Shown here: positions 1 to 64,000 of the stretch, one piece after another | Position numbering within the stretch: position 1 is the stretch's first letter | Layout of the letters: each line of letters starts with the position of its first letter | Assembly: GCA_018822105.1 (NCBI GenBank) | Contig: JAHJLB010000011.1 | Location: 1-64,000, forward strand | DNA length: 64,000 nt | Direction of reading: 5' to 3' | Origin: Pseudomonadota bacterium | GTDB lineage: Bacteria; Desulfobacterota; Desulfovibrionia; Desulfovibrionales; Desulfovibrionaceae | The notes under the pieces: generated by a model | The model's input: only the letters and a program-made list of their open reading frames with translations | Database searches by the model: none | What the model was told of the DNA's origin: nothing | Position numbers and translations under genes: made by a program

Positions 1-813
1 ACCACCGCCGCCGCCGGAACCACCGCCGCCGCCGCCAGAACCACCGCCACCGCCGCCAGAACCACCGCCGCCGCCGGAATTGCTGCCGCCGGAATTGCCG
101 CCAGCGGAATCGCTGTTGCCAGATGGGCCGGAGCCGCTCTTCCCGGACTTGCCAGAGTCTTTCTCGCCGGACTTGCCGGGACCATCGGCCCGGGAACCGT
201 CAGAACGCTCGCCAGATTTGGCATTTGCAGACTGCTCGCCGGTTGTGCGCGCCACGCCAGCGCGCGGGGTGCCCATCTCGCCAAGCTGCGCGCGGGTGGC
301 CGGCGTGAAGCCCGTGCGCGTGGCTGCCGCGCTCCAGGAACTGGCGACCATGGCACTTCTCCCGCTGCGGTCGCTGACCGAAACGACGCCTTGGGACACG
401 CTGACCGTCGAGGTTCCGGCCGTGACCGCCGTCTCAAACTCGGTGCCGCGCACGGATGCCACAAGGTGCGGGGTCTCCACATCCAAATGGTTTCCAGGGA
501 CCACGCTGAAGCGAACCTTGCCCTTGCTGACCTTGAATTTCTGCGTGCCCGAAGCGTGAACGCCCTGGTACGTCAACTCGCTCTTCGGCTCCGCCTCGAC
601 GATGAGGCCGGCTTCCGCCATGAGGAGCGTGGCCTTGCCATCCAGGCCGGTGGAGATCCGGTCGCCGGAGACGAGGCCGGTGGGGTTGGCACCATGAACA
701 GACACCTTGCCGGAGGAGTCCGAAATCACGGGGCCTGCGGCCAGCAGCGGGCAGGCCAAAGCCGCCCAGAGCAGTGCCGCGCTGAAGCTGACGAAAAATT
801 TACGAGATATCAT
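1..813 (-). CDS. FecR-domain protein with C-terminal Gly/Ser-rich repeats (runs off left edge)
   Basis: Minus-strand reading from ATG at 813: MISRKFFVSFSAALLWAALACPLLAAGPVISDSSGKVSVHGANPTGLVSGDRI...HLVASVRGTEFETAVTAG...; signal peptide and FecR-like VRGTEFE motif; C-terminal GGGGGS repeats open at window edge. Confidence 0.8.
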   Translation of the reverse strand, partial: MISRKFFVSFSAALLWAALACPLLAAGPVISDSSGKVSVHGANPTGLVSGDRISTGLDGKATLLMAEAGLIVEAEPKSELTYQGVHASGTQKFKVSKGKVRFSVVPGNHLDVETPHLVASVRGTEFETAVTAGTSTVSVSQGVVSVSDRSGRSAMVASSWSAAATRTGFTPATRAQLGEMGTPRAGVARTTGEQSANAKSGERSDGSRADGPGKSGEKDSGKSGKSGSGPSGNSDSAGGNSGGSNSGGGGGSGGGGGGSGGGGGGSGGGGG

Positions 814-2989
814 CGCCTTCAGCCTCCTGATTTGTCGTACCCGCTGCATCCGCTGCCAGCAGATCCAGAAATATTTGCAGAACGGTTGGGTCGAAATGTC
901 CGTCCTCAGCATTCTTCATGATTCGAAGCACCTCGTCAACAGGCTGCCCCTCGCGATAGGGCCGCGCATGCCGCATGGCGTCATAGACGTCTGCCACGGC
1001 GACAATCCGTCCAGCAAGGCTGATTTCCTCGCCTTTCAGGCCATTGGGGTAGCCGGTGCCGTCATAACGCTCGTGGTGGTGGTAGACGGCCTCAAAGGCT
1101 GCCAAAGGGAGCTCCACGGAGGCCATGATCCTTTGGGCGATGTTCGGGTGGCTGCGGATGGTCGTGAACTCCTCTCTCGACAGGGAAGCCTTCTTGTTCA
1201 GGATGTTGTCTGGAATACCTATCTTTCCAATGTCATGGATCAAGGCGCCGAGGTGGATATCTTCGTAGAGCTGCGGTGAGAGGTCCATGCGGTCCATGAT
1301 GCGCAGGCACATCTCCGAGACGCGGGTGGAATGCCCGCCCGTGGTCGGATCGCGAAAGTCCAGAGCGGTGAACACGGCCTTGATGGTGTCCGTAAGCATC
1401 TTCCGCTGGCGCTTGCCGGTATCCTGGACATGAAAGAACCATGTGGCGGAAATGGCCAGGGCTGCCGCCGCGCGCGCGCTGTCTGCGCTGATGCGCCGGT
1501 TCCAGTCGAACAAGGCGTAGGTCGTGCCTGCGTCGAGCTTCAACGGGACGGCCATGCGCCGGTAACTCCCAGGCCCGGCAAGGATGAGCACGCCCTCCTT
1601 GTTCGCCACAACGCGGCTGAATTCCTCAGGCAGATCCACCTTGAGCAGAGGGCCCCCAAAAAATCGTATGCCGGTCTCCGACTCCACCCTTTTCCACAAG
1701 GCCTTCAGGTAGGAATTGAGGGTCGTATGCGGACGGGCTTCCTCTGCGTCAAGATAGACGATGTTCCCCAAGGAAATGTGCTGCACATGCCAGCTCTCGT
1801 GCAGGGAGACAAAGCGCGAAAGGAGCATGAGCGTGCCGACGCAGACAGCTCCGACAACAGGCGTGAACCCGGCGGTCCACAACAGCTGCCGCGTCAGCAG
1901 GTACCAGGCGATGGCCAGCCAGAGCGCGCAGAGCCCCATCAGCACAAGCCAGCCGCGCACGGGCCGCATCTGGGTCATGGCCAGCCCGCAAAGCAGGGCG
2001 AGAACCAGCGCCAGCACGGCATCGGCCCAGGAGGGGGCCAGGCGCACGCAATCACCTGTCAGCAGGGCCCGGAGCTCCTCGGCATTGAAATGAACCCCCG
2101 AAATGACCTTACTGCCAAAGGCCTTGGGCACGATCTGGAAATCCGAAGCACCAGAGGCCGAAGCGCCGACGAGCACGATGACATCCCTGAATGTCTCCGG
2201 CGGAACCCTGCCCAGCAGGACATCCACATATTCGTATGCGGGCGGGCCTTTGGCCAAGGGGACAAACCAAAGCCTGGCCTCGGCATCCAATGCAATGGAA
2301 TGCTGCGTGAATTCGATGCGGTAACCGCTCCCGTCATTCCGGATGCCCCCCTCCTCCTGCAAGGCCTGACGGGCCAGGGAGAACGCCAGGGAGGGGAGCA
2401 CCTCCGTCCCTGCGCTGCGGATGGGCCGGGCGAAGCGGATCAGCCCGTCGACGTCCTTGTCCACGTTCGTGTAGCCGATATCCGAAGCGGCCTGAAACAG
2501 GACCGAAACCGGCAAAATTGCCGTCTGCTCGCCACCGGCCTGGGCGGAGTCGGAGATGGTGTGCGCCGCCAGAACCACGTTGCCATGCGCTGCCATGGCC
2601 TGGGCCAGGGCAAGATCCTCTTCAGGCCGGCCTGATGGTTCGGGGAAGAGGATGTCCAGGCCCACCAGGCGCGCCTGCCGCAGCTGCAGGAGCAGGGCCG
2701 CATGGTGGCTGCGCGGAAAGGGCCAGGCCCCGAGGGCGGCCAGGGTCCGCTCTCCGATCAGGACGATGGCGATCCGCGGGGAGGGCGAGTGGGAAATGGA
2801 CTGCGCGTTGACATCGTAGAGCATGCGTTCGCCCTGGCGCAGAAGATACGGCTGCATGTACCCGGCAACGCCGGCCAGCGCAGCCGCGGACGCCAAAAGC
2901 AAAAACATCCACAGGGGCATGAGCCACGCCCGGCGAAAGGTGCGCTTGCAATCGTCCCAACGTCTCTTCATGCGCAATACACAACCCAC
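800..2989 (-). CDS. CHASE2 sensor domain protein with HD-GYP phosphodiesterase domain
   Basis: CHASE2-like N-terminus (IAIVLIGERTLAALGAWPFPRSHHAALL), TM segments, C-terminal HD-GYP (LIHDIGKIGIPDNIL...HHERYDGTGYPNGLKG). Confidence 0.88.
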   Translation of the reverse strand: MGCVLRMKRRWDDCKRTFRRAWLMPLWMFLLLASAAALAGVAGYMQPYLLRQGERMLYDVNAQSISHSPSPRIAIVLIGERTLAALGAWPFPRSHHAALLLQLRQARLVGLDILFPEPSGRPEEDLALAQAMAAHGNVVLAAHTISDSAQAGGEQTAILPVSVLFQAASDIGYTNVDKDVDGLIRFARPIRSAGTEVLPSLAFSLARQALQEEGGIRNDGSGYRIEFTQHSIALDAEARLWFVPLAKGPPAYEYVDVLLGRVPPETFRDVIVLVGASASGASDFQIVPKAFGSKVISGVHFNAEELRALLTGDCVRLAPSWADAVLALVLALLCGLAMTQMRPVRGWLVLMGLCALWLAIAWYLLTRQLLWTAGFTPVVGAVCVGTLMLLSRFVSLHESWHVQHISLGNIVYLDAEEARPHTTLNSYLKALWKRVESETGIRFFGGPLLKVDLPEEFSRVVANKEGVLILAGPGSYRRMAVPLKLDAGTTYALFDWNRRISADSARAAAALAISATWFFHVQDTGKRQRKMLTDTIKAVFTALDFRDPTTGGHSTRVSEMCLRIMDRMDLSPQLYEDIHLGALIHDIGKIGIPDNILNKKASLSREEFTTIRSHPNIAQRIMASVELPLAAFEAVYHHHERYDGTGYPNGLKGEEISLAGRIVAVADVYDAMRHARPYREGQPVDEVLRIMKNAEDGHFDPTVLQIFLDLLAADAAGTTNQEAEGDDIS

Positions 2990-3537
2990 CTAGAGCAGGA
3001 TTCCAGACCATAAGCGCATAGTGGTCAGCAGGCAGAGAACCAAAGCCTCGGCCCATGCCACCCCATGCGGCAGCCAAGCACAATAACCGTAAATCGCCAA
3101 AAATTCTTTTGCAATACCGCAGCATCCCCAGCCGGTCAGAAACAGCCGATGCTCGCCAGCGGGGTGTGGCCAGACTTATCCAGGACACCACGATGACGGG
3201 GTCATGCTGCAGGCGGCCTGGGAAGTTCGTGACGCACGCTCAATGACCTGCACGACTACCGCCAACTCAGTCCTCTGCTTGCCATGCCGAAAGCATATGC
3301 TCCCCTTCATCCACAATGCGCAGACATACGCCAGAATACAATCACAAACTCAACCATGTTCATACCAGTCGAGATGGTCGCTGCTGCAAGGCAATCCGGC
3401 TTGACAAACAGGACCGAACAGACAATGCTTAGCCAGACAAGCAGAACAGGAAACCGCGCCCACGGGCGCATTTTTTGTTCCAAGGCCTTGCCTTTGGCGT
3501 TTGAGATCATATCATCAAAGCTGACGATCTTTGACAT

Positions 3538-3892
3538 GGGGGCGCACCGGTTTCGACGGGGACAGTCGATGCCTAGGTTGCAGGTCGAGGCGCCGCTGGC
3601 CTCGTAAAAAGCGGCAAGCACTCAAGTGCCAACGACTACGATTACGCCCTGGCTGCTTAATAACCAGTCACGATCCTTTTCACTGACGTCCGATACGTTT
3701 TAAGGATCGACAAACCCCATCGGGACGGCGTGCAGATGGAGTCTGCCGTATGCACGCGGCACAAGGCGGACATGTCGTCATAATACCTGTTCGGGGGCAC
3801 GCATGACGACGAGAACTAAACCCGGACTAAACCTGTAGACGCCTTGCGCAAAGCGTTCTCGGACGAGGGTTCGATTCCCTCCGCCTCCACCA
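3538..3892 (+). ncRNA. ssrA: transfer-messenger RNA (tmRNA)
   Basis: GGGGGCGCACCGGTTTCGACGGGGAC 5' end; tag reading frame GCC AAC GAC TAC GAT TAC GCC CTG GCT GCT TAA TAA (ANDYDYALAA); 3' T-arm GGTTCGATTCCCTCCGCCTCCACCA pairs with 5' end. Confidence 0.96.
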
Positions 3893-3925
3893 GAAGATCG
3901 TCCGACCAAGCATGATGAAGTCCAC

Positions 3926-3951
3926 AAAGCCCCGCGAAAGCGGGGTTTTTT
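3926..3951 (+). terminator. Rho-independent terminator downstream of ssrA
   Basis: CCCCGC GAAA GCGGGG followed by TTTTTT. Confidence 0.9.
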
Positions 3952-4316
3952 GTTGCCTTATGGTCTAATGCGGCCCCAAAAGGTATCTTGACATCTGGGG
4001 GCAAGTGGGGCGAAGTTTTGCACAGGCACAGACGATAAGGGAGAGTGTGCTTGCGCGTTCTGCGTTGATGGCATCAAGGCCAAAAGTCTGCTCGCTGATC
4101 TCGGCAATGAAGCGAGCCGTCGTGACTTGTCCAGGCGGCAGCGCCAACAGGCCTGAGGCCGAGGCCAGGGCTGGCTTCATCTTCTGCTGGATGCTCCAAG
4201 GCGGTTCTCGTCACCTGAACCTGCGGCTCCCAGAGGATGTCCTGGCGCTTCAACACACTCCCGTGGGCAGCCATATCGGTTCGTCCGGGTGAGCTTTCAA
4301 AACGAGGTAGGATCCC

Positions 4317-4499
4317 ATGAACCACAGCTTCCTCTTTTTTCTCTTCCTTGTCCTCTTGATCATGATCGCCACCACCGTGGACATCTTGTCCTGGAGCAAG
4401 ATTTTACGGATGCGGATTGTCAGGACGCGACAACGCCTCCAGATGATCAGCATGGATATGTTCAACAAGAGATCGGCGGAGGATCGGAAAAAGCAATAA
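4317..4499 (+). CDS. small single-TM hypothetical protein (60 aa)
   Basis: MNHSFLFFLFLVLLIMIATTVDILSWSK...; upstream GAGGTAGGATCCC RBS-like; hydrophobic N-terminus. Confidence 0.45.
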   Translation: MNHSFLFFLFLVLLIMIATTVDILSWSKILRMRIVRTRQRLQMISMDMFNKRSAEDRKKQ

Positions 4500-4768
4500 T
4501 GATTGCGCATCCGGGCCGCTTCGTCTGCTGAAGAACCTTCAGGCTGAGGTCTGCCGCAATCGTCTCCTCGGCCAGACTTCGCCCTTGCCAAACTCCGCTT
4601 CCCCCCTGCCGCACTGGCTATCCGCGTGTCTTCCAACCCAGTGCAATGCTCATTGCGTTCAGCCCCTTCCAGGAGATCCCGGCAGCCCGCCTCACGAAAC
4701 CAGTTCCCAAGGCGCCGACAGTCTGGAGGCGTTGACGCTCGTCAAATCAGGGCGTAGCCAAGTGAACC

Positions 4769-6649
4769 ATGTTTATGAATGCCGTAAAACGATTGGCCCT
4801 TGGCCTGACAGAAGTCCTGACGGCCTTGCGCCACGCCCATTCCTGGCGCTGGCTCACCTACGGCATCGCCGTGGGCATGGCCACAGGCCTGGCCGCCGCC
4901 GCCTATTTCGTTTCCGTCGAATACCTGCAGACGTTGCTCCTGCACCGTTTCGCCGGGTTCTCCATCCCCAACCCTGCGGGGGAGCACCTCTTTGACATGG
5001 AACTCGGGGAGTACCGGCCCTGGCTGGCCCCGGTGTTCACCTCCCTGGCCGGGCTCATCACGGGTTACTTCATCCAGCGCTATGTGCCGGAGACGGTCAC
5101 CGCCGGCACGGACGGCACGGACGCCACGACCCGGGCCTTCCACCGTCTGGGCGGGCGGGTGCCTCCGCGCGTGCCGATCATTCGGGGCCTGGCCTCCATC
5201 CTGACCATCGCCTCCGGCGGCAGCGCAGGACGCGAAGGTCCCATCGCCCAGATCGGAGGCGGCATCGGCTCCTGGCTGGCGCAGCGCTTCCACTTCAGCG
5301 CACGTGAACGCCGCCTGCTCCTGCTGGCAGGGGCCGCCGGAGGCATGGGCGCCATTTTCCGGGCTCCGCTGGGCGGCGCTCTTACAGCGGTGGAGGTCAT
5401 CTACCGCGAGGATTTCGAGGCCGAGGCCATCCTGCCCGCAGTCATGTCCTCGGTGACGGCCTATTCGGTGTTCACCTTCTTCTTCGGCACGGAGCACATC
5501 CTCGCCGCCCCGGCCTTCCAGTTCCGGGACCCTCGCGAGCTCATCTTCTACGCCATCCTGGCCGTTGTCTGCTCCGGGGCTGGCTGGCTGTTCATCGGCA
5601 CCTTCCGCGTGTGCAAGTCCAGGCTTTTCACCCCCATACGCGAACGCCTGGGCATCATGTGGACCCTGGCCGTGGGCGGACTTCTGGCCGGCAGCATCGG
5701 CGCCGTGTTCCCGCCCGCGCTTTCCGGCGGCTACGGCTGGCTGGAGATGGCCATTCTGGGCCAGGTGCCCACCATGATGCTGTTGGCCATCGTCCTGGGC
5801 AAGACCTTGGCCACGTCCATGACCATCGGCTCGGGCATGAGCGGCGGCATGTTCGCCCCGGCGCTGCTGGTGGGCGGCATGAGCGGCGGCGTCGTGGGTC
5901 GCCTTGCCCACGACCTGTGGCCGAACATCGCGGTCGAGCCCGGCAGCTACGTGCTGGTCGGCATGGCGGCGTTCTTCTCCGGCATCGCCAAGGCGCCCAT
6001 CGGCCCGCTGGTCATGGTCTGCGAGCTCTCCCGTGGCTATGGCCTGCTGGCGCCGCTCATGCTGGCTTCGGCCCTGTGCATCGCCCTGTGCCGCAAGGTT
6101 TCCCTGTACGACAACCAGGTGGAGACGAAGTTCGACTCCCTGGCCCACGCCGCAGACGCCACGGTGAACGTCCTGGAGGAGCTGTCCGTGCGCGAACGCT
6201 ACACTCCCGGCACGCCTGGAGTGCTGGAGGCCGGGTCCACCCTGAAGGTCATCGCGGACCTGATCCGCCACAGCGAGGGCCGCAGTTTCCCGGTGCGCGG
6301 ACCCGACGGACGCATCCGCGGAGTGCTGGACATCCACAGGGTGCGCTCCCTGGTTTTTGAGGAAACCCTCTTTGACCTCGTCCTGGCACACGATGTCATG
6401 GGGCCGCTGGTTTTTGTGACTCCCGAGGAGGACCTCTACTCCGCGCTGCTCAAATTCGCCGAATCCGACTACGCCCAGCTCCCGGTGTTCGCTTCGGAGG
6501 ACCAGGACGCCGAACTCGTCGGCATGCTGGACCGCTCCTCCGTGTTCACCGCCTACGCCAGCGGCATTCAGAAGGTCCGGGCCATGCAGGAGCATGGCGA
6601 AACAGGGCTGCCCGCGACGGCAGAAGGCCCGCGGCGCGACTCTATCTAA
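4769..6649 (+). CDS. CLC-family chloride channel/antiporter with C-terminal CBS domains
   Basis: GSAGREGPIAQIG, GAIFRAPLGGALTAVEV, GSGMSGGMFAPALLVGG motifs; CBS-like C-terminus. Confidence 0.92.
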   Translation: MFMNAVKRLALGLTEVLTALRHAHSWRWLTYGIAVGMATGLAAAAYFVSVEYLQTLLLHRFAGFSIPNPAGEHLFDMELGEYRPWLAPVFTSLAGLITGYFIQRYVPETVTAGTDGTDATTRAFHRLGGRVPPRVPIIRGLASILTIASGGSAGREGPIAQIGGGIGSWLAQRFHFSARERRLLLLAGAAGGMGAIFRAPLGGALTAVEVIYREDFEAEAILPAVMSSVTAYSVFTFFFGTEHILAAPAFQFRDPRELIFYAILAVVCSGAGWLFIGTFRVCKSRLFTPIRERLGIMWTLAVGGLLAGSIGAVFPPALSGGYGWLEMAILGQVPTMMLLAIVLGKTLATSMTIGSGMSGGMFAPALLVGGMSGGVVGRLAHDLWPNIAVEPGSYVLVGMAAFFSGIAKAPIGPLVMVCELSRGYGLLAPLMLASALCIALCRKVSLYDNQVETKFDSLAHAADATVNVLEELSVRERYTPGTPGVLEAGSTLKVIADLIRHSEGRSFPVRGPDGRIRGVLDIHRVRSLVFEETLFDLVLAHDVMGPLVFVTPEEDLYSALLKFAESDYAQLPVFASEDQDAELVGMLDRSSVFTAYASGIQKVRAMQEHGETGLPATAEGPRRDSI

Positions 6650-7205
6650 GCGCACGGCAACAATCCCGCACGAGCGCCTGGGCAATTCGGCCTCCTTTTT
6701 GAGCCCTCCATCGGGCTTCCCCCTTTGCTTCTCGAATGCTGCCCGGCTCCTGCATGTCCTCGCCTCCCATACTTGGTCCATGCCGGGCTTGGCCGTCGAC
6801 AGGGCGAATCATAATGCTGTGCATGACAGATGCGCCTGCAATGCATGCCGCAACGCTGTCAATCTGCAGTACCTGCCCCCAGGAGGCCGCAGTGAATGAG
6901 GCCTCGTGCAGGACAGGCGCCGGTGGAACAATGGTGACACCAACGCTTCGCCAACGGCCCCAGGCGCCCGTCTGCACCATGGCGCAGACGACGCTTGACG
7001 AAAAATCCTAACGCCTCGGCAAAGCCCGCCTGCAAATTATCGCGGCTCGCCGCGTCGCCCCGAAGAAACGCAGAAGGGCTGACCAGAACCTGGGCGAGAG
7101 CTTAAGACATTGACTCTGCAGCATTCTTGAGCCATACTCTGCTACACTTGCACGCAGTCGGCCCAAGGTCATACGCAACGGCACCACCTACACACGAAGC
7201 AGCAC

Positions 7206-7850
7206 ATGAGCGACATCACGAAATTCATCTTTGGATTCAAGCGTTTTCAAAAAGACTACTTTTGCGACGACTCCTCGGTCTTCGAGAACCTGAAGGAGGA
7301 GCAGAAGCCCCGGGCCCTGCTCATCGGCTGCTCCGACTCCCGGGTCGATCCGGCCACCCTCATGGGCTGCGCCCCCGGCGATCTCTTCGTCGTGCGCAAC
7401 GTGGCCAACCTGGTGCCCCCCTGCGAGAACGACAACGGCCACCACGGCGTCAGCGCCGCCGTGGAGTTCGCAGTCTGCTCCCTGGAGGTCGAACACATCA
7501 TCGTGCTGGGCCACTGCAACTGCGGCGGCATAAAGGCCCTGATGCGCAAGCGCGGCGGCGAGCCTTCCGGCGTGTTCATCGACCCGTGGATGGACATCGC
7601 GTCCAAGGCCCGCGACCAGGTCCTCACGGAACTGGCCGGACGCGAACCACAGGTGCAGGAGCGCGCCTGTGAGCAGGCGGCCATCCTCATCTCCCTGGAG
7701 AATCTGCTGACCTTCCCCTGGGTGCGCGAACGCGTCGAGGCGCGCAAGCTGTACCTGCACGGCTGGTACTTCGACTTCGAGACCGGCGAGCTGTTCAGCT
7801 ACCTGCCCGAGACGCAGCAGTTCGAACCCCTGGTCCCGCGCTGTCGGTAG
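7206..7850 (+). CDS. beta-class carbonic anhydrase (cytoplasmic)
   Basis: ALLIGCSDSRVDPATLMG...GDLFVVRNVANLVPP...VLGHCNCGGIKAL zinc-site motifs. Confidence 0.92.
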   Translation: MSDITKFIFGFKRFQKDYFCDDSSVFENLKEEQKPRALLIGCSDSRVDPATLMGCAPGDLFVVRNVANLVPPCENDNGHHGVSAAVEFAVCSLEVEHIIVLGHCNCGGIKALMRKRGGEPSGVFIDPWMDIASKARDQVLTELAGREPQVQERACEQAAILISLENLLTFPWVRERVEARKLYLHGWYFDFETGELFSYLPETQQFEPLVPRCR

Positions 7851-7912
7851 AGAGCTGGGAAAAGGCTTCCAGGAACGCTTCTTGCTTCTTCTCCGGGAAG
7901 ACTGGAGGCAGG

Positions 7913-8791
7913 ATGCAGCGACCCTTTGTGAACATCACGGTGGTCACCCACAACCGGCTGGAAACCACCCGCCGGACCATTGAGTCCGTGCTGCGCCACA
8001 CCCGCGCGCCGTATGCCCTCTGCGTGGTGGACAACGCCAGCGACGACGGCACGCGCGATTATCTTCTCGCCCTGCAGGCCAAGGGAAGCATCCGCCACCT
8101 GACGCTCTTCGCCAAGAACATGGGCGTGGCCTGCGCCTGCAACACCGGCTGGGCCGCGCAGGACGCGGATTTTTTCCTCAAGCTCGACAATGACATCGAA
8201 ATCCTGCACCAGGGCTGGCTTGAGAACCTGACCCAGTTCTTCCGGCCCGGCTCCAGGGTCGGCGCGGTGGCCTACAAGGTCATCGCCGATGGCGCGCCGC
8301 CCGCCATGCGCATCGGGGCCACAGCCATCTACGAGGTCGAGTTCTGCGGCGGGGCCTGCCTGCTGACCTCGCGCGCGGTGCGCATGGAACTGGGGAATTT
8401 CTGCGAGGACTACGGTGTGTATGGCGAGGAGGACGCGGACTTCGGGGTGCGCGTGGGGCTTTCCGGGCGCCAGAACATCTTCGTGGACGGCGCTGGCCAC
8501 GTTCTGCACAACGCCGACCAGGACTACGACGCGCGCATGAGGCCCATCAAGTCCCGCTCGGCCCGCAAACGGAACATCGAGCAGTTCCAGACCAATATCC
8601 ATTCCTACGACACCGGGCTGCGCCCGCTGCATGTGGGGCGAAAATTTCTGCCCGTCCGCGTTGGAATGCACTCTTGCTGCGTTCTCTGCGAGTCCTACAA
8701 GCAGAATTCGCTTGTCTGGAACAGGTTCAAGAAGGTCATCCGCTACGCCACGCAGGACATCGTCGCCGAGCACCTTGCCCAGGCCATGTAG
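7913..8791 (+). CDS. glycosyltransferase family 2
   Basis: VNITVVTHNRLETTRRTIESVLRHT...LCVVDNASDDGTRDYL...FLKLDNDIEIL; GT-A fold motifs. Confidence 0.85.
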   Translation: MQRPFVNITVVTHNRLETTRRTIESVLRHTRAPYALCVVDNASDDGTRDYLLALQAKGSIRHLTLFAKNMGVACACNTGWAAQDADFFLKLDNDIEILHQGWLENLTQFFRPGSRVGAVAYKVIADGAPPAMRIGATAIYEVEFCGGACLLTSRAVRMELGNFCEDYGVYGEEDADFGVRVGLSGRQNIFVDGAGHVLHNADQDYDARMRPIKSRSARKRNIEQFQTNIHSYDTGLRPLHVGRKFLPVRVGMHSCCVLCESYKQNSLVWNRFKKVIRYATQDIVAEHLAQAM

Positions 8792-8902
8792 CGGCAAAGG
8801 CCACTGCATTTTCCTGGAGCATACTGGACAACGGTGCGACATTAGGCGTATATTCCAGTGAAGAAATACGCTGTTTTGTGTTCAAGCCTCAAAGGAGCAC
8901 GC

Positions 8903-9886
8903 ATGTTTTTCATCACCAACAGGCCATTCATCGAGGGCAACAAATCCTCTGAAATGCGCAAGGTGAGCTTCGATCTCGACAACAACGAAGCCGCCCAATC
9001 CGTGTACTTCTGCTGGCGCGACGGCACGAAGAAAGCCTACGTTGAGTTGGGCAGCGAGAACTTCATGAAGGCCCTGCGCAAATCTCCGGCCCGGCAAATG
9101 CTCTTCTACATCCACGACTCGGCCCAATTCCCGGAGGAGCACATCTTCCCCATGGCCGAGACCCTCCAAAACCTCTTCGACGAGCAGGACAAGGGGCTCG
9201 TGGATGTGGTGCCGGTCATCTGGCCCTGCGACAGCGGCACGTCCATTCTCAAAGACTTCCACGAGGACCAGATAGCCGCGGAAGCCAGCGGCGTCGCCTT
9301 TGCCCGCGCCCTGGAAAAATTTCTTGTCTGGCGCGAATCCGTGAAAAGCACCGAGGCCCCCTGCCTGAAACGCATGAGCGTGCTGGCCCATTCCATGGGC
9401 AACCGCGTCCTGCGCCAGGCCCTGTTCTGCTGGTCGCGCTTCCACCGCAAGGGGCAGGTGCCGCTCATGTTCCGCAACATCTTCATGACGGCTCCGGACG
9501 TCTTCAACGAGGCCCTGGAAAACAGCCGCGAGGGCCGCTTCATCTGCCACAGCACCCGCAACGTCCTCGTCTACTATGCTTCCGATGACCGCATCCTCGG
9601 GGCGGGCACCGTGGGGCCGCTCGGTGCGGACTCCGCCTCCCGCAGATTGGGCCACACCGGCCCGGAACACATCAATCTGACCCCCAAGAATGTCTTTTCC
9701 GTCGACTGCGACGACATCAACAACAAATACGACCGTCCCAATGGCCACACCTATTTCTTGAACGACGAGAAAGGCGAGCCGGGCCGGGTGTTCCTTCACA
9801 TGTTCGACGCCATGAAGAAAGGCCGCATCGAGGGCCACGACGAGCAGCGCAACCTCATCGTGGATCTGAACTTCCGCTCCTGCTAG
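8903..9886 (+). CDS. alpha/beta hydrolase (DUF900-like)
   Basis: ORF 8858-9886 trimmed to ATG 8903 with AAAGGAG RBS; VDVVPVIWPCDSG...MSVLAHSMGNRVLRQAL nucleophile elbow. Confidence 0.75.
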   Translation: MFFITNRPFIEGNKSSEMRKVSFDLDNNEAAQSVYFCWRDGTKKAYVELGSENFMKALRKSPARQMLFYIHDSAQFPEEHIFPMAETLQNLFDEQDKGLVDVVPVIWPCDSGTSILKDFHEDQIAAEASGVAFARALEKFLVWRESVKSTEAPCLKRMSVLAHSMGNRVLRQALFCWSRFHRKGQVPLMFRNIFMTAPDVFNEALENSREGRFICHSTRNVLVYYASDDRILGAGTVGPLGADSASRRLGHTGPEHINLTPKNVFSVDCDDINNKYDRPNGHTYFLNDEKGEPGRVFLHMFDAMKKGRIEGHDEQRNLIVDLNFRSC

Positions 9887-9900
9887 CCCGGTCCGCCGAC

Positions 9901-9942
9901 GGCCAAAACAAAGGCGCCCCTGGGGGCGCCTTTGTTTTGGCC
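9901..9942. terminator. bidirectional palindromic terminator between convergent genes
   Basis: GGCCAAAACAAAGGCGCCCC TG GGGGCGCCTTTGTTTTGGCC, 20-bp perfect arms. Confidence 0.9.
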
Positions 9943-9954
9943 ATCGCGTGAAGC

Positions 9955-10731
9955 CTACCAGGCTTCGGTTTCGGGGCTGTGGTAGTAGAATTCAACGCGC
10001 CTGTTGGCCGCACGGTTGGCCGCATCGATGTCGGGCAAAAGCGGGCGGCTGTCGGCGTAGCCAACCGCGCGCATGCGCGTCGCCGCGATGGCCCCGTTGC
10101 CCTTGGCCAGGATGTAACGCAGGGAGGCGGCGGCCCTGGCGGCGGAAAGCTCCCACTTGGAGGGATACAGGCCGCTGCCGTTCTCCGTGTCGTCCGTATG
10201 GCCGCGGATGACCAGATTGACCTTCTGGGCCAGGAGGATGTCGGCCACGCCATCCAGGATCTTGGCGGCCTCCGGCTTGAGCACGGCGGAATTCTGGGCA
10301 AACATCACAGAGTTGTTGACCTGCATGAGCACCCCGGCGTTGTCGGAGCTCAGGCCGGAGTTGTTCTGCATGTCCTGGCTCTGGGCCAAGAGCTCCTTGA
10401 CGAGCATGGCCACCTCGTACTTGAGCTGGTCCTTCTCGGAAAGCTTCATCTCGGCCATGCCCAGCTTGGCGTCCGAGGGGATGAAGCTCACGGGCGCCAC
10501 ACCCTGCTTGATCTCAGTGGGGTTGCCCTTGACGTCCTTGAAGACAAAGGCCAGGGATTCCTTCTGCTGCGGCTTTAGCGCGGCAATGAGCCACATGAGC
10601 AGAAAGAAGGCCATCATGGCGGTGACAAAGTCGGCGTAGGCCACCTTCCAGCTGCCGCCGTGGTGCGCCGCGTGCCCTTCGCCACCCTTCTTCTTGATGA
10701 CGATCGTGCTGCCGCCCTTATTTTTGGCCAC
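9955..10731 (-). CDS. motB: flagellar motor protein MotB (OmpA domain)
   Basis: HHGGSWKVAYADFVTAMMAFFLLMWLIA plug/TM; OmpA-like VIRGHTDDT... C-terminus; downstream of motA. Confidence 0.92.
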   Translation of the reverse strand: MAKNKGGSTIVIKKKGGEGHAAHHGGSWKVAYADFVTAMMAFFLLMWLIAALKPQQKESLAFVFKDVKGNPTEIKQGVAPVSFIPSDAKLGMAEMKLSEKDQLKYEVAMLVKELLAQSQDMQNNSGLSSDNAGVLMQVNNSVMFAQNSAVLKPEAAKILDGVADILLAQKVNLVIRGHTDDTENGSGLYPSKWELSAARAAASLRYILAKGNGAIAATRMRAVGYADSRPLLPDIDAANRAANRRVEFYYHSPETEAW

Positions 10732-11575
10732 CCTTCAGGGCTCCTTCCAGTTCCTCGAAGCTGGGCCGGGCCGGGCCGGAAACCGCACGGCGCGCGGCCT
10801 CCACGGCCAGCATGGGCGGAAATCCGCTGGCGAATCCCACCAGCCCGGACTTGACCACCTCCAGCATGGAGTGGGTTTCCTTGACCTGGTATTCAAGGTT
10901 CTGGGCCATGGGTCCGGCGAAGCCGTAGCACATGAGGATGCCCAGGAAGGTGCCCACCAGCGCCGCGCCGATGGAATGCCCCAGCACCTCGGGCGGCTCG
11001 TTGATCTTGCCCATGGTCAGGACAACGCCGAGGACCGCGGCAACGATGCCCAGGCCGGGCAGGGAGTCGGCCACCTTGTTGATGGCGTTGGGGGTGTTTG
11101 ATTCGTGCTTGTGCGAGGCCGCCATGTCGATGTCCATGACCGACTCGAACTGATAGGGCTCGATGTTTCCGGCCAGGAGCACCTTGAAGTTGTCGCAGAT
11201 GAAGTCGCGGACCTCATGGTTCTTGAGCACCGCCGGAAAGCGGGTGAACACGGCGCTGCCCTCGGGCTTGTTCACATGAGCCTCGATGGAGACGATGCCG
11301 TCGCGCCGGGCCATGTTCATGAGCGTGTAGAGCACGATGAGGATGTCCAGATAGGCCTGCTTGCCGGCCTCTGTGGCGGTGAAGACCTTGAAGGCCTTGG
11401 ACATGGTGCCGAAAATAATGCTCTTGGGCGAGGCGATGAAAAAGGAGCCGATGGCCGCTCCGCCAATGATGAGCAGTTCAATGGGCTGCCAGAGCACCCC
11501 CAGTGGGCCGCCCTCCAGCATATAGCCACCGACGACGCAGCCGATGACAACAAAAACTCCTATGATCGCAAACAT
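10718..11575 (-). CDS. motA: flagellar motor stator protein MotA
   Basis: MFAIIGVFVVIGCVVGGYMLEGG...LPGLGIVAAVLGVVLTMGKINEPPEVLGHSIGAALVGTFLGIL. Confidence 0.94.
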   Translation of the reverse strand: MFAIIGVFVVIGCVVGGYMLEGGPLGVLWQPIELLIIGGAAIGSFFIASPKSIIFGTMSKAFKVFTATEAGKQAYLDILIVLYTLMNMARRDGIVSIEAHVNKPEGSAVFTRFPAVLKNHEVRDFICDNFKVLLAGNIEPYQFESVMDIDMAASHKHESNTPNAINKVADSLPGLGIVAAVLGVVLTMGKINEPPEVLGHSIGAALVGTFLGILMCYGFAGPMAQNLEYQVKETHSMLEVVKSGLVGFASGFPPMLAVEAARRAVSGPARPSFEELEGALKGGQK

Positions 11576-11854
11576 TGCCTATGGATCTCCTCAGGGTCGC
11601 CAGCACTGGCTGGCAGCATGCATCTTCGTTGAAATTCCCAGCAGACGCCGCCGGGAATACTTATTGAATCATATGCCGCCCGTTTGTAAAGCATTCATTT
11701 GAAGTGATTCACATAATTCTAGTTATTGCATAGCGTTAAGAATTGTCTAGACCCGTGGCCTGCCGCCTTCTGCCCCGGTGGACAAAGCCTGAAAACATGC
11801 TACGTTTGGCCACACCAGACAAGACTTTGCCCATCAGCCGCCATGGAGGTGCGT

Positions 11855-13255
11855 ATGAAAATCCTGCTCCTTGCAGCAATGCTGCTTGCCCTGTGCCCCG
11901 CGCCGCTCAGCGCCCAGGAGGCCCGGAAAGTGCGCCTGGTGGTCCAGCAAAACGGCCAGGCCCTCGTCACCGAGGTCAGGGGGCTGACCTTGCCCAGGGG
12001 CGCGGGCAACGTGCTCTTGCCTGACCTTCCGACCACCATCGATCCCCAGACCCTGCAGGTGCGCTCCAAGACAGCCCCGCGCGAATTCTCCATCCGCGAC
12101 CTGACCCTGGACGACGACCTGCTGACCCCGTCGAACCTGCTGCGCAAGCACCTGGGCAAGACCATCACGCTCATCCTGCCCGACGGCAAGACCCAGGGCG
12201 GGCGCATCCAGAAGGAGGCCACCCTCCTGTCCACAGACGAGGCCCCGGTCTTCCTCGTCGACGGCGCGGTGTACGCGGGGCCGTACGAAGCCATTATCTA
12301 CCCCGAACTGCCCCAGGGCCTCTCCTCACGCCCCAGGCTGTCCCTGAACGTGGACAACTCCGGTCCGGCCAAGCAGGACATCGAGCTGACCTACATCGCC
12401 AGGGAGCTGAACTGGCGCATGGACTACGTCCTGGCCATGAACAAGGCTTCCACCAGCGCCACGCTCTCGGGCTGGGTCACGGTCCAAAACCGCTGCGGCG
12501 TCGACTACCTCGAGGCCGTTGTCGAGCTCCTGGCCGGGGAGCCGCGCAGCGTCGCGCACGCCTCCCGGGCCATGTACGCATCAGACTCCCTGGCCGCGCC
12601 CAAGGCCATGGCCCTGGGCGGGGCAAGCGACCCGGAGGAGCTCTTCGAATACCACCTCTACCGCCTGAAGCGGCCCGTGACGCTGGCCAACCAGCAGTCG
12701 CGACAGGTGCAGCTCTTCGCTTCCGCAAGCCTCGACATCACGCGCAAGCTGATGGGACGCGCCAACGCCCTGCCCTCAGGACGTGAGTCCGAGCCCATCA
12801 AGGAACGGCTCGATTCCTTCATCTCTTTTCGGAATTCCGGGGCGTTAGGTTTAGGCCTGCCCCTGCCAAAAGGAACCCTGCGCGCCTTCCAGGAAGACGG
12901 CGAATCCAAGCACTTCCTGGGCGAAGCGCCTCTGGAGCGCACCCCGGTGGGCGGACAGGTGGAGCTGCGCCTTGGGCAGGCCTTCGACATCACGGCGGAG
13001 CGCGTGGCCACGGACTTTGAGAAGACCGGCAAGAGCAGCTACAAAGGCAGCTGGGAGCTGCGCCTGAGCAATGCCAAGAAGCAGGCCCAGCGGGTGGTGC
13101 TGCAGGAATTGATGCCCGGCAACTGGAAGATCCAGAACGCCACCCAGAAGTGGACGAAACCCTCTTCCGGCGTGCTGGAGTTTGTGGTGGAGGTGCCGCC
13201 CAACGCCGACCAGGAGCCGCTCGTGCTCAAGTACTCCTTCACCACGGAGCTGTAG
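11855..13255 (+). CDS. DUF4139-like secreted protein
   Basis: ORF trimmed to ATG 11855 with GGAGGTGCGT RBS; signal peptide MKILLLAAMLLALCPAPLSAQ; ELTYIARELNWRMDYVLAMN. Confidence 0.7.
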   Translation: MKILLLAAMLLALCPAPLSAQEARKVRLVVQQNGQALVTEVRGLTLPRGAGNVLLPDLPTTIDPQTLQVRSKTAPREFSIRDLTLDDDLLTPSNLLRKHLGKTITLILPDGKTQGGRIQKEATLLSTDEAPVFLVDGAVYAGPYEAIIYPELPQGLSSRPRLSLNVDNSGPAKQDIELTYIARELNWRMDYVLAMNKASTSATLSGWVTVQNRCGVDYLEAVVELLAGEPRSVAHASRAMYASDSLAAPKAMALGGASDPEELFEYHLYRLKRPVTLANQQSRQVQLFASASLDITRKLMGRANALPSGRESEPIKERLDSFISFRNSGALGLGLPLPKGTLRAFQEDGESKHFLGEAPLERTPVGGQVELRLGQAFDITAERVATDFEKTGKSSYKGSWELRLSNAKKQAQRVVLQELMPGNWKIQNATQKWTKPSSGVLEFVVEVPPNADQEPLVLKYSFTTEL

Positions 13256-13326
13256 CCCCCAGTTGCGCCTTGCCCTGCCAGCGATCTTCAGGTAGCGGAC
13301 TGCCACGCTGTTCATGGAGGTCCATT

Positions 13327-14238
13327 TTGAGCCAGGGGATCAAAGGGTTCATCTACGCCGCTGTGTCCGCGGCCTGCTTCGGAACCCTCGCCGTGCTGGG
13401 GAAATTCGCCCTGGCGCGCGGCTTTGTGGCTGCTGAGATCCTGCAATACCGCTTCGGGTTTGCCAGCCTCATGCTGGTCTGCTGGTACGCCGCCACCGAC
13501 CGCGCAGTGCTGCGCGCCGGCCCCAGGACCCTGCTCAAGGCCGCCTTTCTGGGCCTCGGCCTGTACCCGGTGCAGAGCCTGTGCTTCATGACCTCGCTGG
13601 AGTATATTCCGGCCTCCACCACCTCGCTCATCCTCTATTTCTACCCCGTGGCGGTGACGCTGCTCTCCGCCCTGCTCTTCAAGACCCGCCTGAACCGCCT
13701 GGTGGCCTTCTCCCTGGCCCTCCTGGTGGCGGGCTGTGGCCTGGTCTTCTACGATGCCTTCCTGCGCAGCATCAGCCAGACCGGCCTCCTGCTGGCCGTG
13801 ACGGCCATGCTCGTCTTCTCGCTCTACCTCATCTGCCTGCAATATCTTCTCAAAGACGAAAACCCGCGCAGTATCTCGCTCTATGTGGTCATCGCAACCG
13901 CCCTGGTCTACACCATCATGGCCCCGCCGACGCGCTTTACGGAGCTGGACGCAGCCTCCCAGGCCCTGACCGTTGTCCTGGGCCTGGTGCCCACGGCCCT
14001 GGCCGTGACCCTGCTCTACAGGGCCGTGGAGCTCGTGGGCAGCGCCAAGGCCTCCATCTGCTCCACCATCGAGCCCATCACCACTGTGCTGGGCTCGGCC
14101 CTGGTTCTGGGCGAGACCATCGTGCCCATCCAGTTGGCCGGCATGGCCTTGATCCTCCTTGGCATCACCCTGCCCAACTCAAGCCTGCTGCGCGCCCCGG
14201 CCCTTGCCATTTTGCCCAAGAAGCGGCCCCCTTCTTGA
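13327..14238 (+). CDS. EamA/DMT-family transporter
   Basis: TTG start at 13327 preceded by GGAGG; ten-TM pattern, internal repeat, C-terminal STIEPITTVLGSALVLGETI. Confidence 0.85.
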   Translation: MSQGIKGFIYAAVSAACFGTLAVLGKFALARGFVAAEILQYRFGFASLMLVCWYAATDRAVLRAGPRTLLKAAFLGLGLYPVQSLCFMTSLEYIPASTTSLILYFYPVAVTLLSALLFKTRLNRLVAFSLALLVAGCGLVFYDAFLRSISQTGLLLAVTAMLVFSLYLICLQYLLKDENPRSISLYVVIATALVYTIMAPPTRFTELDAASQALTVVLGLVPTALAVTLLYRAVELVGSAKASICSTIEPITTVLGSALVLGETIVPIQLAGMALILLGITLPNSSLLRAPALAILPKKRPPS

Positions 14239-14300
14239 CGGCAGCGGCCATTTCGACCTAGGGAGATGCTAAGGGAGCATTCTTCTTACGGGAGAACAGC

Positions 14301-14660
14301 ATGGACGAGAACCGCCGCCGCCGCAGCAGAGTGCCAACGCACTTTCGGGCCACCTTCACCCGGCCTGGAGACGAACCCGTGCCGCTGGTGACCCAGAACA
14401 TCAGCCTCAAGGGCCTGCTCGCCGAATCGGCCCACCGGTTGGCTGGCGGCGAAATCGGCCACGTGCACATCGTCCTGGCCGAGGACGCGGCCATCTCCAT
14501 CGAGAGCCGGGTCATCCGCAGCGACCCATCCGGCGTGGCCATCGACTTCCTGCCCATGGATGAGGAAAGCTTCTTCCACCTGCGCAACCTTGTGCGCTAC
14601 AACGCCTCCGACGCCGACCAGATCGACTCCGAACTTGCCTCTCCTGCCTTCAAGGACTGA
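14301..14660 (+). CDS. PilZ domain protein
   Basis: MDENRRRRSRVPTHFRATF...ISLKGLLAES...GVAIDFLPMDEESFFHLRNLVRYN. Confidence 0.85.
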   Translation: MDENRRRRSRVPTHFRATFTRPGDEPVPLVTQNISLKGLLAESAHRLAGGEIGHVHIVLAEDAAISIESRVIRSDPSGVAIDFLPMDEESFFHLRNLVRYNASDADQIDSELASPAFKD

Positions 14661-14732
14661 CCCCCGCCCACAAGAAAACGGCGGCCCGTCTCCAGGCCGC
14701 CGTCCGTTTCATGCGTGCGTGTATTGCGCCGG

Positions 14733-17700
14733 CTACCACTGCATGGAGCGCTTCACGGCCATGGCCTTGGCCTGCTCCTCGTAGGTGACGAACCCGGCAT
14801 GGTGCATGGCGTTCTCCACGGTGTAGGTCCAGTCCCAGCTCGAGTAGATCACCGGCTTGTGGAAGGTGGAGCGGAAGTGCTCCATCTCCTGGCGGTAGAA
14901 GGCTTCCTTGGGGTTCTCGATGTTGTCGCGCAACTGCTCGCTGAAGCGGTCGAGCTCTCCCTCGTACCATTCCATGATGTCCTCGGCGGTGTTGTAACGC
15001 TTGAGGATGTGCCCGTAGCCGTTCTCGTCGAGCAGGGCCCGCAGACGCTCGAAGTGCTGCTCCTTGAGCCACTCGCCCAGCTTGCTCACCGGGATGTCCA
15101 GGGCCTCGACCTCGGCCATCTGCACCTTGGTCTTGCGATAGGTGTCGGGGACCACGGAGGCAGAGTCGATGCCGGCGATGGCCACCAGTCCGCGCAGGAT
15201 CACGCTGTTGGACACGCCCTGGCCGCAGAAGCCGACCTTCTTCACATACTTCTGGCCGGCGAAGATGGTCACCAGGATGGTCCAGACCACCGCCGGGTCC
15301 TCTTCGTCGTAGATGTGCTGCAGGCGGGGATTGTCGCGGTCCGTGGCCAGGACCATCTGGGTCATGTCGTTGGAGCCGATGGAGAACCCGTCCACCTCCT
15401 GCAGGAACTCCTTGCAGAGGATGGCGTTGCTCGGAATCTCGGCCATGAGGATGAGCTTGACCCCGTCCTTGCCGGACTCGATGTTGTGCACCTGCTTGAG
15501 GTAGCGCTTCATGCTGCGCGACTCTTCCAGGGTGCGCACAAAGGGCAGCATGATCTGCAGGTTCTTGCCGCCGAAGATGCCCCTGGCCAGCTTGAAGGCC
15601 TCCAGCTCCCAGTCGTGGATGTTGCGCGAGACCCCGCGGAAGCCCAGCATGGGGTTGTCCTCGTGCTGCTCAAAGAGCAGGCCGCCGATGAGGTTGCGGT
15701 ACTCGTTGGTCTTGAAGTCCGTGGTGCGGTAGACGATGTTCTTGCCATAGAAGGCCATGGCGAACAGGGCCAGCCCCTGGGCCAGGGTCTGGATGTAGTG
15801 CTCCTTGCCGGTGCGGAAGCCGCGCGACTCCAGCAGCTTGCGGATGCGCTCAGGCAGGGTTCTGACCTCGTCCATCTCGATCTTGAGGCCCATCTTGATG
15901 GCCACTTCCTCGCGCAGGGCAGCAATGCGCTCCAGCACGTCGAGGACACCCGGATCGTCCTTGAGGCGCTGGACCATCTTTTCGATCTCGCGTTCGTGGT
16001 CCTGCCTGGTCTTCTGGGCTTCGGCGTAGGTGTCGCCGATGCCGTCGAGCACATCAAAGTAGCCCATGATGACGGCGATATGCGTCTTGAGGGAGACCGA
16101 GGTCTTGAGGGTCTCCAGGCGCTCCGTGGCGAAGCCGATGTGCTCGTCGAGCTTCTTGTCCAGCTCGCGCAGCCGGCGATGCAGGGCCAGCACCTCGTCC
16201 GTGCCCTTGGTGTTCTCGCGCTCGGACAGGGAAGCCAGCTCCTTGCCCAGGCCGGTGACCAGCCCCACATAGTCGCGCAGCTTGATGCGCATGCTGATGA
16301 GCCCGGAGGCCAACTGCTCCTTCATGACCTTGGAGAGGATGCCGTCCAGCTCGCGCAGCTTGGCCTCCACCAGGGTGCCCAGCACGCCGCGGTCATAGGC
16401 CTCCAGGGCCAACGGATGCACGCTGATGTTGCCGAGCATGAACTCGGCGCGCAAGAGGCCCACCTCGAAGTCAGGCACGCTGCGCAGGCGCGAAAGGAAC
16501 AGGGACTGGCCGACATCGGCCAGGATGAGGCCGACCTTGGTCTTGGTGGCCGGGAGCTTGCTCACGTCGATCTCGCCGCCCACATCCACCAGGGGCAGGC
16601 TGCCGCGGTACACGCGCCCGCGCGAACCGTCCACGGTGATCTCGTGGCCGTCGAGGGAGCGGATGACCTCCAGGCGCTGCAGGCCGATGACCGCCGGGAT
16701 GCCCAGCTCGCGGGAGGTGATGGCCGCATGGCTCGTGTCGCCGCCCACGTCCGCCAGGATGGCGCTGGCGATGCGCATGCCCGGCACCATGTCCGGATCC
16801 GTGCGCTCGGCGGCCAGGATGTCGCCCTTGTTGACCTTGTTCAGCTCAAGGGCGGAGCGCAGGAACTTCACCACGCCCTGCCCGGCCCCGCGGGAGGCGC
16901 CATTGCCCTCCAGCAGGAGCTCGGCGTCAACCAGGGCCTTGGGGTCCACTTCCTTGCGGCGCATGAAGATGGTGTCCGGATGGCGGTCAAAGTCCTCGTT
17001 CCAGCGCGTCTCCGGCCGGGCCTGGACGAACCACAGACGGTCGGATGAATCGATGCAGAACTCGGTGTCCATGATGATGCCGCCGTAAGCCTTGGAGATG
17101 CCGCGCACGCCGCGCGCCACCTCCTCGGCCTGGGCCAGGGAAAGGGCCCAGCGGTAGACCTCGTTCTCGTCCACCGGCACGTCCTTGGTGCCGCCCAGAT
17201 CCTCGTCGTAGACGATCTTCTTGTCCTTGCAGCCCATGAAGCGGACCACGACCTCGGAATTGTCGTCGCGCTGGAAGACATAGAACTTGTCCGGGGTGAC
17301 CATGCCGCCCACAACGGCCTCGCCCAGTCCGTAGCTGGCGTCGATGGACACCAGGTCGTTCCTGTCCGTGCCGCGGCAGCCCGTGGCCGTGTCGGCGCTG
17401 AAGGCCGTGCCGGAGATGAGCGGGTTGATCATGCGCATGATGCACACCGAAAGCGAGGTGTTCTCGATGGCCCATTCCTTCTTGGCCGTCTCGGCGATGA
17501 GGTCGTCGCCGGTCTGTTCGGCCTTGTGCACGGCGTCCAGAATGGCCTCGCGGCGGTAGGTCATACTGCGCAGGTTGTAGGCCGAGGCGCAGTCCCAATG
17601 GTAGGCCTCCACGCAGCGCTCGTCGCCCACGATGTTGAGATAGGTGTCCTGCAGGCCCGCAAAGGCCTTCTGGCGGCTGTCCTCGCCCGCCGCGGAGGAG

Positions 17701-18329
17701 CGCACGGCCACGGGCTCGTTCTCCAGGCCGGCCTCGCTGCAGATGGACAGGTAGGCGTTGCGCACGGAGTCCACGACCAGTTGGGGCGGCTCCACGGAAA
17801 GGATGGCGGCCTGCACGAGGACGGAACGCTTGCGCAGCTGGTCGATGCCTTCAGGCGAGGTGGCGAAGCCCTCCACGACGTTGTTCACAAATGTGCGCAG
17901 CTTGATGAGGGTGCCGGTGTTTTTGGCCATCTCGGCGGTGATGCGCTTGGCGATGCGGCGGGTGAACTTGCGCAGGAACTCGGGATCCCGGTTGACCTCG
18001 TCGTCGTTCCAGTCCGTGGAGTTGTATTCCTTGTCCACGATGGAGCGCACGAGGGCGGCGTTGACCTTGGTCTCGTCGAGCAGCATGTGGAAGGCGATGG
18101 AGGAAATGGCGCGGAACTGGGGGGCGCGAATTCCCGGGACTTGGCTGATGATGGCTGTGTTGTAGTTCTTGCCGCCGACCAGCAGTTCTGCGTCAGGGCC
18201 GATCTGTACAATCTCGGCGCCGTTGAGCACGATCTGTTTTGTCAGGTCAGGCTTGGCGGCAGCCTTGTTCTTGGGCTCGGCTGCCACGCCTGCGCTATGG
18301 GCGCTCTGGTCCTTCTGGGTCTTGGCCAT
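14733..18329 (-). CDS. PEP/pyruvate-binding phosphotransferase (PEP synthase-like) with extended central region
   Basis: ORF trimmed to MAKTQKDQSAHS (RBS AAGGAGGAG); VAVRSSAAGEDSRQKAFAGLQDTYLN, GGDTSHAAITSRELGIPAVIG catalytic His, YRTTDFKTNEYRNLIGG, C-terminal FSIGSNDMTQ. Confidence 0.9.
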   Translation of the reverse strand: MAKTQKDQSAHSAGVAAEPKNKAAAKPDLTKQIVLNGAEIVQIGPDAELLVGGKNYNTAIISQVPGIRAPQFRAISSIAFHMLLDETKVNAALVRSIVDKEYNSTDWNDDEVNRDPEFLRKFTRRIAKRITAEMAKNTGTLIKLRTFVNNVVEGFATSPEGIDQLRKRSVLVQAAILSVEPPQLVVDSVRNAYLSICSEAGLENEPVAVRSSAAGEDSRQKAFAGLQDTYLNIVGDERCVEAYHWDCASAYNLRSMTYRREAILDAVHKAEQTGDDLIAETAKKEWAIENTSLSVCIMRMINPLISGTAFSADTATGCRGTDRNDLVSIDASYGLGEAVVGGMVTPDKFYVFQRDDNSEVVVRFMGCKDKKIVYDEDLGGTKDVPVDENEVYRWALSLAQAEEVARGVRGISKAYGGIIMDTEFCIDSSDRLWFVQARPETRWNEDFDRHPDTIFMRRKEVDPKALVDAELLLEGNGASRGAGQGVVKFLRSALELNKVNKGDILAAERTDPDMVPGMRIASAILADVGGDTSHAAITSRELGIPAVIGLQRLEVIRSLDGHEITVDGSRGRVYRGSLPLVDVGGEIDVSKLPATKTKVGLILADVGQSLFLSRLRSVPDFEVGLLRAEFMLGNISVHPLALEAYDRGVLGTLVEAKLRELDGILSKVMKEQLASGLISMRIKLRDYVGLVTGLGKELASLSERENTKGTDEVLALHRRLRELDKKLDEHIGFATERLETLKTSVSLKTHIAVIMGYFDVLDGIGDTYAEAQKTRQDHEREIEKMVQRLKDDPGVLDVLERIAALREEVAIKMGLKIEMDEVRTLPERIRKLLESRGFRTGKEHYIQTLAQGLALFAMAFYGKNIVYRTTDFKTNEYRNLIGGLLFEQHEDNPMLGFRGVSRNIHDWELEAFKLARGIFGGKNLQIMLPFVRTLEESRSMKRYLKQVHNIESGKDGVKLILMAEIPSNAILCKEFLQEVDGFSIGSNDMTQMVLATDRDNPRLQHIYDEEDPAVVWTILVTIFAGQKYVKKVGFCGQGVSNSVILRGLVAIAGIDSASVVPDTYRKTKVQMAEVEALDIPVSKLGEWLKEQHFERLRALLDENGYGHILKRYNTAEDIMEWYEGELDRFSEQLRDNIENPKEAFYRQEMEHFRSTFHKPVIYSSWDWTYTVENAMHHAGFVTYEEQAKAMAVKRSMQW

Positions 18330-18488
18330 GCTCTCCTCCTTGACATCTTGATGCATCAGGGCCTTTCGGGCCATATCATGAGGACGCAAACGCGCCCCAT
18401 CCCCGTCACGATCAACTCGTGCGTATGGGAGCAGGACGCGCCACGACAAAATCTCTTACTACCAGGTACCTTGCCTCTTCACCCTTCG

Positions 18489-21400
18489 TCAATCACCCTG
18501 TGCGGGCAGACCTGTAAAGCCCGCGCCGGATTCGATCTTCTGACCGCAGGCTGGACAGAACTTGAAGTCCTCGCCGGCCACCGGGGCCTTGCAGGTGGGG
18601 CAGCAGGACTGCACAGGGCCGAGCTCCACAAGCAGTTCGCCCTCCTTCACCGGAACCATGATCTTGTCTTCTTGGAAGTTGGCGTTCTTGAGCACGCGCT
18701 TCACCATGCCGGAGACCTGGGCGTACACGCTCTTCTCCTGCTTCATGATGGAGATGTTGCAGATCTCCTCGCCCGCCTGGACATGATCGCCCACACGCAC
18801 ATGCATGACCCAGAGGTCACCGTTGCTGGGCGAGCCGATGTGGAGCTCGTTCTTGGGATCGGCGAGCTCAACGGCATCACGTTCCGAGGCCGAGCCCTCG
18901 CGCACCTTCACCTGGTGGCCCACAGTCTCGTTGTCCAGGGTGTAGCGCACCATGCTCATGCCGTTCTCGTCAGGCTCGGAGATGTCGTGGATGCGCATGA
19001 CGTGCGGCTTGCCGGAACCGCTCTGGAAAAGCAGGGTCTCGCCCTTCTCCAGGCCCTCGAACCAGACGTCCACGGGCAGGTTGTTGGCGTCGCCAAACTG
19101 CTCGCAGAAGTCGATGGTCTTGAGGGCATCGCCCGGATGGTTCAGATAGAGGACAAACTCTTCCGCCGTGGCCGGACGCCCCAGACGCTGGTTCAGGTTC
19201 GCCTTCTCGGCGGCCAGATCCATGTCCGGCAGGGTCTCCAGGGGCGAGGCCTCGGTGCGGCTTTCCACAGCCACCTTCCAGTCCGCGCCGAAGGCGCTCT
19301 GGTAGACCCAATCCGCCGGGAAGCCCAGGGGCAGCTTGCCGTACTTGCCGAGCAGCAGGTTGCGGAAGGCGTCGTTGCTGTCGCGGTAGACGTCAAGACG
19401 GGCCTCGCGCTCCAGCTCTGTCTGGTCCTTCTCCGGCACCAGGTTCACGATGTCCAGGACGCTGAGCAGCCGGCGCACCTCGCGCTCGCCACCGCGCTTG
19501 AAGGCCCCGGTCACGGCCAGAAACGCCGTGTTCCAGGTGATCTGCGAGCCCGGAGTGACGTCGTGGTAGCGCACGATCTTGCGGGTTCCGGCCAGGAACT
19601 TAAGCATGTAGGGCAGGAGGTGGATGTAGCCCTGCTTCATGGCCCCTTCCTGGGAGGAGGAGGTGGCGCCCCCGGGCATGCCGTGCATGACCACGTCGTG
19701 GTCGATGCCCCGGAAGTACGGCGCGCAGTACCGGTCATAGTAGGGCATGATCTGCTTGAGCGTGAAGTTGGCGGAGCGGATGCGCTCCTTGTCGAGCAGG
19801 GTGGAAAGGCCCATCTCCTCCTCAATGTAGGCCGAGGTGGACAGCACATCGCCCTGCCCGTACCAGCGCACCGAGGAGCCGATGGCCGTGTCCACGATGT
19901 GCGCGCCGGCCAGGGCCGCCGCGCCCATGGTGGGCACGAAGAGCCCGTCTGTGTAGTGCCGGTGGCTGTGGATGACCAGCTCCGGGTATTTGGCGACGAT
20001 GGCCGTGATGAGTTCGCGCATGAACCTGGGCGGACACACGCCGGCCATGTCCTTCAGGCCCAGGCTGATGGAGCGGCTGGCCTTGTCCTTGGACACGCCC
20101 ATGACGTCGGCGCACATGGCCACGATGCTGTCCGTGACGCCCAGGTAGTGCTCGACATCAAAACCCTTGGCCCAGGAAAGGGACAGGGCGGGCTCGAAGA
20201 TGTGCTTCTGGGAATTCAGCACCACCTCGGCGAATGGGCGCATATTCTCGGTATGGTTGAGGAAGTCGAAGCAGCGGATGACGTCGTAATGCTCGCAGAT
20301 CATCTCGCCGGTCAGGCGCATGAGGTTTTTGGGCTGGGGCTTGTAGCCCAGCACGTTGGTGGAGCGGATGAGAATCTGCTTCAGGGTGACCGGGGCAAAA
20401 CGGTTCCACTCCCTGGCCTCGGTGAAGGGGTAGGTCATGTTGGCCAGCATGGCCACGTGGAAATGCGCCCCGCCGCCGTTCTCCAGGGAAAAGAAGCCGC
20501 AGCGGTCCAGGTACGGGCCGATGATGCGGTCCTCGGCCAGGCGGAAGCGGTTGCCGCTGTTGCTTTGCGTGATGTCGCGCGTGGTGGTGTCGCTGAAGTG
20601 CACGATGCCCTTGCTGCGGTCCTCGCGCAGGGCGTCCAGGATGGCGTCGCGCTTCATGGAGCGGGTGAAGCGCGGCTCAAACGCCGCATCCGAGGTTTCC
20701 GGGGCCTTCACCAACTGGAAGCGGCCCATGCGCTTGTCGGCGCGTCCGCGGTACTCGCCCAGGGAAACATAGGGATTGTAGCCCCTGGCCGAGATCTCGG
20801 CCACCAGGCGCGGCAGGCGCACGCGTTCCGGCTCCTGGTCCGAGTAGGCCATGAGCTCGTTCTTCTTCACCCGCACGAAGTTGGTGTCGTAGTCGCCGGA
20901 GACGAAGTCCGGGTGCTTGATGACCTGGCGGTGGAAATTGATGGTCGTCTTGACCCCGCTGATCATGTATTCGCGCAGGGCGCGGCGCATGAGCATGACG
21001 GTCTTGTCCCAGGTGCTGCCGTAGGTGATGAGCAGGGCCGCGGCGGAGTCGTAGCGCGAGGGGAAGCGGTAGCCGGCGCAGATGCAGGAATCGATGCGCA
21101 CGCCCTGGCCGCCGGGAGACACGTAGCGGGTGATGGTGCCGGCGTTGGGCGAGAAGTCGTCCTGCGGGTCTTCGCAGTTCACGCGCACCTGCATGGCGTG
21201 CAGGTATGGCTTGGTGACCTTCTCATTGAAGCGGAGCTTGGAGCCGAAGGAGATGGCGATCTGCTCCTCCACCAGGTCGATGCCGTAACGGCATTCGGTG
21301 ATGCCGTGCTCCACCTGCAGGCGGGTGTTGACCTCAATGAGGTAGGGGCGGCCGGTCTTGTCCACCAGGAACTCCACCGTGGCCAGGGAATGGTAGCCCA

Positions 21401-22235
21401 CGGCCTTGATGAGCTTCTCGGAGTAGCCCTTCAGCTCCTTGCGCAGCTCCGGCGTGAAGACCGGCCAGGGCGAAGGGGTGATCTCGATGAGCTTCTGGTG
21501 GTTGCGCTGCACGGAGCAGTCGCGCTCGTCAAAGACAAAGACGTTGCCGTACATGTCGGCCACGGTCTGGAACTCGATGTGGCGCACCGAGGTGAGCAGC
21601 TTCTCCACATACAGGCGTGGATTGCCGAAGCTGGCCTTGGCCAGGGCCGAGGCCTTGGTGAAGGCGTTCTCCAGCTGGGATTCCTCGTAGACCTCGTAAA
21701 TGCCGCGTCCGCCGCCGCCGCCCTCGGCTTTGAGCATGATGGGGAAGCCGATCTCCTTGGCGATCTTGCGGGCCTCGGGAATGCTCACGGCCTCTGGGGA
21801 GCCGGGCACCACGGGCACGCCGATCTCCTCGGCCAGCTTGCGCACGGCGACCTTGTTGCCCAGAAGGCGCATGGGGCCCTGGTTGGGGCCGATGAAGATG
21901 ATGCCCGCGTCTTCGCATTTCTTGGGAAAGGAGTCGTCCTCGCTGCCGAAGCCCCAGCCGGGGTGGATGGCCACGATGCCCCGGTCCTTGGCCATCTTGA
22001 TGATGCGGTCGAGGTCGAGATAGGCGCGCGGATCCTCGCCCAGCAATAGGAGCTCATGGGCGCCGGTGGTGGCGGGCGAGGTTTTGTCCACATCGGTGGC
22101 GGTCATCACGGCCACGGCCTCGAACATCTCCGTGATGGAGCGGCAGATCCGCCGTCCAGGAATGCCCCGGTTGGCCACCAGGATCGGCTTGCCCTTGACT
22201 ACTTCCAGAACCTGCTCGAACGACATCGGCTTCAT
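18489..22235 (-). CDS. pyc: pyruvate carboxylase with C-terminal zinc-ribbon extension
   Basis: Biotin carboxylase (MLKAEGGGGGRGIYEV), carboxyltransferase (FRGIDHDVVMHGMPGGATSSSQ), biotinyl domain (ISIMKQEKSVYAQVSG), terminal CCPTCKAPVAGEDFKFCPACGQ; start trimmed to MKPMSFEQ. Confidence 0.93.
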   Translation of the reverse strand: MKPMSFEQVLEVVKGKPILVANRGIPGRRICRSITEMFEAVAVMTATDVDKTSPATTGAHELLLLGEDPRAYLDLDRIIKMAKDRGIVAIHPGWGFGSEDDSFPKKCEDAGIIFIGPNQGPMRLLGNKVAVRKLAEEIGVPVVPGSPEAVSIPEARKIAKEIGFPIMLKAEGGGGGRGIYEVYEESQLENAFTKASALAKASFGNPRLYVEKLLTSVRHIEFQTVADMYGNVFVFDERDCSVQRNHQKLIEITPSPWPVFTPELRKELKGYSEKLIKAVGYHSLATVEFLVDKTGRPYLIEVNTRLQVEHGITECRYGIDLVEEQIAISFGSKLRFNEKVTKPYLHAMQVRVNCEDPQDDFSPNAGTITRYVSPGGQGVRIDSCICAGYRFPSRYDSAAALLITYGSTWDKTVMLMRRALREYMISGVKTTINFHRQVIKHPDFVSGDYDTNFVRVKKNELMAYSDQEPERVRLPRLVAEISARGYNPYVSLGEYRGRADKRMGRFQLVKAPETSDAAFEPRFTRSMKRDAILDALREDRSKGIVHFSDTTTRDITQSNSGNRFRLAEDRIIGPYLDRCGFFSLENGGGAHFHVAMLANMTYPFTEAREWNRFAPVTLKQILIRSTNVLGYKPQPKNLMRLTGEMICEHYDVIRCFDFLNHTENMRPFAEVVLNSQKHIFEPALSLSWAKGFDVEHYLGVTDSIVAMCADVMGVSKDKASRSISLGLKDMAGVCPPRFMRELITAIVAKYPELVIHSHRHYTDGLFVPTMGAAALAGAHIVDTAIGSSVRWYGQGDVLSTSAYIEEEMGLSTLLDKERIRSANFTLKQIMPYYDRYCAPYFRGIDHDVVMHGMPGGATSSSQEGAMKQGYIHLLPYMLKFLAGTRKIVRYHDVTPGSQITWNTAFLAVTGAFKRGGEREVRRLLSVLDIVNLVPEKDQTELEREARLDVYRDSNDAFRNLLLGKYGKLPLGFPADWVYQSAFGADWKVAVESRTEASPLETLPDMDLAAEKANLNQRLGRPATAEEFVLYLNHPGDALKTIDFCEQFGDANNLPVDVWFEGLEKGETLLFQSGSGKPHVMRIHDISEPDENGMSMVRYTLDNETVGHQVKVREGSASERDAVELADPKNELHIGSPSNGDLWVMHVRVGDHVQAGEEICNISIMKQEKSVYAQVSGMVKRVLKNANFQEDKIMVPVKEGELLVELGPVQSCCPTCKAPVAGEDFKFCPACGQKIESGAGFTGLPAQGD

Positions 22236-22290
22236 GCGAAAGAGTTCCCCCTTGTAGTACATCACCCTGTGCACGTCCGTTCACGCGGAC

Positions 22291-23214
22291 TCACAGAGGC
22301 GTCACATCCCCGGCCAAGAGGAGAACCTCCCTGCCGTCCTGATCCAAAATCAACTCGCCCTTTCCGGAAATGCCCGCGATTCTCGCCTCGTACCGAACGC
22401 TTGAACCTTCCTGCACCAGAACACGGCGGCCCATCCAGGCCAGCCGCGATTGGAAAATCTTCAAAAAGTCAGCAGGAGAAAAGGACTGAAGTAGAGTTTT
22501 GTAACCCGTTTCGAGCCGATTTACAAGCCTGAGCCACAGCCCCAGGGGGCCAGACGCACCGAAATCACCCGGAAAGACGCCGGCGCTGGCGCCATGCCCG
22601 TCGCGCAAGTCCTCGTCACCCGGGGCCCAGACCAGATTCAGGCCAATGCCCGCAAGAATGCAGCCCGCGCGTTCTTCCACAAGCATGCCGCCGATTTTGC
22701 GGTCATGGAGCAGAAGATCGTTCGGCCATTTCACGCGCACGCCGCAGCATGCCCCCTCCAGGGCCTCGGACAAGAGGTGCCCCAGCACCAGGGGACGCAG
22801 ATCGTTCCAGAGCCCCTCCGCAGGGGGACACACAAGGGTGGCCAGGACGTTGCCCGGGGCCGAAAGCCAGGCCCGGCGCAGCTGCCCGCGCCCGGAGCTC
22901 TGCACAGGCGCAAGGACGCTGCCCCAGGGCCGCAGCTCGCCACCCTGCACCAGCGCACGGGCCACATCCATGGTGGAGCCGCACGAACCGCACACGGCCA
23001 CGCCGGACACCGTCAGGGTCTCCGGCAGCGACTCCGGCAGCCAGACGGGGTCGGCCCGGCCAGGCCCGGCCTCCAGCCGCCACGGGCCAAGGGCCAGGAC
23101 GTCCGCTGCCCAGACAGGGTGCATGGCCGCAAGGGACGGCGGGTCCAGGGGCTCTGCCAAACCGGGCAGGCCACCGGCCAGAATGCGCAGGGCAGCCTCG
23201 GGCTCAGCGCCCAT
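22291..23214 (-). CDS. birA: biotin--[acetyl-CoA-carboxylase] ligase
   Basis: GSTMDVARALVQGG...SSGRGQLRRAWLSAPGNVLATLV...VKWPNDLLLHDRKIGGMLVE; adjacent to biotin enzyme. Confidence 0.88.
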   Translation of the reverse strand: MGAEPEAALRILAGGLPGLAEPLDPPSLAAMHPVWAADVLALGPWRLEAGPGRADPVWLPESLPETLTVSGVAVCGSCGSTMDVARALVQGGELRPWGSVLAPVQSSGRGQLRRAWLSAPGNVLATLVCPPAEGLWNDLRPLVLGHLLSEALEGACCGVRVKWPNDLLLHDRKIGGMLVEERAGCILAGIGLNLVWAPGDEDLRDGHGASAGVFPGDFGASGPLGLWLRLVNRLETGYKTLLQSFSPADFLKIFQSRLAWMGRRVLVQEGSSVRYEARIAGISGKGELILDQDGREVLLLAGDVTPL

Positions 23215-23273
23215 GGGCGCCCCCGGAACATGCCGGCACTTTCCATCCGAGGCTCAAGCTGCTAGTCTTGGGC

Positions 23274-24389
23274 ATGCGAATTCTCCTGGTCGGCGGGGCC
23301 GTGCGCAACCTGCTCCTCGGACTCCCCGTCCGGGACAGGGATTATCTCGTCCTTGACGCCACTGTCGAGGATTTCCTGCGCGCCCATCCGGACGCCAAGC
23401 CCGTGGGCAAAACCTTTCCCGTGTTCATCCTCAAGGGCGAGGAGTACAGCTTTCCGCGCGCCCAGAGCCTGGAGCAGGACCTAGCCCGCCGCGACTTCAC
23501 CATCAACGCCCTGGCCCAGGATGCAGACGGGGGCCTTGTCCACCACCCCCTGGCCTTAGAGGACATCCGGGCGGGCGTGCTGCGCCCGGCCTCGCGGCAT
23601 TCCCTGTCCGACGATCCGCTGCGCGTTTTCCGTGCGGCGCGCTTCCTGGCCGAGCTGCCAGGGTTCGCGGCGCACCCGGAACTGCTTGAGGCCATGCGCC
23701 GCGCCGCCGCCAGCGGGGACCTGGCCAAGCCCTATGCCGAGCGCGTCGGGCAGGAGGTCCTGAAGGCCTGCGCAGCGCAGCGGCCCGGCGACTTCTTGCG
23801 CCTCCTGGACCAGGGAGGCTGCCTCGCCCCATGGCTCGCGGAGCTGGACGGCGCCGCGCGCATCCCGGCCGGGCCGCCCAAATATCATGACGCCAGCGTG
23901 CTGGAGCACACCGCCCGGATCATGGACGCCCTGGCCGGCGATGCCCTGGGCGTGTGGATGGGGCTGTGCCACGACCTGGGCAAGGTGCTCACGCCCAGCA
24001 GCATGCTGCCCCGGCACATCGGGCACGAGATTCGGGGCGAAAGGGCCGCAAGAACCCTTGGCGAGCGGCTGCGGCTGCCCACGCGGCTCATCCAGGCCGG
24101 GTCCGACGCCGCACGCTGGCACATGCTCAGCGGGCGCTACCCCGAGCTGCGCGACGCCACACGCGTGGACCTTTTGTTCAGGCTCAAGAGCCGGGGAGTG
24201 CTGCGCGAACTCTTCCGCCTGAGCGCAGCCGACACGGGCCAGAACCACCTGCCCGAGGCCCAGGCCGATCTTGCTGCCGCCCTCACCGCCGTCCTGCCCG
24301 CCCAGGCCCGGGACCAGGGCGAGGAGTCCGGAGCCCTGCTGCGCACCCTGCGCATCCAGGCCCTGCGTGCCCTCCGCTCTTCCCGTTGA
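23274..24389 (+). CDS. CCA tRNA nucleotidyltransferase / HD domain multifunctional protein
   Basis: ORF trimmed to ATG 23274: MRILLVGGAVRNLLLGLPVRDRDYLVLDAT...RRDFTINALAQDADG...; HD domain LCHDLGKVLTP. Confidence 0.9.
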   Translation: MRILLVGGAVRNLLLGLPVRDRDYLVLDATVEDFLRAHPDAKPVGKTFPVFILKGEEYSFPRAQSLEQDLARRDFTINALAQDADGGLVHHPLALEDIRAGVLRPASRHSLSDDPLRVFRAARFLAELPGFAAHPELLEAMRRAAASGDLAKPYAERVGQEVLKACAAQRPGDFLRLLDQGGCLAPWLAELDGAARIPAGPPKYHDASVLEHTARIMDALAGDALGVWMGLCHDLGKVLTPSSMLPRHIGHEIRGERAARTLGERLRLPTRLIQAGSDAARWHMLSGRYPELRDATRVDLLFRLKSRGVLRELFRLSAADTGQNHLPEAQADLAAALTAVLPAQARDQGEESGALLRTLRIQALRALRSSR

Positions 24390-24452
24390 GCCATCGGCCC
24401 GCCCCTGCGCGCCAGGCAGTAACACAAATTTCATTATCGTACGATTTTTCCG

Positions 24453-24481
24453 TTGACGGGAATCAAAGTCGTGTGCATAAG
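24453..24481 (+). promoter_or_regulatory. sigma70-like promoter upstream of cbiM
   Basis: TTGACG - 17 nt - CATAAG, 48 bp upstream of cbiM ATG. Confidence 0.45.
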
Positions 24482-24528
24482 GAACGGGACTGCACAGCAA
24501 CCACCCGTTTCCTCAGGAGGACCAGCCC

Positions 24529-25587
24529 ATGCACATGGCCGACGCACTCATCTCCCCTGCAGTTGGGGGCATCATGTGGACCGCTTCCGCAGGCCTGCTG
24601 GCCTATTCCTCACAGCGTTTGAAATCCAGCCTGGACGACAGCCGCGTGCCCCTCATGGGCGTGCTGGCGGCCTTTGTCTTCGCCGCGCAGATGATCAACT
24701 TCAGCATCCCCGGCACCGGCTCCAGCGGACACCTGGGCGGCGGCCTCATCCTGGCGGTGCTCCTGGGCCCCCACGCGGCCTTCCTGTCCATCGCCTCGGT
24801 GCTGGCCGTGCAGGCCCTGTTCTTTGCCGACGGCGGCCTGCTGGCCCTGGGCTGCAACATCTTCAACCTGGGCTTCTTCCCCTGTTTCCTGGCCTATCCG
24901 CTCATCTTCAAGCCCCTGGCCGGACAAACCCCGGACAAGGCCAAGCTCATGGCCGCCTCCGTCATCGCCGCCGTTGTCGGCCTCCAGCTCGGAGCCTTTG
25001 GCGTCGTCATGGAGACCGTGGCCTCAGGCATCAGCGACCTGCCCTTCAGCTCCTTCGTGCTCCTCATGCAGCCCATCCACCTGGCCATCGGCCTTGTGGA
25101 AGGCGTGGTGACGGCCATGCTCCTGGTGTTCCTGCACAAGGCCCGCCCCGAACTCTTCGGCGCCATCCAGCCCGGCGCCCAGGTCCGCTCCCTGCGCCCG
25201 GTGATCATTGGCCTGGCCCTTGCGGCCTTGGTCTGCGGCGGAAGCTTCAGCTGGTTCGCGGCCAGCGACCCGGACGGCCTGGAATGGGCCATGGGCAAGG
25301 TCAGCGGCAAGGAGGAGCTGGAAGCGCCGGAGCACGGCATCCACGCCACCTTGAGCGCCCTGCAGAAGCGCTTCGCCTTCCTGCCGGACTATAATTTCAA
25401 GGAGCCTGAGGCAGCCGGACGGGAAGCTGCCCCTGCCGAAGCCGGGCTTGAGGGCAAGCAGGCCGAATCCTGGCCCAACGTCAGCGCCGGAACGAGCCTT
25501 GCCGGGGTGCTCGGCGGGTTCATGACCCTGTGCCTGGCCGGTATCGTGGCCCTGCTTCTGCGTCGCCGGGCGCCGGACAAGGCCTGA
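24529..25587 (+). CDS. cbiM: energy-coupling factor transporter CbiM/NikMN-type substrate component with PDGLE domain
   Basis: MHMADALISPAVGGIMW...SGHLGGGLILAVLLGPHAAFLSIASVL; ASDPDGLEWAMGKV. Confidence 0.9.
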   Translation: MHMADALISPAVGGIMWTASAGLLAYSSQRLKSSLDDSRVPLMGVLAAFVFAAQMINFSIPGTGSSGHLGGGLILAVLLGPHAAFLSIASVLAVQALFFADGGLLALGCNIFNLGFFPCFLAYPLIFKPLAGQTPDKAKLMAASVIAAVVGLQLGAFGVVMETVASGISDLPFSSFVLLMQPIHLAIGLVEGVVTAMLLVFLHKARPELFGAIQPGAQVRSLRPVIIGLALAALVCGGSFSWFAASDPDGLEWAMGKVSGKEELEAPEHGIHATLSALQKRFAFLPDYNFKEPEAAGREAAPAEAGLEGKQAESWPNVSAGTSLAGVLGGFMTLCLAGIVALLLRRRAPDKA

Positions 25588-25663
25588 GCTTTCCTGGGCG
25601 CATCCTGAGCAAGCATTGGCGCGGGCAGGGCTCTCCCTGCCCCGCTCTTTTCCGGGGGATGGC

Positions 25664-26488
25664 ATGGGCATAGACAACGCGCTGCACGATATCCGCTGCC
25701 TGGACGACCTAGCCGCGCAGGACACGCCCCTGCACCGGCTGGATGCCCGGGCCAAGGTCCTGGCGACCCTGTTCTTCCTGGTCTCCATGCTCTCCCTGGG
25801 GCGCTACGAGGTCTCCCGCCTGCTGCCCTTCGCCGCCTTCCCCCTGCTTATGGCGGTGCAGGGCGGGGTGCCTTTGGGCCTGTTGCTCCGGCGCGCCGCC
25901 CTGGCCCTGCCCTTTGTCCTTTTCGTCGGCATCTTCAACCCCCTGCTTGACCGCTCTGTGCATCTGACCCTCGGCACAGTGGCCGTCAGCGGCGGCATGC
26001 TCTCCTTTGCCTCCATCATCCTGCGCTCGCTCCTGGCGGTCACCACGGGCCTGGTCCTCGTGGCCGTCACCGGATTCGACCAGATCTGCCGCGCCCTGGG
26101 CCTACTGGGCATGCCCACGGCCCTTTTGGTGCAGCTCCAGTTCCTGTACCGCTACCTCTTTGTCCTGGCCGACGAGGCCGTGCGCATGCTGCACGCCCGC
26201 GCCCAGCGCTGCGCCCCTGGAACGCGCCCCAGCCTGCGCGAGTACCGCTCGCTCCTGGGCAGCCTGCTGCTGCGCACCCTGGACCGCGCCGGACGCATCC
26301 ACCAGGCCATGCTCTGCCGCGGCTTCAATGGCCAGATGCCCGAGCTGCGGGCAGGCACCCCATTTGGCCCGGCGGAATGGCGTTTTTGCCTGCTTTGGGG
26401 GCTGTTCCTCGTCGCCGTGCGCATCCTCGACCTGCCCATGTACCTGGGCGGCAAAGCCGGAGGTTTGATGCCTGGAGTCCTGCCGTGA
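25664..26488 (+). CDS. cbiQ: cobalt/nickel ECF transporter T component CbiQ
   Basis: TPLHRLDARAKVLATLFFLVSMLS; AMLCRGFNG; between cbiM and ATPase. Confidence 0.88.
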   Translation: MGIDNALHDIRCLDDLAAQDTPLHRLDARAKVLATLFFLVSMLSLGRYEVSRLLPFAAFPLLMAVQGGVPLGLLLRRAALALPFVLFVGIFNPLLDRSVHLTLGTVAVSGGMLSFASIILRSLLAVTTGLVLVAVTGFDQICRALGLLGMPTALLVQLQFLYRYLFVLADEAVRMLHARAQRCAPGTRPSLREYRSLLGSLLLRTLDRAGRIHQAMLCRGFNGQMPELRAGTPFGPAEWRFCLLWGLFLVAVRILDLPMYLGGKAGGLMPGVLP

Positions 26489-27237
26489 GCCATCACATCG
26501 TCGAATTGAAGGGGCTCGGCTTTTGCTACCCGGATGGCACCCCGGCCCTCTGCGGCATCGACCTGACCATCCACCACGGGGAATCCGTGGGCCTGGTCGG
26601 CGCCAACGGCGCGGGCAAATCCACCCTGCTCCAACATCTTTGCGGCAGCCACGTGCCCCAGACCGGGCACGTGCGCGTGGGCGATGTGCCGGTGCTGCGG
26701 GGCACCCTGCGCGAGGTGCGCCGCACAGTGGGCCTGGTCTTCCAGGACCCGGACGACCAGCTCTTCATGCCCACCGTGGCCGAGGACGTGGCCTTCGGCC
26801 CGCTGAACATCGGCCTGCCGCCTGAGGAGGCCGCCGCGCGCGTGGACCAGGCCCTGGCCCAGGTGGACGCCCTGCACCTCAAACACCGACCGCCGCACCG
26901 CCTTTCCGGCGGGGAGAAGCGGGCCGTGGCCATCGCCACCGTGCTGGCCTGCTCCCCGGACATCCTGGTCATGGACGAACCCTCTGCCAACCTGGACCCG
27001 CGCTCGCGCCGCCTGCTCATCGGACTTCTGCGCGGCTTCCAGCACACCAAGATCCTGGCCACCCACGACCTGGACATGGTGCTGGACCTCTGTGAGCGCA
27101 CTGTGGTCCTGCACAAGGGGCGCATCATGGCCGACGGGCCCACGGCGCGGATCTTCGCCGACAAGGAGCTCCTGGCCGCCTGCGCCCTGGAGCCCCCCTT
27201 GCGCATGCAGGGCTGCCCCGTGTGCGGAGCAGCCTAA
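26485..27237 (+). CDS. cbiO: ECF transporter ATP-binding protein
   Basis: GTG start overlapping cbiQ stop; Walker A GANGAGKSTLL, signature LSGGEKRAVAIA, Walker B ILVMDEPSA. Confidence 0.92.
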   Translation: MSHHIVELKGLGFCYPDGTPALCGIDLTIHHGESVGLVGANGAGKSTLLQHLCGSHVPQTGHVRVGDVPVLRGTLREVRRTVGLVFQDPDDQLFMPTVAEDVAFGPLNIGLPPEEAAARVDQALAQVDALHLKHRPPHRLSGGEKRAVAIATVLACSPDILVMDEPSANLDPRSRRLLIGLLRGFQHTKILATHDLDMVLDLCERTVVLHKGRIMADGPTARIFADKELLAACALEPPLRMQGCPVCGAA

Positions 27238-27328
27238 AGAACGGCCAATGAGTTGACAGTTTCTTCCGCATCGGGATAATGGTCTGAACGGTTGAATCAT
27301 TTCCCAAGTGCAACCAAAGGACATCTTG

Positions 27329-28246
27329 ATGCGACTCGTGACTCGGTCCGACTTTGACGGCCTCGCGTGTTCGGTGCTGCTCAAAGAACTGGGGCTCATC
27401 GACGACTACCTTTTCGCCCACCCCAAAGACATTCAAGATGGGCTCATCACCGTCACCACCAACGACATCCTGGCCAACGTGCCCTACCTGGCAGGTTGCG
27501 GCATGTGGTTTGACCATCACACCAGCGAGTTGACCCGCATCGGCAAGGACGTGAAGTTCGAGGGCATGAGCAAACCCCTCAAGAGCTGCGCGCGGGTCAT
27601 CTGGGACTACTACGGCGGAGAGCAGAAATTCTCCAAGCACCTGCTTCCCATGCTTGAGGCCGTGGACAAGGTCGACAGCGCCACACTGACGGCGCAGGAG
27701 ATCGCTGACCCCAAGGGCTGGATACTCCTGGGGGTCATCATGGACCCGCGTACGGGCCTGGGCCGCTTCAAGGATTTCAAGATCAGCAACTACCAGCTCA
27801 TGCTGGACATGATCGACTACTGCCGGGTGCACAAGGCGGAAGACATCCTCAAATTGCCGGATGTGCAGGAGCGGGTGGAGGCTTACCGAGAACAGTCGCG
27901 CATGTTCGTGGACATGCTGCGCCGCACCTCCACCCAGCACGCCAACCTCGTGGTCACCGACCTGCGCGGCGAGAACACCATCTATGCCGGCAACCGCTTC
28001 CTGGTCTACACCCTGTTCCTGAACTGCAACATCAGCATGCAGATCATGTGGGGCGTGCGCAAACAGAACGTGGTCATCACCGTCGGTCACAGCATCCTCA
28101 AGCGCAACTGCAAGACCAATGTCGGCAAGCTCATGCTGGAATATGGGGGCGGCGGGCACGACAAGGTGGGCACCTGCCAGGTGCCCACGGACCGCTCGGA
28201 AGCTGTCATCCAGGAGCTGATCAAGCACATCACCACCACCTGCTGA
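27329..28246 (+). CDS. DHH-family phosphoesterase (exopolyphosphatase-like)
   Basis: MRLVTRSDFDGLACSVLLKELG...GMWFDHHTSE...GGGGHDKVGTCQV. Confidence 0.8.
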   Translation: MRLVTRSDFDGLACSVLLKELGLIDDYLFAHPKDIQDGLITVTTNDILANVPYLAGCGMWFDHHTSELTRIGKDVKFEGMSKPLKSCARVIWDYYGGEQKFSKHLLPMLEAVDKVDSATLTAQEIADPKGWILLGVIMDPRTGLGRFKDFKISNYQLMLDMIDYCRVHKAEDILKLPDVQERVEAYREQSRMFVDMLRRTSTQHANLVVTDLRGENTIYAGNRFLVYTLFLNCNISMQIMWGVRKQNVVITVGHSILKRNCKTNVGKLMLEYGGGGHDKVGTCQVPTDRSEAVIQELIKHITTTC

Positions 28247-28280
28247 GGCTTCCGCCCTGCTGCCCCGAAGGTGCCGCCGA

Positions 28281-29048
28281 CTAGTCCAGGTCGGCGAGCA
28301 CCTTTTTTATTTGCGGACCATGCAGCTTGAACTGCCGTGCGCAGAACCGGAGGATGTCTTTTTCGCAGGCTTCCACGGGCGGCAGGCTCGGGGCGACCCA
28401 CAACCCCAGGGAGGCGAAGTCCACGGGTTGGAACTGCAGCCCCTTGTCCAGGCTCTCCGCCCCCAGGGAATTGGAGAGGGTCCCATGCCCGGGCTGGTCC
28501 ACCATGCTGATGCTCCGGGCATACTGCAGCACGGAGGACGGCGTCATCTCCGTGTTCAGCCTCCCGATGCGCTCGTTGAGCCGCTGGCACTGCCGCTCGA
28601 CCTGGCGATAATGCAGGCTCAGGCGCTTGCGGCCCTTCTGCACCGGGTCGTCCTCATATTCGCCGGACATGTACACCTCGCAGGCCTGCCGCACCTCGGC
28701 GTAGGCCAGAAGCACGGCCTTGGCGTAGCGGGCGCCGGTGAACAGGGCGAAGGGCAGGCGCTCAGGGTGCCAGGTGCGCGAACCGGAATGGCGGCGCGAG
28801 TCTGCAAACGGCGGGGCAACGCCGATTTCCGCGAACAGCGCGGCCTCGCCCTCCGGCCCGAGCAGCAGCGAGCGGAGGAATAAGGCCCGCGAAAAGACCC
28901 GCGCCTCCATGGAGCGCAGACTTTCCACATCCAGGTGGAAATCCTCCAGATACTCCTCCAAGGCCTTGCGCGCGCCGAAAAAGGTGCCCGCCATTTCGGT
29001 GAGCACCTCGGACTCCAGGGCGTCCGCAAAGGTCTTGTACCTGTCCAT
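28281..29048 (-). CDS. conserved hypothetical protein
   Basis: Long ORF with clear start MDRYKTFADALESEVLTEMAG; no recognisable domain. Confidence 0.65.
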   Translation of the reverse strand: MDRYKTFADALESEVLTEMAGTFFGARKALEEYLEDFHLDVESLRSMEARVFSRALFLRSLLLGPEGEAALFAEIGVAPPFADSRRHSGSRTWHPERLPFALFTGARYAKAVLLAYAEVRQACEVYMSGEYEDDPVQKGRKRLSLHYRQVERQCQRLNERIGRLNTEMTPSSVLQYARSISMVDQPGHGTLSNSLGAESLDKGLQFQPVDFASLGLWVAPSLPPVEACEKDILRFCARQFKLHGPQIKKVLADLD

Positions 29049-29262
29049 GCCGGGCCTCGCGTGACTTGATGTGCCTGATCCTACGTCAATCCAGACCTTG
29101 AAGCAATGCGCGGCGGTCGGCCAAGGCCTGCGATTCCAGGAATGCGCCTTGCCCGCCGGAGGGCAAAGGAGTAAAGAGCAAGGCTGCTGGAAACATGAGA
29201 CCGAACGCACGCCCGCTGCGACGCCGTTTCGTTTCAACATTCACCATAGACAAGGACACACC

Positions 29263-30357
29263 ATGCGGCCTGGGTGCATCTGCTTCTTCAATTCCAACAG
29301 GGCCTGGGGCGGCGGGGAGAATTGGAATCTTGAAAACGCCCTGCTGGCCCGCGACAAGGGCTACCGGGTCTGCGTGGTGGCCAACCGCGAGAGCGCACTG
29401 GCCGACCGGCTTGAAGGCCAGCCTGGCATAACGCTCTTGCGCGTGGCCATCCACACCCTGAGTTTTCTGAACCCCATGACGCTGCTTCGGCTGGCCCGCT
29501 TCTTTCGAGAGCAAGGCGTTGAGGCCGTGATCCTGGCCCTGCCTTCGGACATGAAGGCCGGAGGCCTCGCCGCCAGGATCGCCGGCGTGCGTGACATCAT
29601 CTATCGACGCGGCATCGCCGTTCCCGTGCGCGACCGGTTCATCAACCGGCTTCTCTTCAAGCACGTCCTGACCAAGCTCGTGGTGAACTCCCTGAGCACC
29701 CGCAACAGCGTGCTGGCGGAAAACAAGCGGCTCATGGCCCCTGAACGCATCCACCTGGTCCACTGCGGCTTCAACGTGGCGGCCTTTGACGCCCTGCCGA
29801 CGCGCACCCTTGTCAAGCGCAGGCCCGGCGAGATCCTCATCGGAAACGCCGCCCGCCTGACCAGGCAAAAGGGCCAGAAGCTGCTCCTGGACGCCGCCGC
29901 GCTTTTGAAACGCCAGCCCATACCCTTCCGCATCCTCATCGCCGGCAGCGGGGAGCTTGAGCAGGAGCTCAAGGACTATGCCCGGGCCAGGGACGTCGAT
30001 GATGTGTTGCTGTTCCTTGGCTTTGTCACGGACATGAAATCCTTCCTCAGCAACATCGACATCTTCGCCCTGCCGTCGCTCTGGGAAGGATTTGGCCAGG
30101 CGCAGGTGGAGGCCATGATGCAGAAGATCCCCGTGGTGGCCTGGGATGTCAGCAGCATCCCGGAAGTGGTCGTCCACGAGGAAACCGGATACCTCTGCGC
30201 GGCGCTTGACACCGAGTGCTATGCCGCGCGCCTGCTGGCCCTCATGCAGGATGAAGGCCTGCGCAGAAAAATGGGTGAGAATGGCCGCGCGCGGGTCCTT
30301 GAGCATTTCGAGATGCAGAAGACTTTTGCGGACCTGGAGCGCTGCCTGAGGGCATAA
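29263..30357 (+). CDS. glycosyltransferase family 4 (GT1-like)
   Basis: ORF trimmed to ATG 29263; LIGNAARLTRQKGQKLLLDAAALL...IFALPSLWEGFGQAQVEAM...VPVVAWDVSSIPEVV. Confidence 0.88.
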   Translation: MRPGCICFFNSNRAWGGGENWNLENALLARDKGYRVCVVANRESALADRLEGQPGITLLRVAIHTLSFLNPMTLLRLARFFREQGVEAVILALPSDMKAGGLAARIAGVRDIIYRRGIAVPVRDRFINRLLFKHVLTKLVVNSLSTRNSVLAENKRLMAPERIHLVHCGFNVAAFDALPTRTLVKRRPGEILIGNAARLTRQKGQKLLLDAAALLKRQPIPFRILIAGSGELEQELKDYARARDVDDVLLFLGFVTDMKSFLSNIDIFALPSLWEGFGQAQVEAMMQKIPVVAWDVSSIPEVVVHEETGYLCAALDTECYAARLLALMQDEGLRRKMGENGRARVLEHFEMQKTFADLERCLRA

Positions 30358-30491
30358 GGCAGAGCACTGGTCAAGCAGGCACCCTTGGCGGCGCTGGCCT
30401 TGGGGCCCCGTACGGGATCACGCTGAACATCGGGCATTTGCCCAACAACCCCATCTGAGGCATATTCCCAGCAGGATTTTGACCGCTCCTT

Positions 30492-30520
30492 GTTGACAAT
30501 GGGAACAGGCGGGGGTAGAA
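30492..30520 (+). promoter_or_regulatory. tRNA-Pro promoter
   Basis: TTGACA - 17 nt - TAGAAG immediately upstream of tRNA. Confidence 0.7.
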
Positions 30521-30535
30521 GCCCTCTTCGCACGA

Positions 30536-30612
30536 CGGGATGTAGCGCAGCCTGGTAGCGCACCTGAATGGGGTTCAGGGGGCCGGAGGTTCAACTCCTC
30601 TCATCCCGACCA
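30536..30612 (+). tRNA. tRNA-Pro (GGG)
   Basis: 77 nt cloverleaf CGGGATGTAGCGCAGCCTGGTAGCGCACCTGAATGGGGTTCAGGGGGCCGGAGGTTCAACTCCTCTCATCCCGACCA; anticodon GGG. Confidence 0.96.
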
Positions 30613-30620
30613 GAAAGATC

Positions 30621-30653
30621 AAGGGCTTACGGATAACACCGTGAGCCCTTTTT
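30621..30653 (+). terminator. terminator after tRNA-Pro
   Basis: AAGGGCTTACGG...CCGTGAGCCCTTTTT. Confidence 0.85.
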
Positions 30654-30894
30654 CATTGCCCTGGCAGACCTGCTAGCACAACCAGCCGTCTCTGGCCTGT
30701 CCGCCGATATGCCATCCTGTCCGCCTCCCAACCTGGCGGCGAGCCTCCCGCTCGATACCTCATAGACCATTGACGGCAACTTCCGGCAGGCACCATCGCC
30801 TGTCCTGCTCCTGACTTTGACATGTTCGCCGGTTCCAATATACTCAACTCAGTCATTTGAGTGAGCCATCTCATGTCCAGGGCGACAAGGAGTT

Positions 30895-31815
30895 GTGACG
30901 GTGAACAAACAGGTCGACGTGATCATCAACGTTTGCGGAAAAGTACATCAAACCGCTTTAGCCTTGTTGACCCTTGAAAAATCGTGCGGCCAGCACATTG
31001 ACCGCATATTTTTCATTGAGGAAAACACAGCTCACCACAATGTCGAAATGCATGGCGGTCATCATGAATTCGTCAGGGAATCATTAAAAGACAAAATAAT
31101 ATACTATATGCCTGAGCAGTGGAATTACTGCTTCGGAATGGACCATGAAAAGCTTGATGATGTGACATACAGGCATTCCGTCAGATATCAATATGGCTGG
31201 GAGATGAGCGACAAGGATTACGTGTTGATCATCCACAATGACGCGACGTTTCATTCCGATGTGATCGGAGCAATGCTCGACGGGATTGGGGATAATATTG
31301 CCATAGGGCATATTGGGCAATGCTGGTATTGCCCGGCGTCATTTACAGGAAAATGCAGTTCAGACACATACATGGACTATCGGCCTTCCTTCGAGGAATT
31401 GCGCGAACTCTACAGAAAAACCAGCGCTCCGGAGGGCTTTTTCACCCGTGCGTACCACCTGCCAAGGATGCATCCGATGTTCCAGCAGCAGCCCTGGCCG
31501 CTTCCAGAGTGCAGGGTCAACGAATGGTGCACGCTCATCGACATGAAAAAGGCCCGGGGCATAACGGCGCCCCAGGGCAGGGTCACCCCGTTCGGGGCGA
31601 TTCTGAGCGTGGGCAAACAAATCCTGGATGTCGGCTGCCAGTGGTTCCGCGATGTCCATGTGCGCGGGTACACATGCAGGAACTTCGACATCTACAAGTA
31701 CATGCACCACGACGTCCCGCCCACGGGACAACCCACGCTCATCGACAAGGAGCGCTACAAGCGCAGTGAACTGGAGGCCTTGTCCCGCCTGCAGGCAGAG
31801 TTCGGGCATCCGTAG
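30895..31815 (+). CDS. putative glycosyltransferase-like protein
   Basis: AAGGAG RBS; DYVLIIHNDATFHSDVIGAMLDG resembles GT-A nucleotide-sugar/metal motif; AT-richer 5' half. Confidence 0.5.
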   Translation: MTVNKQVDVIINVCGKVHQTALALLTLEKSCGQHIDRIFFIEENTAHHNVEMHGGHHEFVRESLKDKIIYYMPEQWNYCFGMDHEKLDDVTYRHSVRYQYGWEMSDKDYVLIIHNDATFHSDVIGAMLDGIGDNIAIGHIGQCWYCPASFTGKCSSDTYMDYRPSFEELRELYRKTSAPEGFFTRAYHLPRMHPMFQQQPWPLPECRVNEWCTLIDMKKARGITAPQGRVTPFGAILSVGKQILDVGCQWFRDVHVRGYTCRNFDIYKYMHHDVPPTGQPTLIDKERYKRSELEALSRLQAEFGHP

Positions 31816-31915
31816 CCGCTGGATGCTGCGCCCGGGGATGGCGGCCAGGCCCTCCCCGCCATCCGCACAGCACCACCGCGCAATGCCTTTGGGCCGCTCT
31901 GCAGGTTCATAAAGC

Positions 31916-31949
31916 ACAAGGGCTTGCGGGATACCCCACAAGCCCTTGT
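31916..31949. terminator. bidirectional terminator
   Basis: ACAAGGGCTTG...CAAGCCCTTGT perfect 11-bp arms between convergent genes. Confidence 0.8.
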
Positions 31950-31985
31950 CATGCCCGCCGTGAGCCGGGCTCCCGGCCGAATATT

Positions 31986-33407
31986 TCACTTATAGTAGAT
32001 CTTCAACTCGTTGGTGTGGGTCGTGTCCTGGCCCGGGGTCGGCTGGCCCGCGGTGATGACCACGCTCTGCTTCGGGGTGAACTGCGGAGAGTCGTGCACG
32101 AACTTCTCGGCCCGCTGGACGTGGCTGGCCAGGGTGGTGTCCACCTGGCGCGGCTCCACGCCCCAGAAGAAGTTCAGGTGCTTGACCACGCGCGGCTCCG
32201 GGGTCAGGGCGTAAATCGGAGACTCCGGGCGGCGGCTGGACAGATAGCGCGCCGTGGCCCCGCTGGCGGAATGCGAGATGATGGCCTCGGACGCGCAGTT
32301 CTGGGCCAGCAGGCAGGCGGAGTAGGCCAGATACTTGGCGGGATTTTTCTCCGGCTTGGGCGCCAGCGGCCCCTTGGAGCGCTCTATGTAATAGGGCTCG
32401 GCATTGGCGGCGATCTCGCTGATGAATTTTACGGCCTCAACCGGATAGTTGCCCATGGCCGTCTCCTCGGAGAGCATGACGCAGTCGGCTCCGTCAAGCA
32501 TGGCGTTGGCCACGTCAGCGGCCTCGGCCCTGGTAGGCAGAGGGTTGTTGACCATGGACAAAAGCATCTGCGTGGCCACGATGACGGCCTTCTGGGCATG
32601 GCGGCAGGCGCGGGTGATGCGCTTCTGGATCACCGGCACGGCGGACAGCGGGCATTCCAGCCCCAGGTCGCCCCGGGCCACCATCACCGCATCGGTGAGG
32701 CTCAGGATGGATTCCAGATTATCCACAGCGTTCTGCCGCTCGATCTTGGCCACCACGGGAATCCACACGCCGTGCCGCTCTATCTCCCCGCGAATGTCGC
32801 GGATGTCGTCCAGGGTCTGCACAAAGGACAGGGCCACGGCGTCCAGCCCGATGTCCAGGCCCTCGTGCAGGTCCTTGCGGTCCTTGGGGGTCAGGGCGGG
32901 CATGGGATGGAACTTTCCGGGAAAGGCGATGCCCTTCTTGGAGGTCAGCATCCCGTTGTTCTTGGCCTCCATGACGTAGAGGGCATCGGTCTTGCGCACC
33001 TCGGTGACCGTGAACTGCAGCATCCCGTCGCTCAGGGACACCGGCATGTTCACCTCAAGCCCCTTGAGCAGTTCCGGCATGTCCAGGCTGACGAAGACCA
33101 TGTCCTTCACCGCGTCGCGGTGCTCCGGCATGCCCAGGGCCAGCAGGTCGCCCTTGCGCACCTGCACGGGCGAGCCGGTGATCTCGCCGATGCGCACCTT
33201 GGGGCCGCACAAGTCGCCCATGATGGTGACGGGCTGGCTCAGGTCGCTCTCAACCTGCCGGATGAGCTTCACCGTGGGCAGAAAGGTCGCGGCATCCGAG
33301 TGCGAGAAATTCAAGCGGAAAATGCGGACCCCGTATTGCACCATGGCCTTCATGGTCTCGTAATTGTTCGAGGCTGGGCCGAGGGTGGCGATGATCTTGG
33401 TGTGCAT
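31986..33407 (-). CDS. pyk: pyruvate kinase
   Basis: MHTKIIATLGPASNNYETM...MVARGDLGLECPLSAVPVIQKRI...GADCVMLSEETAMGNYPVEAV. Confidence 0.95.
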   Translation of the reverse strand: MHTKIIATLGPASNNYETMKAMVQYGVRIFRLNFSHSDAATFLPTVKLIRQVESDLSQPVTIMGDLCGPKVRIGEITGSPVQVRKGDLLALGMPEHRDAVKDMVFVSLDMPELLKGLEVNMPVSLSDGMLQFTVTEVRKTDALYVMEAKNNGMLTSKKGIAFPGKFHPMPALTPKDRKDLHEGLDIGLDAVALSFVQTLDDIRDIRGEIERHGVWIPVVAKIERQNAVDNLESILSLTDAVMVARGDLGLECPLSAVPVIQKRITRACRHAQKAVIVATQMLLSMVNNPLPTRAEAADVANAMLDGADCVMLSEETAMGNYPVEAVKFISEIAANAEPYYIERSKGPLAPKPEKNPAKYLAYSACLLAQNCASEAIISHSASGATARYLSSRRPESPIYALTPEPRVVKHLNFFWGVEPRQVDTTLASHVQRAEKFVHDSPQFTPKQSVVITAGQPTPGQDTTHTNELKIYYK

Positions 33408-33601
33408 GGGAGCTCCTCGCGGATTTGGCTTGGGTTACGGGAGAAATATCGATGACTCTACGCGCCAACGCACGCGGCCTCAAGAAGAAAGGTCAACGGC
33501 GCCGCGCTAATCCGCAAATCTTCCATCCCCACGCCCACTGCCCAATGGGGGGGGCGGGCGAAGCCTGGCCGCACTCCCCCCCATTGGCCTTGCAAGACAG
33601 G

Positions 33602-34462
33602 CTACGGATGCGCCGGCGCAGCGGCGGCGGGCTGGGCCGGCGGGGCCAGGTCGATCATGGGCCCCTGGTCCTTGGCGTCCTGCGGAGCCGGGGTCGGGGC
33701 TGATGCCGGGGCCGGAGCGCGCTTGGTCTTCACCGGTGCATGGGCCTTGGGCGTTGCGGCGAGCAGCTTGGCCTGCTCCGGGTGGGCGCCCAGCCAGTTC
33801 ACCTGGCCTGAATCCAGGTCATAGATCGCGCCGATGACCAGCAGCTTGCCCTTCTCCACGAACTCGCGGACCTCGACGCTCTTGCGGAACATGTTCTCCA
33901 TGGTCTGCCAGACATTGGCCTTGATGGACTTGCCGAGCAGTTCCTCGCCGCTGGCGGCCGGGTTCCAGGCCTTGGCCTTGGCCACGGCGGGCTTGATCTG
34001 GTTGATCAGGAAGGGAAGGTTGCCATGCACCTTGGCGTTTTGAACGGCAGCCGTCACCGCGCCGCACGAGGTGTGGCCCAGCACCAAAAGCACCGGCGTA
34101 TTCAGATGCCCCACGCCATATTCCACCGAGGCCAGCTCATCCGGCCCGGCCACGTTTCCGGCCACGCGGATGACAAAGATGTCGCCGATGCCCTGATCGA
34201 AGATGATTTCCAGCGGCTCGCGCGAATCCGAGCAGCCAACGATGGTGGCAAAGGGATGCTGGCCACCCTTCACGGTTTCGGCCCGGCGATCGGCGTCCCG
34301 GCGGCTGTGCGTCGACTGCCCGGAAACGAAGCGCGCGTTGCCGTCCTTCAGAAGCTGCAAGGCCTCGTCAGCAGGAATGCCCTGCGACCCGGAAGCGGCA
34401 AAGGCCGGCGCACACAAGCCCAGCGCCAGGGCCAACGCGCCAATAGTCCAGGTTTTCATCAT
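33602..34462 (-). CDS. exported beta-carbonic anhydrase with Ala/Pro-rich C-terminal tail
   Basis: Start MMKTWTIGALALALGLCAPAFA (signal peptide, RBS GGAGGATCG); TIVGCSDSREPLEIIFDQG...VLGHTSCGAVTAA. Confidence 0.92.
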   Translation of the reverse strand: MMKTWTIGALALALGLCAPAFAASGSQGIPADEALQLLKDGNARFVSGQSTHSRRDADRRAETVKGGQHPFATIVGCSDSREPLEIIFDQGIGDIFVIRVAGNVAGPDELASVEYGVGHLNTPVLLVLGHTSCGAVTAAVQNAKVHGNLPFLINQIKPAVAKAKAWNPAASGEELLGKSIKANVWQTMENMFRKSVEVREFVEKGKLLVIGAIYDLDSGQVNWLGAHPEQAKLLAATPKAHAPVKTKRAPAPASAPTPAPQDAKDQGPMIDLAPPAQPAAAAPAHP

Positions 34463-34630
34463 CGATCCTCCCTCCTGTCTTGTGGTCAGCACATTGATAT
34501 CTCTCATTATAGCTTATTAGCACAGCCGGATGCAGGAATCAAGGTCGACTTCAAATGTGCCCTGACGCCTTTGTGGCCGCCGAGAGCAGACTTTATCTGG
34601 AAGTATTTCGATTGATTCCGCAGACGGGCC

Positions 34631-34658
34631 TAAAGTTCCGCCTCAGAACATCCGATAA
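34631..34658 (+). promoter_or_regulatory. putative sigma28 (FliA) flagellar promoter upstream of flaG
   Basis: TAAAGTTC - 12 nt - TCCGATAA, close to FliA consensus TAAAGTTT-N11-GCCGATAA. Confidence 0.6.
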
Positions 34659-34717
34659 CCAAATCGTAAGGGCAGAATCATTCTGCCGCCCCTACACCAA
34701 CGAACGAGGTAATCGCC

Positions 34718-35110
34718 ATGAACATCAGCCCCTCAGACGTGGAAGTCCGGCAGGGGTATTCCCCTGCAGACGAAGTCGCAGCGGTGATGCAGTCCGCAGC
34801 TTTGCCACAGAAGCCCGTGGTCCGGGAAGCGCTGAGCCAGCCGGAGCAGGACCCGCAATCAATGGCCGCAATCGCTGCAGCCGACAGGCAGGTTGCCAAG
34901 GATACGGCCGAAAAACTCTCCAAGCATCTTGAAGGGACGGACACCGCCCTCAAGATCCGCTTGATCGACAATTCGCAGAACGGCGTGCAGGTCGAGATCC
35001 TGGACAAGGGGAGCAACAAGGTCCTGCGCAAGATTCCGCAGGACGAATTGATCAAGCTCTCCGCCTCCATCAAGACCATGACCGGAGTGTTCCTGAACAA
35101 GTCGACCTAA
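34718..35110 (+). CDS. flaG: FlaG family flagellar protein
   Basis: LKIRLIDNSQNGVQVEILDKGSNKVLRKIPQDELIKLSASIKTMTGVFLNKST; FlaG-like C-terminal domain. Confidence 0.8.
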   Translation: MNISPSDVEVRQGYSPADEVAAVMQSAALPQKPVVREALSQPEQDPQSMAAIAAADRQVAKDTAEKLSKHLEGTDTALKIRLIDNSQNGVQVEILDKGSNKVLRKIPQDELIKLSASIKTMTGVFLNKST

Positions 35111-35556
35111 GAATAGCCGAACAAATGCCCGTGCGAAGCCCCTCCCGGGGGCTTCCTGCGTTGCCGTGCGCAACACCCACCAGGACTGTGCAGACCGCCA
35201 CCGCGGTTCCTGGCCTGGCAAAACGCCAAGGCATCTCGCGGGCACAACCCCAAGCCTGCGCTCCACACCTCTTGACCAGCGGCGCAGCCCGCAAGCACGC
35301 ATTCGGCGCCGCAGCCAGGCCGGAGGGCCCTTGCGCTGAGCCGAATGCGGAGCGCTTGCGCCTCCTAGAATGGACTCCGCCTGCAGATGGACTCTCAGCC
35401 AAGAGGGAGCCACATCAGGTCCGCGTGATTCATTTTGACCGGCACATAGGACTGTGATATCTCTGGATGCACTGAATAGAGGACCATTTTGCGCTGCACG
35501 GCAATGCCCGGAACAAGCCCCATGCCGACCCTGCCCATCAACTGCGGAGGCACGAA

Positions 35557-37779
35557 ATGGTCAAATTTCTTAAAAAAATAATTTCAAACGACAAGGCCAT
35601 CCTTGTCTTTTCAGGCATCCTGGGCTCCCTCATCATGGCCAGCCTGTACATCGCCCAGCCCAGGGTGCTGAGCTTTCTTGATTTCAAGATCTATGACCAC
35701 CTGCTGCGCCGGCAGCACACCACAAAGACCTCCGGCGTGCCGGTCATCGTCGACATCGACGAGAAGAGCCTCGCCAGCCTTGGCCAATGGCCCTGGCCGC
35801 GCTACCGCCTGGCCCTGCTGCTGGAGAAGACCCGCGCAGCGGGCGCTGTTTCCGTGGGCCTGGACATCCTGCTGGCCGAACCGGACCGGACCTCTCCGGC
35901 GTTACTGCGCCAACAGATAAAGAAGGAGCTCAACGTCGATGTGGACTTCCGGGGACTGCCTGCGGCCCTGGAGGACAACGACTCCCTCCTGGCGAACGTC
36001 CTTCTGGGCAAGCCCTACGTCCTGGGCTTCTACTTCTCCTTTTCCATGTCCGAGGCCGACCGGCAGATCCAGTCCTGGGACTGCTACGTCAAACCCGCCC
36101 AGGTGACCCTGCTTGAGGCTCCGGGGGCCATGAAGGCGGATGGCGCCCTGCACTCTGCCTTCAGCACCGTGTGCCCCCTGCCGGAACTGACCCAGTCGGC
36201 CACGAACACGGGATTCTTCAACGCCACTCCGGACCAGGACGGCATCCTGCGCCGCGTGGCCCTGCTCATCAACTACAAGGGCCGGATCTTCCCCAGCCTG
36301 GCCCTGGCCACGCTCATGGAGGCCACGGGCGACCGCGACATCCTGCTCAGGCTCGAATCCCAGGGCGCGGAATCGTTGCGCTACGCCGGCACCATCGTCC
36401 CCGTGGACCGGGCCGGACAGATGCTCTTGAACTACCGTGGCTCCACCGGAGCCTTCCCCTACTTCAGCGCCGTGGACGTCATCGAGGGCAGGGTCGGCCC
36501 GGAAAAGCTCGACGGAAAGATCGTGTTCATCGGCACCTCGGCCGCGGGCCTTCAGGATCTGCGCGCCACGCCCTTCACGGCGGTATTCCCAGGCGTCGAG
36601 GCCCATGCCACCGTGGTGGACAACATCCTGACCCAGGAATTCATCTCCGTGCCGGACTATGCCCCTGCGGTGGAGCTTTTGGGCACCATCCTCGCGGGCA
36701 TCAGCATCACCCTGCTGGTGACCTGGGCCCGCGCCGTGTGGCTGATCCTGCCCCTGGCGGGCATGGCCCTGGGCATGTGGGAGGGCTCGGCCTACATGAT
36801 GTCGCACTTGCGCGTCTACATTTCGCCGCTCTATGCCTACATCATCCTGGCGGCCAACTTCACCCTGCTGACCATGCTCAAGTTCTGGCGCGAGGAGAAG
36901 CAGAAGAAATTCATCCACGGCGCCTTCTCCCACTACCTGGCCCCGGCGGTCATCAAGCAGATCTACGACTCTCCCGAGTCCTTGAGCCTGCAAGGCCAGG
37001 AGAAGGACATCACCATCATGTTCACCGACGTGCGCGGGTTCACCACCATGTCCGAACAGCTCACCCCCACCCAGGTGACGGACCTCCTGCACGACTACCT
37101 GACCCCCATGACCCGCATCATCACAAGCAACCTGGGCACCCTGGACAAGTTCATCGGCGACGCCATCATGGCCTTCTGGAACGCGCCGGTCGATGTGCCG
37201 GAGCACCAGAAAAAGGCCCTGGCCTCGGCCATGCAGATGCTCGACCACATCCAGATCCTGAACGAAGGTTTCCAGGTCAAGTACGGCCTGACCATCAAGA
37301 TCGGCATAGGCCTGCACTACGGCCTCGTGCGCGTGGGCAACATGGGCTCCATCGACCTTTTCGACTACACCCTCATCGGCGACAACGTGAACCTGACCTC
37401 GCGCCTGGAGAGCCTGACCAAGTATTACGGCCAGGTGCTGCTGGTGAGCCAGGCCATGAAGGAGGCCTGCGGCGACGATTACGCCTACGTGGAGATGGAC
37501 AGCGTGCGCGTCAAGGGCAAGCACGAGCCCATCACCATCTACACGGCCATGACCCATGAGGCGCGCGCCGCCAGGAACGAGGATTTCCAGCGCTATGAGA
37601 AGGCCCTGAACCTGTACAAGAACATGCGCTTCAGCGAGGCCGCCGGCATCTTCGCGCGACTCCAGAGCAAGTCCTTTGAGGAGGTGCTCTGCGGCATGTA
37701 TGAGGAACGCTGCCTGCACCTGATGGAGGAGCCCCCCGGCGGGAGCTGGGATGGGGTGTACACCCACAAGAGCAAGTAG
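35557..37779 (+). CDS. CHASE2 domain adenylate/guanylate cyclase
   Basis: CHASE2 (VIVDIDEKSLASLGQWPWPRYRLA), TM segments, class III cyclase ITIMFTDVRGFTTMSEQL...GDAIMAFWNAP...GDNVNLTSRLES. Confidence 0.92.
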   Translation: MVKFLKKIISNDKAILVFSGILGSLIMASLYIAQPRVLSFLDFKIYDHLLRRQHTTKTSGVPVIVDIDEKSLASLGQWPWPRYRLALLLEKTRAAGAVSVGLDILLAEPDRTSPALLRQQIKKELNVDVDFRGLPAALEDNDSLLANVLLGKPYVLGFYFSFSMSEADRQIQSWDCYVKPAQVTLLEAPGAMKADGALHSAFSTVCPLPELTQSATNTGFFNATPDQDGILRRVALLINYKGRIFPSLALATLMEATGDRDILLRLESQGAESLRYAGTIVPVDRAGQMLLNYRGSTGAFPYFSAVDVIEGRVGPEKLDGKIVFIGTSAAGLQDLRATPFTAVFPGVEAHATVVDNILTQEFISVPDYAPAVELLGTILAGISITLLVTWARAVWLILPLAGMALGMWEGSAYMMSHLRVYISPLYAYIILAANFTLLTMLKFWREEKQKKFIHGAFSHYLAPAVIKQIYDSPESLSLQGQEKDITIMFTDVRGFTTMSEQLTPTQVTDLLHDYLTPMTRIITSNLGTLDKFIGDAIMAFWNAPVDVPEHQKKALASAMQMLDHIQILNEGFQVKYGLTIKIGIGLHYGLVRVGNMGSIDLFDYTLIGDNVNLTSRLESLTKYYGQVLLVSQAMKEACGDDYAYVEMDSVRVKGKHEPITIYTAMTHEARAARNEDFQRYEKALNLYKNMRFSEAAGIFARLQSKSFEEVLCGMYEERCLHLMEEPPGGSWDGVYTHKSK

Positions 37780-37941
37780 CCGGCCTGGCAAGGAGCCAGG
37801 GCCGCCGGCAGGGCTCAGCGCGCCAGGAGGGCGCTCGGCTTGACTTCCGGCCCGCTATGCCCCAAGTTACCCCCTTCCATTGATTCCGGCTTGCACGCCC
37901 AATTGCGGCGAGATTCACCCCAGCGGAGGACATACAAGGCC

Positions 37942-40755
37942 ATGAGCGACTATAAAAGCACCCTCAAGCTGCCCCAGACCGGCTTTCCCATGAAGGCCAA
38001 CCTGAAGCAGAAAGAGCCGGAAACCCTCAAGTTCTGGGCGGAAATCGACGCCTACGGCAGGATGGTGGCGGCCAACGAGGGACGCCAGACCTACGTCCTG
38101 CATGACGGCCCTCCCTACGCCAACGGCCACATCCACATGGGCACGGCCATGAACAAGGTCCTGAAGGACATCGTGGTCAAGTCGCGCAACATGGCGGGCC
38201 AGCGGGCCGAGTACGTCCCCGGCTGGGACTGCCACGGCCTGCCCATCGAGCACAAGGTGGAAACCGAGCTCAAGAAAAAGAAGAAGGACCTGCCAGCGGT
38301 GACCATCCGCAAGCTCTGCCGGGACTACGCCCTCAAGTTCCTGGACATCCAGCGCAGCGAGTTCAAGCGCCTGGGCGTGCTGGCCACCTGGGACAAGCCT
38401 TACAAGACCCTGGACCCGGCCTACGAGGCCGCCACGGCCCGGGAGCTGGGCAATTTCATGGCCAAGGGCTCGGTGGTGCGCGGCAAGAAGCCCATCTACT
38501 GGTGCTGCTCCTGCCACACCGCCCTTGCCGAGGCCGAGGTCGAGTACGCCGACCATGCCTCCCCGTCCATCTTCGTGCGCTTCCCCCTGGCCGACAAACG
38601 CGTCAAGGAGCTGCTGCCCCAGGGCGCCAAACACGACCCCTCGAAGACCTTCGTGGTCATCTGGACCACCACCCCCTGGACCCTGCCGGACAACATGGCT
38701 GTGGCCGTGCATCCGGAGTTCGACTACGTCTTTGCCGAGGCGGCGGGCAACCTCTACCTCATGGCAGCGCGCCTGCTCGCTCCCTGCGCAGAGATCTTCG
38801 GCTGGGACGCGCCCAAGGTGCTGGCCACCGTGCCGGGCCTGAAGCTGGAAGGCCTGGAGGCCAACCACCCCTTCTACAAGCGCAAGTCCCCCATCATCCT
38901 GGGCGACCACGTGACCCTCGAAGCGGGCACCGGCTGCGTCCACACCGCGCCGGGCCACGGCCGCGAAGACTATGAGGTGGGCCTGAAATACGGGCTGGAA
39001 GTGTATTCGCCGCTGGACGACGCCGGCCGCTTCCTGACGGACGTGGAGTTCTTTGCGGGCCTCAACGTCTTCGAGGCCAACCCCAAGGTCATTGAGAAGC
39101 TCAAGCAGACGGGCAACCTCATCATCCAGGAGCGCATCACGCACTCCTATCCGCACTGCTGGCGTTGCAAGGAGCCGGTCATCTTCCGCGCCACCACCCA
39201 GTGGTTCATCAGCATGGAGGCCAACGACCTGCGCAAGAAGGCCCTGCACGCCATCCACGACGAGGTGCGCTGGATTCCGGCCTGGGGCGAGGAGCGCATC
39301 GCCAACATGATCGAGAACCGCCCGGACTGGTGCATCTCGCGCCAGCGCAACTGGGGCGTGCCCATCGTGGCGCTCATCTGCGAGGACTGCGACGAGGCCT
39401 ATTTCGAAACCTCCTGGGTCATGAGCATGGTGGAGCGCTTCGCCGCCCACCCCACGGGCTGCGACTACTGGTTCGCGGCGGAGCTCTCGGAGATCGTTCC
39501 CGCCGGCCTGGCCTGCCCCAAGTGCGGCCGCAGCCACTGGCGGCGCGAGACCGACATCCTGGACGTCTGGTTCGACTCCGGCACCAGCTTCGCCGCAGTG
39601 CTGGAGCAGCGCCCGGAGCTGTCCTGCCCGGCCGACCTCTACCTGGAAGGCTCGGACCAGCATCGGGGCTGGTTCCACAGCTCGCTTCTGGCCTCCGTGG
39701 GCACGCGCGGCATGCCACCCTACAAGGCCGTGCTCACCCACGGCTACGTGGTGGACGGCGAGGGCCGCAAGATGTCCAAGTCCATCGGCAACGTCATCGC
39801 GCCCCAGGAGATCATCGACAAATACGGCGCGGAGATCTTGCGCATGTGGGTCTCCGCGGTGAACTACCAGGAGGACGTGCGCATCTCCGACGAGATCCTG
39901 AGCCGCCTGGTGGACGCCTACCGCCGCATCCGCAACACCTGCCGCTACATCCTGGGCAATCTGGCGGACTTCGATCCCGCAGGCGACATGCTGCCCGCGG
40001 ACAAGCTGCTGCCCCTGGACCGCTTCGCCCTGGACCTGGTGGAGCGCCGCCACAAGACCCTGGCCCAGGCCTACGAGGAATTCGAATTCCACAAGGTCTA
40101 CCACACCCTGCATGGGCTGTGCACCACGGACCTTTCGGCCTTCTACCTGGACATCATCAAGGACCGGCTCTACGTGTGCACAGGCCACGAGCGGCGCTCG
40201 GCCCAGACCGTGCTCTGGCGCGCCCTGCTGGTGATCCTGCACGACATGGCCCCGGTGCTCAGCTTCACGGCCGAAGAGGTTTACGGCTACCTGCCCGCCA
40301 CCAGCCGCCCCGGCGGGGACAGCGTGTTCTCCATGCGCCTGCCCGAAGGCCCGGCGCCCATGCCGGAGCAGGCCAGGCAGACCTTTGAGCTGCTCCAGAC
40401 CATCCGCGGCGAGGTGACCAAGGCCATCGAACCCGTGCGCAAGTCCGGCGGGGTCGGACACTCCCTGGACACCCACGTGACCCTGCACGTTTCCGGCGAG
40501 GCGGCCAACGCCCTGTCCACGCCGGGCCTGGACCTCTGCGAATTCCTCATCGTGTCCAGGGTCAGCCTGGACGAGTCCGGAGCTGTTCCGGAAGGCGCCT
40601 ATGTGTCCGAGGAGGTCAAGGGGCTCGGGGTCTCCGTGGCCAAGGCCCCTGGGGAGAAATGCCAGCGCTGCTGGCGCTATGAGGAGAATCTGGGTTCCCA
40701 CGACGAGCACCCGGAGATCTGCCCGCGCTGCACGGCAGTGGTCCAGGGCCTGTAG
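37942..40755 (+). CDS. ileS: isoleucyl-tRNA synthetase
   Basis: [22 protein letters not shown] (HIGH region), [12 protein letters not shown] (KMSKS), C-terminal Zn-binding [12 protein letters not shown]...CPRC. Confidence 0.96.
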
Positions 40756-40765
40756 GGAGTCCGGC

Positions 40766-41281
40766 ATGGACCAGCGACTCAAGACCGCTGCGCTTTTGGC
40801 CGCCGCCATCATCCTGCCCGACCAGGTCACCAAGGCGGTGATCCAGCAGAAATACGCACTGTGGTCCTCGGAGTCCGTCATTCCGGGCTTCTTCAACATG
40901 GTGCACGTGCTGAACAAGGGCGCTGCCTTCGGGTTCCTCAACAGCCCGGACACCAACTGGCAGATCTGGTTCTTCGTGGCCGTGACCTGTGCCGCCGTGG
41001 GCTTCATCTACTACCTGCTGACCACCGCGAACCAGGGCGACCGCTTCTTCATCTGGGGGCTGGGGCTCATCCTGGGCGGGGCCCTGGGCAACCTCATCGA
41101 CCGCCTGCGCACCGGCTTCGTCGTCGACTTTCTGGACTTCTACATCGGCACCTACCACTGGCCGGCGTTCAACGTGGCCGACATCGCCATCTCCTGCGGG
41201 GCCTTTGCCGTGCTCATCTCCATGTACCAGCAGAACCGCCGCGCCAGGCCGACACCCGCAAAGCCGACGGCGGTGCAGTAG
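40766..41281 (+). CDS. lspA: lipoprotein signal peptidase II
   Basis: VIPGFFNMVHVLNKGAAFGFL...GGALGNLIDRLRTGFVVDFLDFYIG...FNVADIAISCG. Confidence 0.95.
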   Translation: MDQRLKTAALLAAAIILPDQVTKAVIQQKYALWSSESVIPGFFNMVHVLNKGAAFGFLNSPDTNWQIWFFVAVTCAAVGFIYYLLTTANQGDRFFIWGLGLILGGALGNLIDRLRTGFVVDFLDFYIGTYHWPAFNVADIAISCGAFAVLISMYQQNRRARPTPAKPTAVQ

Positions 41282-41304
41282 TTTTGCAACCAAGGGAGCG
41301 TTCC

Positions 41305-41529
41305 ATGTTCTTCTCCATGCCAGACCTGTCGCCGCTGCAGTGGACCGCCATCCTTGGCGGCGCCGCCCTGTTTGTCGGCGTCAGCTGCTACAGCATCCAC
41401 GACGCGCTCAACCGCGACTTCGGTTCAACCAACGCCAAACTCGCCTGGGTCCAACTCGCCGTGCTTGTCCCCTTTTTCGGCGGCTTGGCCTATCTTTTCT
41501 TCGGTAGAAATAGAGGGAGGAAAATATGA
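41305..41529 (+). CDS. small PLDc_N-like two-TM protein
   Basis: MFFSMPDLSPLQWTAILGG...AKLAWVQLAVLVPFFGGLAYLFFGRNRGRK. Confidence 0.65.
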   Translation: MFFSMPDLSPLQWTAILGGAALFVGVSCYSIHDALNRDFGSTNAKLAWVQLAVLVPFFGGLAYLFFGRNRGRKI

Positions 41530-42434
41530 TGGTTAGATTCTGCCGCAACACCGTCCTCTGTCTCGTTTGCGCCGGGCTGCTTGGCGCATGCGCCACAAAG
41601 AGCGACCTGGAGACCGTCCAGAATCAGGCCTACCGTGAGCGCCAGGAAAACCGCAAGACCGTGCAGCGCCTTGAGGATGACCTCGCCAAGAGCCAGGAGG
41701 CACTGCGCGAGGAGATCCAGAAGTCCACCTCGCCGGTCCAGGCCCGCCAGGCCAACACCTGGGCGGAGCTTGAGGCTCTGCGCGTGCAGGTGGCCAGGCA
41801 GCAGGAGAAGCTCGACACCTTGATCATGAAGTTCAACGCCCTGACCAGCAGCCAGGAGGGCGGACCGAGCCTTGCCGACACGGTCAGGGACGTGCAGAAC
41901 ATCAAGACCGCCCTGCAAAGCCAGTTCGGCCTTGAGCTCGACGGCCCGGCCGCAGCCCACGCCGAGGCCCCTGCGGCCGCGGACAAGGGCTCCTCAAGCG
42001 CCAAGGCCGACAACGCCAAGGCCAGGGACGCCGAACAGCCCAAGGCCGACGTGAAGACCAACACCGCCGACGCCCTGTTCGCCAAGGCGGACGCTGCCTT
42101 CAAGGCCAAGAAGTACGAGGAGGCGCGGCAGTACTATTCCGAATTCGTGTCGGCCTTCAAGAAGCACCCCAACACCTCCCAGGCCGTGTTCTGGGTGGGC
42201 GAATGCGCCTACAACCTCCAGGACTACGGCAAGGCCGTGCTGGCCTACCAGGAAGTCATAGAGAAGTACCCAAAGAGCACCAAGTACAAGCCTGCGGTCC
42301 TCAAGCAGGGCATGGCCTTTTTCAAGATCGGCAAGGACAAGGCCGGCCGCGCTGTCCTGCAGGATCTCATCGACCGCTTTCCGAAGGATCCCGAATCCAT
42401 CCGGGCCAAGCAGTTCCTCAAGCAGCACAAGTAG
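41526..42434 (+). CDS. ybgF: Tol-Pal system protein YbgF/CpoB-like lipoprotein
   Basis: Lipobox LLGACAT, coiled coil, C-terminal TPR ADALFAKADAAFKAKKYEEARQYYSEFV. Confidence 0.85.
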   Translation: MMVRFCRNTVLCLVCAGLLGACATKSDLETVQNQAYRERQENRKTVQRLEDDLAKSQEALREEIQKSTSPVQARQANTWAELEALRVQVARQQEKLDTLIMKFNALTSSQEGGPSLADTVRDVQNIKTALQSQFGLELDGPAAAHAEAPAAADKGSSSAKADNAKARDAEQPKADVKTNTADALFAKADAAFKAKKYEEARQYYSEFVSAFKKHPNTSQAVFWVGECAYNLQDYGKAVLAYQEVIEKYPKSTKYKPAVLKQGMAFFKIGKDKAGRAVLQDLIDRFPKDPESIRAKQFLKQHK

Positions 42435-42471
42435 CCCCGGCTCCCCGGCCGGACCTTCTTTGGAGCACAGC

Positions 42472-42915
42472 ATGACTGAAGACGCCAAGAGCTTCCGCAA
42501 GATCGTCTACCTGTCCTTCCCGCCGGAGGTCTCCGGTCGTCCGGTGGTCTGCAATCTCGCGCTCTTGTTCAACTTAAGCTTCAATATCCTCAAGGCGGAC
42601 ATCAGCCCCCGGCACGAGGGCGCCCTGACCCTGGAGCTGGCGGGACAGGAGGTGGACTACCACAAGGGCATCTCCTATCTGAAGCAGAACGGGGTCAAGA
42701 TCACCCCGGCTTCGCAGAAGATCTTCCGAGACGAGGACCTGTGCATGCACTGCGGCCTGTGCACCTCCCTGTGCCCCACCAAGGCCCTGAGCGTGAACCT
42801 CGACAACCGGCTGGTGGAATTCGATGTGGAGAAGTGCTCGGCCTGCGGCATGTGCACCCGCGTTTGCCCGGTGCGCGCCATGATTGTGGACATGAACGAG
42901 AACGACCTGCGCTGA
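42472..42915 (+). CDS. NIL domain / 4Fe-4S ferredoxin-type protein
   Basis: CMHCGLCTSLCPTKAL and CSACGMCTRVCPVRAM clusters; N-terminal NIL-like domain. Confidence 0.85.
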   Translation: MTEDAKSFRKIVYLSFPPEVSGRPVVCNLALLFNLSFNILKADISPRHEGALTLELAGQEVDYHKGISYLKQNGVKITPASQKIFRDEDLCMHCGLCTSLCPTKALSVNLDNRLVEFDVEKCSACGMCTRVCPVRAMIVDMNENDLR

Positions 42916-42935
42916 AGACGACCGTGGAGAAGCCC

Positions 42936-43667
42936 ATGACCGATGAGACCAGGATCACTCAGGAGCTCATGCAGAAGGTGGCCACACAGATTTCGGCTGA
43001 ACTGCGCGAAGCGCTCACCTCCACAGTGGAGCGCGAGGTCGCCAAGCTTCTCTCCGGCGCGCTGGAGGAGGGGGAGTTCTACCGCCGGGTCAACGAGGAC
43101 CTCCAGAAGGGCTTCAAGGAAATCTACCAGGAGATCAAGCACGCCAAATCGAGCAACGGCCTGCCTGTGCTGAGCGAGGACCCCAGCGAGCTTTTCAGCC
43201 GCGCCTCCAACCAGCTCGACGCCATCCTGCAGACCACGGAAACGGCCACGGTCAAGATCATCGACACCATCGAAAACCTGCAGAGCCTCTCGGACACCCT
43301 GGCCGAGATCGTCCATTCCTTCGCCACAGGCGGCGTGTCCAAGGCCAAACGCGAGAGACTGGCCGAGATCAACGGCGCGCTGGGCCAGGACCTCATGTCC
43401 ATCATGACCACCCTGAGCTTCCAGGACCTCACCGGGCAGCGCATCAAAATCATTATCGAGACCATCAAGAAAATCGAGAAGATCGTCCTGGACGTCTACG
43501 TGACCAGTGAGCTCATGATCAAGGCCCACGCCGAGTCGCCCGGCGGCAAGACCGACTTCAGCCATCTGCAGGCCCAGGCCAAGAGCCAGCTCTCGGAGCT
43601 CCAGGGGCCCCAACTGGACAGCAGCCAGGGTTCCGTGGACGACCTGCTGGCCAGCATGGGCCTCTAG
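42936..43667 (+). CDS. cheZ: CheZ-family protein phosphatase
   Basis: Long helical protein with LSFQDLTGQRIKIIIETIKKIE motif; short C-terminal VDDLLASMGL peptide typical of CheZ. Confidence 0.75.
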   Translation: MTDETRITQELMQKVATQISAELREALTSTVEREVAKLLSGALEEGEFYRRVNEDLQKGFKEIYQEIKHAKSSNGLPVLSEDPSELFSRASNQLDAILQTTETATVKIIDTIENLQSLSDTLAEIVHSFATGGVSKAKRERLAEINGALGQDLMSIMTTLSFQDLTGQRIKIIIETIKKIEKIVLDVYVTSELMIKAHAESPGGKTDFSHLQAQAKSQLSELQGPQLDSSQGSVDDLLASMGL

Positions 43668-43724
43668 GCCCGCCGGTTTCGCCTTGACAGGCGCACGTCG
43701 ACACGGTAGCGAATCATCCCTCAC

Positions 43725-43801
43725 GGGCAATTAGCTCAGCTGGATAGAGCGTCGGCCTCCGGAGCCGAAGGTCGTGGGTTCGAATCCCGCATTGCCCACC
43801 A
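43725..43801 (+). tRNA. tRNA-Arg (CCG)
   Basis: GGGCAATTAGCTCAGCTGGATAGAGCGTCGGCCTCCGGAGCCGAAGGTCGTGGGTTCGAATCCCGCATTGCCCACCA; anticodon CCG. Confidence 0.96.
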
Positions 43802-43810
43802 ATCATTTCA

Positions 43811-43844
43811 AGAGGTTGCGCCAGCGATGGTGTAACCTCTTTCC
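43811..43844 (+). terminator. terminator after tRNA-Arg
   Basis: AGAGGTTGCGCCA GCGA TGGTGTAACCTCT hairpin (two G-U pairs) then TTCC. Confidence 0.6.
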
Positions 43845-44282
43845 ATTTCCTGCTACTCCCTTGCTACCCACCCCATGGCCACAATTTCGCTTCACTCACC
43901 TGGACTGCATCCTATGGAGGAGCGGCCGAGGCCGCACGCACGAGGCGGCGCGGACATCCACGCGACCATCAAGAGTGGGAGGGTGGCGCGGTCTCGGCCG
44001 CCTCCTCTAGCCGCGAGCTTGCGAGCGGCTGCGGGGAGACCGCCTCCCGCCCCCCTCTCCCCCACCCTGTAAGGATTCAAGCCACAAGGTCCCATCGGCA
44101 CACTGGGGATGCATCAATGCCCCTTCGCCTCGCGGGTCCTTTTGGCGAGGGTGCCTCTATGCGGCGCCTACGTGCCTCGAGAGTCGGCGGATTTTTTTGG
44201 AATAGTTTTCGCGGAAAAACGGAAGCCTCTGCCGACGCAACTGCCTACTCTGCCAGCGTAATTCCTGCCGCGCGGGGTGCCC

Positions 44283-45965
44283 ATGTCTAGTGGTGCCCCC
44301 CCGCCAGCGGCCGCCGCCGGAACTGCCCCGGCCTCGCCCGAGGAAATGGCCAGGCGCGTCCATGCCCGCGTGGAGCAGGAGGCCGCAGCTGCTCCTCCGC
44401 CCAAGCCCGCCGAGCCGCTCAAGGACAGCTTCGTGCTTGACTGCCTACGCGCCAACCGCGTGGGCGACGCCATCCTGTTCAACACCCTGCACCGGGGAAA
44501 GTTCATCTACGTCAAGCGCTGGGGCCGGTTCCTGCGCTGGGCCGGGCACCACTGGGCCGAGGACATGGACAATGCCAGTGCCCTGGCCGAGGTCGAGGCC
44601 GTGTGCGAGGAGTACCTGCGCGTCATGGCCAACCTGGCCGACGAAATGGCCGGGGCCGTGAAGGACGAAAAGAAGGCCCTCGAAGCCCAGCGCGAGGCGC
44701 TTCACAAGCGCGTGTTCCTGCTGCGCGACGTGTCCGGCCGCGAGCGGCTGCTGGTCGGCACCCACACCATCCGCGATCCGCTCTCCATCGACAGCGAGGA
44801 GCTGGACAAGCAGCCCTACCTGCTGGCCTTCAAGAACGGCGTGGTGGATCTGCGCAGCGGCTCCTTCCGGCCCGGCCGCCCCGAGGACTACATCCTCAAC
44901 GCCTGCCCCATCGAGTGGGAAGGCATCGACGCTCCCTGCGAGCCCTGGGTGCAATTCCTGCTCTCCTGCCATGACGGCAACGAGGAGGTGGTGGCCTTCC
45001 TCCACCGGCTCCTGGGCTACGGCGTTTTGGGAACTCGGGATGATTCCATCTGGACTGTATTTTACGGGGCGCGGGGGCGCAACGGCAAGGATACTCTCCT
45101 CAAGATCATGACCGCCGTCCTCGGCGGGGAGCTCTCGGGCATCATCCCTATCGAGATGCTGCTCGAAAGCAAGATGCCGAAGAACTCCGCTGCGCCCAGC
45201 CCGGACATGCTGGCCCTGCGCGGCCGCCGCATGGCCTTCGCCTCCGAGGGCGAGAGCAACCAGCGCATGGCCATGGCCAAGATCAAGGCGCTGACGGGCA
45301 ACAGCTTCCTCCAGGGGCGCGGCCTGCAAGATAAGCTCTTCACCACCTGGAAGCAGTCGCACCTGTTGTTCCTGCTCACCAACGAGATCCCGCGCTCCAA
45401 GGCCGACGACGACGCCTACTGGACGCGCTTCTTGGCCGTGCCCTGGAAAATCCGCTTCGTCGACAACCCCACCGCGCCAGATGAGCGCCCGCGCGATCCG
45501 CACATGGAGCAGAAGCTCATGCAGTGCCTGCCGGGCATCGCGGCCTGGCTGGTGCGCGGCGCGCTCGAGTATCAGACCCAGGGCCTGAACCCGCCCGAGG
45601 TCATCCTGGCCTGCGCGCGCGAGCAGCGGGACTCCGTTGACGATGTGGGCCTGTTCCTGCGCGAGTGCTGCGAGCTGGAGCTGGCCGCCGATGGCAAGGA
45701 ACCCGAAACCCGCACCGGCGCCACCGAGCTGCTCGAGGCCTTCAATTGGTGGTTCCACAAAGAGCGCGACTCCTCCTACTCCTACTCCGCACGCCGCTTC
45801 GGCGAGATCATGACCAAGAAGCAATTCCAAAAGAAGAAGTCCAACGGCAACGTGTACCTGGGCGTGTCGCTCAAGGACGACGTGGCCGCCGACTTCCTGG
45901 CCTGGCAGGACGCCTCCGACTCTCGCGGCGAGGACAAGCCCAAGAGGAGGAAGCTCTTTGGCTAG
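44283..45965 (+). CDS. phage D5/P4-type primase-helicase
   Basis: LLAFKNGVVDLRSGSFRPGRPEDYI, FYGARGRNGKDTLLKIMTAVLG Walker A, LRGRRMAFASEGESNQRM. Confidence 0.88.
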   Translation: MSSGAPPPAAAAGTAPASPEEMARRVHARVEQEAAAAPPPKPAEPLKDSFVLDCLRANRVGDAILFNTLHRGKFIYVKRWGRFLRWAGHHWAEDMDNASALAEVEAVCEEYLRVMANLADEMAGAVKDEKKALEAQREALHKRVFLLRDVSGRERLLVGTHTIRDPLSIDSEELDKQPYLLAFKNGVVDLRSGSFRPGRPEDYILNACPIEWEGIDAPCEPWVQFLLSCHDGNEEVVAFLHRLLGYGVLGTRDDSIWTVFYGARGRNGKDTLLKIMTAVLGGELSGIIPIEMLLESKMPKNSAAPSPDMLALRGRRMAFASEGESNQRMAMAKIKALTGNSFLQGRGLQDKLFTTWKQSHLLFLLTNEIPRSKADDDAYWTRFLAVPWKIRFVDNPTAPDERPRDPHMEQKLMQCLPGIAAWLVRGALEYQTQGLNPPEVILACAREQRDSVDDVGLFLRECCELELAADGKEPETRTGATELLEAFNWWFHKERDSSYSYSARRFGEIMTKKQFQKKKSNGNVYLGVSLKDDVAADFLAWQDASDSRGEDKPKRRKLFG

Positions 45966-46235
45966 GTCAACATCCCACAACCTCCCTGCCCGTTTCAACC
46001 ACGCGCAACCCGAAACCCGCCGCAGCAGTAGGGTGGATGAGTGCGCCGGGAGGTTGGGACGTTCCAGCTACATTGTCGCCGCATGCACGTGTATTGCGTT
46101 TACGGTTGCACAATCACGTCTTGTGTCTGTCCCATCCTCCCATATCCAAATTTTAATGAATGAAATTGAGTTTATAAAAGCAAAAGGACTATTGGGACAT
46201 TCTGGGAGTTTGGGATGTTCTTTGAGGGGGCGCGC

Positions 46236-47792
46236 ATGAACCTCCTCGATCTGCTCCGCTCCCGTGGTTTGACTCCTGTCCACGTCTCCGGCGCCAAGGG
46301 CGGGGAGTGGGCCAGCCCCTGCCCGCTGTGCGGCGGCAAGGACCGCTTCCACAGCTTCCCCGAACAGGAGGGCGGGCCGCTGTGCCAGGAGGCCGGAACC
46401 CCCGGCACCTTCTGGTGCCGGAAGTGCGGCGCCGCGGGCGACCTGCTCGAGTACCTCACCAGCGTGGAGAACATGGGCTTTGGCGACGCCTGCCAGGATC
46501 TCAAAGTCCAGCGCAAGGCCCGGCCCCTCACACTGCCCAAGCCGCCCAAGTCCGCCCTGCCCCCGGCCTTCGTGCCCCAGGCCTGGCCCCTGCCGTCCGA
46601 CATCTGGCGCGAACGCGCCGCCCGCCTGGCCGACAAATGCCACAAGCGCCTTGTCTCCGAGCCGAACAAGGCCCTGGACTGGCTGGCCGCGCGCGGGCTC
46701 GACCTGGTCGCCGTGCGCCGCTACCGCCTGGGCTACCTGGTGGAAGAGCCGAGCAAGCGCGGCCCGTCCACCGGCATCTTCCGCAACCGCAAGGCCTGGG
46801 GCCTGGAGCCGCAGGAGAAGAAGAACCCGGACGGAACTCTCACCGTCAAGCACAGCCTCTGGATCCCCCGCGGCATCGTCATCCCGGACTATGTCCCGGA
46901 CGGCTACACCGAGGGCGCGCTGCCCCTGCGCATCCGCATCCGCCGCCCGGACAAGGACGTGGCCGGGACCGACTTCCCCAAGTACCACGTGATCCCCGGC
47001 TCGGGCATGGCCCCCCTGCTCCTGGGCGCGGCCGCCCGCGCCTTCGTGGTGGTGGAGGCGGAGCTGGACGCCATGCTGGTGCACCACCTGGCGGGCGACC
47101 GCGTCGGCGCCCTGGCCGTGCTGACCAACCGGGGCAAGCCCGACGTGGCCGCCCATGCCGCCCTCTCCCGCGCGTTCACCACCCTGGTGGCGCTGGACTA
47201 CGACAAAGCCGGGGCCGAGGGCTGGGCCTGGTGGCAGGACAACTGCCCCACGGCCAGGCGCTGGCCCGTGCCCGCGGGCAAGGATCCCGGCGACGCCTTC
47301 AAGGCGGGTGAGGATCTGCGCACCTGGGTGCTGGCCGGGCTGCCGCCGGTACTGCGCGCGGCCGCGCTGCAAACGCCCGCCCCGCAAGGCCCCGCGATTT
47401 CGCCCGCGCCTGCACCGGCCCCAGCACCGACGCTTTCCGTCGGAGCCCAGCCCGAACCTTTGGGACCCTCGCTTGCTGGCGAGGCCGCGCCCCAGGGGGA
47501 GGGGGCACAGGCCAGGCAGCCGCAGGCCACCCCGCACACCCTGGCCCGGCCCTCGGCTCCTGCGATGACGCGGGAGTTGCGCCAGCAGCTGGTGCGCCTG
47601 GCCGCCTGCATGCGCCGCCACGCCGTGGAGTTCCGTTCCGGGTCCTGGCGCACTCCCGGCCACCTCACCGACGCCCAGGAGGCCACCCTCTGGGCCGACC
47701 TGCTGCCCCTGCTCACCCCGGAGGTTGACCAGCTGCTCCGCGCCCACCCGGCCGAGCTGGTCACCGCCGAGAACCTTTCCCAGCCGCTGTAA
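46236..47792 (+). CDS. phage primase with zinc ribbon and Toprim-like domain
   Basis: PCPLCGGKDRFHSFPEQEG...FWCRKCGAAGDLLEYL zinc-binding; FVVVEAELDAMLVHH...VALDYDKAGAEGWAWW Toprim-like. Confidence 0.85.
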   Translation: MNLLDLLRSRGLTPVHVSGAKGGEWASPCPLCGGKDRFHSFPEQEGGPLCQEAGTPGTFWCRKCGAAGDLLEYLTSVENMGFGDACQDLKVQRKARPLTLPKPPKSALPPAFVPQAWPLPSDIWRERAARLADKCHKRLVSEPNKALDWLAARGLDLVAVRRYRLGYLVEEPSKRGPSTGIFRNRKAWGLEPQEKKNPDGTLTVKHSLWIPRGIVIPDYVPDGYTEGALPLRIRIRRPDKDVAGTDFPKYHVIPGSGMAPLLLGAAARAFVVVEAELDAMLVHHLAGDRVGALAVLTNRGKPDVAAHAALSRAFTTLVALDYDKAGAEGWAWWQDNCPTARRWPVPAGKDPGDAFKAGEDLRTWVLAGLPPVLRAAALQTPAPQGPAISPAPAPAPAPTLSVGAQPEPLGPSLAGEAAPQGEGAQARQPQATPHTLARPSAPAMTRELRQQLVRLAACMRRHAVEFRSGSWRTPGHLTDAQEATLWADLLPLLTPEVDQLLRAHPAELVTAENLSQPL

Positions 47793-47809
47793 TCCAAGAG
47801 GAGGACGCC

Positions 47810-48076
47810 ATGAGTAAGACCTTGCGAGCCGAGATAGCCGCCCTGCACGACCAGCTGCGCGCGCTGCTCGCCCACCCGGAGACCACCCAGCAGGACAAGG
47901 CCAGCATCGTCCTGGCCGGAACCTGCTTGTCCGAGATCGAGCGCCGCCATATGGGCCGCTGGACCCCGGTCAACCCGGCCACCCTGCCCCCGCGCAGGCC
48001 TGGCCAGCCGTACCCGCCCCTGCCCAAGGGCTGGGCGCTCGACTGGGAAGAGCAGAAGGAGGCGGCCAATGCGTAA
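47810..48076 (+). CDS. hypothetical phage protein
   Basis: ORF with GAGGAGG RBS, tightly packed in operon. Confidence 0.6.
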   Translation: MSKTLRAEIAALHDQLRALLAHPETTQQDKASIVLAGTCLSEIERRHMGRWTPVNPATLPPRRPGQPYPPLPKGWALDWEEQKEAANA

Positions 48077-48386
48077 GGACCATCTGACCGGCATCGGCCT
48101 CATTGCCCAGGAGCGCAGCCGCCAGGTCCATGAGAAAGGTTTTTCGTTGGAGCATGACGCCCAGCACACGAGCGGAGAGCTGGCCCAGGCTGCGGCGTAC
48201 TACTGCTGGCCTGCAGCGGACGAGAAGCTCTCCCGCAAGCTGCTTTTCCCCGACGAGTGGGAGTGGCGCTGGGCCAAACGTGAAGGCGACCGGAAGCCCA
48301 CCCTGCGCGACCTTGTGAAGGCCGGGGCACTCATCGCCGCCGAGCTGGACCGGCGCCTTGCAAGTGGCGAGGTGCCCAATGCGTAG
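48069..48386 (+). CDS. hypothetical phage protein (IAQERxRQ...EHDxQH family)
   Basis: LIAQERSRQVHEKGFSLEHDAQHTSGELAQAAAYY...DLVKAGALIAAELDR; pattern common in phage early genes. Confidence 0.7.
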   Translation: MRKDHLTGIGLIAQERSRQVHEKGFSLEHDAQHTSGELAQAAAYYCWPAADEKLSRKLLFPDEWEWRWAKREGDRKPTLRDLVKAGALIAAELDRRLASGEVPNA

Positions 48387-48921
48387 CGCCAACCCCTCCT
48401 CGCCCCTGGCCGTGCTCGAGGCCCAGGTGCGAGCCGCCTGCCCAGATGCGGACTACCTGGCCCCGGTCATCGCCCCGGCCCCGCACCCCTGCGCCGACAT
48501 GGGGGGGGGCAGCGCCACCATCTCGCAGTGCGTGAACCTGGTCGCCAGCGCGGGCAAGAGGCAGCTCAAGCGCTGCCTGGCCTGCCCCCAGGGCCAGCGC
48601 CTGGCCGCCACCAGCCCGTTCCACCGGCGCCCCAGACAGGTCTATGCCTCCACCCCGAAGCCGCGCCCGGACCTGCCCGCCGAGGATCCCGCCCTGGGCA
48701 CCCTGGCCGCGACCCTGCGCGACCTCACCGCCGACGGCCGCGTGCGCGTGTCCCTGCTCGACGTCATGACCGGCCTTGGCCTGCGCCAGTACGACGACGC
48801 CATGCGGCTGGTGCGCCGGGCCGGGCTCACCACGGGCCGCCCCTTCGGCTCTGTCCCGGCCATCGCAGTGAACCATAGCCTGCGCGAGTTCCTGGCGCGG
48901 AGTGAGGGGGTGAGGGCATGA
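48379..48921 (+). CDS. hypothetical phage protein containing G9 tract
   Basis: MRSANPSSPLAVLEAQVRAACPDADYLAPVIAPAPHPCADMGGGSATISQCVN...; overlapping start/stop with neighbours. Confidence 0.6.
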   Translation: MRSANPSSPLAVLEAQVRAACPDADYLAPVIAPAPHPCADMGGGSATISQCVNLVASAGKRQLKRCLACPQGQRLAATSPFHRRPRQVYASTPKPRPDLPAEDPALGTLAATLRDLTADGRVRVSLLDVMTGLGLRQYDDAMRLVRRAGLTTGRPFGSVPAIAVNHSLREFLARSEGVRA

Positions 48922-49166
48922 GCACGACGACTGATTACGCTGGCCGTGAAGTGGAGAACCTTGAGGGGAAGGACGTTGTTCGCTGGAAAGATTGCCCTGA
49001 CTGCAAGGGGCGCGGCTGGTTCCTCATCCGGCCATTTGAGACTGGCGGGGGCGGAGCTGGCGGACCGAGGAACATGACGCAATGCCCGCGCTGCAAGGCG
49101 ACGCACGCATTCTACGTGCAGCACGGCAGGCTGCCCGAAGTCGGGGAAGTCGAGGCCTCCGCATGA
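48918..49166 (+). CDS. zinc-finger (CxxC x2) hypothetical phage protein
   Basis: KDCPDCKGRGWFLIRPF...MTQCPRCKATHAFYVQHG. Confidence 0.6.
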   Translation: MSTTTDYAGREVENLEGKDVVRWKDCPDCKGRGWFLIRPFETGGGGAGGPRNMTQCPRCKATHAFYVQHGRLPEVGEVEASA

Positions 49167-49606
49167 TCCCCGCCCCCGTCACCGCCCCGCCCGAGCTGCG
49201 CCCGGCCCTGGAGTGCATGCTGGACGAGCTGGCCGCCTCCGGTCTGGACGTCGGGCTTGTTCCGGCGCAGGAGCAGCGGCACCCCGGCCACTCCGTGCGC
49301 ATGGTGCTCCAGCGCAACCCAGCCTGGTACCGCGAGCTGGCCGCCGCCAACCAGCGCCACCGCCGCGTGCGCGCCGCCCGCTTCGCCGATCCGCGCTTCA
49401 AGCGGGCAGACGTGGTGGACGTGCTCCAGCGCCTGCTCACCACCGGCTCGCGCTCCTACCTGGCCAGGCCGCTGTTGGCCGTGGCCGAGGCCGGGCGCAG
49501 CGCCTTCGAGGCAACCAACCCCTGGGCGGCCGCCCCGGCCCACCAGCCCGAGAACTTTCCTTATGACCTGCCCGCCGACACGGCGGCAAGGATGGTGAGC
49601 CTGTGA
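49163..49606 (+). CDS. hypothetical phage protein
   Basis: MIPAPVTAPPELRPALECMLDELAASGLDVGLVPAQEQ..., ATGA-type coupling. Confidence 0.6.
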   Translation: MIPAPVTAPPELRPALECMLDELAASGLDVGLVPAQEQRHPGHSVRMVLQRNPAWYRELAAANQRHRRVRAARFADPRFKRADVVDVLQRLLTTGSRSYLARPLLAVAEAGRSAFEATNPWAAAPAHQPENFPYDLPADTAARMVSL

Positions 49607-49737
49607 GCACTCTCGCCCGATTTTTCTTCCCGGTCGTCGTGTCCGTGTGCGTGAAGTTCGAGTGGTACGACTATGCGGCCCTGTTCGCGTTGTCGGGCGT
49701 CATGGAAGCAATCCGTATGCACGGGGTGCGTCAGTGA
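49603..49737 (+). CDS. small hypothetical membrane-associated protein (44 aa)
   Basis: GTG start overlapping upstream stop: MSTLARFFFPVVVSVCVKFEWYDYAALFALSGVMEAIRMHGVRQ. Confidence 0.4.
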   Translation: MSTLARFFFPVVVSVCVKFEWYDYAALFALSGVMEAIRMHGVRQ

Positions 49738-49973
49738 CCGCCCTCGAGATCCTCTCCACCCTCCTGGCCCTGGTGGCCGTGTGGCGCATCGGCAAGCTGG
49801 ACGTGCGCGGCCAGTATCTCATGCTTGTGGCCCAGGTGGGCTGGGCGGCCTTCGCGGCCTTGGGCAGCCATTGGGCGCTGCTGGCGCAGAGCCTGGTGCT
49901 CATCGTCCTCACGCTCAAGGCCATCCGGCACTGGCGGGCGGAGCAGTTCCGGCGGGTTGGGGGTGCGAGGTGA
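49734..49973 (+). CDS. small multi-TM hypothetical protein
   Basis: GTG start coupled to previous stop: MTALEILSTLLALVAVWRIGKLDVRGQYLMLVAQVGWAAFAALGSHWALLAQSLVLIVLTL. Confidence 0.5.
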   Translation: MTALEILSTLLALVAVWRIGKLDVRGQYLMLVAQVGWAAFAALGSHWALLAQSLVLIVLTLKAIRHWRAEQFRRVGGAR

Positions 49974-49975
49974 CC

Positions 49976-50434
49976 TTAAACGTAGTCAATCGCTACCGAG
50001 TAGGATTCATCCGTTTGCATAAGGGTGGCCTTGCCGACCATATTTGGAGTATCTGCTATCAAATGTATCTGGAAACGTCTTGTCTCGTAAGCGGGTACAG
50101 GAATTGTGGCATTTTTCATTGGATACTCATCAAGCTCAACAACAACATTCGCTCCGTATTCATCCTGTTTTGTGCCAACAACATCATAAAACTGCCCGCA
50201 ATTAGCATAAATTCTCTTTATAACAATATCCCTGTGCTGTCTGTTTGTAATAACGAGAGTGCATTTAAAAGACGTATCGTAAGATTCTACATCATCAAGA
50301 AATGCATATGGCTTGCGAATTTTTTCCTCCTCTTTCCATCTTCTACATTCAATATATCCAACGATACCAGAAATAATGAGGGCAAAGATAGAAACAATAA
50401 AGGCAAGGCTAGAAACAATATCGCTGTAAACCAT
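49976..50434 (-). CDS. AT-rich, single-TM protein of unknown function (moron candidate)
   Basis: RBS CAGGAG then ATG: MVYSDIVSSLAFIVSIFALIISGIVGYIECRRWKEEEKIRKPYAFLDDVESYD...; opposite strand to all flanking phage genes. Confidence 0.7.
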   Translation of the reverse strand: MVYSDIVSSLAFIVSIFALIISGIVGYIECRRWKEEEKIRKPYAFLDDVESYDTSFKCTLVITNRQHRDIVIKRIYANCGQFYDVVGTKQDEYGANVVVELDEYPMKNATIPVPAYETRRFQIHLIADTPNMVGKATLMQTDESYSVAIDYV

Positions 50435-50476
50435 AATGTACTCCTGAGGCATGCCACATTATTTTACGGCTAGAGG

Positions 50477-50557
50477 TGGGGGCTGCCCTGTGGTGCGCGA
50501 ACACCACCTGGCGGCCGGATAAGTTGCAGTATCCGACCAGGTGAAACCCAGCCCCCA
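50477..50557 (+). ncRNA. structured leader RNA, C4-antisense-like
   Basis: Outer stem TGGGGGCTG (50477-50485)/CAGCCCCCA (50549-50557); hairpin GTGGTG/CACCAC (50490-50495/50502-50507); stem CACCTGG/CCAGGTG (50505-50511/50537-50543) enclosing CGGATA/TATCCG (50516-50521/50530-50535); loop complementarity to downstream start region. Confidence 0.6.
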
Positions 50558-50597
50558 GATCTCGTAGGCGAGTTCGGGGATAGCACAAGAGGGTCGG

Positions 50598-51968
50598 ATG
50601 GAAAACCTCAAAATCGAAGAGTGGCCCGTGGAACGACTCCAGCCCAGCGCAACCCAGCTCCGGCAGCATGATGCCGCCGTTCCCCGCATGGCCGAGGCCC
50701 TGCGCGAGTTCGGCTTCCGCGTGCCCCTGCTGGCCAAGAGCGACGGCGAAGTCATCGACGGCCATCTACGCCTCAAGGCCGCCCTGGCCATCGGCCTGGC
50801 CACGGTCCCGGTCATCCTGGCCGACGATCTCACCCCCACCCAGGTGCGTACCTTCCGGCTGCTGGTGAACCGCTCGGCCACCTGGGCGGACTGGGCCGAG
50901 GATGCGCTGCGCGTGGAGCTTGCCCAGCTGCAGGCGCTGGACGTGGACCTGGCGCTCACCGGCTTCGACGCCCGCGAGCTGGACGCCTTCATCCTGGGCG
51001 CCACCCTGCCGGGCAAGGCCGACCCGGACGCCGTGCCCGAGCCCCCGGCCGAGCCCGTGAGCAAAGAGGGCGACCTGTGGCTCCTGGGCCGCCATCGTCT
51101 GCTCTGCGGCGACTCCCGCTCACAAGCGGACGTGGCCCGGCTCATGGACGGCGAGGCGGCGGACATGGTCTGGACCGACCCGCCCTACAATGTGGCCTAT
51201 GAGGGCAAGGCCGGGCGCATCAAAAACGACAGCATGAGCAGCTCGGCCTTCGATGCCTTCCTGGACGGGCTCTTCACCCAGGCCTGGACAGCCCTGGCCG
51301 ACGGCGGCGCCATCTACGTGGCCCATTCCGAGGCCGGGGGCGGCCTGGCCTTCCGGCAGGCCTTTGCCCGCGCAGGGTTCAAGCTGGCCTCCTGCCTCAT
51401 CTGGCGCAAGCACCAGATGGTGCTGGGCCGGGGCGACTACCACTGGCAGCACGAGCCCATCCTCTACGGCTGGAAGCCCACGGCCGCGCACACCTGGCAT
51501 GCGGACCGCAAGCAGACCACGCTCCTAGAGCACTTCGCCGGGGCCACCGTGCTGGAGGCAGCGCCGGGACAGTGGCAGATCGCCACCGGAGACGCCGTGC
51601 TGCTCGTCACCGGCCAAGGCGTCACCGTGGAGCAGCTCGACTCCAGCGTCCTCTCCGTTCCCAAGCCCGCCGTGAGCGCCCTGCACCCCACCATGAAGCC
51701 CGTGGCCCTGGTGGAGCGCATGCTGGCCAACAGCAGCCCGCGCGGCGGCCTGGTGTTCGACCCCTGCGGGGGCTCCGGCACCACGCTCATGGCGGCAGAG
51801 CGCATGGGGCGGCGCTGCAACACCATGGAACTCGACCCACGCTTTGCCGATGTCATCAAGCAGAGGTGGGAGGACTACACCGGGCAGACGGCCGTGCTGT
51901 CCACAAGCATGGCCTCTTGTCCAGCCGCCCTGCCCGCCACACACCAGGAGGCCGCCCATGCACAGTGA
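50598..51968 (+). CDS. ParB-N domain / DNA methyltransferase fusion
   Basis: N-terminal ParB-like (GEVIDGHLRLKAALAIG), MTase motif VWTDPPYNVAYEG and FDPCGGSGTTLMAAERMGR. Confidence 0.88.
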   Translation: MENLKIEEWPVERLQPSATQLRQHDAAVPRMAEALREFGFRVPLLAKSDGEVIDGHLRLKAALAIGLATVPVILADDLTPTQVRTFRLLVNRSATWADWAEDALRVELAQLQALDVDLALTGFDARELDAFILGATLPGKADPDAVPEPPAEPVSKEGDLWLLGRHRLLCGDSRSQADVARLMDGEAADMVWTDPPYNVAYEGKAGRIKNDSMSSSAFDAFLDGLFTQAWTALADGGAIYVAHSEAGGGLAFRQAFARAGFKLASCLIWRKHQMVLGRGDYHWQHEPILYGWKPTAAHTWHADRKQTTLLEHFAGATVLEAAPGQWQIATGDAVLLVTGQGVTVEQLDSSVLSVPKPAVSALHPTMKPVALVERMLANSSPRGGLVFDPCGGSGTTLMAAERMGRRCNTMELDPRFADVIKQRWEDYTGQTAVLSTSMASCPAALPATHQEAAHAQ

Positions 51969-52746
51969 GCAAGACCTCCTCGCCCTGGCGGCGCAGAGCG
52001 GGAAGAATGACCTGGCCTTTCTGATCAAGGCCAAGGAGGAAGCGAAGCGCCGCATGAGTGACAACGCATCGCCCGAGAACGTCCGGGCCTTCAACACGGC
52101 CAAGGACGCCGTGGAGGCCGAGGCCGCCAAGCTGCAGCCCGCCGCCCCCGGCCTGACCTTCAAGACCCAGCTGGCCGCCGTGGACTGGCTCACGGCCCAG
52201 GGCTTCAAGATCAAGAAGTCCAAGTTCAACGAGGACCTGAAAGGCCGCAAGCGGGGCGGGCCGAAGATCGCCACCAACACGGACGGCCACTTCGAGGCCT
52301 CCGCCCTGCTGGCCTATGCCCAGGTGCACCTGCCCCCCCTGGCTAGGGCCGAGGACGCCAAGAGCAGCGCCGTGGCCAACATGAAAATCACGGCCGACAC
52401 CCGGCTCAAGGAAGTGCAGGCCCAGCGCCAGGAGTTGAAGCTGCAGAAAGAGCAGGGCCAGCTCATGCGCATCAGCGAGCACGAGGCCCAGCTGGCCGCG
52501 CGGGCCATGTTCTTCCGGAGCGAGCTGGAAGGCTTCGGCCTGCGCGCCATCCCGGCCCTGATCCAGCTGGCGGGCGGGGACGAGGCCAAGCTGCCCGAGG
52601 CCCTGGAGTGGTGGGCCGACACGGCGGCAGACCTCATGGACGCCTGGGCGCAGGATCGCGAATTCACCACCGGCGACGAAGTGGAGATCCAGGGCGACGA
52701 ACCCGGCGGCGAGGAGCTGGCCGAGGATGTGGGGGCAGAAGGGTGA
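51958..52746 (+). CDS. putative terminase small subunit
   Basis: Position directly upstream of the large-subunit locus; N-terminal LTAQGFKIKKSKFNEDLK DNA-binding-like region, coiled coil, acidic tail. Confidence 0.6.
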   Translation: MHSEQDLLALAAQSGKNDLAFLIKAKEEAKRRMSDNASPENVRAFNTAKDAVEAEAAKLQPAAPGLTFKTQLAAVDWLTAQGFKIKKSKFNEDLKGRKRGGPKIATNTDGHFEASALLAYAQVHLPPLARAEDAKSSAVANMKITADTRLKEVQAQRQELKLQKEQGQLMRISEHEAQLAARAMFFRSELEGFGLRAIPALIQLAGGDEAKLPEALEWWADTAADLMDAWAQDREFTTGDEVEIQGDEPGGEELAEDVGAEG

Positions 52747-53573
52747 GCACTCCGACCCGCCCCGTTCTCCGCTACCATGGCGGCAAGTGGAAGCTGGCCC
52801 CGTGGATCATCAGCCACTTCCCGGCGCATCGGGCCTATGTGGAGCCTTTCGGGGGGGGGGCATCCGTGCTGCTGCGTAAGCCCAGGGTGCCGACAGAGGT
52901 TTGGAATGATCTGGACGGTGAGCTGGTGCACCTGTTCAAGGTGCTCCGTGACCCCTCGAGCGTAGAGGCATTATCCAGATCCTGCGCCCTCACGCCCTTT
53001 GCGCGAGAGGAGTTCGATCTCTCCTACGAGGAAACCGAGGACCAGGTGGAGCGCGCCCGCCGCTTCATCGTCCGTAGCTTCTTTGGCTACGGCAGCAAGG
53101 CATGTATCAGCCATGCCAAGAACGGATTTCGCTGTCTGCGCACAGGCGAGAATTCTCCGGCAGTAGACTGGAGCCGCTACCCGGAGGCCTTGCAAGCCGC
53201 CGCGCGTCGCATGCTTGGCGTGGTCATTGAGCACAAGCCTGCCCTGGACATCATCCGGCGCTTCGACCGCCAAGATACCCTGTTCTATTTGGACCCGCCC
53301 TACGTCCAGGGCCTGCGGAATCTTGAGCAGGGCATCTACCGCCACGAAATGACCGACGATGAACACCGCGAGCTGGCTGCCAGCCTGCTGGAGATCAAGG
53401 GCATGGCCGTAGTGAGCGGCTACCGCTGCGCGCTCTATGACGAGCTGTATTCTGGCTGGCGGCGCTTGGACTGCCGGGCTTATGCCGACAAAGCCAGCCC
53501 GCGCACCGAGTCGCTGTGGATATCGCCGAAGGCCCAGGCCGCAACGCAAGGCAAGCTCCTGGAGGTAGTCTAG
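52743..53573 (+). CDS. Dam-like adenine-specific DNA methyltransferase
   Basis: LRYHGGKWKLAPWIISHFPAHRAYVEPFGGGASVLLRK motif I; LFYLDPPYVQG motif IV. Confidence 0.9.
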   Translation: MSTPTRPVLRYHGGKWKLAPWIISHFPAHRAYVEPFGGGASVLLRKPRVPTEVWNDLDGELVHLFKVLRDPSSVEALSRSCALTPFAREEFDLSYEETEDQVERARRFIVRSFFGYGSKACISHAKNGFRCLRTGENSPAVDWSRYPEALQAAARRMLGVVIEHKPALDIIRRFDRQDTLFYLDPPYVQGLRNLEQGIYRHEMTDDEHRELAASLLEIKGMAVVSGYRCALYDELYSGWRRLDCRAYADKASPRTESLWISPKAQAATQGKLLEVV

Positions 53574-53575
53574 CC

Positions 53576-55447
53576 ATGCGCTTCCGCTTCACCAGCCCCG
53601 AGCGGCATATCTTCCGCCGCCTGCCGCCCCAGAAGCCGTCCGACTGGGCGGCCGAGCACCTCATCGTTCCCGACGGCCCCGGCGCGGGCGGCCGCTGGCG
53701 GCGCGACGTGGCCCCCTACGCCGTGGGCATCATGGACACCTGGGCCGAGCCCAGCGTGGAGGAGGTGCTCGTCTGCGGCACCCCGCAAAGCGGCAAGACG
53801 CTCATCATGTACGCCTGCCTGGGTTACTGCGTTGCCCGGCGGCCCGGCCCGCGCATGCTCTCCATGCCGGACGATCCGGCCCTGGCCAAGGTGCTGGAGG
53901 CCAAGCTCAAGCCCCTGTTCCGCCGCACCCGGCCCGTGGCCCGCCTGCTGCGCAAGTTCCGCTCCGGCGCCATCCTGTTCCGCGACGGCACCGCCCTGCA
54001 CCTGGCCAGCGCGCAGTCCCCCAGCCAGCGCGCCTCCATCTCCATCCAGGACCTGTTCATGGACGAGGAGGATCTGTACAAGCAGTTCGCGGGCGCGGGC
54101 GTGCCCGTGGTCGACCTCATGGAGCGCACGCGCCAGTACCGCCACAAGCGCAAGATCCTGCGCGTCAGCAAGCCCGTGGGCGGCGAGGAGTCGAGCATCT
54201 GGACAGCGGTCCACGCGGCGGACGAGCTGCGCCACTTCGAGGTGCGCTGCCCGGCCTGCTCCGAATTTCAGCCCATGGCCGAGGAAGGCCTGGTCTGCCT
54301 GACCGAGAGCCCCTCATCCAAACAGACAGATACCCAGCGCATCAAGCGCGAGGGCCTGGGGCGCTACAAGTGCCAGTGCTGCGGCTACCTCTGGACCGAC
54401 CACATGCGCGACGTGGCCGTGGCCGCTGGCCGCTGGCGCAGCACCGAGCCCGTTGCCCGGCCGCGCAGCGTGGGCTTCCACCTGCCCGCCATCCTCTCCC
54501 GCGCGGTCAGCCTGTCCGAGATCCTGGCCGACAAGCTGGCGGCCGAGGCCACGGACAGCCCGGACGTGAAGCAGGCCTACGCCAACGGCATGTGGGCCGA
54601 GCCGTACAGGCCCGTGGTGCGCGAGACAAAGGAAAGCGCCATCCTGGCCCTGCGCGACCCGGAGCTGCCAGCGCGCACCATCCCGGCCGGTTACGTGGCC
54701 CTGACCGCTGGCATCGACATGCAGAAGCACGGCTTCTGGTTCCTGGTCTGCGCCTGGACGCCGGGGCTCGAGTGCGCGGTCATCGACTATGGCCGCCTGC
54801 GCGACTGGGAGGACGTGGCCCGCCTGGTGTGGCACACCGCCTACGCCCAGGAATCCGGCGGGCCTGCTCTGCCTGTGTGGCGGGCCGGGCTCGACACCGG
54901 CGGCGGCAAGACCGACGAAGACCTGCTCACCCGCACGGAGGAGGCCTACGCATTCATCCGCCGCCAGCCGCCGAACCGCGTCTTTGCCACCAAGGGCGCC
55001 AGCCGCCAGATGCTCACCCCCGTGGCCTGGAACGTGCTGGACAAGATGCCCCGCTCCCGCGCGCCAATCCCCGGCGGGCTCACGCTCTACTCGCTCGACC
55101 CCAACTATTTCAAGTCCCTGGTGCATGCGCGCCTGCAGGCCGATGCCAGGCAGCCGCTGCGCCTGCACCGCGACTGCGAGGAGAGCCTCGCGCAGCAGCT
55201 CGCGGCGGAGCGCCAGGTGCGCAGCCGCAGCGGCCAGGTGTCCTGGGAGCGCGTTCACCGCGACAACCACTACCTGGATTGCGCCTGCCTGAATTTCGCC
55301 GCCGCCCACGCCAGCTGGACACCCAGCCTGGAGCTGCTTTGCCAGATAGAGGAGCGCCGCCGCCAGCAGGCCGCAGCCCAGCCCAAGCCCCAGGCCCCGG
55401 CCCCGCAGGCCATGAACCCGTACACCGGAGAGGAGCACCGCTCATGA
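53576..55447 (+). CDS. terminase large subunit (GpA family)
   Basis: VCGTPQSGKTLIMYACLGYC, DDPALAKVLEAKLKPLFRRT, DLFMDEEDLYKQFAG; GpA-like length and motifs. Confidence 0.9.
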   Translation: MRFRFTSPERHIFRRLPPQKPSDWAAEHLIVPDGPGAGGRWRRDVAPYAVGIMDTWAEPSVEEVLVCGTPQSGKTLIMYACLGYCVARRPGPRMLSMPDDPALAKVLEAKLKPLFRRTRPVARLLRKFRSGAILFRDGTALHLASAQSPSQRASISIQDLFMDEEDLYKQFAGAGVPVVDLMERTRQYRHKRKILRVSKPVGGEESSIWTAVHAADELRHFEVRCPACSEFQPMAEEGLVCLTESPSSKQTDTQRIKREGLGRYKCQCCGYLWTDHMRDVAVAAGRWRSTEPVARPRSVGFHLPAILSRAVSLSEILADKLAAEATDSPDVKQAYANGMWAEPYRPVVRETKESAILALRDPELPARTIPAGYVALTAGIDMQKHGFWFLVCAWTPGLECAVIDYGRLRDWEDVARLVWHTAYAQESGGPALPVWRAGLDTGGGKTDEDLLTRTEEAYAFIRRQPPNRVFATKGASRQMLTPVAWNVLDKMPRSRAPIPGGLTLYSLDPNYFKSLVHARLQADARQPLRLHRDCEESLAQQLAAERQVRSRSGQVSWERVHRDNHYLDCACLNFAAAHASWTPSLELLCQIEERRRQQAAAQPKPQAPAPQAMNPYTGEEHRS

Positions 55448-55677
55448 GCAGCAAGAAAGCCATCGCCGCAGCAATCGCCCTGGCCCAGGCCGGTGTGGAC
55501 TACTCGCCCAAGACCGGGGCCACCTGCCCGTGCTGCAAGGCGGATCATGTGAGTGTGTACAAAACTATGCCATGGGTCGGTAGCATGCGAGTGCGCTACC
55601 ATAAGTGCCAGACCAACTCCTGCATGATTTCAGCAATCGGTGCAGGAATTAAGAGCATTGAGGTTTGTCATGATTGA
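55444..55677 (+). CDS. small zinc-finger protein (Ogr/Delta-like)
   Basis: CPCCKADHVSVYKTMPWVGSMRVRYHKCQTNSC. Confidence 0.55.
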   Translation: MSSKKAIAAAIALAQAGVDYSPKTGATCPCCKADHVSVYKTMPWVGSMRVRYHKCQTNSCMISAIGAGIKSIEVCHD

Positions 55678-56447
55678 TCATTGCGAATGATGTTCTGAAC
55701 AGCTTCCGAAGAAGCTGCAAACTGCAAAGACGTTGAATCAATTCTTTGTTGACGAATTGAAATACTGAACATCAGCATCTGACGACTATACATATCGCCT
55801 TGCTTCTTATCTGAAATTCCAGTCAGAGGCTTAAGCACTTCGATATACAAATCTGCTTCCGCAATGAGTCTTTGCAACGATCTCCACCAGCACATAAGTG
55901 TTTCAGGTTCAGTAATATGGTCAATATCATTGTTTGCAAGTGCGTTTTCAACGATATCGTAAATACCGGAAGTGTTGTCATACATTGATGTGTACGAGTA
56001 ATGAATTGTGATTGCATTTGCGTCTAGGAGTGACAAGTCCTTAGCATCCATATCGCTAATCGATCCCATAAGATGCTTATCTTTGAGCATTCTTATGTAC
56101 GCAGCAGGTAGCACTGTGGAGCCACCGGGTGCTTTCTTCTGGTTGAAGCTGTCCCTAAACACCGATGAGACAATGAGGCAAAGCGAATGTTCAACTGTAT
56201 AGTTTTCTCCAGATAGTTTTGACCACATCTCCTGTGCGTCGCTCGGTAACAATTCAACTATATAATTACTTACGACTTCTTTCATCGCTTTTATCCACAT
56301 TATCCTTGACAATATTACTAATGCGATCTTCCGCTCTGCCTCGCGTCTTGCGCGTTTTGCCCAATACCCTGTGGACCAGTGCATTGCCAAAGAACCGGCA
56401 ACGGCTCCAAGGCATGCGGACATGATGGCTATGGTTGCTTCGCTCAT
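55668..56447 (-). CDS. AT-rich, N-terminal-TM protein of unknown function (moron candidate)
   Basis: RBS GGGAGG then MSEATIAIMSACLGAVAGSLAMHWSTGYWAKRARREAERK...; opposite strand inside the packaging/head operon. Confidence 0.7.
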   Translation of the reverse strand: MSEATIAIMSACLGAVAGSLAMHWSTGYWAKRARREAERKIALVILSRIMWIKAMKEVVSNYIVELLPSDAQEMWSKLSGENYTVEHSLCLIVSSVFRDSFNQKKAPGGSTVLPAAYIRMLKDKHLMGSISDMDAKDLSLLDANAITIHYSYTSMYDNTSGIYDIVENALANNDIDHITEPETLMCWWRSLQRLIAEADLYIEVLKPLTGISDKKQGDMYSRQMLMFSISIRQQRIDSTSLQFAASSEAVQNIIRNDQS

Positions 56448-56630
56448 GAGCCCTCCCGATCTTCCCGTGCAGATAGCATGGGGAATATCATAGCGCAATG
56501 TCGCGTTCACATATGTTGTCAATGTGTTACGCCTTGCTGCGCATAGTAAATTACCACCCCTGGTAACGACACCCTTCCATTCCGTTTCCGTGCGGAAGTA
56601 AAACGGACGCAAATCTTACGGAGGATTTGC

Positions 56631-56846
56631 GTGGCCACACTCGCGGAACTTCACGCCAAGCTTGCCACCTACCAGAACGCCGAGGACGCCATCGTCATGG
56701 GCGCGCAGTCCTACGAGATTGCCGGGCGCAAGGTTACCAAGGCCAACCTCCCCGCCATCCAGGCCAAGATCGCAGAGCTGGAGCAGCGCATTGCCGCCCT
56801 CCGGGGCAACCGCCACGGCCAGGCCGTGTTCGCGGGGCGCAGATGA
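56631..56846 (+). CDS. gpW-like head-tail joining protein
   Basis: GTG start with GGAGG; MATLAELHAKLATYQNAEDAIVMGAQSYEIAGRKVTKANLPAIQAKIAELEQRIAAL, directly upstream of portal. Confidence 0.75.
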   Translation: MATLAELHAKLATYQNAEDAIVMGAQSYEIAGRKVTKANLPAIQAKIAELEQRIAALRGNRHGQAVFAGRR

Positions 56847-58423
56847 ACGAGCCCGCCATCATCAACGCCAACAGCGGGCGCACCCTGGGCCGCAGGGTCT
56901 TTGACTTCTGCACCAGCCTGCAGGCCCAGCTCATCGGCCTGCGCAACCCCCAGGCCGCCATGTCCTACATCCGTGGCCGCCAGGCCCTGCTCTCCTACAC
57001 CGCCGGGACCAAACGCGGCCCCAACCGCAACTTCCGCCCGAAGAACACCACGGCCGACGACCTCATCCGCAAGGACTGGCCGCTTGTCGTTGCCCGCGCC
57101 CGCTACCTGGCCCGCAATTCCGGCTACGTGTCCGGCGCGCTCAAGAAGATCTGCGACAACGTGGTCAGCGACACCGGCATCCGCCCCCAGGTGCAGTTGC
57201 GCGGCCAGAACAAGAAGCTCGACCGCGACCGCAACCGCGCCCTGGAAGCCATCTTCCGCAAGTGGGCCGAGCATCCGCGCGTGCGCTTTTTCGAGAAGCA
57301 GAAGCTGGCCCTGCGCCACAACTGGGTCGACGGCGAGTGCATCCTGCACCTGTACGAATCCCCCACGCTCTACCGCGAGGGCATCGTGCCACTCGGCCTG
57401 GAGCTGCTCGAGGCCGACCACCTGGACAGCAGCGTCAACGGCCAGCAGGCCAACGGCTTTGTGGCCATGCGCGGCATCGAGTTCGACGCCGAGGGCTTCC
57501 CCGTGGCCTACCACCTGTTCACCGAGCACCCGGGCGCGAGCATGACCGGCCTGCGCAGCATCTCGCTGGGCAAGAGCGTCCGCGTCGACGCCTCTCGCAT
57601 CATCCACCCGTTCGAGCGCACCCGCGCCTCGCAGTCGCGCGGCATGTCCTGGCTGGCTCCGGTCGTCATGGAAATGCACGACTTGAACGAGTACCAGGAC
57701 AGCGAGCGCATAGCCGCCCGCCTCACTTCGGCCTTCGGCTTCTTCATCGAGACGAACAACCCGGACCTGACCGCAGCGGGCCTGCTTGGCGCTGGCCTGC
57801 CCGGCGTCACCCCTGCCGCCCCGGAGCTGCCCGGCGCCAAGATTCCCACCCACGTGGAAACCGGCGGCGTCCACGTGCTGCCCCAGGGGACCAAACTCCA
57901 CGGCGAGGGCTTCAACCGTCCGGGCAGCAACTACGATGCCTACGTCCGGTCGCAGCTCAAGGGCGTAAGCGCCGGTTTCGGCATGAGCTACCACGCCTAC
58001 TCGAACGACTACTCCGACGCCTCCTACTCCGCCGCGCGCTCCGCCTCCCTGGAGGAGCGCCGCAGCTACAAGAACCAGCAGGCCTTCCTGGTGAGCCAGC
58101 TCTGCACGCCCGTGTGGAACACCTGGCTGCAGTTCCTGGCGCTCTCCGGTCTGGCCGAGGGCATCGTCGCCCCCGGCGCGGATATCCCCGTCACCTGGCA
58201 GACCCCCGGCTGGCCCTGGGTCGACCCGCTGAAGGACGCCAAGGCCAGCCAGACGGAGCTGGAGATGGGCGTCACCTCCCGCAGGCGCATCGCCGCCAGC
58301 AAGGGCGACGACATCGACGACATCATGGCCGAGCGCGCCGAAGAGGACGAGACCTACGGTCCACTGGCCGCTGCCAAACCCAACGACAACAAAGGAGCGA
58401 GCGATGCCCCCGAAGAAGGGTGA
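56843..58423 (+). CDS. lambda-family portal protein
   Basis: WPLVVARARYLARNSGYVSGALKKICDNVVSDTGIRPQVQL; RTRASQSRGMSWLAPVV; ANDYSDASYSAARSASLEERR. Confidence 0.92.
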   Translation: MNEPAIINANSGRTLGRRVFDFCTSLQAQLIGLRNPQAAMSYIRGRQALLSYTAGTKRGPNRNFRPKNTTADDLIRKDWPLVVARARYLARNSGYVSGALKKICDNVVSDTGIRPQVQLRGQNKKLDRDRNRALEAIFRKWAEHPRVRFFEKQKLALRHNWVDGECILHLYESPTLYREGIVPLGLELLEADHLDSSVNGQQANGFVAMRGIEFDAEGFPVAYHLFTEHPGASMTGLRSISLGKSVRVDASRIIHPFERTRASQSRGMSWLAPVVMEMHDLNEYQDSERIAARLTSAFGFFIETNNPDLTAAGLLGAGLPGVTPAAPELPGAKIPTHVETGGVHVLPQGTKLHGEGFNRPGSNYDAYVRSQLKGVSAGFGMSYHAYSNDYSDASYSAARSASLEERRSYKNQQAFLVSQLCTPVWNTWLQFLALSGLAEGIVAPGADIPVTWQTPGWPWVDPLKDAKASQTELEMGVTSRRRIAASKGDDIDDIMAERAEEDETYGPLAAAKPNDNKGASDAPEEG

Positions 58424-60536
58424 GAGCAAGCAGGACTTTCTTGGCCGCTGCGCGCGCGAGAAGCGCGCCACAGGCATGAGCGAGGACAAGGCCATGGCCG
58501 CCTGCGCGGCCGACTGGAACCAGGCCCGCATGGCCGCCGTGGTGGACGACAACATGCTGCACCTGGCCGGAGCCGTGGACATCACCCTGGCCGACCAGGC
58601 GAACGACGGCGAGGCGCAGGCCCCGGACCGCTTCGTCATCCTGGCCTACACCGGCAAGCTCATCGACTGGGGCTGGCACCGCTTCATCATCGACCTCAAG
58701 GGCATGAAGCTGGCCAAGGCCAAGGTGCCCTGCCTGCACGGCCACTACAGCGGCGGCATCGTGGGCACCATCGACAAGAGCAGCCAGGACGCCAACGGCT
58801 TCTACGTCACCGGCGAGTTCTCCCGCGTGCCCACGTCCAAGGGGCCGGAGGTGCTGGAGCACGCCCGCGAGGGCTTCCCCTGGCAGGCGTCCGTCGGCGT
58901 GCAGGGCGTCAAGGTGCTCCACGTGGACAAGGGCGCAACCCACAAGGTCAACGGCCAGACCGTCGAAGGCCCCTGCGATGTCTGGCTTGAATCCACCGTG
59001 TTCGAGGTTTCCTTCGTGCCCTTCGGGGCCGACGACGACACCGCCGCCATCGCCATGAGCCACGACGGCTCGAGGGGTGACGGCAAAACCATTTCCCCGG
59101 AGGACAACACCATGCCCCATACCGCAGCCCCTGGTTCCCAGGAACTCTCTGGCCAGCAGCCCCCGGCCGCTGTCCCCACCCCTGCCCCGGCCACCGCGCC
59201 GGACGCCGCAGCCCTCGACGCGGCCAAGGCCGAGAGCGCCAAGCTGGCCGCCCAGGCCCAGCAGGACGCCGCAGCCCTGCTCACCCACGGCCAGAACCTG
59301 AACCTGTCCATGAAGGACGTCCAGGGCGTCCTGGCCCTGGGCCTGCCCAAGGCCGCCGCCACGGAGAAGCTCCTCGAGCTTGCCGCCGCCAAGAACCCGC
59401 CCGTGGGCACCGGCGTCCTGGTCATGGGCGCGGACGAGGCCGACAAGGTGCGCCTGGCCGCCACCCACGGCGTCATGCTCCGCATGGGCCTGCAGCCGAA
59501 GGAATCCCTGGCCCCCGGCCATGAAAACTTCCGTGGCCTGCGCATGCACGAGCTGGCCAAGTTCTTCCTGGAGCGCGCGCGCATCAGCACTCTGGGCATG
59601 AGCCCTGCCCAGGCGGCCGAAAAGATCCTGCGCCTCTCTTCTGGCGGCATGTCCACATCGGACTTCGCCGCCGTGTTCCGCGACGTCGCTCACAAGCGGC
59701 TCCTCAAATCCTACATCGCCGCCGGGAGCAACTGGCGGTCCTACTGCAACATCGTGCCCGCCAGCGACTTCAAGACCATTTACGGCGTCACCTTGTCCGA
59801 GGCCCCGGACCTTGACCTGGTGAACGAGCACGGCGAGTACAAGTACGCCAGATTCAGGGAAAAGCAGGAGTCCTACCACATCGCCAAGCACGGCAAGATG
59901 GTTCGTCTCACCCTCGAGATGATCATCAACGACGACCTGCGCGCCTTCCAGAAGCTCCCCCAGCTCTTGGGCGCCGCCGCCTCCCGCCGCGAGTCCGACA
60001 TCATCTACGGGCTCATCAACAGCAACCCGGTCATGGCCGAGGACGGCAAGGCCCTGTTCTGCTCCGACCACGGCAACCTGGCCAGCGGCGGCGACATCGG
60101 CGGCGTGGACTCCGACACCCTCACCGCCGCCCGCCAGGCTGTGTTCCTCCAGCAGGGGCTCAACGGGTCCGATCTGAACCTCGAGCTCAAGCACCTGCTG
60201 CTGCCCAGCACCTACATGACCTCCGCCGAGGTCTTGCTGACCTCCGCCGCCCTGCCTGAAAGCGGCATGAGCGCTGGCGTCAAGAACGTCTGGGCGGGCA
60301 GGCTTGAGCCTCACTTCGACGCCCGCATGGACCGCGCCAGCTCCACCGCCTGGATCGGCGTCGCCGACCCCGCCCAGGCCGACACCGTGGAAGTGGCCTT
60401 CCTGGACGGCGTCGAGGAGCCCGCCATCAGCGAGCACGAGGACTACAAGACCGACTGCATCGACTGGAAGGTGCGCCACATCTTTGGCGCTGGCATCATG
60501 GACTACCGCCCCTTCTACAAGAACGCTGGCGCGTAG
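58404..60536 (+). CDS. prohead protease / major capsid protein fusion
   Basis: N-terminal protease-like (VPCLHGHYSGGIVGTIDKSSQDANGFYVTGEFS...FEVSFVPFGADDDT), C-terminal Mu gpT-like capsid (LLKSYIAAGSNWRSYCNIVPASDFKTIYGVTLSEAPDLDLVNEHGEY). Confidence 0.85.
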   Translation: MPPKKGESKQDFLGRCAREKRATGMSEDKAMAACAADWNQARMAAVVDDNMLHLAGAVDITLADQANDGEAQAPDRFVILAYTGKLIDWGWHRFIIDLKGMKLAKAKVPCLHGHYSGGIVGTIDKSSQDANGFYVTGEFSRVPTSKGPEVLEHAREGFPWQASVGVQGVKVLHVDKGATHKVNGQTVEGPCDVWLESTVFEVSFVPFGADDDTAAIAMSHDGSRGDGKTISPEDNTMPHTAAPGSQELSGQQPPAAVPTPAPATAPDAAALDAAKAESAKLAAQAQQDAAALLTHGQNLNLSMKDVQGVLALGLPKAAATEKLLELAAAKNPPVGTGVLVMGADEADKVRLAATHGVMLRMGLQPKESLAPGHENFRGLRMHELAKFFLERARISTLGMSPAQAAEKILRLSSGGMSTSDFAAVFRDVAHKRLLKSYIAAGSNWRSYCNIVPASDFKTIYGVTLSEAPDLDLVNEHGEYKYARFREKQESYHIAKHGKMVRLTLEMIINDDLRAFQKLPQLLGAAASRRESDIIYGLINSNPVMAEDGKALFCSDHGNLASGGDIGGVDSDTLTAARQAVFLQQGLNGSDLNLELKHLLLPSTYMTSAEVLLTSAALPESGMSAGVKNVWAGRLEPHFDARMDRASSTAWIGVADPAQADTVEVAFLDGVEEPAISEHEDYKTDCIDWKVRHIFGAGIMDYRPFYKNAGA

Positions 60537-60576
60537 CGCCGCCCACCCCACGAGTATCTAACGCAAGGAGAACGTC

Positions 60577-60948
60577 ATGGCTCTGAACAAAGTCTGCTCC
60601 GGCGCGGTCATGGACTACCTGAACGAGTCCGGCGCCACCATCACCTCCGGCGAGCCCGTGCTCATCGGCGCCACCCTGGGCGTGGCCCTGGTGGACATCG
60701 CCGACGACGCCACCGGCTCCGTGGCCATCGAAGAAGTCTACGAGATCCGCAAGGCCACCGGCGCCATCGGCCAGGGCGATCTGGTCTACTGGGACGCCGA
60801 CGGCAACCCGGCGGGCTCCACCACCGAAAACGGCTGGTCCGGCACCGGCTGCCTCACCACCACCAGCAGCGGCAACACCCTGGCCGGGCGGGCCTACGCC
60901 GCCGCCGCCAGCGACGACACCACCGTGCAGATCAAGCTGAACGCGTAG
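60577..60948 (+). CDS. DUF2190-like capsid-associated protein
   Basis: SGEPVLIGATLGVALVDIADDATGSVAIEEVYEIRKATGAIGQGDLVYWDADG. Confidence 0.75.
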   Translation: MALNKVCSGAVMDYLNESGATITSGEPVLIGATLGVALVDIADDATGSVAIEEVYEIRKATGAIGQGDLVYWDADGNPAGSTTENGWSGTGCLTTTSSGNTLAGRAYAAAASDDTTVQIKLNA

Positions 60949-60956
60949 GAGGCACC

Positions 60957-61505
60957 ATGGGCACCCTCATCCCCATCGGCAACTACGGCCTCGACATCGA
61001 GGGCGAGCTGCCCCAGCGCATCAACGACGTGCTGCTCATCGTGGGCGGCGCGCCCGGCGGCATCGATGCGGCCGTGGCCTTCGCCAAGGACACCAAGTGC
61101 GACGTGGCCGCCGTCAACGGCACCATCGCCAACTACCCCGGATCCCTGTTCCTGGCCGTCAGCCTGCACGAGGATCTGCTGCCCAGCTGGGTGAAGGCCC
61201 GCAAGAACAAGAAGGCCCGGCCCTGCGTCATCGCCAACGACCCGCTGCCCGAGGGCGTGGAAGGCGGCCTGGACGTGGTGATCCGCCTCAACCGCGCCTG
61301 CCCCTCCAGCGGCATCTACGCCGCCCTCATCGGCCGGGCCATGGGCTACCAGCGCATCGTGCTGGCTGGCGTGGAGCTGGCCCGCGAGGGCGAACGCACG
61401 GCCTACGAGCGCATTGTCCAGGCCGCCGTGAAGAAGGGCGCGCTGGCGGGCGTGGAATCCCTCTCCGGCGGCTGGCTGGCCCAGGCGCTCAAGGCCAAGC
61501 ACTAA
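60957..61505 (+). CDS. Rossmann-like (DUF115/MptE-like) phage protein
   Basis: VLLIVGGAPGGIDAAVAFAKDTKCDVAAVNGTIANYP...CPSSGIYAALIGRAMGYQRIVLAGVELA. Confidence 0.55.
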   Translation: MGTLIPIGNYGLDIEGELPQRINDVLLIVGGAPGGIDAAVAFAKDTKCDVAAVNGTIANYPGSLFLAVSLHEDLLPSWVKARKNKKARPCVIANDPLPEGVEGGLDVVIRLNRACPSSGIYAALIGRAMGYQRIVLAGVELAREGERTAYERIVQAAVKKGALAGVESLSGGWLAQALKAKH

Positions 61506-61591
61506 GAAGCCAAGGAACACACTCCCCCTTGACCAGGCCCGCCCCGGTACCGGCGCATAGCCGGGGCGGGCCGAACCAAAAAGGACGGCGC

Positions 61592-61897
61592 ATGGAGCCC
61601 ACTGGATTCTCTCCCACGAACGTTGCCCTCCTCGCCGCCGTGGTCGCCCTGCTCTCCATCGTCGTCACCGTGCTCGTCACCAAGGGCAACAGCGACGCGA
61701 AGTACGTGACCAAGGAGCAATGCGCCACGGAGCGCCAGCTCCAGTGCGCAGAGCGCGCCGCCCTGCGCGACCAGCTGGACGGGCTCAAGCGGACCATGCG
61801 CGTGGCGCTGAACATGAACCGGGCGCTTGTCACCTACGCCGACATCCCGGACGAGATCAAAACTGCCATCCTGAACAACGACGGAGGAGTCCAATGA
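61592..61897 (+). CDS. small single-TM phage protein with coiled coil
   Basis: MEPTGFSPTNVALLAAVVALLSIVVTVLVTKGNSDAKYVTKEQCATERQLQCAERAALRDQLDGLKRTM. Confidence 0.6.
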   Translation: MEPTGFSPTNVALLAAVVALLSIVVTVLVTKGNSDAKYVTKEQCATERQLQCAERAALRDQLDGLKRTMRVALNMNRALVTYADIPDEIKTAILNNDGGVQ

Positions 61898-62208
61898 GCG
61901 TCCTCTCCAAGCTCAAGATGCCCCGCCCCGGCCAGCTGCTGGCCCTCGTGCTCCTGGCCCTGCTGCTGGGCGTGCTGGTGTTCGCCCTGCTGCCCAATGG
62001 CGCGGAGAACATGGTGGTGGCCGCCTACAAGGCCTGGCTCATCAGCATGTTCGTGGCCCTGGGCCTGGCCGTGGATCAGATCGTGTTCCACTACGCCCGC
62101 CCCGGGGCCTTCACGGCCCATGCGGACCGCACGGTCTGGCTGGCCTGCATGCAGCGCCGGGCCATCGTTATCGGGGCCATCGTCCTGGCCGGAGGGCTGG
62201 CGCTGTGA
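61894..62208 (+). CDS. putative holin
   Basis: Three hydrophobic segments in 104 aa, ATGA overlap with upstream gene, immediately upstream of endolysin. Confidence 0.65.
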   Translation: MSVLSKLKMPRPGQLLALVLLALLLGVLVFALLPNGAENMVVAAYKAWLISMFVALGLAVDQIVFHYARPGAFTAHADRTVWLACMQRRAIVIGAIVLAGGLAL

Positions 62209-62885
62209 TGCTTTCCGGTTGGTCTGACTGGTCCTGGCGTGAGCGTATCCAGGTTATCCTCGCGGTTATTGTGCTCGCATATGTGCTGGGTTTCTGTACC
62301 TGTGCCCACGCCGCCAGCATCCCGCCCCAGGCCGAGCGCTACCGCCCCACCCTTGTGCGCAGCGCGCGCTTCGTGTTCGGCATGAGCGCGCCCGTGGCCG
62401 TGCTGGCGGCCCAGGTCCACCAGGAAAGCGCCTGGAATCCACACGCCCACAGCGCCTACGCCTCGGGCCTGGCGCAGTTCACCCCCGCCACGGTGGACAC
62501 CATGCGCTCCGCCTACGCACCGGAGCTGGGCGGCCTTTCCCGCGCCGCCGCCCCGCTGGACCCGCGCTGGGCGCTCCTGGCCCTGTGCCGCTACGACGCG
62601 CGCCTGCTCTCCATGTTCACCGGCGCAACCCCGGCGGACCGCTGGGCCTTCGCTCTGGCCGCGTACAACGGCGGGCCGGGCTGGATCATCCGCGACCGCG
62701 CCCTGGCCAGGGCCCAGGGCCTGGACCACCAGGCCTGGTTCGGCCAGGTGGAGGCCGTCAACGCGGGCCGCGCGCCCCAATTTTTCCGAGAAAACCGCGA
62801 CTACCCGCGCAGGATCCTGCTGCGCCACCAGGCGCTCTACCGGCCCTGGGGCCCGGGCGTGCACGTGGCGGAGGTGGCCCCATGA
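62205..62885 (+). CDS. SLT-type lytic transglycosylase endolysin with N-terminal signal/TM
   Basis: VLAAQVHQESAWNPHAHSAYASGLAQFTPATVDTM; AALAAYNGGPGW-like motif (FALAAYNGGPGWI); N-terminal IQVILAVIVLAYVLGFCTCAHAA. Confidence 0.88.
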   Translation: MMLSGWSDWSWRERIQVILAVIVLAYVLGFCTCAHAASIPPQAERYRPTLVRSARFVFGMSAPVAVLAAQVHQESAWNPHAHSAYASGLAQFTPATVDTMRSAYAPELGGLSRAAAPLDPRWALLALCRYDARLLSMFTGATPADRWAFALAAYNGGPGWIIRDRALARAQGLDHQAWFGQVEAVNAGRAPQFFRENRDYPRRILLRHQALYRPWGPGVHVAEVAP

Positions 62886-63466
62886 TCCCCTCTCTGCCCG
62901 GCATCCCCGGCACCAGCAACCGCACGGCCCTGTACATCGTGGCCGCCGTGTGCGCCGTGCTCTTCGCCCTGCTGGCCGGTGGCTACTGGGGCTGGACGCG
63001 CGGCTACGCCAGCGCCGAGAACAAGCTCCAGGCCGAATACAGCGCCAACCTGGCCGAGGCCACGCGCGAGGCCGCCATCAAGCAGCAGGCCGAGACCGTG
63101 CGCGCCAACGGCCTGGCCGCCCAGCTCATCTCCACCAAGCGCACCATCGAGACCGAGCGCAGCTCTCTGCGCGGGAGGATCGTCCATGTCACCCATGAAG
63201 TCCCTGCTGATTGTGGCCTGCCTGCTGACGCTGTGCGGCTGTGGAACCAGGCCTGGGGCCTGCCCGCCGCCGATCTGCCCCAAGCCGCTGGCCCCGGCGG
63301 AGCTGCTGGACAGGCAGCCGCGCCCGGGCGCGCTGGCGCCGGGGTACAGCCAGTCGCAACCGTAGCCGACGCCCTGGCCTGGGTCATCGACGCCGGGGCT
63401 TACTGCCGCCAGGTGGAGGCCCAGCGCGACCAACTGCAGGAGCTGGTCAAGGGGTGGGCGCAATGA
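62882..63466 (+). CDS. Rz-like inner-membrane spanin
   Basis: N-terminal TM (TALYIVAAVCAVLFALLAGGYWG) followed by long helix; immediately downstream of endolysin. Confidence 0.75.
   Translation: MIPSLPGIPGTSNRTALYIVAAVCAVLFALLAGGYWGWTRGYASAENKLQAEYSANLAEATREAAIKQQAETVRANGLAAQLISTKRTIETERSSLRGRIVHVTHEVPADCGLPADAVRLWNQAWGLPAADLPQAAGPGGAAGQAAAPGRAGAGVQPVATVADALAWVIDAGAYCRQVEAQRDQLQELVKGWAQ
63186..63365 (+). CDS. Rz1-like outer-membrane spanin lipoprotein embedded in the Rz-like gene
   Basis: Different frame: MSPMKSLLIVACLLTLCGCGTRPGACPPPICPKPLAPAELLDRQPRPGALAPGYSQSQP; signal peptide, LCGC lipobox, Pro-rich. Confidence 0.8.
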   Translation: MSPMKSLLIVACLLTLCGCGTRPGACPPPICPKPLAPAELLDRQPRPGALAPGYSQSQP

Positions 63467-64000
63467 GCACGGCCGCCGCCATGCCGACCATCCGGCCCCG
63501 GCTCGAGCTGTCGCTGTCCTATGACCAGGGCGCGATCCAGGCGGACCTTGCCGCCCTGTCCAGGGTGGCCGATGGCGAGCGCAAGGCGCTGTCCCGCGCC
63601 ATCAATAAGGCCCTGAACGGCACCCGCACCGACATCGTGGCCGACCTGCGCAGCCGCACCGTGCTCAAGGCCGGGACCATCCGCAAGGGCATCTTCGTGC
63701 GCACGGCCTGGTGGAAGTCGCACACGCAGTGCAACGGCATCGTGCGCGTGTCGACCAGCCGCCTGCCCCTCACGGAGTACAAGATCACGCCGCTGCGCCA
63801 GACGGCCCAAAAGCGCCGCCTGCCTGCGCAGTACAAGCACGTCAGCTACCGCCTTTCGCAAGGCGGAAAGAGCTTCGGCAATGAGGCCCAGGTGGACGGA
63901 CGCTCAAGGCTCTTCACCGTCCGGGGTGCCAAGTCCGGCAAGCTCGGCGTCTACTCGCGCCTGGGCGCTGGCCGCCTGCCCATCCTCGCCGAGACCGGCC
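63463..64000 (+). CDS. gpZ-like minor tail protein (partial, runs off right edge)
   Basis: MSTAAAMPTIRPRLELSLSYDQGAIQADLAALSRVADGERKALSRAINKALNGTRTDIVADLRSRTVLKAGTIRKGIFVRTA. Confidence 0.65.
   Translation, partial: MSTAAAMPTIRPRLELSLSYDQGAIQADLAALSRVADGERKALSRAINKALNGTRTDIVADLRSRTVLKAGTIRKGIFVRTAWWKSHTQCNGIVRVSTSRLPLTEYKITPLRQTAQKRRLPAQYKHVSYRLSQGGKSFGNEAQVDGRSRLFTVRGAKSGKLGVYSRLGAGRLPILAETG

Follow-up and report, generated by a model that had tools for sequence, protein, structure and literature searches.

The window, the whole 64,000-nucleotide stretch of DNA that we analysed, contains a prophage gene for a ParB-N plus N6/N4 DNA methyltransferase, preceded by an 85-nt RNA element that lies between the gene and an AT-rich divergent ORF. 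The predicted element consists of an outer stem (P1) around two hairpins (P2 and P3), and is followed by a linker that carries a further small hairpin (P4), a short conserved box and the start region of the methyltransferase gene. The segments that a first-pass annotation had assigned to these helices are all present at the positions it gave: TGGGGGCTG (50477-50485) and CAGCCCCCA (50549-50557) for P1, GTGGTG (50490-50495) and CACCAC (50502-50507) within P2, and CGGATA (50516-50521) and TATCCG (50530-50535) for P3. P2 of the window copy has an internal mismatch. The 85-nt element folds at -40.3 kcal/mol, with z = -2.4 against dinucleotide shuffles, and its relatives in L003 and L004 fold at z = -4.8 and -5.0.

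Table 1 Features of the leader and its flanking genes (positions in the window).
Feature	Position	Strand	Evidence
AT-rich divergent ORF at the 5' edge of the element, outside the conserved unit	49976..50452	-	no Pfam/PHROG match
Whole conserved RNA element, predicted three-way junction, 85 nt	50474..50558	+	models R1/R2, 96.9 and 83.2 bits
P1 5' strand, partner 50549-50557	50477..50485	+	compensatory changes in 6/9 pairs
Extended P2, 50481-50485 with 50512-50516; competes with the top of P1	50481..50516	+	compensatory changes in 13/15 pairs
P2 hairpin, 50486-50495 with 50502-50511	50486..50511	+	compensatory changes in 10/10 pairs across the family
P3 hairpin, 50516-50521 with 50530-50535	50516..50535	+	99.5% of cells paired; compensatory change in one pair
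Putative anti-start segment (P3 3' arm and first junction bases); complements 50592-50600 with one U-G pair	50530..50538	+	permutation, position scan, pair counts
P1 3' strand	50549..50557	+	covariation in 44-copy alignment
Small hairpin P4, CTCG-TAGG-CGAG, directly after P1	50561..50572	+	seen by eye
TANCA box, conserved, upstream of the ribosome-binding region; TAGCA in the window	50581..50585	+	
Start box GGTCGGATG, spanning the start codon of the methyltransferase gene	50592..50600	+	covariation with the P3 3' arm in the relatives
ParB-N + N6/N4 DNA methyltransferase (PHROG 498), putative regulated gene	50598..51968	+	PF01555 1.3e-26, phrog_498 2.7e-143

At the place of P4, many relatives have hairpins of other sequence, as judged by eye. 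The TANCA box occurs in all aligned copies except L190, and also in L325. No covarying partner was found for it when we looked for one, and it is loosely similar to the sites to which CsrA and other RNA-binding proteins attach. A search of the window region for promoters and terminators returned one promoter-like match, in line with chance expectation, and no terminator.

Three viral contigs (L002, L003 and L004) carry the same leader ahead of the same methyltransferase, and an alignment of the four sequences, made without a structure model, shows six compensatory pairs. A covariance model built from this alignment (R1) detected the element in 20 of the 288 genomes of the host's family (12 of 44 genera), in collections holding one genome per species. 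A second model (R2) extended the range to another bacterial family within the phylum, with the element in 4 of 20 genomes, and repeating the search of the host's family with it gave zero additional genomes. Viral contigs were also retrieved by sequence pattern: one degenerate pattern yielded 22, of which those new to the set were all confirmed by R2, another yielded three more, and further patterns with variant arms yielded no new copies. Among GenBank phages, no relatives were found at the DNA level. Fitted to the model, 44 copies from prophages and viral contigs (alignment A4), which are related by descent, have 17 of 24 base pairs changed on both sides, with 91.9% of cells pairing; the compensatory change across homologous leaders that the first-pass annotation proposed to look for is therefore present. 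None of 500 shuffles reached the covariation score of this alignment, and slid controls scored far lower. The distance from the element to the start of the downstream gene is near-constant, at 34-52 nt.

Rfam release 15 gave no convincing family match for the window region up to E = 10, and in 19 relatives, searched up to E = 1, the element itself was overlapped by only one sub-threshold match at chance level (Collinsella-1, E 0.16, in L176). Our searches of open-licence papers found no description of the element. From these comparisons, the element is best read as a new, previously uncatalogued RNA family that would act like a start-occluding leader.

Most copies precede a ParB-N6/N4 methyltransferase of PHROG 498, as in the window. 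Other copies are followed by D12/Dam methyltransferases (L188, L190 and L191), a stand-alone N6/N4 methyltransferase (L200), a C5-cytosine methyltransferase (L325), a ParB-like protein and then Mom (L189/L318), a ParB-like protein and then an ABC-ATPase/GNAT protein (L192/L322), or PHROG 7405-type proteins, which in L193, L197 and L202 are succeeded by DAM-like and GNAT proteins. The element is thus found before a DNA-modification gene or before a ParB-like/PHROG 7405 gene at the head of a DNA-modification operon, with at least six gene types downstream, and the earlier proposal of a DNA methyltransferase as the target, which fits the window, has to be widened to several kinds of DNA-modification operon. 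The D12 methyltransferase behind the L188 copy (L319:8126-9000 (-)) is broken, its frame stopping after 60 codons with D12 similarity continuing downstream. In the window, R2 finds only the element at 50474-50558, and a second methyltransferase of the same prophage, a D12-type gene at 52743-53570 (+), lacks an element of its own. Relatives of the ParB-methyltransferase at ~56-63% identity (L083-L087, L006 and L007) also lack a copy, indicating that the leader is an optional module.

The genome contexts of the copies differ: the element lies between primase and terminase genes in the window, L193 and L212, in Mu-like prophages in L319 (with a MuB-like transposition gene) and L321 (with GemA), and after the tail genes in L320. 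What the copies have in common is therefore the DNA-modification gene and not the genome position. This bears on a reading in which the RNA is a structural element without translational control, serving mRNA processing or stability or a packaging-linked site, and its match to the start is incidental. The many copies between primase and terminase genes would suit such a role, but the Mu-like and post-tail copies stand before DNA-modification genes too, and both the RNA covariation and the covariation with the start codon region described below argue against it, so that we regard it as very improbable. One Mu-like prophage also carries a Type II hammerhead ribozyme (RF02276, 53 bits; L191:1838-1908 (-)) ~250 nt upstream of its element; ribozymes of this type are enriched near Mu-like phage genes (PMC10085705).

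The 3' arm of P3 is complementary to the start of the downstream gene. The 8-nt complement reported in the first-pass annotation, ATCCGACC (50531-50538) to GGTCGGAT (50592-50599), is exact and overlaps the ATG at 50598, and shuffled elements have a complement of this length to the start region in 0.44% of cases. A second complementarity claimed there, CGAAC with GTTCG (5 nt), is not sustained as functional: chance gives a match in 28% of shuffles, and a search across the family for matches in the downstream linker that covary with the P2 loop returned none. For 23 representatives (under about 80% alike), the mean best arm:start run is 7.30 compared with 6.49 when permuted, and 0 of 20,000 permutations reach the observed value for either run length or duplex energy; with 30 representatives, 0 of 50,000 permutations do so, although these p-values overstate independence because the copies are related. 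When the element is scanned along its length, z exceeds 4 only in windows over the P3 3' arm. A weaker signal (p about 0.003-0.006, with 42 windows tested) links the P3 5' arm region to the linker. Five of the nine arm:start pairs have changed on both sides; this count comes from alignment A5, where the starts of three copies were shifted to bring the boxes into line, and the permutation tests are independent of this shift.

Individual lineages illustrate this covariation. In L182/L184, AUUCG arms go with CGAAU starts, such that 5' arm, 3' arm and start all change together. L185 combines a UCCAGUCAA arm with the start box UUGAUUGGA at a UUG start codon, L190 an AUCCAA arm with a UUGGAU start, and L325, which was retrieved by a pattern that did not include the arm, a UCCAAUC arm with GAUUGGA over the ribosome-binding region of its C5 methyltransferase. 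In L185, L190 and L325, part of the match between the two arms of P3 has been lost, but the 3' arm still fits the start. We considered pure mimicry, in which the start merely copies the P3 5' arm, and rejected it as the sole explanation, since the starts of these three copies follow the 3' arm. Standard arms with an AUCCG core give, on their own, a modest excess (950 of 50,000 permutations), so that a few variant lineages supply much of the arm:start signal. The complementarity is down to 6 nt in many copies and is broken in L176. Other TCGGATG sites in the window are no commoner than chance, and thus do not suggest targets in trans.

The 5' strand of P1 appears to have two possible partners. 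Bases 50481-50485 can pair with the P1 3' strand or with 50512-50516, the latter extending P2. In the extended P2, 13 of 15 pairs covary, and the extension pairs 50483-50514, 50484-50513 and 50485-50512 all do; at alignment column 10, some lineages keep one partner and others keep the other. Competing folds had been part of the first-pass annotation, which drew the alternative stem between CACCTGG (50505-50511) and CCAGGTG (50537-50543). Both strings are present and competition between folds holds up, but that stem is not kept in the alignments of relatives, and the extended P2 is the better supported helix. Full leaders are bistable when folded: arm:start pairing and P1/P3 mostly exclude each other. 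The window leader is predicted to favour the masked state (AUG unpaired 0.04), and the unmasked fold is expected to prevail in roughly half of the copies; the start codon is held in structure in the predictions for many leaders, not all. Two mutually exclusive folds are therefore predicted, and the covariation of P1/P3, of extended P2 and of arm with start backs them.

These comparisons of sequence support the element and its helices, the pairing of arm with start and the link to DNA-modification genes. We consider it likely that the element, as part of the leader of these phage genes, is an RNA switch that acts in cis and masks the start. With P1, P2 and P3 formed, the P3 3' arm would be held in the three-way junction and the start codon would be open to the ribosome. 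In the other fold, the upper 5' strand of P1 would join P2, opening P1 and P3, and the freed P3 3' arm (AUCCGACC in the window) could pair with the start region (GGUCGGAUG) and block initiation. We infer that translation is repressed in the masked state and that the balance of the two folds is what the phage uses to time DNA modification.

The upstream side of the element suggests a cue for such a switch. In 35 of the 44 copies an open frame stops no more than 7 nt from the 5' end of the element, which is confirmed for long upstream genes in L193, L197, L202 and L212. The AT-rich divergent ORF has taken the place of this upstream neighbour in the window; in other copies, different upstream genes end at the element. 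Both this ORF (49976-50452 (-)) and another AT-rich ORF (55668-56612 (-)) have no Pfam/PHROG match, lie on the strand opposite to the GC-rich phage operon, and look like recently inserted accessory genes. Because the stop codon usually abuts the P1 5' strand, which a terminating ribosome would cover, our preferred guess is that translation of the upstream gene is the cue. The close spacing to the upstream stop also favours a cis-acting part of the mRNA over a separately transcribed antisense RNA.

An antisense RNA had been proposed in the first-pass annotation, which described the element as a C4-like leader. C4 of phages P1/P7 (RF01695) is ~80 nt long, has an outer stem around two hairpins with a 3' linker, lies just upstream of the gene it regulates, and has a short complementarity to the translation start region; our element, at ~80-87 nt and with an outer stem and two hairpins, resembles it in all of these. 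However, RF01695 gave no match up to E = 10 for the window or up to E = 1 for 19 relatives, in a Rfam search in which P1 C4 itself, as positive control, scores 68.8 bits, and R2 did not match P1 C4. C4 uses two antisense segments, a' and b' (P3 loop), whereas the element has one that is conserved, in the P3 3' arm. C4 precedes icd/ant, whereas the copies examined precede DNA-modification genes, or ParB-like/PHROG 7405 genes at the head of DNA-modification operons, with no antirepressor gene downstream. Membership in the C4 family was therefore rejected. A trans-acting RNA that merely works like C4 is a separate matter: a free ~85-nt RNA, cut from the transcript, would use its P3 arm to block translation of the methyltransferase and of that of superinfecting relatives. 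The size and topology equal to C4, and the overlap of the anti-start segment with the P3/linker region where C4 carries a', are consistent with this, but besides the missing model match, second segment and antirepressor, a frame ending within 7 nt in most copies leaves no space immediately upstream in which the element could have its own promoter, and we find such an RNA doubtful. The first-pass reading of the locus as a whole is thus partly supported, in that a structured RNA leader with a P3 3' arm complementary to the methyltransferase start is present, and this complementarity covaries with the start across the family.

The closest functional precedent for a start-masking switch is com-mom of phage Mu, where, as proposed here, mRNA structure masks the start of a DNA-modification gene. 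In Mu, the Com protein opens this structure (PMC6483171); the Mu structure is a local hairpin opened by a zinc-finger protein, whereas the element is a larger, covarying junction RNA. By analogy with Com on mom, a phage or host protein could bind the junction or P3 and open or lock the start. The precedent itself (PMC6483171), the L318 copy at the head of an operon with a Mom gene, and the strong conservation of the junction bases GRCC and CAGG and of the TANCA box, which pairing does not fully explain, fit a protein-bound leader. Against it, no Com zinc finger (PF10122) adjoins the element in the 24 element-bearing genomes searched, the only notable hit on the same contig being weak and 16 kb away, and simple autoregulation by the first gene is unlikely because first-gene products differ between copies. 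On balance we judge protein binding to be unlikely. A strong Mu Com zinc finger (88.9 bits; G000:C36:48195-48338) is encoded elsewhere in the host genome of the window, on a different contig and probably within a different prophage.

Translational riboswitches and ribosomal-protein leaders are a further parallel to the cis-acting switch, as in these, too, two folds exclude each other and the start region is hidden in one of them; the element differs from them in being phage-borne, absent from Rfam release 15 and with no known ligand. There is a slim chance that the junction senses a small molecule, for example the methyl donor S-adenosylmethionine or its by-product, making it a phage riboswitch that times DNA modification. 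If this were true, it would be a ligand-sensing RNA common to unrelated phages and to many kinds of DNA-modification gene.

Phages shield their DNA from host restriction by methyltransferases and by Mom-type modification. To our knowledge, there are few cases in which the timing of these enzymes is understood in detail, com-mom being the classic one. The operon-heading PHROG 7405 genes are, from their position behind the element, likely partners in DNA modification. Judged from sequence, phages of different types would have in common one RNA control module placed before at least six types of DNA-modification gene, for which we propose a specific base-pairing mechanism.
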